43,795 bases of DNA, from positions 1 to 43,795 of the forward strand of contig NZ_JARKOT010000067.1 of NCBI RefSeq assembly GCF_029977985.1, given 5' to 3'. Numbering within the stretch: position 1 is the stretch's first letter; every line of letters begins with the position of its first letter. A program made the translations under genes and the position numbers. Below, in pieces: positions 1 through 43,795 of this stretch. The notes under the pieces were generated by a model. It was not told where the DNA came from, ran no database searches, and saw only the letters and a program-made list of their open reading frames with translations. Origin of the DNA: Propioniciclava sp. (GTDB lineage Bacteria > Actinomycetota > Actinomycetes > Propionibacteriales > Propionibacteriaceae).

Positions 1-681
1 GGGGCGACGCTCTCTCAAGTCGACGTCGTCATGTGTGGCGGCGACGCCCTTTGCAGGGTCGGGAGATCGGACGAGGCGGGTGAGGTGGGCGCGGTCGGCT
101 GCGTGGAGGGTGCTGAGGAGGTTGGACACGTAGTTGGCGACGGTCTTGGCGCTGAGGGAGAGGTGGGCGGCGATGTCGGCGTTGGTGAGGCCGTCGGCGA
201 TGAGTCCGAGGATTTGCCGTTCGCGTGTGGTGAGGGCGGGGAAGTCGGCCTCGGCGGGGGTGAATGCGGTGAGGGGGTCGGCGCCTTGGAGGCGGGGTGC
301 GATGCTGGCCCCGATGACCAGGGTGCCGGCGGCGACGGCCCGGATCGCGGTGACGACTTCGTCCGCGGCGGCGTCTTTGGCGAGGTAGCCGTGTGCCCCT
401 GCCGCGAGCGCGCGGGAGACCGACGCGGTGTCGGCGGCCATGCTGATCACGATCACCCGGGTGCGGGGTGTGTGCTGTGTGGCGGCGCTGATGATCTGGT
501 GGCCGTGCCCGTCGGGCAGGCCCAGGTCGACGATCAGGATGTCGGGTTGAGCGGCGAGAACCGCAGTGGCCTCGGCGAGGGAAGCTCCTTCCGCGACGAC
601 GTCCATCCCGGCGGCGGTCAGGAGGTGTCGGAGGCCGTCGCGGAACAGGGGGTGGTCTTCGACCAGCCCGACGCTAAGCAC
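1..681 (-). CDS. NarL/FixJ-family response regulator (3' end outside window)
   Basis: DNA-binding response regulator, read leftwards and still open at base 1, so the C-terminus is missing (227 codons visible). The receiver domain covers about residues 1-118, with the acidic pair E8/D9, phospho-acceptor D52 (in IVDLGLPDG) and K102 (in GYLAKDA). A LuxR-type helix-turn-helix follows at about 150-205 (LTTRERQILGLIADGLTN...SAKTVANYV). The GTG start at 681 overlaps the stop of the histidine kinase by 8 bp, which indicates translational coupling and makes that kinase the likely phosphodonor. The visible part already contains both domains, so only a short tail should be lost. Target genes cannot be told from this sequence; the neighbouring membrane-protein operon is a reasonable guess. 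Confidence 0.9.
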   Translation of the reverse strand, partial: MLSVGLVEDHPLFRDGLRHLLTAAGMDVVAEGASLAEATAVLAAQPDILIVDLGLPDGHGHQIISAATQHTPRTRVIVISMAADTASVSRALAAGAHGYLAKDAAADEVVTAIRAVAAGTLVIGASIAPRLQGADPLTAFTPAEADFPALTTRERQILGLIADGLTNADIAAHLSLSAKTVANYVSNLLSTLHAADRAHLTRLVRSPDPAKGVAATHDDVDLRERRP

Positions 682-2434
682 CGGACCCGCCCGTGGTGGG
701 GAGGGTGACCCTCAGGATCGAGCCGATCGGCCCGGGTCCGAAGTGGCTGCGCCCGCCGAGTTCAGTGGCTCGTTGGGCGATGGACGCCAGCCCGATACCG
801 TCGCGTCCACGGTGGCGGGGACCCACTCCGTCGTCGGCGACCGTGATCACCAACTCGTCCTCGCCGAGCTGGAGGTCGACGGTGCAGGTCCCCGCGAGGG
901 CGTGGCGACGCACGTTGGTGACGGCTTCTTGGACGATCCGCAGGGTGGCGACTTGAACGGCCTCGTCGAGCGGCGTGTGGCCGAGGGTGGAGTGGAGGGC
1001 GACACGCAGCCCCGGCCCGTGCGTCGATAGTCGTTCGGCGAGGAGGCCTTCCAGGCCGAGCCGGTCCAGTTCGGGAGGGCGTAGGTCGTAGGCGAGTTGG
1101 CGGACGCGGCCGGCGGTGGCGTGCGCCTCGGACTCGATGCGCCCCAACAGGGAGCGCGCGCCGATCGGGTCGGCGTCCACGGCGCTGGCGGCTGCGGCCG
1201 CAATGTGTCCCAGACCGGCCAGTGTCGGGCCGAGGTCGTCGTGGAGGTCGGCGTGGAGGCGGCGGCGTTCGTCCTCCCGGGCGGCCGACAACTGCTCGGC
1301 GGCTTCTGTGGCCCGCTGCGCCGAGCGCGCCCCGTACAACGCGGGAGCGACCGTCTGGGCGATCGAGCGGAGGATGGTCCGGTCACGCGGCGATAGGCGT
1401 GACTCACCGGGACGCGGCTCGACCGCGAGGACGGCCACCTGCTCGCCTTGGAAGGAGACGAGTTCTTCCTCGGTGCACGCTGCGGGGTTCCCGATGGAGG
1501 CGACCGGTCGGCCATCCACGCCGATGATCACCGACGTGACGTTCAGGGCGTCTCGAGTTGTCGTGACCACGACCTGGGACACGCCCTCCGGTGTGGCCGC
1601 GTGTGCCAGGGCGGCGGCCAGGCGGCCGAGCGGACGCTCCGGGCCGCGCGCGTAGGCGAGCCGGCTCCCCGCCGCGTGGGACATCCAGGCGGCCGGCAAC
1701 ACCGCAAGACAGGCGGCCGTGGTGGCCCAGCCCGGCTCGGCGCCCACGCTCAACACACCGACGTACGCCACGGCCACGAGGAGCGTCGCGCCGGTGATGG
1801 TGACGACGGCGACCACGAGGCGGTCGACCGGGCCACGCTCGCCGAGCACCAACCCGGCTGTCGCTGCCAGCGGGACGGCCCACATGCCGGCCGTCGCCGC
1901 CGCCAAGTACCAGGGGTGAGTCAGCACCCCCTCCCCGGTCGCAGGGAGGAACGAGATCAGCCCGACACCGAGAAACACCCCGACTGCCGGAATGAGGCCG
2001 AGCAGCAGCCACTTCGTTGCCTGCCGTTCCCGCACCGACGACCGTCGCTGGTACCGCCAGACCTGACCGGCCGCCCCCGCGCCGAACGCCACGATGAAAC
2101 ACGCCGCGGACCACTGCGCCCACGCCGGCCACACCAGCGGCACCACCATGAGGCAGCAGGCGACCACCACGATCCCGGCCAGCCACGGCGGCTCGGCGCG
2201 ACCGGTCGGATAGACCATCAAGAACCCGAGCCAGGCCACCATCGAGAGCGCCACCAGTACGGGCTGCTCCTCCGGAACGGGTGCCACCCACTGGGCCGCC
2301 AGCACGCCGAGTACCGCGACCAGCGGGACCTCGGCCCACGGTGGACGGGGGAGCCGAGCCCCAGCCCGTAACGCCAGGGCCGTGGACGCCAGCGCGGCGA
2401 CCACGGCTCCTGCCAGACCCAACCCGGGGTTCAT
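674..2434 (-). CDS. Sensor histidine kinase, HisKA_3 (NarL/DesK) type
   Basis: Membrane histidine kinase of 586 residues. The first ~260 residues are hydrophobic with several predicted membrane segments and no recognisable periplasmic sensor domain, so the input is probably sensed in or near the membrane. A GAF-like linker (about 265-375) leads to the HisKA_3 dimerisation box, with phospho-acceptor His398 in RRRLHADLHDDLGPTLAG. The HATPase domain follows, with N-box QEAVTNVRRHA (about 502-512), DDGVG (about 537) and a second glycine motif DGIGLASI. It would autophosphorylate and pass phosphate to the overlapping response regulator. The ATG at 2434 lies 9 bp after the small membrane-protein gene, so the three genes probably form one operon. 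The signal is unknown. Confidence 0.9.
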   Translation of the reverse strand: MNPGLGLAGAVVAALASTALALRAGARLPRPPWAEVPLVAVLGVLAAQWVAPVPEEQPVLVALSMVAWLGFLMVYPTGRAEPPWLAGIVVVACCLMVVPLVWPAWAQWSAACFIVAFGAGAAGQVWRYQRRSSVRERQATKWLLLGLIPAVGVFLGVGLISFLPATGEGVLTHPWYLAAATAGMWAVPLAATAGLVLGERGPVDRLVVAVVTITGATLLVAVAYVGVLSVGAEPGWATTAACLAVLPAAWMSHAAGSRLAYARGPERPLGRLAAALAHAATPEGVSQVVVTTTRDALNVTSVIIGVDGRPVASIGNPAACTEEELVSFQGEQVAVLAVEPRPGESRLSPRDRTILRSIAQTVAPALYGARSAQRATEAAEQLSAAREDERRRLHADLHDDLGPTLAGLGHIAAAAASAVDADPIGARSLLGRIESEAHATAGRVRQLAYDLRPPELDRLGLEGLLAERLSTHGPGLRVALHSTLGHTPLDEAVQVATLRIVQEAVTNVRRHALAGTCTVDLQLGEDELVITVADDGVGPRHRGRDGIGLASIAQRATELGGRSHFGPGPIGSILRVTLPTTGGSGA

Positions 2435-2443
2435 GGGCCGACG

Positions 2444-2863
2444 CTACCGGCGCAATGCCATCCCGACCAGACCAGCCACGAGCGTCCCTACGACGATCAG
2501 GCCGATCACGAAGGGCCACATCCCCGACGGTGCTCCCGGCAGGAACGGCAACATCAGCGCACTCCACGCTTCCACCAGCCGCGTCACGACCACGGTCCAC
2601 AAGGAGGGCCGGTGCCCCCGCCAGGCTGGGACCAACGCGACCAACGTCGCCAGACCCAGCACCAGCAGGGTCACGCTGATCCAGACGGGCTGGGGTGCCA
2701 CCGTCGGGTCCAGCTGCCCGGCCCGCGGATCCACCAGCGACATCGCGCCGTTCGACAGGTTCGCCGCCCCCATCACCCCCGCCAGGACCAGCCCGATCTG
2801 AGACGCCAGCCGTGAGCGTCCTGCCAGCCGCGACGTCCCCAACTCCGTGCCCGTGGCCGCCAT
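2444..2863 (-). CDS. Small integral membrane protein beside a two-component system
   Basis: A 139-residue protein with about four hydrophobic stretches (roughly residues 24-45, 60-80, 88-110 and 115-137), so an integral membrane protein. I do not recognise a family. The reading frame is open further upstream (to 2941), but the ATG at 2863 is preceded by GGGAGG about 6 nt away and begins just before a basic segment, so I place the start there. It is the first gene of an apparent operon with the histidine kinase (9-bp gap) and response regulator. Such proteins are often accessory sensors or regulated targets of the adjacent kinase, but nothing in this sequence decides between those roles. Confidence 0.7.
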   Translation of the reverse strand: MAATGTELGTSRLAGRSRLASQIGLVLAGVMGAANLSNGAMSLVDPRAGQLDPTVAPQPVWISVTLLVLGLATLVALVPAWRGHRPSLWTVVVTRLVEAWSALMLPFLPGAPSGMWPFVIGLIVVGTLVAGLVGMALRR

Positions 2864-3107
2864 GACCGACCTCCCTGTTCCTGTTGACCCCAGCCTCCGG
2901 CAGCCCCTGAGCTGCGCGGTAGAGACCAGAGTTCCCAACAACTGGGAGATCCTCGGGAAGGCAAGCGCGCTGCGGACGTGCTCGCGCTGCCGGACGGTTG
3001 GCCCCCAGCGATCTCTTGGACTCCCTGTGACCTCATCGTTGCGCGGCTTCGATGCTCGTGTTGGGGCAGCGCCGGCGCGAGGGAGCGCTCCGAAAGTCGC
3101 ATGCGGG
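2864..3107. other. Divergent intergenic region, two-component operon / abiE
   Basis: Roughly 300 bp separate the minus-strand membrane-protein operon from the plus-strand abiE operon. I see no ORF with coding character. It should hold the promoter of the two-component operon. The only clear symmetry is TCCCA-acaac-TGGGA at 2933-2947, about 70 bp upstream of the ATG at 2863, a possible regulator site. I could not assign a convincing -35/-10 pair on the minus strand. Confidence 0.4.
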
Positions 3108-3137
3108 TTACGCTTGGGGCTACCTAGAAGGTAGTGT
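3108..3137 (+). promoter_or_regulatory. abiE promoter with overlapping inverted-repeat operator
   Basis: TTACGC (3108-3113) and TAGTGT (3132-3137) are spaced by 18 bp and fit an actinobacterial sigma-A-type promoter. Between and over them lies a perfect inverted repeat, CTACCT-aga-AGGTAG (3120-3134). The abiEi start codon is 23 bp downstream. AbiEi antitoxins are known to repress their own operon by binding inverted repeats in the promoter, so this is the expected position of an autoregulatory operator. The promoter hexamers are my reading; the repeat is directly visible. Confidence 0.6.
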
Positions 3138-3159
3138 TCTGCTTAACGGGGGTGCGGTG

Positions 3160-3807
3160 ATGGGTCGTGGTGGATTGCCGGTGGAGGTCACGGCTGCGCC
3201 GTTGCGGACGGTTCGTCCGCTGATGCTTCGCGGCGTGTACGCCAACCCGGAGAAGGAACTGGTCCGGTTCATGAGGGCGGGGCTGGTGACCCGAATCGCC
3301 CCGGGCACGTATACGGCGAAGCCGGACACGGTCCCACCCGATCGGCCGTGGCGTCCCGGGGTGGAAGAGGCTGCCATGGCCTATGCGACCGTCCAGTACG
3401 GGCCTCGGGTCCCGGTGCTGTACGGAATCGGCGCTGCCCGGTTCCACCACGCGATTCCGCGGGCGATCGGGGTCGTGGTGGTCGCGGTGCCGCAACAGCA
3501 TCGTCCGGTGGTGCTGGCGGGTGGGGGGCGGGTGCTGTTCACCACGACCGATGTGTCCCGGCTGGAGGCCCGCTTCGAGCAGAGCAGCCTGGGCGGCTTC
3601 CTGGTGACGACACCGGAGCAGACCGTGGTGGACCTGCTCGACCGGCCCCGGCTGGGCGGCTTGCCGGCCGAGGCTACCGCGGCGGCGGGGGTGCTGGCGG
3701 ACCTGGTGGACCGGGAGCGGGTCCGGGCGTTGGCCGCGCGAGGGTCGCGTACCGTGCAGGCGAAGGTCGAAAACCTGTTCTGTGACGAGGATGGGCGGGA
3801 GGGTTGA
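3160..3807 (+). CDS. abiEi: AbiEi-family antitoxin / autorepressor
   Basis: Antitoxin of a type IV toxin-antitoxin system of the AbiE family (215 residues). The N-terminal ~70 residues look like the winged-helix DNA-binding domain of AbiEi (LMLRGVYANPEKELVRFMRAGLVTRIAPGTY), followed by the C-terminal antitoxin domain (TPEQTVVDLLDRP near residue 155). In the family the antitoxin does not bind the toxin; it counteracts its activity and represses the operon. The frame stays open upstream to 3052, but I choose the ATG at 3160 because it follows a GGGGG ribosome-binding stretch, lies downstream of the promoter/operator, and the upstream residues do not resemble the family. Its stop overlaps the abiEii start by one base (TGATG). 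Confidence 0.85.
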   Translation: MGRGGLPVEVTAAPLRTVRPLMLRGVYANPEKELVRFMRAGLVTRIAPGTYTAKPDTVPPDRPWRPGVEEAAMAYATVQYGPRVPVLYGIGAARFHHAIPRAIGVVVVAVPQQHRPVVLAGGGRVLFTTTDVSRLEARFEQSSLGGFLVTTPEQTVVDLLDRPRLGGLPAEATAAAGVLADLVDRERVRALAARGSRTVQAKVENLFCDEDGREG

Positions 3808-4679
3808 TGGTGACCAACCGTGAGGAGGCTCGGGGCGGTGCCCGACGTCGGGCACGGGTGGCTCGACCGGGTAACCGGCTGCCGGATGCGGTGTTCGAAT
3901 TGTCCGAGGCGGACGCGGCCGTCCGGGAGGATCACTTCGGGGTGGCGCGCGCTCAGATCGAGCATGACTTCGTCCTCTCTCACGTGCTGGCCGTGTTGGC
4001 TCCGCACGCCGACCGGTTCGTGTTCCACGGTGGAACGGCGTTGAGCAGGACCATCCTTGAGGGGTTGCGGTTGAGTGAGGACATCGATCTGCTTTCGGTG
4101 GGCCCGCGTGCCGAGGTGGCGCCGGTGCTGGATGAGGCGATCCGGGCCGGGTTGCAGCGTGGCCTCGGAACCGTGAACGCGACGCCGTGGTTGTCGGAGG
4201 CCCGCACCGACACGGCTGGGTGCCTGTTCCGGATCGGCGGGGTGTACGTGAGGATCCAGTTGCTCGACGGCCGGCTCTACCCCGCGTGGCCAACGCAGGC
4301 GTCGACGGTCTCGCAACGCTATGCGGGGCTTCCAGATGTGGCGTTGACCACGTACAGCGCGGAGGGATTCGCAGGAGCGAAGACGACGGCCTGGTGTGAC
4401 ACGACCCGGAACGCACCCCGGGACTTGTACGACTTGTGGGCGATGGCGCAGGCCGGGTACCTCACGGCCGACGCGGCCCGGGTGTACCGGCGCTACGGGC
4501 CGACCGGAGGGCTCCCACGCAGGGCAGTCTTCCCAGCGCGGGCGCCGAGTCTGGACGAATGGGTCCTGGCCCTGGGGCATCAGTGCATCCCGAAAGTCGG
4601 TCCGGACGAGGCGTTCGAGACAGTCGTGCGATCCTGGGAAGCGGCTGCGACGGCCGCCGAGGCGGACGACGCCCGCTGA
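3807..4679 (+). CDS. abiEii: AbiEii/AbiGii-family nucleotidyltransferase toxin
   Basis: Toxin of the AbiE pair (290 residues from the ATG at 3807, preceded by GGGAGGG). It carries the nucleotidyltransferase signature of PF08843: FHGGTALSR at about 73-81 followed by RLSEDIDLL, with metal-binding D92 and D94, and the later K...RDLYDLW block (KTTAWCDTTRNAPRDLYDLW). Family members transfer nucleotides, in characterised cases to tRNA acceptor ends, and so stop growth, giving abortive infection of phage or element maintenance. All key residues are intact, so the module is probably active. The position beside an apparent tRNA attachment site suggests it travels on a mobile island. No partner beyond AbiEi is visible. 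Confidence 0.9.
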   Translation: MVTNREEARGGARRRARVARPGNRLPDAVFELSEADAAVREDHFGVARAQIEHDFVLSHVLAVLAPHADRFVFHGGTALSRTILEGLRLSEDIDLLSVGPRAEVAPVLDEAIRAGLQRGLGTVNATPWLSEARTDTAGCLFRIGGVYVRIQLLDGRLYPAWPTQASTVSQRYAGLPDVALTTYSAEGFAGAKTTAWCDTTRNAPRDLYDLWAMAQAGYLTADAARVYRRYGPTGGLPRRAVFPARAPSLDEWVLALGHQCIPKVGPDEAFETVVRSWEAAATAAEADDAR

Positions 4680-4709
4680 CCGAGCCGCGGCCTGGACGCC
4701 CGGCCTCGG
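4680..4709 (+). terminator. Possible terminator hairpin after abiEii
   Basis: Immediately after the stop, CCGAG-CCG ... CGG-C-CTCGG forms a GC-rich hairpin with one bulged C. There is no U-tract, as is common for actinobacterial hairpins, so the call is tentative. Confidence 0.35.
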
Positions 4710-5332
4710 CGGTGGTTCCCTCCTGAGGCTCACTTCCCGTCTCGGAGGGTCGGGTGGGAAGGCAGGCTTGCGAGCGGGCGCTGATCCCGTTCCCTGCGGG
4801 TACACCTTGGCGTGTCGGCTGGTGGAACAGGGTTTAAGTACCTGGCCTGCGCAGCTCCATGGCCGCCCGTCGGCGACGGTGTCCACCAAGCGGCTTGAAC
4901 CGCCCCCGTTACGTGGGGGAGGACGTCGGTTTGGGTGTCCGGCTGATGAGTGAGGAGGGGCATGACCAGAATCGGCACCAGCCGGTCACCGAGTCGGGGT
5001 TTCATCCGATCGCGGGCGACGGCGTCCCCGAGATGCGGGCAGGACGCTCGAGGACGTGGCTCGCGACGACGTTCCAGACCGGAGAGCCGTCTCGGATGCC
5101 CGTGTGCCAGGATCGATGCGATTCCGCTGCGCCTGACTTCCGCTGCGTTGGAGCCGAGGCCGCACTGCAGGGCGTCTCGCCGGCCGGAGTGGCTCGCGGC
5201 CGCGGCTCCGGCGTCCAGGGGCGACAGGTTGGCGGCCATTTGGCTAGTCCCAGCTAAGCCCCAACAGCCCGATTTCCAGTCCGCCAGCCCTGCATCCGGC
5301 CTTGTGGATCGGGGGTTACGCTGACAGCTTGC
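4710..5332. other. Island-side non-coding stretch, no intact gene
   Basis: About 620 bp without a convincing gene. Open frames on both strands have no ribosome-binding site, no recognisable domain and odd composition (rich in Arg/Pro/Ser). A weak hairpin, CCCCC-gttacgt-GGGGG, lies at 4903-4919. I looked for integrase or excisionase remnants near the tRNA fragment and did not recognise any. Confidence 0.5.
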
Positions 5333-5361
5333 CGCAGGTTCGAGTCCTGTCGCCCCGACCA
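5333..5361 (+). repeat. tRNA-Pro 3'-end fragment, probable attachment site (att)
   Basis: The 29 bp contain a complete T-arm (GCAGG, loop TTCGAGT, CCTGT), a 3' acceptor strand CGCCCCG, discriminator A and CCA, but nothing upstream resembles the rest of a tRNA. The acceptor strand implies a 5' partner CGGGGCG, which is characteristic of actinobacterial tRNA-Pro. Integrative elements using the 3' end of a tRNA leave such a partial copy at the far end. In this orientation the intact tRNA should lie at lower coordinates, outside the window. Confidence 0.7.
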
Positions 5362-5362
5362 T

Positions 5363-5388
5363 CGTTTCCACTTGTCAGGTCGGAAACG
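5363..5388 (+). terminator. Hairpin just after the tRNA fragment
   Basis: Perfect 7-bp inverted repeat CGTTTCC / GGAAACG with a 12-nt loop, starting two bases after the CCA of the tRNA-Pro fragment. It may be the old tRNA terminator or part of the recombination core region. There is no T-run after it. Confidence 0.35.
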
Positions 5389-6029
5389 AGAGGGGCCGGA
5401 GGCGTGGGTCACGTGCCCCGTGCCCCGTGCCCCGTGCCCGTGGTGCTTGCTTCATCGCTGCCGGAGGCATGACGCTGCGGTCGTCCAGCCGCAGGCTGGC
5501 CGCGACTGGAATTCAGCGTCGGCGCCGATGTGTTGCCGCAGGCTGCCGCCGCCGAGCGTGCCTGCAGACTCCGAGGCCCGGATGACCGGGGTCTTCGGTG
5601 ATGTGGAGTTCGGCACCGTTGACAGCGTTCTTGCAGGCGATGCTGCGACGCCCAGGCGCGACCACGCGTCTCACCATTCCAGTGTCGCGGGGCTGCTGGG
5701 CTCGCCTCCACCACCTCGGCTGGGGCGTGACGGCAGCCGAGCGCCCCGGCTGGCAGGGGCCCGGTGATCCGCTGCAGCGCGACCTGCAGCCGTTGTCGCG
5801 CGACTTCCTTGCCGCCGGCCCCCGGTAGCACGGTCGGACGCCCGAGGCGTCAGCCTGGGACGGTCACCACCGTTGGTCGATTCCAGGGGAATCATCGTGG
5901 ACGCCGGCGGTACGTCGTCGGGGCATCCACGTCAGGCTGCTGTTGGGGACGCCGCAAGTTGGGGAGCGGTGGGTGGTCGAGGTGAGCCGCCGCGATCGGC
6001 GTGATGCGGGACGGGCTGGGAGAATCCGC
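5389..6029. other. Non-coding stretch between att fragment and tRNA-Gly, with short tandem repeat
   Basis: About 640 bp with no gene I can support. It contains a tandem repeat of the 7-mer GTGCCCC: three exact copies plus GTGCCCG at 5413-5440. Minus-strand frames give short Arg/Gly/Pro-rich translations without start signals. It could be decayed coding sequence, but I cannot name a source. Confidence 0.5.
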
Positions 6030-6035
6030 TAGGCT
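6030..6035 (+). promoter_or_regulatory. -10 box of tRNA-Gly
   Basis: TAGGCT lies 21 bp upstream of the mature tRNA 5' end. The same hexamer recurs before ndk, the mrp operon and the Eis-like gene in this window. No clear -35 is seen. Confidence 0.45.
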
Positions 6036-6056
6036 GGATCGGCGCGCGAGCGCACT

Positions 6057-6127
6057 GCGGATGTAGCTCAATGGTAGAGCCCCAGTCTTCCAAACTGGCA
6101 ACGCGGGTTCGATTCCCGTCATCCGCT
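6057..6127 (+). tRNA. tRNA-Gly (anticodon TCC)
   Basis: Complete 71-nt cloverleaf. Acceptor GCGGATG pairs with CATCCGC, the D-stem is GCTC/GAGC, the anticodon stem is CCAGT/ACTGG around loop CTTCCAA (anticodon TCC, reading GGA), the T-stem is GCGGG/CCCGT around TTCGATT, and the discriminator is T. The bases that follow are CCG, so the final A of CCA is not encoded and must be added. Confidence 0.95.
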
Positions 6128-6168
6128 CCGGGTTCGCCCGACCGTAACCGACACCAGGAGTCCAACCA

Positions 6169-7719
6169 GTGCCCAGCACCTTCGAGAAGCTCGGCCCGTC
6201 CCGGGTCAAGCTCACCATCGAGATCCCCTTCGCAGACCTCAAGCCCCACCTCGACAAGGCGTATCGGGAGATCGCCGCTCAGGTCCAGATCCCGGGCTTC
6301 CGCAAGGGCAAGGTGCCTCCGGCAGTCATCGACAGTCGGTTCGGGCGGGGCGCCGTCCTCAATGACGCCATCAACGACGCCCTTCCCGAGGCATACGGCA
6401 AGGCCGTCGCCGACAACGAGTTGACCCCGCTTGGCCAGCCCGACATCGAGATGACCAAGCTCGAGGACAACGACCTCGTCGAGTTCACCGCCGAGGTCGA
6501 CGTGCGCCCCGACTTCGAGGTGCCCGACTACGCCGACCTGAACGCGGAGGTCGCGCCGGTCGCCACGTCCGACGAGGACGTCGAGGAACGCATCGAGGTG
6601 ATGCGTCAGCGCTTCGCGACCCGCAGCGATGTGGAGCGGGCGGCGTCCGAGGGCGATGTCGTGACGCTCGACCTCGAGGCGCGGGTCGACGGTGAGGTCG
6701 TCGAGGGCGGCACCGCCGAGGGCGTCACCTACAAGGTGGGCTCGGGCGGCATGCTCGAGGGTCTCGACGAGGCGGTCACCGGGGCGTCCGCGGGAGACAC
6801 GAAGAAGTTCACCTCCGAGCTCGTCGGCGGTCCCGCCGAGGGCCAGCAGGCTGAGGTGACCGTGACGGTCATCAAGGTGCAGGCGGAAGAGCTGCCCGAG
6901 GTCGACGACGAGTTCGCCCAGATGGTCAGTGAGTTCGACACCGTCGAGGAGATGCGCGCCGACCTTGCGGACGCCGCCCTGCGCGTCGCCCGCGTGGAAC
7001 AGCTCAACGCCGCCCGCGACGCCGTCATCACTGATCTCGCGAACAAGACCGACTTCGAGCTGCCCGAGGGCCTCGTGACCACCGAGATCGAGAACCGCAA
7101 GCAGCAGATCACCGAGCAGCTCGCCCGCGCCGGCTACACGCTCGAGCGCTACCTGGAGGAGTCCGAGGACGAGACCGCCGAGACGGCGGAGGAGTTCTGG
7201 GCGCAGGTCGAGGACAACGCCCGCACCTCCCTGAAGGCGCAGGTCATCCTCGACAAGATCGCCGAGACCTCCGAGGTCAGCATCGAGCAGAACGACCTCA
7301 CCGAGATGCTGTTCCGTCGGGCCCAGGCCAGCGGCACCTCCCCCGAGCAGGAGATGCAGCACATGATGGAGCACAACCACACCTCCGAGTGGATGGCCGA
7401 GATCCGTCGCAACAAGGTGCTGAGCGAGATCGTCAAGGGCGCCCACGTCACCGACACGAACGGCGAGGTCGTCAACGTCGCCGCGATCAACGCCGACGGC
7501 ACCCTCGATGAGTCCGTCGAGCCGCCCGCGCCGAAGGAGGCGCCCGCCAAGAAGCCGGCTGCCAAGAAGGCTGCGGCCGAGAAGGTGGACGCCTCGGCGG
7601 AGCCGGCCGACGACGAGGCCGAAGCGGCGGCGTCCCAAGAGGAACCGCAGAAGGCGGCCGCGAAGAAGCCGACGACCAAGAAGGCCCCAGCGAAGAAGGT
7701 CGACGCCGAGTCCGAGTGA
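6169..7719 (+). CDS. tig: Trigger factor, ribosome-associated chaperone / prolyl isomerase
   Basis: Trigger factor (516 residues), which binds the ribosome near the exit tunnel and shields nascent chains. The N-terminal ribosome-binding domain holds the signature PGFRKGKVPPAVI near residues 43-55 (GFRxGxxP motif). A FKBP-like isomerase domain spans about 150-245, and the C-terminal helical chaperone arms run to about 440. The last ~75 residues are an Ala/Lys/Glu-rich tail with repeated AKKPAAKKA-type units, typical of high-GC actinobacterial homologues and likely disordered. The GTG start at 6169 follows CAGGAG 8 nt upstream. The gene lies 41 bp after tRNA-Gly and ends in a strong hairpin. 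The usual neighbour clpP1 is downstream but separated by an inserted minus-strand gene pair. Confidence 0.97.
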   Translation: MPSTFEKLGPSRVKLTIEIPFADLKPHLDKAYREIAAQVQIPGFRKGKVPPAVIDSRFGRGAVLNDAINDALPEAYGKAVADNELTPLGQPDIEMTKLEDNDLVEFTAEVDVRPDFEVPDYADLNAEVAPVATSDEDVEERIEVMRQRFATRSDVERAASEGDVVTLDLEARVDGEVVEGGTAEGVTYKVGSGGMLEGLDEAVTGASAGDTKKFTSELVGGPAEGQQAEVTVTVIKVQAEELPEVDDEFAQMVSEFDTVEEMRADLADAALRVARVEQLNAARDAVITDLANKTDFELPEGLVTTEIENRKQQITEQLARAGYTLERYLEESEDETAETAEEFWAQVEDNARTSLKAQVILDKIAETSEVSIEQNDLTEMLFRRAQASGTSPEQEMQHMMEHNHTSEWMAEIRRNKVLSEIVKGAHVTDTNGEVVNVAAINADGTLDESVEPPAPKEAPAKKPAAKKAAAEKVDASAEPADDEAEAAASQEEPQKAAAKKPTTKKAPAKKVDAESE

Positions 7720-7737
7720 GGCCCTGCTGCTGACGTG

Positions 7738-7768
7738 AACCCCGCACCCTCGAGGAGGGTGCGGGGTT
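7738..7768 (+). terminator. Strong intrinsic terminator after tig
   Basis: Perfect 13-bp stem AACCCCGCACCCT / AGGGTGCGGGGTT with a 5-nt loop, followed by CTCTTCGTCT. It sits 18 bp after the tig stop. Because the stem begins AA and ends TT it could also stop the convergent minus-strand pair. Confidence 0.85.
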
Positions 7769-7848
7769 CTCTTCGTCTCGAACGGGCTGTCAGGGACCGC
7801 CGAGCACTCCTGAGAAGGCAGGCGCGGGCGCCGGTTCCGCGGGTGGGT

Positions 7849-8076
7849 TCAGATGCGTGCGCTGAACGTGACGACCGTCGTGTCGGGCTCGGGGGTCGTG
7901 CTCTCGGAGGGTGTCGTTGCGGAAGTAGGCTCCGGTTCGGACGCCGCCGGGGTGGGCTCGGCCGGTGCGGGCTTCGGTTCGGGAGGGTTCGCATCGGGAG
8001 TGACGGACGCTGTGGGCGTCGGCTCGCTCGCCGGCGTCGGTGTGGGGGTCAGCGCAGGGGCAGGGGTTTCGGACAC
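7849..8076 (-). CDS. Pro/Thr/Glu-rich small protein, function unknown
   Basis: A 75-residue ORF made almost entirely of Pro, Thr, Glu, Ser and Ala (PTPTPASEPTPTASV-type repeats), ending in TVVTFSARI. The GTG start at 8076 has AGGAG about 6 nt upstream and lies 15 bp after the stop of the secreted-protein gene, so the two are probably co-transcribed. It has no signal peptide or membrane segment of its own. The ending resembles the last strand of the upstream protein ([11 protein letters not shown]), so it may be a remnant of a linker plus domain once fused to a paralogue, or a displaced C-terminal extension. A cell-wall-spanning linker is the usual role of such sequence, but without a signal peptide that cannot apply here unchanged. 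It could also be a spurious ORF. Confidence 0.45.
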   Translation of the reverse strand: MSETPAPALTPTPTPASEPTPTASVTPDANPPEPKPAPAEPTPAASEPEPTSATTPSESTTPEPDTTVVTFSARI

Positions 8077-8091
8077 GGTGGACTCCTTCGA

Positions 8092-8697
8092 TCAGAGATT
8101 CACGGAACGAGAGAAGGTGATCACTTGGCCATCGACCGTGACCGTGCGGCGTGCCGTGACGGGCAACTTATCGGATTCGCAGTAGTTGCTTGAGGATGGA
8201 ACCGAGGCGGTCGCCTGGTAATGGGGCTGGCCAACCGCGTAGGAGTAAGCCGGCTGACCGTTCCCGGCGGGGACGAACGCGAAGGAGCCGGTGTAGCTTG
8301 CAGAGTAGGCCGTCATGCCTTGGATCGCCGGGGCAGACGAGTCGGCCGCCAAGGACGACCACGATGGGGAGTGATTGGTCGCCGTGCTGAAACTCAGCTG
8401 AAGAGCCGACGGGAAGTAGAAGGTGATCTTGGCGGCTGCGATCGTTGTGGTCGAGGTGGTGTTGTACACCCAGAGCCCGCGAGACGGGTAGCTGCCGAAG
8501 CCGTTGACGTCGATCGTCATCGACCGTCCCGCATCTCCAGACCTGCACGTCTTGGTGAGGATGACCCATCCCTGAAGTCCGGGTTGCAGGGATGCGGACA
8601 CGTTCGGCGCCATGGCGGCGACGGCGATGGCGGGTACGGTCCAAGCGGCGCCTGCTGCCAGGTGTCGCCGGCTGATGGAGTGGGTGTGGGGGGACAT
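8092..8697 (-). CDS. Secreted protein with Tat-type signal peptide, function unknown
   Basis: A 201-residue exported protein. The N-terminus has a twin-arginine signal ([20 protein letters not shown], about residues 7-26) with probable cleavage after the Ala of NVSA. The mature part (~165 residues) is rich in Ser, Thr, Tyr and Ala and reads as alternating beta-strands, with two cysteines (in TKTCRSG and NYCESD) that could form a disulfide. I do not recognise a family beyond a generic Ig-like or beta-sandwich actinobacterial surface protein, and there is no LPXTG sorting motif. The ATG at 8697 is chosen because TTGGAG lies just upstream. The gene interrupts the usual tig-clpP neighbourhood, is read against both flanking genes, and has an inverted repeat upstream. 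Confidence 0.75.
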
Positions 8698-8725
8698 GAA
8701 AAGCTCCAAGGGGTTGGGCGATCTG

Positions 8726-8754
8726 TGGTGATCACGGTGGGGGAAATATCACCA
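8726..8754 (-). promoter_or_regulatory. Inverted repeat upstream of the secreted-protein gene
   Basis: TGGTGAT (8726-8732) and ATCACCA (8748-8754) are perfect complements separated by 15 bp, and a GTGATCAC palindrome lies at 8729-8736. The repeat sits about 30-55 bp upstream of the ATG at 8697, in the expected operator or promoter position. Confidence 0.4.
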
Positions 8755-8936
8755 TGTGCGGTGTCGATGGTAGCAGGAGCGGTCTCGGGTAGACGCGGCG
8801 TCCGCTACCCGGATCCCGACCCGTCGACCGTGGCACGGCCTCGTGGGCGCGCTCGGGCCGCGTGGCTGGCTCCGGGTGCGCTTTGGCCGTCAGCGAACAA
8901 GGCGCCGGGGTCCTCGGTTTTGTCGGCGGCGACCGG

Positions 8937-8942
8937 TAGCTT
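8937..8942 (+). promoter_or_regulatory. -10 box implying leaderless clpP1 mRNA
   Basis: TAGCTT ends 7 nt before the GTG at 8950, and no Shine-Dalgarno sequence precedes that GTG. Transcription starting 7-8 nt after a TANNNT box would begin at the start codon. No convincing -35 is seen. Confidence 0.45.
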
Positions 8943-8949
8943 CGGTCCC

Positions 8950-9573
8950 GTGACTGAACAACTCCCAGGCATCGCCATGGCCGCGGCTCCCGCGGGCATC
9001 GGCATGAACGACTCGGTGTACCAGGCGCTTCTCGCCAACCGCATCATCTTCCTCGGCTCCGAGGTGCGCGACGACAACGCGAACGCCATCTGCGCGCAGC
9101 TGCTCCTGCTCAATGCGGAGGATCCCGAGAAGGACATCTACCTCTACATCAACTCCCCAGGCGGGTCGGTGACCGCCGGCATGGCGATCTTCGACACCAT
9201 GCAGTGGATCAGTAACGACGTCGCGACCGTGGCGATGGGGTTGGCGGCGTCCATGGGGCAGTTCCTGCTCAGCGCGGGCACCCCGGGCAAGCGGTACGCC
9301 CTGCCGCACGCGAAGATCATGATGCACCAGCCGTCCGGCGGGATCGGCGGCACGGCCTCCGACATCAAGATCCTCGCCGAGCAGATCATCCAGACCAAGC
9401 GCGAGATGGCGCAACTCATCGCGCAGCACACGGGCAAGTCGATCGAGCAGATCGAGGCGGACTCCGATCGCGATCGCTGGTTCACGGCGGCCGAGGCGCT
9501 CGAATACGGATTCATCGATCACGTCTACGAGCGCGCCGCCCAGATCCCGTCCCACGACGCCCCGAACCAGTGA
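8950..9573 (+). CDS. clpP1: ATP-dependent Clp protease proteolytic subunit ClpP1
   Basis: Serine peptidase subunit of the Clp protease (207 residues). Catalytic Ser101 lies in [11 protein letters not shown] and His126 in [10 protein letters not shown]; the Asp is in the [16 protein letters not shown] block. The handle region and the INSPGG hydrophobic-pocket motif are intact. In actinobacteria ClpP1 and ClpP2 form a mixed double-ring that degrades substrates delivered by ClpX or ClpC1. The frame is open far upstream (to 8221), but homology begins only near here. I choose GTG 8950, 7 nt after a -10 box; ATG 8977 is the alternative. clpP2 follows after 11 bp. Confidence 0.95.
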
Positions 9574-9584
9574 GGAATGCAGGC

Positions 9585-10229
9585 ATGAACACCACGCTCC
9601 CGGGAGGAATGGCTCCGCAGGGCCCGTCGATGGACTACTACATCCCCCAGTGGGAGGAGCGGACCAGTTACGGCGTCCGCCGGGTCGACCCGTACACGAA
9701 GCTGTTCGAGGACCGCATCATCTTCCTCGGCACGCCGATCAGCGACGACATCGCCAACGCGGTGATGGCGCAGCTGCTGTGCCTGCAGTCGATGGATCCA
9801 GAACGGCCCATCAGCATGTACATCAATTCGCCGGGCGGCTCGTTCACCGCGCTGACGGCGATCTACGACACGATGCGCTATATCAAGCCCGACGTGCAGA
9901 CCGTCTGCCTCGGCCAGGCCGCGTCCGCGGCGGCCGTCCTGCTGGCGGCCGGCTCGAAGGGTAAGCGGTTCGCACTGCCGAACAGCCGGATCCTGATCCA
10001 CCAGCCCGCCACCGAGGGCGGCTACGGCCAGAGCTCCGATCTCGAGATCCAGGCGCGCGAAATCCTGCGCATCCGGACCCTCATGGAGGAGATGCTCGCC
10101 CACGACACCGGTCAGAGCGTCGGGAAGATCGCCAAGGACATCGAGCGGGACAAGTACCTGACGGCTCAGGAAGCCCTCGAGTACGGCATCATCGACGAGA
10201 TCTTCACCTCCTTGAAGGACGTGAGCTGA
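9585..10229 (+). CDS. clpP2: ATP-dependent Clp protease proteolytic subunit ClpP2
   Basis: Second ClpP subunit (214 residues), with Ser114 in [11 protein letters not shown], His139 in RILIHQPA and the conserved [18 protein letters not shown] block. Replacement of the usual Met by Ala in the GxAASA motif and the Tyr-rich N-terminus ([15 protein letters not shown]) are typical of the actinobacterial ClpP2 type, which forms a mixed tetradecamer with ClpP1 and carries the surface that docks the ATPase. The ATG at 9585 has GAGG about 9 nt upstream; a GTG at 9570 overlapping the clpP1 stop is possible. One base separates its stop from clpX, so clpP1-clpP2-clpX is a single operon. Confidence 0.95.
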
Positions 10230-10230
10230 C

Positions 10231-11514
10231 ATGCCCCGGATCGGCGAGACGTCGGACCTGCTCAAGTGCTCCTTCTGCGGGAAGAGCCAGAAGCAGGTCA
10301 GGAAGCTGATCGCCGGTCCCGGCGTGTACATCTGCGACGAGTGCATCGAACTCTGCAACGAGATCATCGAGGAGGAGTTCTCCGAGGCGTCCGACGTCGG
10401 GCTCCTCGAGGAACTCCCCAAGCCGCGTGACATCGTCGCGTTCCTCGACAGCTACGTGATCGGTCAGGAGGTCGCGAAGAAGGCGCTCGCCGTCGCCGTC
10501 TACAACCACTACAAGCGCGTCCAGGCGCAGGCCACGACACCGCGGCGCGCAGCGGAGGACGAACTGGTCGAGCTGGGCAAGTCGAACATCTTGCTCATCG
10601 GCCCCACCGGGTGCGGCAAGACCTACCTGGCGCAGACGCTCGCCCGCATGCTCAACGTGCCCTTCGCCATGGCGGACGCCACCGCGCTCACCGAGGCGGG
10701 TTACGTGGGGGAGGATGTCGAGAACATCCTTCTCAAGCTGCTGCAGGCGGCCGACTTCGACGTCAAGAAGGCCGAAACGGGCATCATCTACATCGACGAG
10801 ATCGACAAGGTGGCCCGCAAGTCCGAGAACCCTTCGATCACCCGCGACGTATCGGGGGAAGGCGTCCAGCAGGCGCTGCTGAAGATCCTGGAAGGGACCA
10901 CGGCGTCGGTACCGCCCCAGGGCGGCCGCAAGCACCCGCACCAGGAGTTCATTCAGATCGACACCACGAACATCCTGTTCGTCGTGGGCGGGGCCTTCGC
11001 AGGGCTCGAGGAGATCATCAACGCCCGGGTGGGCAAGAGGTCGGTCGGATTCAACAACGACCTCGCCCTGCGCCGCAAGGAACAACCGAATCCGTTCGCG
11101 GAGGTGCGGCCGGAGGATCTGCACAGCTTCGGACTCATCCCCGAGTTTATCGGCCGCCTGCCGATGATCGCCACGGTGAACCCGCTCGACCTGGCCGCCA
11201 TGATCCGCATCCTCGTGGAACCGAAGAACGCCCTCACCAAGCAGTTCCGCAAGCTGTTCGAGCTGGACGGTGTCGACCTCGAGTTCACCGACGATGCCGT
11301 GACCGCCATCGCCGAACTGGCACTCGCCCGCGGCATCGGGGCGCGCGGGCTGCGCTCGATTCTCGAGGAAATCCTGTTGAACGTGATGTTCCATGTGCCG
11401 AGTGCCGACGATGTGGTGCAGGTGCACATCACGGCCGACGTGGTGAACAATGGGGCTGAGCCGGAGCTCGTGACCCGGCAAACGCGCAGCACGCGGCGGT
11501 CCAGGTCGGCCTGA
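10231..11514 (+). CDS. clpX: Clp protease ATP-binding subunit ClpX
   Basis: AAA+ unfoldase of 427 residues that recognises, unfolds and feeds substrates to ClpP1P2. The N-terminal zinc-binding domain has C13, C16, C35 and C38. Walker A is GPTGCGKT at about 124-131, the pore loop is GYVGEDVE at about 158, Walker B is IIYIDEID at about 186-193, and the sensor regions and C-terminal small domain ([17 protein letters not shown]) are complete. The length is normal. It starts one base after the clpP2 stop. The last ~20 residues are a divergent Arg/Thr/Ser tail. Confidence 0.98.
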
Positions 11515-11539
11515 ACGCCACCGCACGAAAGGCGGCACC

Positions 11540-12031
11540 ATGGGCATCACCGTCGGTCGGGTCGTGCCCGACCAGTACTCAGAAGTTGCATCGCTGTGCG
11601 TGCAGGCGTACCTGCCGAGCCGCCTGCCGTCCGACCATGCCTACTACGCCCGGTTGAAAGACGTCGCCGCGCGCGACGAACTGGCCGAGGTGTGGGTCGC
11701 CAGTGAACACGGGCGCGTGCTCGGCTCTCTCACGTGGTGTCCGCCGCACTCGCCGTGGCGTGAGATCTCGCGGGACGACGAGGCCGAGTTCCGCATGCTG
11801 GCGGTGGATCCCGCTGAACAGGGCCGCGGCGTCGGCCGGGCGCTGGTGGACGCCGCGATCGCCCGTTCCCGAGCCGAGGGCAGGACGGCCATCGTCTTGT
11901 CCACGGCCTGCTGGATGACCGCGGCGCACCACCTGTACGAGCGGATGGGGTTCGAGCGGGTCCCGGAGCGCGACTGGTCGCCGACCGAAGGGCTCGACCT
12001 GAAGGCCTACCGGCTGGACCTCACTCGTTGA
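11540..12031 (+). CDS. GNAT-family N-acetyltransferase
   Basis: A 163-residue acetyltransferase with the GNAT fold. The acetyl-CoA pyrophosphate-binding motif A is visible as MLAVDPAEQGRGVGRALVDAA (Q/RxxGxG/A at about 97-102), and the C-terminal motif B as HHLYERMGFERVPERDW. These enzymes transfer acetyl from acetyl-CoA to an amine; the substrate is not predictable here. The ATG at 11540 follows GAAAGGCGG. It lies 25 bp after clpX on the same strand and may be co-transcribed. Its 3' end overlaps the convergent lipoprotein gene by 11 bp. Confidence 0.85.
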   Translation: MGITVGRVVPDQYSEVASLCVQAYLPSRLPSDHAYYARLKDVAARDELAEVWVASEHGRVLGSLTWCPPHSPWREISRDDEAEFRMLAVDPAEQGRGVGRALVDAAIARSRAEGRTAIVLSTACWMTAAHHLYERMGFERVPERDWSPTEGLDLKAYRLDLTR

Positions 12032-12470
12032 CGCCCTTGAGGCTGCCCTTCAGCCCGCCGGTGCTGCTGCCCACGAGGCAGGTGATGAGCCGGTCATCGG
12101 CCTTCGTCCAGGTCTCCTCCGTGGGGTAGAAGTACTGCACCTCGTAGATCGACTGCTCGTAAGGCAGTCCGACGAAGGACTCGAACTCGCTGACACAGAA
12201 GTCCTCGGTCTGCGTCTGCAGGCTGGACTCACCGGGGAAGTCACCGTCGTCGACCTTGTGCTCGGCGTACACCTCCCACTTGTGGTCCGACGCGCAGTCG
12301 ACCGTCGGGATGTCGGTGACCTCGGTGCCCCCTTCGGGCGTGTCGAGGTTCGTGCACTCACCCACCTCGATGGAGGGGACACTCGGCGCGAGGGCAGAGG
12401 TGATCGCGCTGCAGCCACCCACGAGGGTCAGGGGGAGCAGCAGGGCGGCGGCCAGAGGCATTCGCTTCAT
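12021..12470 (-). CDS. Lipoprotein with septum-formation-type domain
   Basis: A 149-residue lipoprotein. The signal peptide (MKRMPLAAALLLPLTLVGGC) ends in a lipobox with the acylated cysteine at residue 20. The mature part has the features of the Septum_form domain (PF13845): VGECTNLDT near the start, VDCASDHKWEVYAEH in the middle, and later cysteines in EDFCVSEF and LITCLVG. Proteins with this domain are cell-envelope proteins of actinobacteria whose exact role is poorly defined. The ATG at 12470 is preserved by an AAGGAAG ribosome-binding site 5 nt upstream; an earlier ATG at 12488 lies outside that signal. Confidence 0.8.
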   Translation of the reverse strand: MKRMPLAAALLLPLTLVGGCSAITSALAPSVPSIEVGECTNLDTPEGGTEVTDIPTVDCASDHKWEVYAEHKVDDGDFPGESSLQTQTEDFCVSEFESFVGLPYEQSIYEVQYFYPTEETWTKADDRLITCLVGSSTGGLKGSLKGVNE

Positions 12471-12577
12471 GTCGACTTCCTTGTGCATCTCAGGGGCGGG
12501 TTCCCCAGCGGCATCCTAGGGCCTCGCCGAACCTGAGTCAGGCCCCGCCGGTGTGCGTGGCCCGCAGCGCGGTGCCC

Positions 12578-15196
12578 TCAGGCCGGCGCGGCCACGTCGG
12601 CTGTCACCGCGATCGTGTCCGCCGGCCCCCACGCCAGAGGCGACTCGACGCGTCCCACCGCGCGCAGGTCAGCCTCGGCAAGCCGCAGGCGCGCGAGGGC
12701 GGCGTCCGGCCCGACGACGGTGGCCGCCGACAGAGGCGTCTTCATGGAGACCTTCGCGTTCGACTTCGCACCGCGCAGGCCGATGAGGGCGGCCGACACG
12801 TCGGCCAGCACCGCCGCGTCACCGCCCGCGGGTAGCTCGGCGACCGTTGGCCAGGCAGCGTGGTGAACGGAACCCTCCTGCCACCACGACCACACCTCCT
12901 CCGTCACGAACGGCATGAACGGCGCGAACAGGCGTAGTTGGACGCCGAGGGCGAGCGCGAGTGCCGCGCGGGCCGAAGCGGCGGCGTCCGGCCCCTGCGC
13001 ACCGTAGGCACGCTCCTTCACGAGCTCGAGGTAGTCGTCGCAGAAGGTCCAGAAGAAGCGCTCGCTCGCCTCCAGGGCCGCCGTGTAGTCGAAGGCGTCG
13101 AACGCCCGTGTCGCCTCAGCGACCACCTCGGCCAGCGCGGCGAGCATGGCGAGGTCGACGGGCTCGGTGACGGCCTCGACCGTCGGCACGGTGGGGGTGT
13201 CGACCGACTCGGCCCCCGTATGGGCAGGCTCCGCCTGGGCGATGCCGAGGACGAACTTGCTGGCGTTGAGGATCTTCATCGCCAGCCGGCGTCCGACCTT
13301 CATCTGGGTCTCGTCGAAGGGCGAGTCCATCCCGGGGCGCGCCATGGCGGCCCGCCAGCGGACGCCGTCGGCTCCGAAGCGCTCGAGGATGTCGGTGGGC
13401 ACCACCGCGTTGCCCTTCGACTTGCTCATCTTCTTGCGGTCGGGGTCGACCACGAAGCCCGAGATGGCTGCCGTCGACCACGGCAGCGCGTCGTCCTCGA
13501 GGTGGGCGCGCACGATCCGGCTGAACAACCAGGTGCGGATGATCTCGTGGGCCTGGGGCGCCATGTCCATCGGGAACGTGAGGTTCCAGAGCTCCGCGTC
13601 GCGTTCCCAGCCGCACACGATCTGCGGGCTCAGCGAGCTGGTGGCCCAGGTGTCCATCACGTCGGGGTCGCCGACGAACCCACCCGGGACGCCGCGCTGG
13701 CTCTCCTCGAAGCCCGGCGCAGGCTGGGACGCGGGGTCGACCGGCAAGGCGTCCTCGGATGCCACGATGGGATGAGCTGTGTCGGGCTCGCCGTCGGCGT
13801 CCAGGCGGTACCAGACCGGGAACGGCACGCCGAAGAACCGCTGGCGGCTGATGAGCCAGTCCCCGTTGAGGCCGTTAACCCAGTTGCTGTAGCGGTGACG
13901 CATGAAGTCGGGCACCCAGCGGAGTTCCTCCCCCCGCTGCAGCAGGCGAGCCCGCAGGTCGGCGTCCCGACCGCCGTTGGTGAGGTACCACTGCCGCGTC
14001 GAGACGATCTCGAGCGGCTTGTCGCCCTTCTCGTAGTAGTTCGTCATACGCATCGTCGGCTTGGGGTCACCCTCGAGGTCGCCGGCCTCGGCGAGCAACG
14101 CCACCATCGCCTCCCGAGCGCCGAACGTGGTCTTGCCGGCCAGCTGCGCGTACGGCTCGGCGTTGGTCAGCCACGCCGGGGTCTCGCGCATGAGGCGTCC
14201 GTCGCGCTGCAGGACCACGCGGGTGGGCAGATCGAGCTCGCGCCACCACGCCACGTCGGTCAGGTCGCCGAACGTGCAGCACATGACGATGCCCGACCCC
14301 TTGTCCTTCTCGGCGAGCGCGTGCGGCAGCACGGGGATCTCGACGCCGAAGACGGGCGAGGTGACCGTCGTTCCGAACAAGTGCTGGTAACGCTCGTCGT
14401 CCGGGTGAGCGATCAGGGCGCACACGCTGGGGATCAGTTCGGGGCGCGTCGTCTCGATGAAGACGGGGGCGTCCGGGGCGTGGAAAGCAACCCGGTAGTA
14501 GTGCCCGGGGTACTCACGTGCTTCCAGCTCCGCCTGGGCGACGGCCGTCTGGAAGGTCACATCCCACATGGTGGGCGCCTCGGCGAGGTAGGCCTCCCCA
14601 CGAGCGAAGTTCCGCAGGAAAGCACGCTGGGCCACGGTCTGACTCTCGTCGGAGATCGTGGCGTACAGGGTGTCCCAGTCCACGGACAGGCCCAAGTGGC
14701 GCCACAAGTCCTCGAAAGCCTGCTCGTCGACGGCCGTCAACGCGTGGCACAGCTCGATGAAGTTCCGGCGACTGATCGGCACCTGGCGCTTCGGATCCGG
14801 CTTCACCGGGGGAGCGAAGTCGGGGTCGTAGGGAATCGACGGGTCGCAGCGGACGCCGTAATAGTTCTGCACGCGACGCTCGGTCGGCAGGCCGTTGTCG
14901 TCCCACCCCATCGGGTAGAAGACATGCTTACCGGTCATGCGCTGGTAGCGCGCGATGAGGTCGGTGTGCGTGTAGCTGAACACGTGACCCACGTGCAGCG
15001 AACCGGACACAGTCGGCGGCGGGGTGTCAATGCTGAACACCTGGTCGCGGCTCTCCGGGCGGGTGAACGCGTACGTGCCCTCGGCCTTCCAGCGGGCGGC
15101 CCATTTCGTCTCCAGCCCTTCGAGCGCGGGACGCTCGGGTACGGCCCGGCCGGCGCTGGTCGACGCGGGCAGGTTCGTCTCGGGCTGAGCAGTCAT
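12578..15196 (-). CDS. valS: Valyl-tRNA synthetase, type 2
   Basis: Class I aminoacyl-tRNA synthetase of 872 residues that charges tRNA-Val and hydrolyses mis-activated Thr in an editing domain. The HIGH motif is present as HVGH in [19 protein letters not shown] (about residue 70), and KMSKS as [11 protein letters not shown] (about 590). The segment [20 protein letters not shown] replaces the WxPGxDHAGIATQ segment of ordinary bacterial ValRS, which marks the archaeal-like type 2 subgroup. The anticodon-binding domain follows at about 680-830. Transcription appears leaderless: TAAAAT lies 7 nt before the ATG. It is the only valS in view, so presumably the essential copy. Confidence 0.95.
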
Positions 15197-15203
15197 GCGC
15201 GCG

Positions 15204-15233
15204 ATTTTACGGTGCGTCCGTCTGGGCAGTCAC
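15204..15233 (-). promoter_or_regulatory. valS promoter, leaderless arrangement
   Basis: On the minus strand GTGACT (15233-15228), an 18-bp spacer and TAAAAT (15209-15204) are followed after 7 nt by the valS ATG at 15196. There is no Shine-Dalgarno sequence. Initiation 7-8 nt after the -10 would place +1 at the start codon. Confidence 0.6.
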
Positions 15234-15271
15234 ATCGTGTGCCAGCGTGGACGCCTCCGCGCGTGCGCCGG

Positions 15272-16072
15272 TCAAGCGTTGGCGAGCAGGAGAGCCTTCA
15301 GCGCCTCGGGGGAGCCGTCGGCGGCCTTGCTGCGGTCGATGATCTTGCCGTTGATCGCGATGGTCGGGGTGCCCGTGACCTGGTCGGCGTAAGCGGCCTT
15401 CTCGACGGTCTCGACGAAACCCTTCGTGGACTGGTTGTCGTAGCAGGACTGGAACTGGGTCAGCGCGTCGCCGGTGATGCCGACCTGTGCCGGGATGGTC
15501 TCGCGCAGGAGTTCGTCGGAGTACCCCTCGGAACCGCGGATCTCCTGGACGGCCTGATTGGCGTAGACGGCCTTTCCGTACGCCGAGTAGGTCGCCGGAC
15601 CTGAGAACGCCGAGCAGGCCGCGGCGTACGCCGAGCGGGTCGACGCCGTGTTCTGCAGGTTGTTGTTCATGAACGTGAGCGTCGAGTTCTGCAGCGTCCA
15701 GGTGCCGGCGTTGGCCTCCTCCTCCAGCATGGCGCCGTAGTCCTCCTCGAACACCTTGCAGTTGGGGCACTGGTAGTCGAGGTAAACGGTCACGACGGGG
15801 GCACCCTCGGGCGCCGGCGTCGTGTTCACGACGAGGGCCGAGGAGTCGGCGTTCACGTTGGGCGGCACCAGGGCGGCAGCGGAACTCCCGTCACCCGAGG
15901 GCGCGTTCGTCCGCATGGTCTGCACGAACACCCAGCCGAACACGCCGACCAGCACGAGTGCCACGGCTCCGGCGACGATGCCGACGATGCGGTTGAACCG
16001 CTTCTGCCTGGCTTGGGCCTCCTGCTGGCGCCGGAGTTGCTCACGGCGGTTGGATGCGGTGCTGCTGGCCAT
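15272..16072 (-). CDS. Membrane-anchored DsbA-like thiol oxidoreductase
   Basis: A 266-residue protein with a charged cytoplasmic N-terminus, one membrane segment (about residues 29-50) and an extracytoplasmic thioredoxin-fold domain of the DsbA/Thioredoxin_4 (PF13462) type. The active site is C102-P-N-C105 within VYLDYQCPNCKVFEEDYG, and the cis-proline loop is TGTPTIAING near the end. Another cysteine pair (AACSAF, FQSCYD) lies in the helical insertion. Such proteins introduce or exchange disulfides in exported proteins. The frame is open further upstream, but ATG 16072 follows AGGAG and the upstream residues are Arg/Pro noise. It starts 26 bp after the MauE-like gene, and the two probably act together. 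Confidence 0.9.
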   Translation of the reverse strand: MASSTASNRREQLRRQQEAQARQKRFNRIVGIVAGAVALVLVGVFGWVFVQTMRTNAPSGDGSSAAALVPPNVNADSSALVVNTTPAPEGAPVVTVYLDYQCPNCKVFEEDYGAMLEEEANAGTWTLQNSTLTFMNNNLQNTASTRSAYAAACSAFSGPATYSAYGKAVYANQAVQEIRGSEGYSDELLRETIPAQVGITGDALTQFQSCYDNQSTKGFVETVEKAAYADQVTGTPTIAINGKIIDRSKAADGSPEALKALLLANA

Positions 16073-16098
16073 CGGGTCGTCTCCTTGGTCGTTCGGGT

Positions 16099-16671
16099 TC
16101 AGGCGTGGGTGGACGCCGCGGGCTCGGCCGCGGCATCGGCGTCCGCGTCGAAATCGGGGTCGGGCAGGCGGAGGTTGTCGACCGCCACGGGGGTGCGCGG
16201 GAAGACCACCAGCCAGGCGCCGAGGAGGAGGAGGCCGACGTCGCGGGCGATCTCCCAGGGGTAGGCGGCCACTGCCTGTTCGAGGGGGATCTCGCCGCCA
16301 CCGCCGAAGCAGCCGCAATCGAGGGCGAGGCCGCGCGCCCACGCACTCGCGATCCCGATGATGAAGGCCACCATGAGCAATGCCCCGGCCAGACCGGCGA
16401 GGCGCGTGTAGAGGCCGGCGATGAGCAGCAGGCCGACGACGATCTCGATGAACGGCAGCGTGATGCCCACCGGGGCAACCAGCTCGTACGGCAGGATCCG
16501 GTAGGCCATGACGGCGTTGACGGACTCGCCGAGGGCGCCGACCTTGAGGAGACCCGCCACGAGCAGGACCACGCCCAGCACGAGGCGCGCGGCCACTCCC
16601 ACCCAGCCGCGGAGGGCGTGCCGGCGTGCGCGGGGGCGCGGCGCGGAGGAAGTCGTCACGCGTTCAATCAT
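16099..16671 (-). CDS. MauE/DoxX-like membrane protein, partner of the DsbA-like protein
   Basis: A 190-residue integral membrane protein with four predicted helices (about 25-48, 65-88, 92-113 and 140-160) and a conserved C119-G-C121 motif in LDCGCFGGGGE. The pattern fits the MauE/DoxX superfamily (PF07291), whose members accompany thioredoxin-fold proteins and are thought to help form or maintain disulfides in exported proteins. The CxC motif near the membrane face is the likely redox centre. The ATG at 16671 begins before a basic segment; the GTG five codons later is an alternative. The gene is divergent from folC across 47 bp and leads the operon with the DsbA-like gene. Confidence 0.8.
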   Translation of the reverse strand: MIERVTTSSAPRPRARRHALRGWVGVAARLVLGVVLLVAGLLKVGALGESVNAVMAYRILPYELVAPVGITLPFIEIVVGLLLIAGLYTRLAGLAGALLMVAFIIGIASAWARGLALDCGCFGGGGEIPLEQAVAAYPWEIARDVGLLLLGAWLVVFPRTPVAVDNLRLPDPDFDADADAAAEPAASTHA

Positions 16672-16682
16672 AACGGGCCCGC

Positions 16683-16710
16683 CGGACACCCCTCGCCGGG
16701 TGCGTACGCT
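16683..16710 (+). promoter_or_regulatory. folC promoter, leaderless arrangement
   Basis: CGGACA (16683-16688), a 16-bp spacer and TACGCT (16705-16710), followed after 8 nt by the folC GTG at 16719. There is no ribosome-binding site. Confidence 0.55.
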
Positions 16711-16718
16711 GGACCACC

Positions 16719-18074
16719 GTGACCACGCACGCCGAGATCGTCTCCACCCTGACCGCCCGCTGGCCCGAGCAGCGCATCGGGCCCGGCCTGGCGCGCGTCG
16801 CCGCGCTCGTCGAACTGCTCGGCGAGCCGCAGCGCGGCTACCCGGTCATCCAGATCGCCGGCACCAACGGCAAGGGCAGCACGGCGCTGATGATCGAGGC
16901 GCTGCTCCGCGCCGCTGGCCTGCGGGTGGGCCGGTTCAGTTCGCCGCATCTCGTCGACCTGACCGAGCGCATCGCGATCGACGGCGAGCCGTTGTCGGCC
17001 GAGGCCTTCGATGCCCTGTACGCAGACGTCCTGCCGCTGGTCGAGATGGTCGACGCCCATGCGATCGACGGCATCCCGATGACGTTCTTCGAAGTCATGA
17101 CCGGGCTGGCCTACGAGGCGTTCGCGCAGGCGCCGGTGGACGTGGCAATCGTCGAGGTCGGTCTCGGCGGCGTCACCGACGCCACCAATGTGGCGGACGC
17201 CGACGTGGCCGTCCTCTGCCCGATCGACCTCGATCACACCCACCTGCTCGGCACGACACCCGAGCAGATCGCGCGGGAGAAGGCCGGCATCATCAAGCCC
17301 GGCGGCATCGCCGTGAGCGCCGAGCAGCGGCCGGACGTGCTGGCGGTGCTGGCCGAGCGGTGCGCCGCGGCGGGCGTCCGGCTGCTCGTCGAGGGCCGCG
17401 ACTTCTCCCTCATCGAGCGCAGCGCGGCCGTGGGCGGCCAGGTGCTGCGCCTCGACACCGCGGACGGCCCGGTCGGGGACCTGTTCCTCCCCGTCTTCGG
17501 GGCGCACATGGCCGCCAACGCGGCGCTGGCCGTGGCTGCCGTGGAGGCTTTCCTCGGCGGACGTGCGCTCGCGGCCGACGTGCTGGCCGAAGGATTCGCC
17601 CACGTGGAGGCTCCGGCCCGGCTCGAGGTGGTGCGGCGCAGCCCGGCAGTCGTGCTCGACACCGCCCACAACCCGCACGGGGTCGCGGCGACGCTCGCCG
17701 GCGCGGAGGAGGCCTTCGGCTTCGCGCCCCTCATCGCCGTGGTCGGAATGATGGCCGACAAAGACGTGCGCGGCGTCCTCGAACTCGTGGAGGAGTTCGC
17801 GCAGTCGGTCGTGTGCACGCAGGTGGCGTCCACCACTCGGGGCCTGCCAGCCGCCGAACTGGCGGAGACGGCGTCCGAGGTGTTCGGGGCCGACCGGGTG
17901 CACGTCCGCGCCGGACTGCCCGAAGCCCTCGAGTTGGCCGTCGGGCTGGCCGACGACGCCGGGGCAGGCGCCGGGGTCCTCGTGCTCGGCTCGGTGATCC
18001 TGGCGGGCGAGACGAGGGCGCTGCTCGTCCGGCCGGACGCCACGATCACCCCTCACGAGGATGACGACGCATGA
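16719..18074 (+). CDS. folC: Folylpolyglutamate synthase / dihydrofolate synthase
   Basis: Mur-ligase-type enzyme of 451 residues that adds Glu to dihydropteroate and further Glu to reduced folates, using ATP. The P-loop is GTNGKGS at residues 48-54, followed by FSSPHLVDLTERI (the folate-binding loop) and VDVAIVEVGLGGVTDATNV. The conserved LDHTHLLGTTPEQIAREKAGIIKPG block holds the carbamylated Lys and metal ligands. The C-terminal ligase domain contains VVLDTAHNPHGVAATL. The length is normal. Start GTG 16719 lies 8 nt after a -10 box. Its last 4 bp overlap the DUF4233 gene (ATGA), giving a folC-DUF4233-ndk order common in actinobacteria. Confidence 0.97.
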   Translation: MTTHAEIVSTLTARWPEQRIGPGLARVAALVELLGEPQRGYPVIQIAGTNGKGSTALMIEALLRAAGLRVGRFSSPHLVDLTERIAIDGEPLSAEAFDALYADVLPLVEMVDAHAIDGIPMTFFEVMTGLAYEAFAQAPVDVAIVEVGLGGVTDATNVADADVAVLCPIDLDHTHLLGTTPEQIAREKAGIIKPGGIAVSAEQRPDVLAVLAERCAAAGVRLLVEGRDFSLIERSAAVGGQVLRLDTADGPVGDLFLPVFGAHMAANAALAVAAVEAFLGGRALAADVLAEGFAHVEAPARLEVVRRSPAVVLDTAHNPHGVAATLAGAEEAFGFAPLIAVVGMMADKDVRGVLELVEEFAQSVVCTQVASTTRGLPAAELAETASEVFGADRVHVRAGLPEALELAVGLADDAGAGAGVLVLGSVILAGETRALLVRPDATITPHEDDDA

Positions 18075-18427
18075 GGCCGCTCGCGCCCGGCAACCCGATG
18101 CTCAAGGTCCTGGCGGCCAATCTGGGGTGCGAGGTGGTGGTGTTCGGCCTCGCCGTTCCGGCGATCATCTTCACGGACGCCGCCGGCGTGGGCCCGGCCT
18201 TCGCCGCCGGGGGAGCGGCGTTGGTCATGGCGCTCGTCGCGGCCGGAACCCAGCGGCGTGGCTGGGGTTGGTGGCTCGGCTGGCTGACCCAGGTCGTCGC
18301 CGTGGCCCTCGGACTGCTCACGCCGTGGATGTTCGCCGTCGGCGGGTTGTTCGCCGGTCTGCACGTGCTGGCCTATGTGCTGGGCCGGCGCATCGACGCG
18401 GCGGGCACGCCGTCCGGCTCCCGATAG
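18071..18427 (+). CDS. DUF4233 membrane protein
   Basis: A 118-residue protein with four predicted membrane helices (about 10-33, 40-60, 68-87 and 90-108), matching the actinobacterial DUF4233 family (PF14017) by length, topology and its place between folC and ndk. Function is unknown. It overlaps folC by ATGA, so it is translationally coupled to it. Its stop codon TAG forms part of the TAGGCT -10 box of ndk. Confidence 0.85.
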   Translation: MRPLAPGNPMLKVLAANLGCEVVVFGLAVPAIIFTDAAGVGPAFAAGGAALVMALVAAGTQRRGWGWWLGWLTQVVAVALGLLTPWMFAVGGLFAGLHVLAYVLGRRIDAAGTPSGSR

Positions 18428-18430
18428 GCT
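18425..18430 (+). promoter_or_regulatory. -10 box of ndk
   Basis: TAGGCT, whose first three bases are the DUF4233 stop codon, ends 6 nt before the ndk ATG. It implies an extra, leaderless ndk transcript in addition to read-through from folC. Confidence 0.5.
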
Positions 18431-18436
18431 GGACGC

Positions 18437-18844
18437 ATGACTGAACAGACCCTCGTCCTGCTCAAGCCGGACGCTGTCGCTCGCGGCCTGGCCGGAACGA
18501 TCCTCTCCCGCTACGAGGCCAAGGGCCTCCGGATCGCCGCCATGGACCTGCGCACCGTCGACGCCGCGTTCGCCGACCAGCACTACGCCGAGCACGTCGA
18601 GAAGGGCTGGTACCCGAGCCTGCGCGAATTCATCACCTCCGGGCCTCTGGTGGCCCTCGTGCTGGCCGGCGACCGTGCGGTGGACGCCGTCCGCTCGCTC
18701 AACGGCGCCACCGACGGCATCGCTGCGGCGCCGGGCACGATCCGGGGTGACTTCTCCGACTCCAACCAGCGCAACCTCGTGCATGCCTCCGACTCCGTCG
18801 AGTCTGCGGCCCGCGAGGTCGCCCTCTGGTTCCCGAACCTGTGA
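18437..18844 (+). CDS. ndk: Nucleoside diphosphate kinase
   Basis: Small kinase of 135 residues that equilibrates nucleoside di- and triphosphates by a phospho-histidine intermediate. The active-site His is about residue 116 in [10 protein letters not shown]; the N-terminal [16 protein letters not shown] and the [17 protein letters not shown] substrate loop (here with AA in place of the more usual P-A) are intact. Length is typical. The start has no ribosome-binding site but sits 6 nt after TAGGCT. The stop overlaps the next gene's GTG by 4 bp. Confidence 0.97.
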
Positions 18845-19920
18845 CCCTGCCCCCCGGCGCCCCACCTCCGCCAGGAAGCGCCGAGCTCGAGGGGCCGGGG
18901 CCGTGGGGGCACCCCGGGCAGTGGGGGCCACCGCTCCCCGGCGACGAGCAGCTCGTGGCGTCCATGCCCCCGGCGACCCGACCCACCCTGCCCATCGTGC
19001 CGACCGACTACCTGCGCTTCTTCCGCTCGCCGCGCTTCGCGTGGTGGAAGCCGCTCCTGGCCGTCGTGGGCGCGGCGGTGCTGTGGTTGGCGGTCACCAT
19101 GGTCCTGACGTTCGCCGGGATCTTCCTGGACGGGTTCGAAAACGTCTATCCCGAGCCCGGCTCGTTCGTCATGCGGCCCTGGACGTTCCTGATGAACAAT
19201 CTGTCGCTGGCCGCCTGCATCCCGATCGCCTGGCTGTTCGCGCTGGCCGTGTTCGGCCAGCGACCCGGCTGGCTCGCGTCGGTCGCCGGCCGGTTCCGGT
19301 GGGGCTGGTTCGCTCGCGTCCTGGTGATCGCGTTGCCGATCTGGGCGGTGCTCATCGGCGTGTCGTTCGCCTTGTCGCCCTCTGAGCTCGGCTGGCGCGA
19401 CACGACCGCGTTCATGATCGCGGCCATCGTCTTGACGACGCCGCTGCAGGCGGCAGGCGAGGAGTACCTCGTGCGCGGCCTGTTGGCGCGCAGCGTGGGG
19501 TCGTGGTTCGCCGACGAGCGTCTGGCCCTCGGCGTGGCGGCGCTCGTGGGGGCGACCGTCTTCATGCTCCTGCACGGCGCGGGCGATCCGTGGCTGAACG
19601 TCTACTACTTCATCTTCGGAGCCGTCTCCGCGTGGCTGGTCTGGCGGACGGGCGGTCTCGAGGCGTCCGTGGCCATCCACATCGTGAACAACATGGTGGC
19701 GATGGTGCCGTTGCCGTTCGGCGACCTCGCCTCGGCCTTCGACCGCACTGCCGGCGCCGGCAGCCCGTTCCTCCTCGTGAACGCCGCCGTTCTCGTGGGG
19801 GCGGCGCTCCTGTTCGACCTGCTGGCCCGGCGTGCAGCACTCGAGAACCGGACCGCTCCCGGCCGCCTGGAACTCGAGCGTGCTCGTTCTCTGCTCACGC
19901 GGGGCTTCTTCGCGGCCTGA
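18841..19920 (+). CDS. CPBP-family intramembrane metalloprotease
   Basis: A 359-residue membrane protein of the CAAX-protease/bacteriocin-processing (CPBP, PF02517) family. After a ~60-residue Pro/Gly-rich cytoplasmic tail come about eight membrane segments. The catalytic motifs are present: EEYLVRG (EExxxR), FMLLHG with the metal-ligand His, and [10 protein letters not shown]. Bacterial members are implicated in peptide processing or envelope stress, but the substrate cannot be predicted. The GTG start overlaps the ndk stop (GTGA), suggesting coupling to ndk. The mrp operon follows after 76 bp with its own -10. Confidence 0.88.
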
Positions 19921-19951
19921 CCGCCGAGAGCCCCCGGTTGTTCGGCCTTGA

Positions 19952-19957
19952 TAGGCT
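19952..19957 (+). promoter_or_regulatory. -10 box of the mrp operon
   Basis: TAGGCT lies 39 bp upstream of the mrpA GTG, which has its own GGAAGG ribosome-binding site. A transcript starting near 19964 would have a leader of about 33 nt. No clear -35 is seen. Confidence 0.4.
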
Positions 19958-19996
19958 CGAACGGTCCGTCCGCCCCCTTGTCCGGAAGGGTCCTGC

Positions 19997-22924
19997 GTGC
20001 TGCTCTCCCTCGTCATCGCCCACTTCGTCGTGGCCGCGTTGGGGAGCGTCTGGGGACGCCTCCTTGGGCGCAATGCGTTCGTACTCGTCGCCATCGTGCC
20101 GGCCGTGACGTTCGCTTGGGCCCTCGCCCTGGCGCCGGGCATGCTCGCGGGTGGCAGCTACGTCGAGGTGATCAACTGGATTCCCACCCTCAAGGTTGCG
20201 CTGGCGTTCCATGTGGGCATCGTCGGTTGGCTGATGACGCTCGTCGTCTCCGGGATCGGGACGCTCATCCTGCTGTACTGCCGCTGGTACTTCACCCAGG
20301 TGCCCGTCCGGACCCTCGGCCTCCTCGTCGCGTTCGCCGGCGCCATGCTCGGCCTCGTGACCGCCGACGACCTTGTCATGCTGTATGCCTTCTGGGAGAT
20401 GACCACGGTCTTCAGCTACCTGCTCATCGGCCACGACTCGTCCCGCCGCGCCAACCGGGCCGCCGCGATGACGGCCCTCATCGTCACCACCGCGGGCGGC
20501 CTCGCCATGCTCGTCGGCATCGTCACCCTGGGCCTCACGACCGGCACGTTCCGGCTGCAGGCCATCTTGGCCGCCGCCCCGACTGGAGCGGCCGTCACCG
20601 CCGCCGCCCTGCTCATGCTGGTCGGTGCACTCACCAAGTCGGCGATGGCTCCCTTCCACTTCTGGCTCCCCGGCGCCATGGCCGCCCCGACGCCGGTTTC
20701 CGCCTACCTGCACGCCGCCACGATGGTGAAGGCCGGCGTCTATCTCGTCGCCGTGCTCGCGCCCGCGTTCGCCACCGTCGCCGGCTGGCGCGAGGCGGTC
20801 ACCGTCCTCGGCGCGATCACGCTGATCCTCGGGGGGTGGCGCGCCCTGCGGCAGAACGATCTCAAGCTCCTCCTCGCCTACGGCACCGTGAGCCAGCTGG
20901 GCTTCATCACCCTCCTCGTCGGGCTCGGCACCAAGGCGGCAGCACAGGCGGGCCTGGCCATGCTCCTCGCCCACGCACTGTTCAAGGCGACCCTGTTCCT
21001 CACGGTCGGCGTCATCGATCACGCCACCGGCACGCGCGACCTCACGAAGCTCTCGGGGCTACGCTCCCGCATGCCGCTGCTGGCTGTGGTCGCGGGGCTG
21101 GCGGCGGCGTCCATGGCGGGCGTCCCGCCCCTGTTCGGGTTCGTGGCGAAGGAGGGGGCGCTCGTCGCGCTCGTCCGGCTCGTGGGCGGGGACGGCACGG
21201 GCATGCTGCCGGCGCAGGCCGTCCTGCTCATCGCCGCGATCGTGGCCGGATCGGCGCTCACCATGGCCTACTCGTTGCGCTTCTGGTGGGGTGCCTTCGC
21301 TGCCAAACCGCGCCGCCGGCCCACCGAGGTCAACCACGCTCCCGAGGCGGGCTTCCTGCTCGCCCCGGTGCTGCTCGGCACGCTCAGCCTCGCGCTCGGC
21401 TTCCTGGGCGGCCCGGTCAGCGACGTGCTCGCCCGCTACGTGGCGACGGTTCCCACGGGCGCGGACGCCTACGGCCTCAGTTTGTGGCACGGAGTCAACG
21501 CGCCCCTGCTGCTCTCGCTGGCCGCCCTCGCTCTGGGTGCCCTGCTGTTCCGGTTCCGGGCCGACGTCGCCCGCATCCAGGGCACCTTCCCGTCGGTCAC
21601 GGCTGCCGACGAGACCTACCGCCGCATCATGCGGTTCACCGACAACCTCGCGGTCGAGGTCACGGCCCGCACGCAGCGCGGTTCACTGTCGGCGATCCTG
21701 TCGGTCATCCTCGCGGTCTTCGTGGTCGGCGTCGCCGGGACGCTCTTGTTCCTGCCCGCCTGGCCGGAGCAGATCCGGCCGTGGGACTCTCTCGGCCAGC
21801 TCGCGGTGGCCGCCGTCACGTGCATCGCCGCGATCAACCTCATGTGGGTCCGCGGTCGCGTCCGGGCGGTCCTCACCGCGGGCGCGACCGGCTACGGCAC
21901 CGCGCTGCTGTTCCTCCTACACGGTGCGCCCGATCTGGCCCTCACGCAAGTGCTCGTCGAGACGACGTCGGTGCTGCTGTTCCTGCTCGTCCTGCGCAGC
22001 TTGCCCAAGTTCTTCACCGACCGGCCGCTGCAGTCGTCGCGCTGGTCGCGGCTGCTGTTGGCCCTCTCGGTCGCCGCCACGGTGAGCGCTGCCATCGTGG
22101 TGGCCGCCAACGGCCGGAGGCACGAGCCCGCCTCGGCCGGCCTCGAGACGATGGCGTACGAGTTCGGCTTCGGCCGCAACGTGGTCAACGTGATCCTCGT
22201 CGACACCCGCGCCTGGGACACCATCGGCGAGCTGACCGTCCTCGTCGTCGCCGCCACGGGCGTGGCGTCGCTCATCTTCCTGCGGTCCCGCGTGACCGGA
22301 CGCCGCCACGCCGTCCGGCGGCGCGTCGAGCCCACGGCGGGCGGCACGTGGCTCCGCGGCACCGGCGGCCTCAATCCCGGTGCCCGCTCGCTGATCTTCG
22401 AGGTGACCACCCGCCTCCTCTTCGGACTCATGATGATCGTCTCGATCTACCTGCTCATCGCGGGGCACAACCTGCCGGGCGGCGGCTTCGCGGGCGGCCT
22501 CGTGGCCGGCCTGGCTCTCGTCGTCCGCTACCTCGCCGCCGGCGCCGCCGAACTCGAGGAGGCGGCCCCCATCGATGCCGGCCGCCTGCTGGGCGCCGGT
22601 CTGTTCATCGCCGTCGGCACCGCCCTCGCGCCCGCGTTCTTCGGAGGACGCATCTTCCAGAGCTACGACGTCCACGCCAACATCGGTGCCCTGACCGACA
22701 TCGGGACCCCGTGGGGCACGATCAACCTCTTCGGCGACCTGCACCTCGTCTCGTCGACCGCCTTCGACATCGGCGTCTACCTGATCGTCATCGGCATGGT
22801 CCTCGATGTGGTCCGCAGTCTCGGCGCGGGCATAGATCAGCAGGCCGCCGAGCAGCGGACGCCCCTGCCGCGGCCCGAGTCCACGACGGCCGTGCCGGCG
22901 TCGGCCCGGACGGGGGCGCGATGA
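19997..22924 (+). CDS. mrpA: Mrp Na+/H+ antiporter subunit A with fused MrpB domain
   Basis: Largest subunit of the Mrp antiporter (975 residues, about 20 membrane helices). The N-terminal ~500 residues resemble NuoL of complex I, with the lysine-bearing block TKSAMAPFHFWLPGAMAAPTP and the conserved MLYAFWEMTTVFSYLLIG. A DUF4040-type region follows (ALLFLLHGAPDLALTQVLVE), and the last ~170 residues are an MnhB domain (GGGFAGGLVAGLALV), so A and B are fused as in other actinobacteria. The complex exports Na+ in exchange for protons. GTG 19997 follows GGAAGG. The stop overlaps mrpC by ATGA. An ORF in another frame across this gene is a shadow that runs into mrpC. Confidence 0.95.
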   Translation: MLLSLVIAHFVVAALGSVWGRLLGRNAFVLVAIVPAVTFAWALALAPGMLAGGSYVEVINWIPTLKVALAFHVGIVGWLMTLVVSGIGTLILLYCRWYFTQVPVRTLGLLVAFAGAMLGLVTADDLVMLYAFWEMTTVFSYLLIGHDSSRRANRAAAMTALIVTTAGGLAMLVGIVTLGLTTGTFRLQAILAAAPTGAAVTAAALLMLVGALTKSAMAPFHFWLPGAMAAPTPVSAYLHAATMVKAGVYLVAVLAPAFATVAGWREAVTVLGAITLILGGWRALRQNDLKLLLAYGTVSQLGFITLLVGLGTKAAAQAGLAMLLAHALFKATLFLTVGVIDHATGTRDLTKLSGLRSRMPLLAVVAGLAAASMAGVPPLFGFVAKEGALVALVRLVGGDGTGMLPAQAVLLIAAIVAGSALTMAYSLRFWWGAFAAKPRRRPTEVNHAPEAGFLLAPVLLGTLSLALGFLGGPVSDVLARYVATVPTGADAYGLSLWHGVNAPLLLSLAALALGALLFRFRADVARIQGTFPSVTAADETYRRIMRFTDNLAVEVTARTQRGSLSAILSVILAVFVVGVAGTLLFLPAWPEQIRPWDSLGQLAVAAVTCIAAINLMWVRGRVRAVLTAGATGYGTALLFLLHGAPDLALTQVLVETTSVLLFLLVLRSLPKFFTDRPLQSSRWSRLLLALSVAATVSAAIVVAANGRRHEPASAGLETMAYEFGFGRNVVNVILVDTRAWDTIGELTVLVVAATGVASLIFLRSRVTGRRHAVRRRVEPTAGGTWLRGTGGLNPGARSLIFEVTTRLLFGLMMIVSIYLLIAGHNLPGGGFAGGLVAGLALVVRYLAAGAAELEEAAPIDAGRLLGAGLFIAVGTALAPAFFGGRIFQSYDVHANIGALTDIGTPWGTINLFGDLHLVSSTAFDIGVYLIVIGMVLDVVRSLGAGIDQQAAEQRTPLPRPESTTAVPASARTGAR

Positions 22925-23349
22925 CGGCCAGCCTCACCCTCGCGATCACCGCCGGCGTCCTCGTTGCAGCGGGGGTCTACCTGCTCACCGAGCGCAGCCT
23001 CACCCGCATCCTCATGGGCGTGCTCGTGCTCAGCAACGGCGTCAACCTGTTGTTCCTCGTGTCGATGGGGCCCGCCGGGGATCCGGCATTCATCGGGCTG
23101 TTCCCACCCGAGTCGATGACCGACCCGTTGCCCCAGGCGATGGTGCTGACGGCGATCGTCATCACGATGGCCGTCTCGGCGTTCGTGATCACCATGGCCT
23201 ACCGCAGCTTCCAGCTGAACGGGAACGACGAGGTCTCGGACGACATCGAGGACGCCCGTATCCGCGAGCTCGCGCAACGCGACGACGTGTCCGACTCCTA
23301 CGAGGACGCCCGCTTCGCCGACACGGGTGAGGACGTGGTGAGCGAATGA
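22921..23349 (+). CDS. mrpC: Mrp antiporter subunit C
   Basis: A 142-residue NuoK-like subunit with three membrane helices (about 5-23, 29-48 and 75-97). The conserved GVYLLTERSLTRILMGVLVL and DPLPQAMVLTAIVITMAVSAF blocks are present. The hydrophilic C-terminal tail (about 100-142), very acidic with a repeated SDxxEDAR unit, is longer than in many homologues. Starts at ATG 22921, overlapping mrpA by 4 bp, and overlaps mrpD by 4 bp. Confidence 0.95.
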   Translation: MTASLTLAITAGVLVAAGVYLLTERSLTRILMGVLVLSNGVNLLFLVSMGPAGDPAFIGLFPPESMTDPLPQAMVLTAIVITMAVSAFVITMAYRSFQLNGNDEVSDDIEDARIRELAQRDDVSDSYEDARFADTGEDVVSE

Positions 23350-24881
23350 ACAACCTCCTCACCATCCCGGTGCTCGCGCCCATGCTGGGGGCCGCGCTCA
23401 CGCTCATGCTCGGACGCCGCCCGCGCGCCCAGCGCGCGGTGTCGATCCTGGTGCTGGTGGTCGTCGTCGCGGCCGCCGGTGTGCTCGCCGTGCAGGCGCA
23501 CCTCCACGGCGTCCAGACCCTCTGGGTGGGCGCCTGGCCCGAGGGCTACGGCATCGCTCTGGTGGGCGACCGGTTGGCGTCCATCATGCTCACCGTGGCC
23601 AGCGTGGTGACGCTCGCCGTCCTCGTCTACTCGACCGGTCAGGACCAGGAGGAGCTTCGCCACGAAACACCGGTGTCGATCTTCCACCCGACCTTCCTCG
23701 TCATGTGTGCGGGTGTCTCCGGGGCGTTCCTGGCGGGCGACCTGTTCAACCTGTTCGTGGGCTTCGAAGTGCTGCTGTTCGCCTCCTACGTGTTGCTGAC
23801 CATGGGTGGCACGGGTGCGCGCATGCGGGCGGGATCGACGTACGTCGTGGTGAACCTCCTCAGCGCCAGCCTGTTCCTGACCGCCATCGCGACCGTGTAC
23901 GCCGCCACCGGCACCGTGAACCTCGCCCAACTCGCCGTCCGGCTGCCCGAGATCGACCCCGGCGTCCAGGGCATCGTCCAGGCCATGCTGCTCGTCGTGT
24001 TCGGGTTGAAAGCAGCGGTGTTCCCCCTCTCGGCGTGGCTGCCGGACTCCTACCCGACCGCTCCGGCGCCGGTGACCGCCGTGTTCGCGGGTCTGCTCAC
24101 CAAGGTGGGCGTCTATGCGATGCTGCGCACCCAGACGCTGCTGTTCCCGCACCGCCCGCTCACCGACGTGCTGTTGTGGGTCGCGCTCGCCACGATGATC
24201 GTGGGCATCCTCGGCGCCATCGCCCAGTCGGAACTCAAGCGCATGCTGTCGTTCACCCTCGTCAGCCACATCGGCTACATGGTGATGGGGATCGCGCTGG
24301 CCACCCAGACCGGCCTCGCGGGCGCCATCTACTACACCGCGCACCACATCACCATTCAGGCGACCCTCTTCCTCGTCGCCGGTCTCGTCCAGCGGGTCGG
24401 CGGCAGCTACTCCCTCGACCGCCTCAGCGGGCTCGCCACCGTCTCGCCGCTGCTCGCGGTGCTGTTCCTGGTGCCCGCCCTCAATCTCGCCGGCATCCCG
24501 CCCTTCTCCGGCTTCATCGGCAAGCTCGGCCTGCTCAACGCGGGTGTCAGCGCCGGGACGCCGCTGGCGTGGGCCCTCGTCGTCGGGGCTGTCGTCACCA
24601 GCCTGCTGACGCTGTACGCCGTCGCGAAGGTCTGGAACCGAGCCTTCTGGGGCCAGGTCATCCTGCCGGCGCTGGCGTCCGAGGACGACGACGAGGAGGA
24701 CGTCCACGAGGGGCGTCCGCTGCCCTGGGTGCAGATGGGCGCCACGATGGCCCTCATCGCGTTCAGCCTCGCCCTCACCTTCGCCGCCGGACCGCTCTAC
24801 GACTACACCTCCCAGGCCGCGCAGAATCTGCGCGACGGCGCCTACCTCGTCGCCGTGCTGGGGGAGGGGACGCACCCATGA
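23346..24881 (+). CDS. mrpD: Mrp antiporter subunit D
   Basis: NuoN/NuoM-like subunit of 511 residues and about 14 helices. Key blocks are DLFNLFVGFEVLLFASYVLL (with the conserved Glu), KAAVFPLSAWLPDSYPTAPA with the proton-path lysine, and AQSELKRMLSFTLVSHIGYM. With MrpA it forms the ion-translocating part of the complex. Start ATG 23346 overlaps mrpC (ATGA), and the stop overlaps mrpE (ATGA). A loop of acidic residues (EDDDEEDVHEG) near the C-terminus is probably cytoplasmic. Confidence 0.95.
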   Translation: MNNLLTIPVLAPMLGAALTLMLGRRPRAQRAVSILVLVVVVAAAGVLAVQAHLHGVQTLWVGAWPEGYGIALVGDRLASIMLTVASVVTLAVLVYSTGQDQEELRHETPVSIFHPTFLVMCAGVSGAFLAGDLFNLFVGFEVLLFASYVLLTMGGTGARMRAGSTYVVVNLLSASLFLTAIATVYAATGTVNLAQLAVRLPEIDPGVQGIVQAMLLVVFGLKAAVFPLSAWLPDSYPTAPAPVTAVFAGLLTKVGVYAMLRTQTLLFPHRPLTDVLLWVALATMIVGILGAIAQSELKRMLSFTLVSHIGYMVMGIALATQTGLAGAIYYTAHHITIQATLFLVAGLVQRVGGSYSLDRLSGLATVSPLLAVLFLVPALNLAGIPPFSGFIGKLGLLNAGVSAGTPLAWALVVGAVVTSLLTLYAVAKVWNRAFWGQVILPALASEDDDEEDVHEGRPLPWVQMGATMALIAFSLALTFAAGPLYDYTSQAAQNLRDGAYLVAVLGEGTHP

Positions 24882-25504
24882 GCCTCGAACCACCGATGAC
24901 CGACCCGCGGCGCAAGCCGTCGCGTTTCCGCTTCCAGTGGCGCCAGAGCCTCGTGCTGGCGATCGTCTGGGTCGTCCTCGTCGGGCAGGTGAACCTGGTC
25001 AGCGTGCTCGGCGGGTTGCTGCTCGCCTGGCTCGTCACGGTGGTCTTCCCGCTGCCGCCGGTCAGCTACGCGGGCCGGCTCCACCCGTGGGGGTTCGCGA
25101 AGCTGACCCTGGCCGTGCTGGTCGACCTGGCCGTGGCCTCCGCCACGCTCGCCCGATTCGCGTTCGGCCGCCGGATGCCGCGCACGGGCATCGTCCGGGT
25201 GAGGCTGCGCAGCGACTCCGACCTCTACCAGGTGCTCGTGTCGATGCTCGTGTCGATCGTGCCCGGCACGATCGTGCTCGACGCGCGCCGCAGCAACCGA
25301 ATGTTGTACCTGCACGTGTTCGACACCCCTGAGGGCCACCACATCGAGAGCGCCGCCGAGGATGCCCTCGGGATCGAGCGACGCGTCGTGGGCGCGCTCG
25401 GCTCGCGGGCCGAGCAGGAGGTGGTCCGCGAGACCGGGTCGCAGGAGGACGCCGCCGGCCCCGCCCGGTCGGTGAGCGCCCAGGCGGGCGAGGAGGAATC
25501 GTGA
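24878..25504 (+). CDS. mrpE: Mrp antiporter subunit E
   Basis: A 208-residue subunit with two membrane helices in the N-terminal third (about 23-60), then a cytoplasmic domain with the family features VRVRLRSDSDLYQVLVSMLVSIVPGTIVLD and LYLHVFDTPEG. The C-terminal ~45 residues are an Ala/Glu-rich extension. MrpE stabilises assembly and raises transport capacity in characterised Mrp systems. Start ATG 24878 overlaps mrpD, and the end overlaps mrpF (GTGA). Confidence 0.93.
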   Translation: MSLEPPMTDPRRKPSRFRFQWRQSLVLAIVWVVLVGQVNLVSVLGGLLLAWLVTVVFPLPPVSYAGRLHPWGFAKLTLAVLVDLAVASATLARFAFGRRMPRTGIVRVRLRSDSDLYQVLVSMLVSIVPGTIVLDARRSNRMLYLHVFDTPEGHHIESAAEDALGIERRVVGALGSRAEQEVVRETGSQEDAAGPARSVSAQAGEEES

Positions 25505-25881
25505 TCCAGACCGTCCTGCTCGTCGAGGCCGCCGGCATGCTGACCGTCGCGGCGGGTTTCGCCCTCGTGCGGCTCGCCAAGGGCCCCACCAGCCTCGACC
25601 GCGGTGTGGCGTCCGACGTGCTGCTCGTCATCGTCGCGATCGCGACCGCCGGCTACGCGGTGTGGTCGCGGACGCCGATCGTCCTGGTCATCAGCCTCGT
25701 GCTCTCGATGCTCGGCTTCACCGCCGCGGTCGGCCTTGCCCGGCTCATCACGGGCACCACCGCGCAGGAGAAGCGCTTTCGCGAGGCCGAGGCGCGGGCG
25801 GCCTACGAGTCCGACGAGCGCGAACGCGCCCGGGTGGAGCGCGAGCGACTCAAGGAAGACCTGGACGGGAGGGGGCTGTGA
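25501..25881 (+). CDS. mrpF: Mrp antiporter subunit F
   Basis: A 126-residue subunit with three helices (about 3-22, 33-53 and 59-80), carrying RLAKGPTSLDRGVASDVL, the conserved loop of MrpF/PhaF. The tail after residue 85 is a charged helix rich in Glu and Arg, likely coiled-coil, longer than the usual ~90-residue family length. Start GTG 25501 has GAGGA upstream and overlaps mrpE by 4 bp; its stop shares one base with mrpG. Confidence 0.93.
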   Translation: MIQTVLLVEAAGMLTVAAGFALVRLAKGPTSLDRGVASDVLLVIVAIATAGYAVWSRTPIVLVISLVLSMLGFTAAVGLARLITGTTAQEKRFREAEARAAYESDERERARVERERLKEDLDGRGL

Positions 25882-26267
25882 TGGGCGAGATCCTCGACAT
25901 CGTGGGCGCTCTGTTGCTGTGCGCGGGGGCGTTCTTCACGCTGGCCGCGGCCGTCGGCATCCTGCGCTTCCCCGACGTGCTCACCCGCATGCATGCCGCG
26001 ACCAAACCGCAGGTGTTCGGCCTGCTGCTCGCCCTGCTGGGCGTCATGGTGTCGCTCCGGACCTGGCACGCGACGGCGCTGTGCCTGCTCGTCATGGCGT
26101 TCCAGGTGGCGACGGCGCCTTCTGCCGGCCACATGGTCGGCCGGACCGCCTACCGCACCGGCCAGTGGGACGAGGAGCACGCCGAGGTCGACGAACTCGC
26201 GGACGACCTCGCCGAAGCCGGCTTCACCCATCGCCTCGACGACACGGGCCACGTGCCCGGAGGCTGA
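25881..26267 (+). CDS. mrpG: Mrp antiporter subunit G
   Basis: A 128-residue subunit with three helices and the family signature GILRFPDVLTRMHAATKPQ. It completes the A(B)CDEFG set; all subunits known to be required for Mrp activity are present. The ATG at 25881 follows GGGAGGGGG and shares one base with the mrpF stop. The last ~40 residues are acidic. No hairpin terminator is evident before the next gene, which has its own promoter. Confidence 0.93.
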   Translation: MGEILDIVGALLLCAGAFFTLAAAVGILRFPDVLTRMHAATKPQVFGLLLALLGVMVSLRTWHATALCLLVMAFQVATAPSAGHMVGRTAYRTGQWDEEHAEVDELADDLAEAGFTHRLDDTGHVPGG

Positions 26268-26292
26268 CGGACGCGACCGGCTCGCTTACCAT
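26264..26292 (+). promoter_or_regulatory. Promoter of the TIGR03960 gene, leaderless arrangement
   Basis: CTGACG (26264-26269; CTGA overlaps the mrpG stop), a 17-bp spacer and TACCAT (26287-26292). The ATG at 26302 is 9 nt further on and has no Shine-Dalgarno sequence, so transcription probably starts at or a few bases before the start codon. Confidence 0.55.
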
Positions 26293-26301
26293 GGGCCCCC
26301 T

Positions 26302-28257
26302 ATGACCGCGACATCCCGACGCGCCCCGGCCGGCGCCGACAGCCTGTTCCCGCTCCTCGAGCCGTTGCTCGGGCGGGTGGCCAAGCCGATCCAGTACGTG
26401 GGTGGCGAGGTGAACTCCGTCACCAAGCCGTGGGATGAGTGCGACGTGCGCTGGTGCCTCATGTACCCCGACGCCTACGAGGTGGGTCAGCCGAACCAGG
26501 GGGTCGCGATCCTCTACGAGGTGCTCAACGAGGCCGAGGGCGTCCTCGCCGAGCGGACGTACTCCGTGTGGCCCGACCTGGCGGCGCTGCTGCGCGAACA
26601 CGACCTGCCGCAGTTCACCCTCGACAACCATCGGCCGGTCGGCGCCTTCGACGTCCTCGGGGTGAGCTTCTCGACCGAACTCGGCTACACGAACCTGCTC
26701 GAGGCACTCGACCTGGCGCGGATCCCGCTGCATGCCGCCGACCGGGGCGTCGACGACCCGCTCGTCGTCGCCGGTGGGCACGCGGCGTTCAACCCCGAAC
26801 CCATCGCCGACTTCATCGACGCCGCCGTCATCGGAGACGGCGAAGAGGCGTCGCTGCGGGTGAGCGAGATCATCCGCGGCTGGAAGGCGGAGGGGCGACC
26901 GGACGGGCGCGACGGCGTCCTGCTGCGGCTGGCTGCCGAGGGCGTCGCGTACGTGCCGCGGTTCTACGACGTGACCTATACCGAAGACGGTCGTATTCAG
27001 CGGGTGGCGCCGAACCGTGTGGGGGTGCCGTTCAGCGTGGCCAAACACACGCTCATGGACCTCGACGCGTGGCCCTACCCGAAGGCTCCGATCGTGCCAA
27101 TCGCCGAGACGGTGCACGAGCGGTACTCGGTGGAGATCTTCCGCGGCTGCACCCGCGGCTGCCGGTTCTGTCAGGCGGGCATGATCACGCGACCGGTGCG
27201 CGAACGGAACATCGAGACCATCGGCACGATGGTGGCCGGCGGGCTGGCGGCGACCGGCCTGGAGGAGGTCGGATTGCTGTCGCTCAGCTCGGCCGACCAC
27301 TCCGAGATCGCCGAGGTGACCCGAGAGCTCGCCGACCGTTATGAGGGTACGAACGTATCCCTGTCGCTGCCGAGCACGCGGGTGGACGCCTTCAACATCG
27401 ACCTCGCCAACGAGCTCTCCCGTAACGGACGCCGTTCAGGCCTCACGTTCGCGCCCGAGGGTGGCTCGGAGCGGATGCGGAAGGTCATCAACAAGATGGT
27501 CACCGAGGACGACCTCATCCACACCGTCGCGACCGCGTTCGGCAACGGGTGGCGCCAGGTGAAGCTGTACTTCATGTGCGGCCTGCCCACCGAGACCGAC
27601 GAGGACGTGTTGGCGATCGCCGACATGGCCGCCCGGGTGATCGAGACCGGCCGGCAGGCGGCCGGCTCGCGCGACATCCGGTGCACGGTGAGCATCGGCG
27701 GCTTCGTGCCCAAGCCGCACACGCCCTTCCAGTGGGCCGCCCAGGCGTCGGCGGAGACGATCGACCACCGGCTCATGACGCTGCGCGACGCGATCCGCGC
27801 CGACAAGCGCTACGGGCGTGCCATCGGCATGCGCTACCACGATGGGCGTCCGGGGGTGATCGAAGGCCTGCTGTCGCGGGGCGATCGCCGTGTCGGGGCC
27901 GTCATCGAAGCGTGCTGGCGGTCTGGCGGGCGCTTCGACGGGTGGAGCGAGCACTTCAGCTATGACCGCTGGGTGGCCGCGTGCGAGGTGGGGCTGGCGG
28001 GGACGGGCGTCGACCTCGATTGGTACACCACCCGCGAGCGCGACTACGCAGAGGTCCTGCCGTGGGATCACCTCGACTCCGGCCTGGACCGTGACTGGCT
28101 GTGGGAGGACTGGCAGGACGCGCTCGACGAACAGCCGGTCGAGGACTGTCGCTGGACGCCGTGCTACGACTGCGGCGTGTGCCCCCAGCTCGACACAGCC
28201 ATCCAGATCGGCCCGACGGGCAAGCACCTCCTGCCGATCACCCCCGTGCTCCGCTGA
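26302..28257 (+). CDS. TIGR03960-family B12-binding radical SAM protein
   Basis: A 651-residue protein. The first ~230 residues resemble a cobalamin-binding-type domain (VLGVSFSTELGYTNLLEAL, PLVVAGGHAAFNPEPIADF), followed by a radical SAM core with cluster cysteines C283-x3-C287-x2-C290 in RGCTRGCRFCQAG. The C-terminus has a further Cys set (TPCYDCGVCPQLDTAIQ), a possible auxiliary cluster or metal site. The family is conserved but its reaction is unknown; it is usually beside or fused to a TIGR03936 protein and near RNase E/G, hinting at RNA modification. Here that partner lies 3.3 kb downstream. The frame extends upstream into mrpG, but the promoter supports ATG 26302. Confidence 0.92.
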   Translation: MTATSRRAPAGADSLFPLLEPLLGRVAKPIQYVGGEVNSVTKPWDECDVRWCLMYPDAYEVGQPNQGVAILYEVLNEAEGVLAERTYSVWPDLAALLREHDLPQFTLDNHRPVGAFDVLGVSFSTELGYTNLLEALDLARIPLHAADRGVDDPLVVAGGHAAFNPEPIADFIDAAVIGDGEEASLRVSEIIRGWKAEGRPDGRDGVLLRLAAEGVAYVPRFYDVTYTEDGRIQRVAPNRVGVPFSVAKHTLMDLDAWPYPKAPIVPIAETVHERYSVEIFRGCTRGCRFCQAGMITRPVRERNIETIGTMVAGGLAATGLEEVGLLSLSSADHSEIAEVTRELADRYEGTNVSLSLPSTRVDAFNIDLANELSRNGRRSGLTFAPEGGSERMRKVINKMVTEDDLIHTVATAFGNGWRQVKLYFMCGLPTETDEDVLAIADMAARVIETGRQAAGSRDIRCTVSIGGFVPKPHTPFQWAAQASAETIDHRLMTLRDAIRADKRYGRAIGMRYHDGRPGVIEGLLSRGDRRVGAVIEACWRSGGRFDGWSEHFSYDRWVAACEVGLAGTGVDLDWYTTRERDYAEVLPWDHLDSGLDRDWLWEDWQDALDEQPVEDCRWTPCYDCGVCPQLDTAIQIGPTGKHLLPITPVLR

Positions 28258-28313
28258 CCCGATGGCGTCCCGCCCAGGGGGACGAGGGTAGTGAAACTGA
28301 ATCCGCTAGTGAA

Positions 28314-28330
28314 GCGCGCAAAATGCGCGC
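28314..28330 (+). terminator. Hairpin between TIGR03960 and DoxX genes
   Basis: Perfect 7-bp stem GCGCGCA / TGCGCGC with loop AAA, about 57 bp after the TIGR03960 stop. It may be a terminator or a structure in the leader; no T-run follows. Confidence 0.4.
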
Positions 28331-28336
28331 CTCCTC

Positions 28337-28367
28337 ATACCGGGTATACGTATCAGCACACTACACT
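28337..28367 (+). promoter_or_regulatory. Palindromes and -10 box upstream of the DoxX gene
   Basis: Two adjacent symmetric sites, ATACC-G-GGTAT (28337-28347) and ATACGTAT (28346-28353), precede a TACACT -10 box at 28362-28367. They cover the -35/spacer region, an operator-like position. The region is AT-rich compared with its surroundings. The ATACGTAT core is shared with the LacI-type site at 41221. Confidence 0.45.
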
Positions 28368-28421
28368 GCGGAGGGGAGCGGGTCGCTCCGCAGGCCCGCC
28401 GCACAGAAAGGGGCTGGTCCC

Positions 28422-29006
28422 ATGTCCAGTAGGGAGTCGAGCGACGAACGCGTCCGTTCGGACTTCCTGTACCAGGAGGACATCGTCACGTCTCCTGGCG
28501 TCCGCAAGCTCCTCGCCGTGGCGAGGATCGTCCTCGGCTTCTTCTTCTTGTGGCCGTTCCTCGACAAGCTGTTCGGTCTCGGGTATGCGACGCCCGTCGG
28601 TCAGGGATGGATCGCCGGGACGCCGCCGGCGCAGGGCTTCATCGGGCGGATCGAGAACCCGCTCGGAACGATCCTGCAACCGATCTTCGGCAACCCGTTC
28701 GGCGACTTCCTGTTCATGTTCGGCCTGTTCGGCATCGGCATCGCGATGATCTTCGGTGCGGGCCTCAAGATCGCCGCGTGGGGCGGCACTCTCCTCGTCC
28801 TGCTGATGTGGCTCTCCGAACTTCCGTTCGCCCAGACGGCGATGGTCGACGGGCAGCTGGTGCGCGGCGCCACGAACCCGTTCCTCGACGACCACTGGCT
28901 CGAGGCGCTGATCCTGCTGATCTGCGCGTACACGTTGTCCGGTGACACGTGGGGCGTCGGGAAAACCTGGGCGCGCATCACCAACCACAACAGGTTCCTG
29001 CGCTGA
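28422..29006 (+). CDS. DoxX-family membrane protein
   Basis: A 194-residue protein with four helices (about 27-47, 85-110, 113-132 and 150-168). ARIVLGFFFLWPFLDKLFGLGYAT and the GWIAGTPPAQGFI loop match actinobacterial DoxX-like proteins. Members are linked to quinone or thiol redox chemistry in the membrane, but the role of this subgroup is not established. Start ATG 28422 has AAAGGGG 9 nt upstream. The gene appears monocistronic, bounded by a palindromic promoter region upstream and an 18-bp hairpin 6 bp after the stop. Confidence 0.82.
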   Translation: MSSRESSDERVRSDFLYQEDIVTSPGVRKLLAVARIVLGFFFLWPFLDKLFGLGYATPVGQGWIAGTPPAQGFIGRIENPLGTILQPIFGNPFGDFLFMFGLFGIGIAMIFGAGLKIAAWGGTLLVLLMWLSELPFAQTAMVDGQLVRGATNPFLDDHWLEALILLICAYTLSGDTWGVGKTWARITNHNRFLR

Positions 29007-29011
29007 AACCA

Positions 29012-29055
29012 CCTCGGGCGGTGCGGCTGCCGCCGGCCAGCCGCGCCGCCCGAGG
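29012..29055 (+). terminator. Long GC hairpin after the DoxX gene
   Basis: An 18-bp stem (CCTCGGGCGG-TGC-GGCTG with CAGCC-GCG-CCGCCCGAGG, one T-G wobble) and an 8-nt loop, 6 bp after the stop. A weak ATTG follows, so it would be a U-poor actinobacterial terminator. Confidence 0.75.
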
Positions 29056-29138
29056 ATTGCCCCACCCTCGGCGGACGACGCCAGAGGGGCCAGCCGGCCC
29101 GATAGTCTGGTCTCCGCAACACTGCGAGAGGAGACGAC

Positions 29139-30059
29139 ATGTCCGCGCCAGAGGTGCTCTGCCTGGGTGAAGCCCTGATCGATGTGGTCGCGACCGGCGA
29201 CCGAACGAACGAGCACGTGGGCGGCAGTCTCCTCAACGTTGCGGCCGGCGTGGCCAACCTGGAGCACCCGGCGAGCATCTGCGCTTGGTGGGGCAAGGAT
29301 GAGCGCGGCGACCGCCTCGCCGCCTGGGCCGGTGATGCCAGCGTCACCGTCGTGCCCGGCACCGATTCCGCCGAGAAGACGGCCGTCGCCTATGCCCGCC
29401 TCGACGACGAGGGTAAGGCCACCTACGCGTTCGACCTCACGTGGGCTGTCCCCGACATCCCGGATCTCGACCGGTACGGCCACCTGCACACGGGGAGCAT
29501 CGCCGCCACCCTCGAGCCGGGGGGCACCCAGGTCGTCGCCGTGGCGTCCTCGGTGCGCGACCGCGCGACCGTGTCCTACGACCCCAACATCCGGCCGGCC
29601 CTCATGGAGTCGCCCGAGGCCGTGCTGGGGCGGGTGGAGCAGTTGATCGCCTTGTCCGACGTCGTGAAGGCCAGCGACGACGACATCGCCTGGTTGTACC
29701 CCGACGAGCCGCTCGAGGATGTGCTGCGTCGCTGGGTGGCGTCGGGGCCGGTCCTGGCGGTCGCGACGCGTGGCCCCGTGGGCGCCACCGCCGTCCTGCG
29801 CGGCGACGACGAGGCACACACGGTGCCGCAGACGGCCACGGCGACGGGGGATACCGTGGGCGCGGGGGACTCCTTCATGGCGGGCCTCATCTCCGGGCTG
29901 CTGGACGCCGGGCTGCTCGGATCCGCCGCGGCGCGTGCGAAGCTTCGTGAGGCCACGTACGCAGAGGTCGAGCCCGCACTCGAACGGGCACTGGGCACGT
30001 CGGGGGTCACGGTGATGCACAACGGCGCGTACGCGCCGACGCGCGCCGAACTCTCCTGA
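29139..30059 (+). CDS. PfkB-family carbohydrate kinase, probable fructokinase
   Basis: Ribokinase-fold sugar kinase of 306 residues. The N-terminal substrate region CLGEALIDVVATG and GGSLLNVAAGVANL, the TVSYDPNIRPALM block and the anion-hole/catalytic signature DTVGAGDSFMAGLISG (catalytic Asp in GAGD) are all present. The sequence is closest in character to fructokinases, but PfkB specificity is hard to read. If correct it would convert fructose from the GH32 operon at 36-42 kb into fructose phosphate. ATG 29139 follows GAGAGGAG. A TAGTCT at 29103 could be its -10. It converges with the Eis-like gene across 29 bp. Confidence 0.88.
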   Translation: MSAPEVLCLGEALIDVVATGDRTNEHVGGSLLNVAAGVANLEHPASICAWWGKDERGDRLAAWAGDASVTVVPGTDSAEKTAVAYARLDDEGKATYAFDLTWAVPDIPDLDRYGHLHTGSIAATLEPGGTQVVAVASSVRDRATVSYDPNIRPALMESPEAVLGRVEQLIALSDVVKASDDDIAWLYPDEPLEDVLRRWVASGPVLAVATRGPVGATAVLRGDDEAHTVPQTATATGDTVGAGDSFMAGLISGLLDAGLLGSAAARAKLREATYAEVEPALERALGTSGVTVMHNGAYAPTRAELS

Positions 30060-30088
30060 TCCACCCGCCAGCCACCGGGCTCCCGGCC

Positions 30089-31345
30089 TCAGAAGCCGGC
30101 CGTGTTGTGCGCCGGGGCGTCGGTGCGGAAGAGATGGCCCAGGGCGGCGACGGCGTCCTTGGGACCGTTGATCTGCCCCGCCGCCCTGAGCGTGCGGGCG
30201 TCGACGAGTCCGAAGTAGAGGCTTGCGAGGGCGCGCACGTCCAGCTCGATGGTGGGGTGGGCGGCGGATGGTGTCACCTCCGCGACGCCGTCCCGCACGT
30301 GCACAGCGTAGCTCCCCGCTGCGTGCCCGAGGCGGTCGTCGACGCTGAACGCGGCGTCACCGTCGGCGTCGAAGCCGCGGGCGGCGAGGGCCGCGGCGAC
30401 GTCGAGGACACGCAGCCAAGTGAAGTCGCCCGCCCCGGTGATCTTCAGCAGGCGCGGGTTGGGCAGCGCCCACGGCAGCGCCGAATCGGGTGCCAACCGG
30501 CGGATCTCCACCTTCTCGGTGAGGTCGATCGACGCCAGGAACCGCCACAACCCCAACTCGGCCGCCCCGGTGAGCGCCAGCAGATCCCGGACGCGCACCA
30601 CGCCGTTCTCGCCGTCCACGGAATAGGCGACCACGCCGTCGGGCGCACCGGCGGCATCCAGGTGCACCGCAGCGCGCATGCCCTTGTCCGGGCCGCCTTT
30701 GTCGTAGTCCCACCGGCCGCTCAAGTAGGCGTCGTAGAACGCGAGCCGCTGGTGCGACCCACGGTGGGTGGCGTGGAAGGCGTCGAAAACCTGCCGCCGC
30801 ACCGCCACGGACGTCTCCGGGGCGATGAGTTCGACGCGGCCGGTCACGGGCCGGGTGAGGGCGAACCGCGGCCCCGAGTCAAGTTCAGCCTTCGTGTACG
30901 AGGTCGCCACGCCGAAGCCGAACCGGCCGTAGATGCCGCCCTCGGACACCGTCAGCGCGGCGAGGGCGATCCCGTCGGCCTTGGCCCGCTCGAGCGCGGT
31001 GCTCATCATGGCCGTGAGGATGCCGCGCCGCCGGTGCGTGGGGCGCACGGTGACGTCGGTGATGAAGCACGCAGGCGTGAGGCGCCCACCGCCGGTGTTG
31101 ATCGTCTGCGTGGTGGTGGCGAAGGTACCCACCGGCGTGTGGGCTCCCAGGCTGAACTCCGACGCCGGCGCGTAGGCGCCGGCGAGCAGCCAGCCGTCAC
31201 GGGACACCTCGTCGCGCCAGCGGGTCAGCGATTCGTCGGAGGCCTGGTCCTGCAGGAAGCCGATGCCGGCCGCGTCGAACCAGCCGCGAAGGTCCTCGGT
31301 CGGGCCGTTCGGCACCTCGAAACGGCGATACGTGATGTCGTTCAC
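30089..31345 (-). CDS. Eis-like GNAT acetyltransferase
   Basis: A 418-residue protein of the Eis family: an N-terminal GNAT domain with acetyl-CoA motif VTVRPTHRRRGILTAMM (about 90-106), a second degenerate GNAT region (about 170-300) and a C-terminal SCP2-like domain (about 310-418), ending in a conserved aromatic carboxylate (Phe). Family members acetylate amines, and the mycobacterial one modifies aminoglycosides at several positions; the natural substrate here is unknown. The frame extends to 31408, but GTG 31345 lies 8 nt after TAGGCT and gives the usual length. It is divergent from the TIGR03936 gene across a symmetric intergenic region. Confidence 0.88.
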   Translation of the reverse strand: MNDITYRRFEVPNGPTEDLRGWFDAAGIGFLQDQASDESLTRWRDEVSRDGWLLAGAYAPASEFSLGAHTPVGTFATTTQTINTGGGRLTPACFITDVTVRPTHRRRGILTAMMSTALERAKADGIALAALTVSEGGIYGRFGFGVATSYTKAELDSGPRFALTRPVTGRVELIAPETSVAVRRQVFDAFHATHRGSHQRLAFYDAYLSGRWDYDKGGPDKGMRAAVHLDAAGAPDGVVAYSVDGENGVVRVRDLLALTGAAELGLWRFLASIDLTEKVEIRRLAPDSALPWALPNPRLLKITGAGDFTWLRVLDVAAALAARGFDADGDAAFSVDDRLGHAAGSYAVHVRDGVAEVTPSAAHPTIELDVRALASLYFGLVDARTLRAAGQINGPKDAVAALGHLFRTDAPAHNTAGF

Positions 31346-31353
31346 GGGCGCCC

Positions 31354-31359
31354 AGCCTA
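31354..31359 (-). promoter_or_regulatory. -10 box of the Eis-like gene
   Basis: TAGGCT on the minus strand, 8 nt upstream of GTG 31345; no Shine-Dalgarno sequence, so leaderless initiation is likely. Confidence 0.5.
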
Positions 31360-31390
31360 GGGGGTAACGGCAGGAGGACCGTCGACGTGA

Positions 31391-31474
31391 GGCCACGTTC
31401 ACACTCAACGCAGCCTTGCGACGCCATGCTGCCTCGTGCGTCGTGACCGCACCTGCCTGAGTGTGAAGCTGGCC
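31391..31474. repeat. Long inverted repeat in a divergent promoter region
   Basis: Arms GGCCACGTTCACACTCA (31391-31407) and TGAGTGTGAAGCTGGCC (31458-31474) are complementary at 15 of 17 positions, with a 10-bp exact core TTCACACTCA / TGAGTGTGAA, around a 50-bp spacer. Each arm lies about 40-46 bp from the start codon on its side, next to the expected -35 of the Eis-like gene and of the TIGR03936 gene. Confidence 0.65.
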
Positions 31475-31500
31475 GCACCTGAAGGCCGAGACTCAGCCGG

Positions 31501-31506
31501 TAGGGT
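31501..31506 (+). promoter_or_regulatory. -10 box of the TIGR03936 gene
   Basis: TAGGGT, 7 nt upstream of GTG 31514. A possible -35, CCTGAA (31478-31483, 17-bp spacer), abuts the right arm of the inverted repeat. Confidence 0.45.
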
Positions 31507-31513
31507 GCCCACC

Positions 31514-32230
31514 GTGACGCCGCGTCAACAACCTGAACAACAGGCCCCGCCGGTGCAGAAGCTGAACGTCCGCTACGCCAAGCGCGGCCGCGCGCGGTTC
31601 ACGAGCCACCGCGACTTCAGCCGCGCCTTCGAGCGCGCCCTCCGCCGCGCGGGCATCCCGATGGCGTACAGCTCGGGGTTCAACCCTCACCCGCGCATCA
31701 GCTTCGCCAACGCGGCGCCCACCGGAGCCGCCACGGAGGCCGAGTACCTTGAGATCGGCCTGCGCGAGCGACGAGACCCAGACGCCGTCCGCGCCGACCT
31801 CGCCGCCGCCATGCCCGACGGGCTACTCATCCTCGATGTCGTGGACGCCGTCCCCGGAGGGCTGGCCGACGCCCTCCAGACCTCCTCCTGGCACATCGCC
31901 TTGCCCGACGTGCCGCCCGCTGTTCTCGGCCGTGCTGTCACGGCGTTCCTCGCCGCCGACGCGATCGAGGTCGAGCGCATGACCAAGAACGGGCTGCGCA
32001 CGTTCGACGCTCGGGCGGCCGTACTCCGGCTGAGGCAGTCCGCGGGCGGACTCGACCTCGTCTCGGCCCAAGGAACTCCGCTGGTGCGGCCGGACGACGT
32101 CGTCGCCGCGCTCCGGAAAGTGGCACCGGACTTCGCCCCCGGCCAGCCCCCGCTGCTCACCCGGACCGCGCAGGGCAGGTGGGACGGAGACCGCATCGTG
32201 GGACCGTTCGAGGCACACCACGACACCTGA
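31514..32230 (+). CDS. TIGR03936-family (DUF2344) radical-SAM-associated protein
   Basis: A 238-residue protein. The N-terminal block KLNVRYAKRGRARFTSHRDFSRAFERALRRAGIP followed by SSGFNPHPRISFANA is diagnostic of DUF2344/TIGR03936. It has no cluster-binding cysteines and is thought to work with TIGR03960 radical SAM proteins, to which it is fused or adjacent in many genomes; the basic N-terminus would suit nucleic-acid binding. The frame reaches 31436, but GTG 31514, 7 nt after a -10, gives the family's usual start. RNase E/G follows after a 187-bp leader, as in many actinobacteria. Confidence 0.9.
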   Translation: MTPRQQPEQQAPPVQKLNVRYAKRGRARFTSHRDFSRAFERALRRAGIPMAYSSGFNPHPRISFANAAPTGAATEAEYLEIGLRERRDPDAVRADLAAAMPDGLLILDVVDAVPGGLADALQTSSWHIALPDVPPAVLGRAVTAFLAADAIEVERMTKNGLRTFDARAAVLRLRQSAGGLDLVSAQGTPLVRPDDVVAALRKVAPDFAPGQPPLLTRTAQGRWDGDRIVGPFEAHHDT

Positions 32231-32248
32231 GTGGGGATATCGCCCCAC
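32231..32248 (+). terminator. Hairpin directly after the TIGR03936 stop
   Basis: GTGGGG / CCCCAC stem of 6 bp around ATATCG, starting at the base after the stop codon. A short stem, so a weak terminator or attenuator ahead of the RNase E/G leader. Confidence 0.35.
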
Positions 32249-32386
32249 CGTGTGGCACTATGGAGCCCACGGCAGGACGCGATCCCGCGGCCCGCCCGGG
32301 CGCAGGCCGCGACGAGGACACTCGACCGCGGCAGCACCCCAGGAACAGGCTTTGTCGCCCGCGATCCCAGATCCGGCGACCGTTCG

Positions 32387-32412
32387 ACGGCGGGCTGCCG
32401 CCGTGTGAGGAG
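32387..32412 (+). promoter_or_regulatory. Hairpin next to the RNase E/G ribosome-binding site
   Basis: ACGGCGG-gctg-CCGCCGT (32387-32404) is a perfect 7-bp stem ending 3 nt before the AGGAG (32408-32412) that serves ATG 32418. The leader is GC-rich over the whole 32249-32417 interval. RNase E autoregulates through its own 5' leader in well-studied bacteria, so this structure is a candidate control element. Confidence 0.45.
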
Positions 32413-32417
32413 AGCAC

Positions 32418-34940
32418 ATGCTCGATTCGGATGCCCCTACCGGTACGACCGAGGGTGCCAACGACGAGAACCAGACGCAACCGACCCCACGGCGGCGCCG
32501 CCGCGCCGCCAGCCGGCCGGCGGGGCCTCCCAGGGCCATCGAGCCCGTGACCGCGCCCGCCGCGATCGCGCCGCCCGAGGCTGAACCAGAGACCGTGGAG
32601 ATCGAGTGGACCGAAGTGGCCGCCGAAACGGTCACCGTCGAAGCAGCCCCACCGGTCGTCGAGGCTGTGACCCCCGAGTCCGAGGAGACTGAGGAGTCCG
32701 AGGAGTCCGAGGAGACCGAGACCGAAGACGTCCGGGCGGACGAGGAGGCCGGCCGACTGGGTGACGCCGCCGAGCCGCAGGCCGACGAGGAGCAGGCTGC
32801 GGACGAGGTCGGTGAAGCGCTGGAGGCCTTGGAGGCCGATCTGGACCGGGAGACCGACGCCGAGATCGACGCCGAGCTGCAGCCGGAGGAGGCCGCCCCG
32901 CGGACTCGCCGCCGGCGTTCGGCGCGCAAGGCGGCTCCGAAGGCCGAGGCGTCCGCCGACGACGTCGCGGCAGCGCTCGACAACCTGGCCGCGTCCCTCG
33001 GGACCCCAGCCGATGACGCCGACGCCGACAGCGACGACCAGCCCGAGGACGCCGAGGCCGATCAGGAGGCCACCGACGAGGGTGACTCCGCGCCGCGCCG
33101 CCGCCGCCGTCGGCGCGGGGGACGCCGCCGGCGCCGCAGTGCCGACGGGGAGACCGGCGACGAACCCGAGGACGACGGCGATGACGAGTCCGAGGGCGAC
33201 GAGACCGACGACAGCGACGAGAACGCCGAGGCCGAGGCGTCCGAGGGAGAAGCCGACGATACTGGCGGTTCGAGCTCGTCCGGACGCCGCCGCCGCCGGC
33301 GTCGCCGTCGCGGGGAGGACACCTCCGCCGACGACGAGGACGGCGTGGACGTCGTGGTGAAGGTGCGCGAACCGCGGCGGACGAAGCCGTCGGCGTCCGA
33401 CGAGATCACGGGCATCGAGGGATCCACCCGCATGGAGGCCAAGCGTCAGCGGCGTCGCGAGGGGCGCGCCGCAGGTCGCCGGCGGGCGCCGATCCTCTCC
33501 GAGGCCGAGTTCTTGGCCCGGCGGGAGTCGGTGGAGCGCCAGATGTTGATCCGGCAGGCCGACGACTACACGCAGATCGGCGTGTTGGAGGACGGCGTTC
33601 TCGCCGAGCACTACGTGGATCGCGACAGTTCGGCGTCGCTCATCGGCAACATCTACGTGGGCCGCGTCCAGAACGTGCTGCCCTCGATGGAGGCCGCATT
33701 CATCGACATCGGCCGCGGCCGCAACGCCGTGCTGTATGCCGGCGAGGTCGATTGGGACAGCTTCGGTGTCACGGGCGACGACCGCAAGGTCGAGAAGGTG
33801 CTCAAGAGCGGTCAGTCGGTGCTCGTCCAGGTGACGAAGGATCCGGTCGGCGCGAAGGGTGCCCGCCTCACCGCGCACATCTCGATCCCCGGCCGCTATG
33901 TGGTCTATTGCCCGGGCGGCCAGCTGTCCGGCATCTCGCGCAAGCTACCCGATCCGGAGCGGCAGCGCCTGAAGGCCATCCTCGACGAGGCGGTCGGCAG
34001 CGAGGCGAGCGTCATCGTCCGCACGGCTGCTGAGGGCGCGTCGGAGGAGGAACTCGTCCGCGACGTGAACCGGCTCAAGGCACAGTGGGAGGTCATCGAG
34101 AAGAAGAAGTCGGGCAGTGCGCCACAACTGCTCTACGCCGAGCCCGACCTCACGGTCCGCATCGTGCGAGACCTGTTCACCGAGGACTTCACGTCGCTCG
34201 TCGTCGACGGCAACGGTCAGGGCGAGGACGCGTGGGAGATGATCGAGGCCTACGTCACGCACGTGGCTCCGCATCTGGCGGACCGGCTCCGGCACTGGAA
34301 CCGCGAGACCGAGGGCGATCTGTTCGAGGTGTTCCGCCTCGACGAGCAGGTCAGCAAGGCGCTGGAGCGCAAGGTGCACCTGCCTTCGGGCGGCTCGCTC
34401 ATCATCGACCGCACCGAGGCGATGACGGTCATCGACGTCAACACGGGCAAGTTCACCGGCACCCAGGGCAACCTCGAGGCCACGGTCACCTCCAACAACC
34501 TCGAGGCGGCCGAGGAGATCGTGCGCCAGCTGCGGCTGCGCGACATCGGCGGCATCATCGTGATCGACTTCATCGACATGGTGCTTCCCGCCAACCGGGA
34601 GTTGTTGCTGCGCCGCCTCGTCGAGTGCCTGGGGCGCGACCGGACCCGCCACCAAGTCGCCGAGGTCACCTCGCTCGGGCTTGTCCAGATGACCCGCAAG
34701 AAGATCGGCACCGGCCTGCACGAAGCGTTCACCGTGCCGTGCGAGACCTGCGGCGGCCGCGGCTATCACGTCCACGACGCCCCGGTCGCGACCCAGGCGC
34801 CGGCCGACGGCGGCGACCGCGAGTCGCGCAGTGCCAGCAACGCCAGCGGCGGCGGCACCCGGCGCACCAGCCGCAGCCGGCGGCCGTCCGCCGACAAGGC
34901 CGAGGCCCCGGTGGAGTCATCCGGCACGACCGAGGAGTGA
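32418..34940 (+). CDS. rne: Ribonuclease E/G family endoribonuclease
   Basis: Single-strand endoribonuclease of 840 residues for mRNA decay and rRNA/tRNA maturation. The first ~370 residues are low-complexity: Glu/Asp/Ala-rich stretches interrupted by Arg clusters (RRRRRRGGRRRRRS-type), likely disordered and RNA- or partner-binding. The catalytic half starts near residue 400 with the S1 domain (GNIYVGRVQNVLPSMEAAFIDIG), then the 5'-sensor/RNase H region and the DNase I-like domain with metal-binding D673 (TVIDVNTGKF) and D717 (VIDFIDM). The Zn-link is C775-x2-C778 in CETCGGRGY. A short Ser/Arg tail ends the protein. The N-terminal placement of the disordered region is the actinobacterial layout. 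Confidence 0.95.
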   Translation: MLDSDAPTGTTEGANDENQTQPTPRRRRRAASRPAGPPRAIEPVTAPAAIAPPEAEPETVEIEWTEVAAETVTVEAAPPVVEAVTPESEETEESEESEETETEDVRADEEAGRLGDAAEPQADEEQAADEVGEALEALEADLDRETDAEIDAELQPEEAAPRTRRRRSARKAAPKAEASADDVAAALDNLAASLGTPADDADADSDDQPEDAEADQEATDEGDSAPRRRRRRRGGRRRRRSADGETGDEPEDDGDDESEGDETDDSDENAEAEASEGEADDTGGSSSSGRRRRRRRRRGEDTSADDEDGVDVVVKVREPRRTKPSASDEITGIEGSTRMEAKRQRRREGRAAGRRRAPILSEAEFLARRESVERQMLIRQADDYTQIGVLEDGVLAEHYVDRDSSASLIGNIYVGRVQNVLPSMEAAFIDIGRGRNAVLYAGEVDWDSFGVTGDDRKVEKVLKSGQSVLVQVTKDPVGAKGARLTAHISIPGRYVVYCPGGQLSGISRKLPDPERQRLKAILDEAVGSEASVIVRTAAEGASEEELVRDVNRLKAQWEVIEKKKSGSAPQLLYAEPDLTVRIVRDLFTEDFTSLVVDGNGQGEDAWEMIEAYVTHVAPHLADRLRHWNRETEGDLFEVFRLDEQVSKALERKVHLPSGGSLIIDRTEAMTVIDVNTGKFTGTQGNLEATVTSNNLEAAEEIVRQLRLRDIGGIIVIDFIDMVLPANRELLLRRLVECLGRDRTRHQVAEVTSLGLVQMTRKKIGTGLHEAFTVPCETCGGRGYHVHDAPVATQAPADGGDRESRSASNASGGGTRRTSRSRRPSADKAEAPVESSGTTEE

Positions 34941-34989
34941 ACCGGACGCCGTCGCTCCGGCGTCCGCGGACGCGTGGGCCAGCACGGTC

Positions 34990-35955
34990 GTGGCAGCTGT
35001 CACCACGGTGTACCCGTGGGCCGACCAGCACGTCGTGACGGGGCCGGACGACGTCGACGTGACGCCGGCCCGCCTGCACCCGGCGTTCCACGGCAGCTTC
35101 GACTGGCACAGCTGCGTCCACATGCTCGCCTCGGGGGTCTCCCTGCTCACACTCGCACCCGACGCCCTCGCCCCGGCCACCCGCACCGACCTGGAGGCGC
35201 TCCTCGACGCGCGGCTGCTCCCCGGGAACACGGCCGTGGAGGCGGCCCTGATCCGGCGGCGTCCGGGGTTCGAACGGCCCTATGGCTGGGCGTGGGCGCT
35301 GCGGCTCGCCGCGGTCACGGGCGGCACGCGGTGGGGCGGCGCCGTCGCCCCCGTCGCGGAGGCCGTCCTCGGCCACCTGCCCGGCTGGCTCGCTCGGCTC
35401 GACGCCCCGATCCGCACGGGCACCCACGACAACACGGCCTTCTCGCTGGGGCTCCTTCGGGACGCCGCCGGTGCGCTCGGCCGCCCCGACGTGGTTGCCG
35501 CCGTGGACGCCTTCGCCCGCGCCGCCTATCTGGGCGATGCCGCCTACCCGGTGGCCTGGGAGCCCGGCGGCCACGACTTCCTCTCGGCCGCCCTGAGCGA
35601 GGCGACCCTGATGCGGCGCCTCCTGCCGGCGGGGGAGTTCGGCGCCTGGCTGGACGCCTTCCATCCCACCCTCGGCACGGACGCCGACCCGCTGCTCGGC
35701 GTCCCTCAGGTGCGTGACCCGAGCGACGGCAAGGCCGTGCACCTGCTCGGACTGGCTTTGTCGCGGGCGTGGCGCCTGCGGGAACTGGCGGGGTCGGTGG
35801 ACGCCGCTCGGTCCGCCCGGATGCGCGCCGCGGCCGATGCCCAGGTGACGGCGGTTGCGGGCCACGTGAGCGGCGGGGACTTCATGGCCACCCACTGGCT
35901 GGTGACCTACGCGCTCGCAGCCGAACTCAGCGGGGGGCGTCCAGCAGGTCCCTGA
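34990..35955 (+). CDS. DUF2891-family protein
   Basis: At least 321 residues. HPAFHGSFDWHSCVHM near the N-terminus, RPYGWAWALRL, GTHDNTAFSLGLL and the downstream EPGGHDFLSAALSEATLM are characteristic of DUF2891, a family predicted to have an (alpha/alpha) barrel like glycan-processing enzymes; the paired His/Asp residues suggest a catalytic or metal centre, but the function is unknown. The start is uncertain: similarity seems to begin about 10 codons before GTG 34990 (WASTVVAAVTTVYP), and the next in-frame start, GTG 34831, overlaps rne by 110 bp. No signal peptide is seen. It converges with the next gene, overlapping by 29 bp. Confidence 0.75.
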   Translation: MAAVTTVYPWADQHVVTGPDDVDVTPARLHPAFHGSFDWHSCVHMLASGVSLLTLAPDALAPATRTDLEALLDARLLPGNTAVEAALIRRRPGFERPYGWAWALRLAAVTGGTRWGGAVAPVAEAVLGHLPGWLARLDAPIRTGTHDNTAFSLGLLRDAAGALGRPDVVAAVDAFARAAYLGDAAYPVAWEPGGHDFLSAALSEATLMRRLLPAGEFGAWLDAFHPTLGTDADPLLGVPQVRDPSDGKAVHLLGLALSRAWRLRELAGSVDAARSARMRAAADAQVTAVAGHVSGGDFMATHWLVTYALAAELSGGRPAGP

Positions 35956-36379
35956 GCTGCGCGGCCGATGGGTTGGTGAGCACCTGGTCGCCGACGAAGA
36001 CCGTGGGCGTGACCTCGTTTCCGTCGTTGTGGGCGCGCACAACCGTGTTCGCCTCGGGGTCGGCCCACACGTTGACCCAGGTGACCCGCGGGTCGCGCCG
36101 CAGCGCCTGCAGCAGCACCTCGCAGAACGTGCAGCCCGGTTTCCACAGCACCACGGCGTGGCCGGGGGCGATCCGCTGCTGGGCCTGGGCCCACGGCGTG
36201 TGCCTGCCGCGGCGGGCATGCCATCCCACGAGGACGGCTACGAACAGGAGGCCGCCGGCGAGAATCGCCCACCTTTGCCCAGGGTTGGCCGTGCCCACGA
36301 GCGCCGCCGCTACCGCGACCGCGAGCAGGCCGGTGATGGTCAGCGACACCAGGGTGCGCGTGCGCTCGGGGCCCGACAT
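35927..36379 (-). CDS. Membrane-tethered glutaredoxin/mycoredoxin-like protein
   Basis: A 150-residue protein with two N-terminal membrane segments (about 9-30 and 37-53) and a glutaredoxin-fold domain facing the cytoplasm if both ends are inside. The active site is C83-T-F-C86 in WKPGCTFCEVLL, and the cis-Pro loop is TPTVFVGDQVLTNPSA, close to actinobacterial mycoredoxin/NrdH-like proteins that use mycothiol or thioredoxin reductase. The frame is open far upstream as a shadow of the GH32 gene; ATG 36379 has GAGGA about 8 nt before it. It is 41 bp downstream of the GH32 gene on the same strand and could be read through from that operon, though its role does not obviously fit sugar use. Confidence 0.82.
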   Translation of the reverse strand: MSGPERTRTLVSLTITGLLAVAVAAALVGTANPGQRWAILAGGLLFVAVLVGWHARRGRHTPWAQAQQRIAPGHAVVLWKPGCTFCEVLLQALRRDPRVTWVNVWADPEANTVVRAHNDGNEVTPTVFVGDQVLTNPSAAQLRDLLDAPR

Positions 36380-36420
36380 AGGCCCATCCTCACACAACCG
36401 GAACGGGCGGGAGGACCGGG

Positions 36421-37746
36421 TCAGGCGGGGCGGACGGCGCCGGCGAGGGTCACGCGGGCGGGGCCGGTGCCGGGGAAGGTTGCCGCGGTCACGCTGACGA
36501 GGCCGTCGTCGAGGAACACCTCGACGAGACCGTGGTCCTCGACGAGGAAGCCGCTGACGGCGCCCTCGGGAACGGGGATCGGTGGCGTGTCGCCGGAACC
36601 GGCGTGGACGCCGTGAGGGTCGGCGTCCGAGCGGTCGAAGACCATGGAGCCGCACGACAGGCGGCGCAGGGCGGCGGACGTAGGGCCCTCCGGTCCGCTC
36701 CACTCGAGGCGGACTTCGCCCGGGCCGTCGAACGTGAAGCCGAACTGGACCACCCCGGGGCGCGGTTCGGGCAGGACCGGGCGCTGCCGGAGCCTCGGAC
36801 CGGCGGAGGTCTCGACGAGCGACAGGGTGCGGGCGAGGGTCATCGCCGAGCGCCACGGGCGGGTGGGGGCGTGCCGGGCGTACGCCCAGTTGCTCATCCA
36901 GCCGATGACGGTGGGTTCGTCCGTGCCCTGGAAGCTGACGGCGGCGTACATGTCGGGGCCGAAGTCGAACCAGCGATCGTGGTGCTCGTCGGGCGTGAAG
37001 GTGTGGCCGTCGAAGTCGCCCACCCAGTAGCGCATGCCCGAGCCGCCCGCGAACCCCGCAGGGTTGGTGCTCAGCAGGAGGACCCAGCGGGCGGCGTCCG
37101 TGCCCTCGACGGGCACCCGGACGAGGTCGGGGCACTCCCACAGGCAGCCGGGCACGTCGTTCGGCCGGAACGACGACTCGAACCGCCACGCGATGAGGTC
37201 GGCTGAGCTGTGGACGAGAAGTTCGCCGCGGTCGGCCTCCACGGCCACCATGACCCAGCGGCCCGTCTCCTCGTGCCAGAAAACCTTGGGGTCGCGGAAC
37301 TCCTTCGAGCCGCGGTCGAGCACCGGGTTGCCGGGGTAGCGCGTCCAGGTGAGGCCGTCGTCGTTGCTCCAGGCGAGCGCCTGGGCCTGGCGGTGGGGGT
37401 GTTCGGGGTGGTCTGGTGTGGAATGACTGGTGTAGAGGGCGACGAGCGGCCCTTCGGGGCCCTCCCCGAGACCCGAGGTGTTGGCGCGGTCCCACACCGC
37501 CGACCCGGAGAACGCCATCTCCTGGTCGGTGGCGGGGATGGCGACCGGCAGTTCGCACCAGTCGATGAGGTCGATGGAGGTGGCGTGGCCCCACCCGATG
37601 TTCCCCCAGTCGTCCCCCTCCGGGTTGTTCTGGAAGTACAGGTGGTAGATCCCGTCGTGCCGGATGAGACCGTTGGGGTCGTTCATCCAGGTGTCCCGCG
37701 GGGTGAAATGCACCTCGGGACGGTACTGCGGGGTCGGGTGGGCCAT
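36421..37746 (-). CDS. GH32 beta-fructosidase (sucrose/fructan hydrolase), intracellular
   Basis: Glycoside hydrolase family 32 enzyme of 441 residues that cleaves terminal beta-fructosyl units from sucrose, fructo-oligosaccharides, inulin or levan pieces. The nucleophile is D23 in WMNDPNG, the transition-state Asp is D152 in FRDPK, and the acid/base is E204 in ECPDL. The five-bladed propeller is followed by a short C-terminal beta-sandwich (about 320-441). There is no signal peptide, so the substrate must be imported, consistent with the upstream permeases and binding protein. ATG 37746 has GGAGG 6 nt upstream, 35 bp after the binding-protein stop; last gene of the lacI-led operon. Confidence 0.95.
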   Translation of the reverse strand: MAHPTPQYRPEVHFTPRDTWMNDPNGLIRHDGIYHLYFQNNPEGDDWGNIGWGHATSIDLIDWCELPVAIPATDQEMAFSGSAVWDRANTSGLGEGPEGPLVALYTSHSTPDHPEHPHRQAQALAWSNDDGLTWTRYPGNPVLDRGSKEFRDPKVFWHEETGRWVMVAVEADRGELLVHSSADLIAWRFESSFRPNDVPGCLWECPDLVRVPVEGTDAARWVLLLSTNPAGFAGGSGMRYWVGDFDGHTFTPDEHHDRWFDFGPDMYAAVSFQGTDEPTVIGWMSNWAYARHAPTRPWRSAMTLARTLSLVETSAGPRLRQRPVLPEPRPGVVQFGFTFDGPGEVRLEWSGPEGPTSAALRRLSCGSMVFDRSDADPHGVHAGSGDTPPIPVPEGAVSGFLVEDHGLVEVFLDDGLVSVTAATFPGTGPARVTLAGAVRPA

Positions 37747-37781
37747 GCCTCCTCCTTCGGCTTGCTCGGACGCCGCGGGCG

Positions 37782-39380
37782 TCAGGCGTTCGCGGCGTAG
37801 CGGTCGTAGGCGTCCTGGTAGACCTTGTTCACCTGCTCGAGCCCGAGGGTGTTCAGCTGGGCCAGGTACGCGTCCCACTCGGCATCGATCGTGCCGCGCA
37901 CGATCCACGTCGCGAACTTCTCCTGCACCAGGGTCTTGATGTCGGCCAGCGGCTGCGCGGTCTGGTCCAGTTCCTCGTTGCTGAGCATGACCGGCGGGAA
38001 GGCGTCGTTGGCCTTGTAAGGGGCGTAGAACTCCTTCACGATGTCCTGGCGCTCCTTGGCGCGCGGCTCGGGGGCCACCACCTTCTCGAAGTCCTCGGCG
38101 GTCGTGATGCGCGGGCCACCGGGGGCGACCTTCTGACGACGCTCGCCCTCGGACTCGCCCGCGGCCGCGGGGATCTGGACGAGGACGCCGTTGGCATCCT
38201 CCTCCAACGTGACGCCGATCGGGCCCCACGCGGTCTGAGCCGACATGACCGGGTCGTAGAGCCGGTCCACCCAGCGCATGGTGGCGTTCGGGTACTTGTT
38301 CGACCGGGTGATCGCGAAGGCGCCGCGGTTGATCTCGGCGTAGTTCGAGACCGACGCGAGCTTCTGGCCGTTGCGGCCCTCCAGGATGCCGACGTGGGCG
38401 TAGTCGGCCTCACGGTCCGCGCCGACGGCCTCCTTGAGCTCCCACCACAGGAAGGAGCCGAGACGCACCGGGTCGGCCTTGCCCTTCGCGAGGTAGGCGG
38501 CATCGTCCTGGGAGAAGCTCTCCGCGTCGATGAGGCCCTCGGCGTACCACTCGCCGAGCTCCTTGACGGCAGCCTTCCACTCGTCGCGCGTCGCGGTGAA
38601 GATGACCTCGCCGTCCTGCACGATGCGGTGGTCGTTGTTGTCGGGCAGGCCGCCGATGGCGGCGATGAGGTCGGCGACGTTCGCGCAGAAGGAGTCGACG
38701 CGGAACGACAGCGGGATGACGTTGTCGCCGCGGCCCTTGAAGGCCACCAGGGCTGCCTTGTACTCGTCGATGGTCGTCGGCACCGCGAGGCCCGCCTCGT
38801 CCAGCCACGTCTTGTTGATGTAGAGGAAGTTCGGGTAGGGCAGGATGCCGAGCTCCTCGACCGCGGGCAGCGTGTAGATGTGGCCCTCGGACGTGGTGAT
38901 GGCGGACCGGATGTCGGGGCGCTTGTCGAGGATGCCCTTGAGGATCGGCGCGTACTCGTCGATGAGACCCTCGAGCGGGATCAGCGTGCCGTTGGCACCG
39001 TTGGTGACGACCTCGGCGTCGGAGAGACCCGTGTTGAACAGCGCGTCAGGCAGGTCACCGGAGGCGAGCATGAGGTTCTTGCGCTCGGCGTACACCGTCT
39101 CGGGAAGGTTCTCCCACGTGATGTCGATGTTCGTGTCGGTCTTCCATTGCTGCACGAGCTGCATGGAGGCGTAGTCGGGGGCGAGCGCCGACTTGGTGCC
39201 CGAGAAGGTCAGGGGCAGTGGCTGGGTCGTGATCGGGAGGCCGTCGCGCTTGAAGCCGAAGGCGTCCGAGCTGTCTTCAGCGGTCGGGACGGATCCGCCC
39301 GAGCCGGTCGAGCAGCCGGCCACGGTGGCGCCCAGGGCGATGCCGGCCAGGCCATAGAGGAATCCTCGTCGATTGATCAT
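37782..39380 (-). CDS. Extracellular solute-binding lipoprotein of a CUT1 sugar transporter
   Basis: A 532-residue lipoprotein. The signal MINRRGFLYGLAGIALGATVAGC has a twin arginine and a lipobox (VAGC, Cys23), suggesting Tat export and lipid anchoring. The mature protein has the large two-lobe form of the LipO/YtcQ-like binding proteins that accompany LplB/LplC-type permeases, longer than the common ~420 residues. The ligand is not readable from motifs; linkage to GH32 points to fructosyl oligosaccharides. An AAAGG ribosome-binding site precedes ATG 39380. It lies 27 bp after permease C and 35 bp before the GH32 gene. Confidence 0.92.
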   Translation of the reverse strand: MINRRGFLYGLAGIALGATVAGCSTGSGGSVPTAEDSSDAFGFKRDGLPITTQPLPLTFSGTKSALAPDYASMQLVQQWKTDTNIDITWENLPETVYAERKNLMLASGDLPDALFNTGLSDAEVVTNGANGTLIPLEGLIDEYAPILKGILDKRPDIRSAITTSEGHIYTLPAVEELGILPYPNFLYINKTWLDEAGLAVPTTIDEYKAALVAFKGRGDNVIPLSFRVDSFCANVADLIAAIGGLPDNNDHRIVQDGEVIFTATRDEWKAAVKELGEWYAEGLIDAESFSQDDAAYLAKGKADPVRLGSFLWWELKEAVGADREADYAHVGILEGRNGQKLASVSNYAEINRGAFAITRSNKYPNATMRWVDRLYDPVMSAQTAWGPIGVTLEEDANGVLVQIPAAAGESEGERRQKVAPGGPRITTAEDFEKVVAPEPRAKERQDIVKEFYAPYKANDAFPPVMLSNEELDQTAQPLADIKTLVQEKFATWIVRGTIDAEWDAYLAQLNTLGLEQVNKVYQDAYDRYAANA

Positions 39381-39407
39381 GGTGAGTGGTGCCTTTCTGG
39401 GTTGGTT

Positions 39408-40361
39408 TCACTTGAGGGCGCCGAGCGTGGCGCCCTTCACGAAGTACTTCTGGAGGAAGGGGAAGATGATGAGGAGCGGCACCGTGGTGATCACGATCAT
39501 GCCGTACTTGATGAGTTCGCCCAGGCGCTGGGCGGCGGCGTAGGAGTCGATGGACCCGGTGTCCATGCCGGCGGCCGCCTGCGACTGGATGAGCACGTTG
39601 CGGAGCACGAGCTGCAGCGGGTAGAGGGTCTCGTCGTTCAGGTAGATCATCGCGTCGAAGTAGGAGTTCCAGTACGCGACGATGTGCGTCATGGCCATGA
39701 GCGCGATCAGCGGTTTGGTGAGCGGCAGGGCCATGCGGAAGAAGAACTGGAAGTCGTTCGCGCCGTCGAGCTGGGCGGCCTCACGCAGTTCCCCGGGCAC
39801 GTTCTGCTCGAAGAAGGTGCGGGCGATGATGAGATTCCAGACGCCCACCGCGCCGGGCAGGATGACCGCCCACATCGTGTTCAGCAGGCCCAGATCGCGC
39901 ACCACGAGGTAGCGGGCGATCATGCCGCCGTCGAAGAACATCGTGATGATGAAGAGGATCATGAAGAACTTGCGGCCGGGCATGTCCTGCCTAGAGAGTG
40001 CATAACCGGTCATCAGGATGATGGCCACGCTGACCAGCGTGCCGACGCCCGTGTACAGCACCGAGTTGCCGAAGCCGCGCAGCAGCGACGGGTCGGACAG
40101 CAGGGCCTGGTAGCCCTCCATCGTGAACCCTTGGGGCAGGAGCCAGACGCGGCCCTGCTGGATGAGGTTCGGGTCGGAGAACGACGCGATGACGATGAAG
40201 TAGAGCGGGTAGATGATCGCGACGACGGCCAGCAGCAGAATGCCGATGGTGATCACGTTGAACGCCGGGTCGGCGATGCGGTCGAGGAAGGACTCCTTGC
40301 GGCGGACGTCGTAGGTGCCGTTGGCGCCGCGGGTGGCCGGTGCCGTGCTGGTCTTGTTCAT
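39408..40361 (-). CDS. Carbohydrate ABC transporter permease (LplC/MalG type)
   Basis: Permease of 317 residues, six membrane helices. The EAA loop, which contacts the ATPase, reads GELREAAQLDGANDFQFFFRMALPLTKP at about residues 208-235. The C-terminus YFVKGATLGALK is typical of LplC-type CUT1 permeases. ATG 40361 is chosen because GGTGA lies 5 nt upstream; GTG 40370, overlapping the previous stop as GTGA, is possible. Part of the operon with the other permease, binding protein and GH32 enzyme. Confidence 0.92.
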   Translation of the reverse strand: MNKTSTAPATRGANGTYDVRRKESFLDRIADPAFNVITIGILLLAVVAIIYPLYFIVIASFSDPNLIQQGRVWLLPQGFTMEGYQALLSDPSLLRGFGNSVLYTGVGTLVSVAIILMTGYALSRQDMPGRKFFMILFIITMFFDGGMIARYLVVRDLGLLNTMWAVILPGAVGVWNLIIARTFFEQNVPGELREAAQLDGANDFQFFFRMALPLTKPLIALMAMTHIVAYWNSYFDAMIYLNDETLYPLQLVLRNVLIQSQAAAGMDTGSIDSYAAAQRLGELIKYGMIVITTVPLLIIFPFLQKYFVKGATLGALK

Positions 40362-40366
40362 GTTCG

Positions 40367-41359
40367 TCACCACAGGCTCGATTGGTTGGACTTCCGGGCG
40401 ACCCAGTTGAAGGTGACCAGGAGGATGAGGTTGAGGACCGAGTTGAACAGGCCGATGGCAGCCGAGTAGCTGAACTGCGCCTGTTGGAGGCCGGCCTTGT
40501 AGACGTAGGTGTTGATGATTTCCGATGTCTCGAGGTTGAGCGGCGTCTGCATCAGGTAGACCTTCTCGAAGCCCAGGTTGAAGATGTTGCCGATGGCGAG
40601 CACGAAGAGGATCGAGACGACCGGCATGATGCTCGGGATGTCGATGTGCCACATGCGCTGGAACTTGTTGGCGCCATCCACCTTCGCCGCCTCGTGGAGC
40701 GCCGGGTCGATGGCGGTGAGCGCAGCGAGGTAGATGATCATCGAGAAGCCGGCGTTCTGCCAGATGTCGGAGCCGATGAACAGCGGCCGGAACCAGCCGG
40801 GCTCGCCGAGGAAGAAGATCGACTGGCCGCCCATGAGGGTGATCGCGTTGTTTACCAGGCCGGTGCCCGGGCTGAAGAGCAGGAAGATCATGCCGACGAC
40901 GACCACGACCGAGATGAACGAGGGCGCGTACAGCACGGTCTGCACGAACTTCTTGAACTTCTCCGAGGCCAGCTGGTTCACGATCAGCGCGAGGATGATC
41001 GGGACGGGGAAGGCGGCCAGGAGGCCGATCGTGTTGATGGTGAGGGTGTTCACCAGCAGGCGCTCGAACTGGAACGACTGGATGAAGCGCTCGAAGTGGG
41101 CCAGGCCCACCCACGGGCTGCCGAGGAACCCGGCCGACGGGTTGTAGTTCCGGAACGCGATCTGCGCGCCGTACATCGGCCAGTACTTGAAGACGAGCAG
41201 GTAGATGAGGCCAGGAGCGAGTAATACGTATAACTGCCACGACTGAAGGACGCGGGTTGCGTGGCTGACCCTCCGGCGGGTGGGGATCGCCGCGGCCGGG
41301 GCGTCAGAAGGTGGCGCGACCGGGTTGGGCGGCGAGGGGACTCGTGATGTGTCGGTCAC
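40367..41359 (-). CDS. Carbohydrate ABC transporter permease (LplB/MalF type)
   Basis: Permease of 330 residues with an N-terminal Pro/Arg-rich cytoplasmic stretch (~35 residues) and six helices. The EAA loop is DPALHEAAKVDGANKFQRMWHIDIPSIMP at about 216-244, and LVFKYWPMYGAQIAFRNYN matches LplB-like proteins. It pairs with the LplC-type permease. Starts at GTG 41359, overlapping the lacI stop by 4 bp. Around codon 43 the sequence is AT-rich and uses two TTA leucine codons (TTA TAC GTA TTA); this stretch forms most of a LacI-type operator. Confidence 0.92.
   Translation of the reverse strand: MTDTSRVPSPPNPVAPPSDAPAAAIPTRRRVSHATRVLQSWQLYVLLAPGLIYLLVFKYWPMYGAQIAFRNYNPSAGFLGSPWVGLAHFERFIQSFQFERLLVNTLTINTIGLLAAFPVPIILALIVNQLASEKFKKFVQTVLYAPSFISVVVVVGMIFLLFSPGTGLVNNAITLMGGQSIFFLGEPGWFRPLFIGSDIWQNAGFSMIIYLAALTAIDPALHEAAKVDGANKFQRMWHIDIPSIMPVVSILFVLAIGNIFNLGFEKVYLMQTPLNLETSEIINTYVYKAGLQQAQFSYSAAIGLFNSVLNLILLVTFNWVARKSNQSSLW
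41221..41234. promoter_or_regulatory. Candidate intragenic LacI-type operator
   Basis: GTAATACGTATAAC is a near-perfect 14-bp palindrome with central CG. It agrees at 12 of 14 positions with GTTATGCGTATAAC at the lacI promoter. It lies inside the first permease gene about 125 bp after its start codon, in a region otherwise free of A/T-rich codons, so it is probably maintained for protein binding (auxiliary operator or roadblock). Confidence 0.6.
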
Positions 41360-42381
41360 AGGAGCACCTTTGCTGGGCTGACGGATTGGCGGGGGACGAG
41401 GGAGCAGGTGACCGGGAGGCGGTCACTGCCCTTGGTGCCGTCGAGGAGCGTGTCCACGGCGAGGCGGCCCAACTGCGCGAGCGGCAGTTGGAAGGTGGTC
41501 AGACGCGGGGAGAACATCTGCTCGAGAATCGTCTGGTCGTCGAAGCCGACGATGCTGACGTCACCCGGGACGGAGAGGCCCCGGGCAGCCAGGGCGTGGT
41601 AGGCGCCGAGCGCGGTGCGGTCGTTGGCGCAGAAGATGGCGGTCGGCGGGTCGTCGAGCTCCATGAGCCCGGGGAGCTGGTTGAGGCCGTCCTCGTAGGT
41701 GCCGTGGCCGTGCCGGATCAGGTCGGGGTCGACCGGCAGGCCGGCGGCCTCGAGGGCCGCGCGGTAGCCGACGAGGCGGCCGGTGGCTGCCGGGAGCGAC
41801 TCGTCGCCGGCCTGGATGTTGATGATGCCGATCCGGCGGTGGCCCGCGGCGAGGAGGTGTTCGGTGGCCTCGCGGCCGCCCCGCTCCTCGTCGGGGAACA
41901 CGCTGGGGACGCGACCGTCGGCGTCCTGGGCGTTGAGGCAGACGGTGCGTACCGTGCGCAGCGACCGGGGCACCTCGAGGATGCGGTGGTACATGGCCGC
42001 GTAGAGCACGCCGGCGACGCGGTAGGACTGGAGCATCTCGATGGCGGCGCCCTCAAGGTTGGCCGAGCCGGCCGTGTCGACCGTGAGGAGGACGTACCCG
42101 CGCTTCCAGGCCTGCTGTTGGGCGCCGAGGATCATGGCGCCGGCGAAGGGGGAGGTGGCGACCTCGTCACCGATCAGGCCGATTATCTGGGCCTTGCCCT
42201 CGCGGAGGACCTTCGCGTGCATGTTGGTGCGGTAGCCGAGGCGCGCGGCGGCGTCCCTGACGCGCTGGGCGGTCTCGTCGGAGACCCGGCCGGCCTGCGC
42301 GTCGTTCAGCACCATGGAGACCGTCGCCTGGGAGACTTCTGCTTCCCGGGCCACATCGTCCATCGTGGGGCGCTTCGCCAT
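41356..42381 (-). CDS. LacI-family transcriptional regulator of the fructoside operon
   Basis: Repressor of 341 residues. The N-terminal helix-turn-helix and hinge (MDDVAREAEVSQATVSMVLN...SDETAQRVRDAAARLGY, residues 7-50) precede a periplasmic-binding-protein-like effector domain (about 60-341; IGLIGDEV, FCANDRTALGAYHALA, PGDVSIVGFDD). It would leave its operator upon binding a sugar or sugar phosphate. ATG 42381 follows GGAAGGA about 8 nt upstream; the longer frame to 42444 would run through the promoter and operator and is rejected. It overlaps the permease gene by 4 bp, so lacI is the first gene of its own target operon and is autoregulated. Confidence 0.93.
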   Translation of the reverse strand: MAKRPTMDDVAREAEVSQATVSMVLNDAQAGRVSDETAQRVRDAAARLGYRTNMHAKVLREGKAQIIGLIGDEVATSPFAGAMILGAQQQAWKRGYVLLTVDTAGSANLEGAAIEMLQSYRVAGVLYAAMYHRILEVPRSLRTVRTVCLNAQDADGRVPSVFPDEERGGREATEHLLAAGHRRIGIINIQAGDESLPAATGRLVGYRAALEAAGLPVDPDLIRHGHGTYEDGLNQLPGLMELDDPPTAIFCANDRTALGAYHALAARGLSVPGDVSIVGFDDQTILEQMFSPRLTTFQLPLAQLGRLAVDTLLDGTKGSDRLPVTCSLVPRQSVSPAKVLL

Positions 42382-42397
42382 CGAAAGGTCCTTCCGC

Positions 42398-42444
42398 GTT
42401 ATGCGTATAACCGTAGCTTGGCACGGACGGTGAGGCTGCGTCAA
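42398..42444 (-). promoter_or_regulatory. Promoter and operator of the lacI-permease-SBP-GH32 operon
   Basis: On the minus strand TTGACG (42444-42439), an 18-bp spacer and a weak CAAGCT (42420-42415) are followed at once by the 14-bp palindrome GTTATACGCATAAC (42411-42398), which has central CG and only one mismatched pair. The operator would cover +1, the classic LacI-family repression position. Confidence 0.65.
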
Positions 42445-42468
42445 GCCCTTCCCTCAACGCGGTGATCC

Positions 42469-43725
42469 TCAGGTGATGAGCTGGCTGGCCGCGTGGATCA
42501 CGAGCCCCGCCAGCGCGCCCACCACCGTCCCGTTGATGCGGATGAACTGCAGGTCGCGGCCCACGTAGAGCTCGATGCGGCGGGAGGCCTGCTCGCCGTC
42601 CCAGCGCTGGATCGTGTGGCTGATGACAGAACTGAGCTCGCGGCCGTACGTGCGGACACCGAAGCCGGCGGCGTCCGCGAGGGCGCCGTCGACGCGGGCC
42701 GAAAGCGACTCATCGTTCTGGAGGGCGTCGGCGAACCGCTGGACGAGGCGGACGCCGCGGGCGTACAGGCCCGACTGTTCGTCCTCGAGCGCGGTGACGA
42801 GGGTGTTCTTGAGGCTCTGCCACAAGGCGACCACCGTCTCCGCCACTTGCGGGTGGGTGAGGAGTCGTTCCTTGAGTGACTCGGCTTTGGCCTGCACGCG
42901 CGGCTCGTGCTGCAGGTCGCCTGCCACCTGCCGCAGGAGGTTGTCGAGGCCCTTGCGGGTCGGGTGCACCGGGTTGTCCCGTACGGACGCCGCCCAGTCG
43001 ACCGCCTGCCAGTAGAGGACGCTCACGACGCGCTGGTTGACGAACTTGGGCGCCCACGCCGGCGCGCGGTCGTGGAGGATGGCGGTGAACTCGGTCGGGT
43101 GCGCCACGAGCCAGGCGTGGATCTCGCGGGCGACGAGATCGACGAGCCCTTTGTGAGACTTGTCGTCGAGGACCCCGTCGAGCAGCGCCCCGGCGATCGG
43201 CGCGATCGGCTCACGAGCGAGCCGGGGGAGGATGACGTCGGTCGCGAGGCTGCGGACGGTGTCGTCGTCCACACGGTCGAGCAACGCCCGGGAGATGCGG
43301 ACGCCCTCGGTCACCAAACGGCGCGCGTTGGGTTCCTGTTCGGCCCACGCCCCGGCCTTGGCCGCGAGGTGGGCGTCCATGATGCGTTCGCGCACGATCT
43401 CCTCGGTGAGGAAGTTGTCGGCGAAGAAGGACTGGAGGCTGCCGGCGAGTTCGTCCTTCTTGCGGGGGATGAGCGCGGTGTGCGGGATCGGCACGCCCAG
43501 CGGATGCCGGAAGAGGGCGGTGACGGCGAACCAGTCCGCCAGGCCGCCCACCATGCCCGCCTCGGCCATCGTGTTCACGTAACCCCACACGCCCGCGTGG
43601 TCGAGCGGCAGGGTGAGGACGTAGACGAGGGCGGCCACGCCGAGCAGCCCCAGAGCGACGCCCTTCATCCGGCGCAGGCGGGTGCGTCGGAGCTCGTCGG
43701 CGGGGGAGAGGGCCATCAGATCCAC
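42469..43725 (-). CDS. DUF445-family membrane-associated protein
   Basis: A 418-residue DUF445 (PF04286) protein. An N-terminal membrane segment (about 22-42) and the conserved EAGMVGGLADWFAVTALFRHPLGVPIPHTALIPRKKDELAGSL-type block (about 55-97) are followed by a long, mostly helical region and a C-terminal hydrophobic segment (GTVVGALAGLVIHAASQLI, about 398-416). The family is widespread and its function is not established. Start GTG 43725 gives the full frame; ATG 43716 three codons later is equally possible, and neither has a strong ribosome-binding site. It lies just upstream of the lacI promoter on the same strand. Confidence 0.87.
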   Translation of the reverse strand: MDLMALSPADELRRTRLRRMKGVALGLLGVAALVYVLTLPLDHAGVWGYVNTMAEAGMVGGLADWFAVTALFRHPLGVPIPHTALIPRKKDELAGSLQSFFADNFLTEEIVRERIMDAHLAAKAGAWAEQEPNARRLVTEGVRISRALLDRVDDDTVRSLATDVILPRLAREPIAPIAGALLDGVLDDKSHKGLVDLVAREIHAWLVAHPTEFTAILHDRAPAWAPKFVNQRVVSVLYWQAVDWAASVRDNPVHPTRKGLDNLLRQVAGDLQHEPRVQAKAESLKERLLTHPQVAETVVALWQSLKNTLVTALEDEQSGLYARGVRLVQRFADALQNDESLSARVDGALADAAGFGVRTYGRELSSVISHTIQRWDGEQASRRIELYVGRDLQFIRINGTVVGALAGLVIHAASQLIT

Positions 43726-43795
43726 GGGTCCAAGGATTCCACGGGGTTTCCGCCCGACAGCGCGTGGCGTCCCCGAGTCGTCCCGGTTTCGCCCC

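Follow-up and report, generated by a model that had tools for sequence, protein, structure and literature searches.

The window analysed here, 43,795 nucleotides long, is a complete contig (C58) of a 3.10 Mb Propioniciclava genome in 296 contigs, whose trigger factor is nearest, among named genomes, to that of Propioniciclava soli (85% identity). Reading from its first base, we find a two-component pair, an AbiE pair, a fragment of a tRNA-Pro(UGG) gene, and then tRNA-Gly(UCC) and the trigger factor gene (tig):

1–681, − strand: LuxR-type response regulator (Response_reg, GerE), its frame reaching the contig edge without a stop
674–2434, − strand: sensor histidine kinase (HisKA_3, HATPase_c)
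2444–2941, − strand: 165-aa protein without a Pfam or PHROGs match
3052–3807, + strand: AbiEi antitoxin (PADLOC 1.3e-71; Pfam AbiEi_1 at 20.3 bits, with a cut-off of 22.2)
3804–4679, + strand: AbiEii nucleotidyltransferase toxin (Pfam AbiEii 1e-23; PADLOC 2.5e-82)
5218–5228, + strand: GGGGCGACAGG, an exact inverted copy of the CCTGTCGCCCC of the core, 115 bp before the fragment
5251–5264, + strand: CAGCTAAGCCCCAA, presumed integrase arm-type site
5333–5361, + strand: core of the putative attR, comprising T-arm, 3′ acceptor strand and CCA of tRNA-Pro(UGG) and exactly matching the intact genes of relatives
5363–5388, + strand: hairpin CGTTTCC...GGAAACG (fold of 5359–5400, −14.5 kcal/mol)
6057–6129, + strand: tRNA-Gly(UCC), the first conserved chromosomal gene outside the proposed island (ARAGORN, Rfam)
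6169–7719, + strand: trigger factor (tig), the conserved chromosomal flank (Pfam; synteny in relatives)

The AbiEi and AbiEii genes stand side by side in one direction, with frames that overlap by 4 bases. The hairpin directly 3′ of the fragment is possibly the original tRNA-Pro terminator, and between the fragment and tRNA-Gly there are four perfect copies of CGTGCCC (5412–5439). CTTGTCA, also 3′ of the fragment, was considered as a native tRNA-Pro trailer and rejected as too weak, being present in the flanks of only four of the sequences compared, the window included. Base composition shows no step at 5333.

A preliminary description of this DNA had read 5333–5361 as the isolated copy of a tRNA-Pro 3′ end that marks the right boundary of a genomic island. 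The stretch, CGCAGGTTCGAGTCCTGTCGCCCCGACCA on the + strand, does reproduce the tRNA-Pro(UGG) 3′ end exactly over 29 nt; it is the single match in the window even when up to 3 mismatches are allowed, and none of 100 dinucleotide shuffles matched. It is identical to the tRNA-Pro(UGG) 3′ end in eight of the ten same-genus genomes in which that gene was located, the exceptions being G005 (28 of 29 bases) and G002 (3 mismatches), and the block identical to relatives starts at 5332 or 5333 and ends between 5359 and 5362. The T-arm and acceptor end also stand, as had been claimed, without the remainder of a tRNA: ARAGORN and Rfam (at gathering scores), run on the window, found no tRNA at the fragment, the sole tRNA there being tRNA-Gly(UCC) at 6057, and a lax Rfam search of 4700–6200 still left the fragment without a tRNA match. 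The 47 nt on its 5′ side, compared with the 5′ part of the tRNA, scored 7.0, that is, no residual similarity (2000 random places in the window gave a mean of 6.8, and 51% of them scored at least as high). Because these 47 nt resemble random window DNA and no tRNA is called, the fragment is a cut-off end and not a whole gene in decay.

On the other side of the fragment, all 12 same-genus genomes gave matches to tRNA-Gly(UCC) and to the beginning of tig, which rules out an element lying to the right of the scar with tig inside the island. tRNA-Pro(UGG) was located in ten of the 12, beside tRNA-Gly (in G003 on a separate contig), and the compared stretches of G006 and G010 are without it. Its direction relative to its neighbours varies within the genus: it points away from tRNA-Gly in five genomes (G001, G007, G009, G011 and G012) and lies upstream of tRNA-Gly in the predicted direction in G002, G004, G005 and G008, and also, judging by flanking genes, in G003. 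Across the family, tRNA-Pro, tRNA-Gly and tig also differ in their order. The preliminary description had pointed to relatives lacking the island as the place to look for an empty site, and one is seen in G002 (presumed P. tarda), where tRNA-Pro and tRNA-Gly run in the same direction 0.8 kb apart; from the fragment to tRNA-Gly in the window the distance is 0.7 kb. In G004, G005 and G008 the two tRNA genes are separated by 6.5–10.7 kb with no fragment at up to 5 mismatches, so that the interval also grows in other ways. Pfam scans of interval proteins (six from G004, four from G005, five from G008 and one from G009) returned metabolic, regulatory and repair functions, and an integrase in G009.

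The same joint was searched for in 197 genomes of the Propionibacteriaceae by means of a pattern consisting of GCCCCAA, a gap of 60 to 88 bases and the tRNA end, with the reversed pattern as control. This arm-gap-core pattern occurs in 13 genomes, including the one studied here, and the control in none. Although 29 gap lengths were permitted, the pattern measures 101–102 bases in 12 of the 13 (112 in G083); G057 and G119 agree across the pattern stretch, so not all 13 are independent. Nine of them have an intact tRNA-Pro(UGG) on the side that the orientation predicts and on the same strand; these are exactly the nine whose contig reaches one. In the remaining four (G009, G119, G190 and our own genome) the contig ends 4.7–7.7 kb upstream, before any tRNA-Pro, and no counter-example was met among the 13. 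From joint to tRNA-Pro, the nine complete relatives span 2.3–17.1 kb: 2334 bases in G157, 3407 in G058, 10865 in G192, 11399 in G083, 11698 in G145, 14157 in G128, 14331 in G003, 16186 in G133 and 17089 in G057. The right boundary and the orientation first proposed for the window agree with these nine of 13 same-type joints; the further expectation of an intact tRNA-Pro at lower coordinates holds for the same nine, whereas in our own genome the contig ends 5.3 kb upstream of the fragment. Since the same type of joint is found in a dozen related genomes, that of the window is a further member of a well-known class. In G003 there is an apparent tandem array at one tRNA-Pro, extending over two contigs (L063:2421–16826 with L062:165–196), beginning with the intact gene, a 14.3 kb unit and a first fragment, and going on with another unit, in which there is an AbiEi gene, a second fragment and tRNA-Gly; some 200 bases that include the core and the DNA following it are 89% identical between the intact gene and the first fragment.

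The DNA immediately before the fragment has an anatomy of its own. GGGGCGACAGG is offset from the fragment by 115 in the window and by 114 at the G003 fragment, and across 13 aligned right ends it is exact in six, has one mismatch in four and is degenerate in three. CAGCTAAGCCCCAA occurs once in the window, without a mismatch, even when up to 2 are allowed, and it is also present at the left ends of the elements in G011 and G009, adjoining their integrases. Shuffled sequences gave, at 2 mismatches, a mean of 0.92 matches to the 14-mer around GGGGCGACAGG and 0.24 to CAGCTAAGCCCCAA, so that each motif taken alone is weak evidence; both are exact in the window. Alignment of the arm region to the right end of G003 scores 74 (493 random places in the window: mean 38.8, sd 6.9, maximum 60.5), and 5218–5361 is 73% identical to G009:C14:17771–17914; to the second (outer) fragment end of G003, on C53, the arm region bears no resemblance (36.5 versus a mean of 35.5). 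Repeats within 1–6200 are short matches in two or three copies, and the resemblance of 2753–2768 to 5222–5237 (88%), which overlaps the arm, was taken as chance. That the element has its right end at 5218–5361, where a copy of the core lies inverted and an arm-type site keeps a constant spacing to the core, is well supported.

We hypothesize, with high confidence, that 5333–5361 is the attR of an island integrated site-specifically in tRNA-Pro(UGG). A fragment of this kind might instead be what remains of a decayed or partly duplicated tRNA-Pro after ordinary deletion or rearrangement, in which no integrase took part; this would suit the shifting place and orientation that tRNA-Pro(UGG) has, within genus and family, relative to tRNA-Gly and tig, and the finding that no integrase is among the window proteins scanned (Pfam, PHROGs), nor any PF00589 match on the contig among the four listed of five in the genome. 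Such a remainder would hardly be expected, however, to start sharply at the T-arm with no residual 5′ part and with every base intact, or to be preceded by an arm site whose distance is fixed in 12 of 13 genomes, and we consider this origin extremely improbable.

Relatives of the site-specific island, as we interpret it, show which enzyme may have acted. A tyrosine integrase in G011 (presumed P. flava; L061:6651–7826; PHROGs integrase, 3e-57) lies directly after tRNA-Pro, as does that of G009, which is 89% identical to it; copies or parts of the integrase, 91–93% identical, follow tRNA-Pro in G058, G133, G145 and G157, and a copy (whole or part) of a P. flava-type integrase stands just after tRNA-Pro in G192. 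All matches of the G011 integrase in phage and plasmid collections are below 60% identity, with the top-ranked phage record at 39%. In G128 there is only a 74-residue integrase piece, and its 10 PF00589 matches sit elsewhere. The joint span contains no PF00589 match in G003 (all 14 are elsewhere) or in G083 (both 2 are elsewhere), and none in G057 among 8 of 9 matches listed; the G057 element holds a transposase of the IS4/5 type. Such members are called integrase-less in the sense of having no tyrosine integrase by PF00589, the search having covered tyrosine recombinases. In G119 a match to PF00589 that is of a different kind, and that a search with the G011 integrase did not find, sits at the contig edge, roughly 5 kb to the upstream side of the right end. 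The left-arm sequence GACTAGGCATTAT is present after tRNA-Pro in the integrase-bearing G011, G058 and G145 and also in G003 and G057, and in changed form in G009 and G133; the motif does not occur after tRNA-Pro in G083, G128, G157 or G192.

In the assembly of our own genome, the proline tRNAs called by Rfam and ARAGORN are Pro(CGG) and Pro(GGG), both located at contig edges, and tRNA-Pro(UGG) is not among them (ARAGORN covered 30 of 37 Rfam matches, through 27 loci, one of them from the pattern search below, with another 4 lying within these or in the window; the 7 left out are 79–86 nt long). The T-arm/acceptor pattern at 2 mismatches occurs at four places in the assembly, none of them a Pro(UGG) gene, and the left-arm motif at none with up to 2 mismatches. 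Nor is there a close integrase in the assembly: the best, on C82, has 42% identity and stops and adjoins the 3′ half of another tRNA, and was for these reasons ruled out as the missing enzyme. C82 itself (L089, at about 2955–3000 and 3192–4287) bears that tRNA 3′ half, which we take to be Lys-like, and then a stop-interrupted tyrosine integrase, which is what is left of another tRNA-borne element. The last base of contig C261, 26388, falls within an Rv2466c-like gene, and in G004 (presumed P. soli) this gene belongs to the block upstream of tRNA-Pro and has the same direction; a DNA search of the assembly with that block (40 of 397 candidates scored) found neither its glycosylase gene nor the gene after it, except for a paralogue on C82 that is 42% identical in protein. 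The simplest order is C261, a presumed gap with tRNA-Pro(UGG) and the left end of the island, and then C58. The window starts inside the island, so that the intact tRNA-Pro, the left joint and any integrase are out of view; they probably fall in the assembly gap next to C261. Their absence from the assembly, together with that of the left arm, would follow from a left end within the gap, but is no confirmation of it. A later rearrangement could also have parted a true attR from the left joint and the intact tRNA-Pro, in which case the two-component pair need not be cargo, and both the missing left joint and the rearrangement of the region between relatives would fit; the end of C261, though, faces the presumed gap with the gene order of G004, and both joints are kept in order in the nine complete relatives, and we judge a separation of this sort improbable.

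For an island whose joints have stayed in order, as we prefer to read it, the cargo can be stated. As 1–5332 contains neither a second fragment nor a tRNA-Pro, the island should extend past the contig start, with the AbiE pair and the two-component pair both inside it. The best relatives of the histidine kinase and response regulator among the loci compared are about 40% identical and belong to other families of the order; a pair 64–72% identical to AbiE occurs in G005, at another place. A DNA search with 1–5330 (14 candidates scored per genome) gave some match in 20 of 21 genomes, and the sole long match within the genus was AbiE in G005. Cargo was scanned in six elements of relatives, for part of their proteins (G058, G119, G157, G190 and G192 were left out): it includes, in G145, nSTAND3 and a pair of SMODS nucleotidyltransferases accompanied by a 4TM effector; in G133, YobI/Tmn; in G057, TOTE primase-helicase, HepT, phosphoketolase and a radical SAM protein; in G128, SIR2-like, DNA methylase and RES proteins; in G083, an RHS protein; and in G003, genes for a P-type ATPase, for PEP carboxylase and for carbamoyl-phosphate synthase, the unit that follows holding an AbiEi gene. 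Defence genes are common but not universal among the elements scanned. The TOTE and HepT genes of G057 (L194:13169–16529) and genes of the same size in G009 (L199:8000–11360) each stand beside a right end; perhaps these two genomes, of different genera, share one cargo, judged for G009 by gene sizes alone.

The scar could belong, alternatively, to a full prophage in tRNA-Pro(UGG), such as PJS23 of Propionibacterium freudenreichii, which adjoins tRNA-Pro(tgg) (PMC5644110). Three of five viral contigs with the core hold just a 3′ part of the tRNA, in line with its use by phages; yet two of these three copies start in the anticodon arm, and the GGGGCGACAGG arm is found in none of the five. Six window proteins yielded no phage structural family in PHROGs, where two of them match families of unknown function, of a sigma factor or of an HTH protein. 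The complete relatives, at 2.3–17.1 kb, are moreover short for a prophage, and a prophage origin thus appears highly improbable.

In the history that we propose for the island, a tyrosine integrase of the type adjoining tRNA-Pro in relatives would have catalysed recombination between attP and the tRNA gene at its 3′ end. With a copy of that end brought in by the element, the tRNA would have remained complete at the left joint and its own former 3′ end would have been displaced to the right one, before tRNA-Gly(UCC) and tig, with the two-component pair and the AbiE type IV toxin-antitoxin pair as cargo of an island continuing past the contig start. In the usual integrase mechanism the 29 bp at the right edge are the original chromosomal tRNA end and the intact gene upstream carries the copy of the element, which places the start of the chromosome at 5362. 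For this particular element the integrase, the left joint and any present mobility are presumed. With the island edge fixed at the joint, the AbiE and two-component pairs can be treated as acquired cargo and the DNA from 5362 as chromosome, and the arm-plus-core pattern provides a cheap finder of such islands, including members that a survey requiring an integrase would miss. More speculatively, small cargo islands rich in phage defence genes may dock at the tRNA-Pro(UGG) of Propionibacteriaceae with one att architecture, some being integrase-less and relying on a sister element's integrase to move them in trans, and the AbiE island of the window may be one of them; we offer this broader picture as a tentative and rather doubtful one. 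If integrase-less members do move in trans, they would show how defence genes can spread without a recombinase of their own.

Islands in tRNA genes have been mapped in about 460,000 genomes by TIGER/Islander, which requires an integrase gene inside the island (PMC12424338); the islands so mapped likewise use tRNA genes as sites and peak in size near 10 kb, similar to the spans found here, and by that requirement G003, G057 and G083, with no PF00589 match, should be unlisted. CIMEs are cis-mobilizable elements described as having lost integration and transfer genes while keeping attL and attR, with tandem accretion known (PMC5704250). Like them, those of our elements in which no tyrosine integrase is seen have both joints preserved, and one site (G003) holds a tandem array; unlike them, the members described here are known from sequence alone, and the window element has one joint in view. 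PJS23 shares the bacterial family and the tRNA, but is described as a full phage (PMC5644110). The integrative conjugative elements of actinomycetes have in common with our island the tRNA 3′ end, an actinobacterial host and a tyrosine integrase, the last being presumed for our island, but are identified, as PMC3218068 presents them, by Int, Tra and Rep together, none of which was seen among the proteins scanned from the 5.3 kb in view; the accessible part of PMC9033027 treats pSAM2 without naming its tRNA. The AbiE type IV toxin-antitoxin system is reported as a two-gene operon of an AbiEi antitoxin and a nucleotidyltransferase toxin (PMC3985639), and the pair in the window is encoded likewise. 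In systems of this class the toxin arrests growth, and the antitoxin relieves the arrest without binding the toxin. The literature searched, as far as its accessible text goes, contains no account of this tRNA-Pro(UGG) att family. Compared with these systems, the mechanism is textbook, and what is new is the att family itself, its members without a tyrosine integrase, and its frequent defence cargo.
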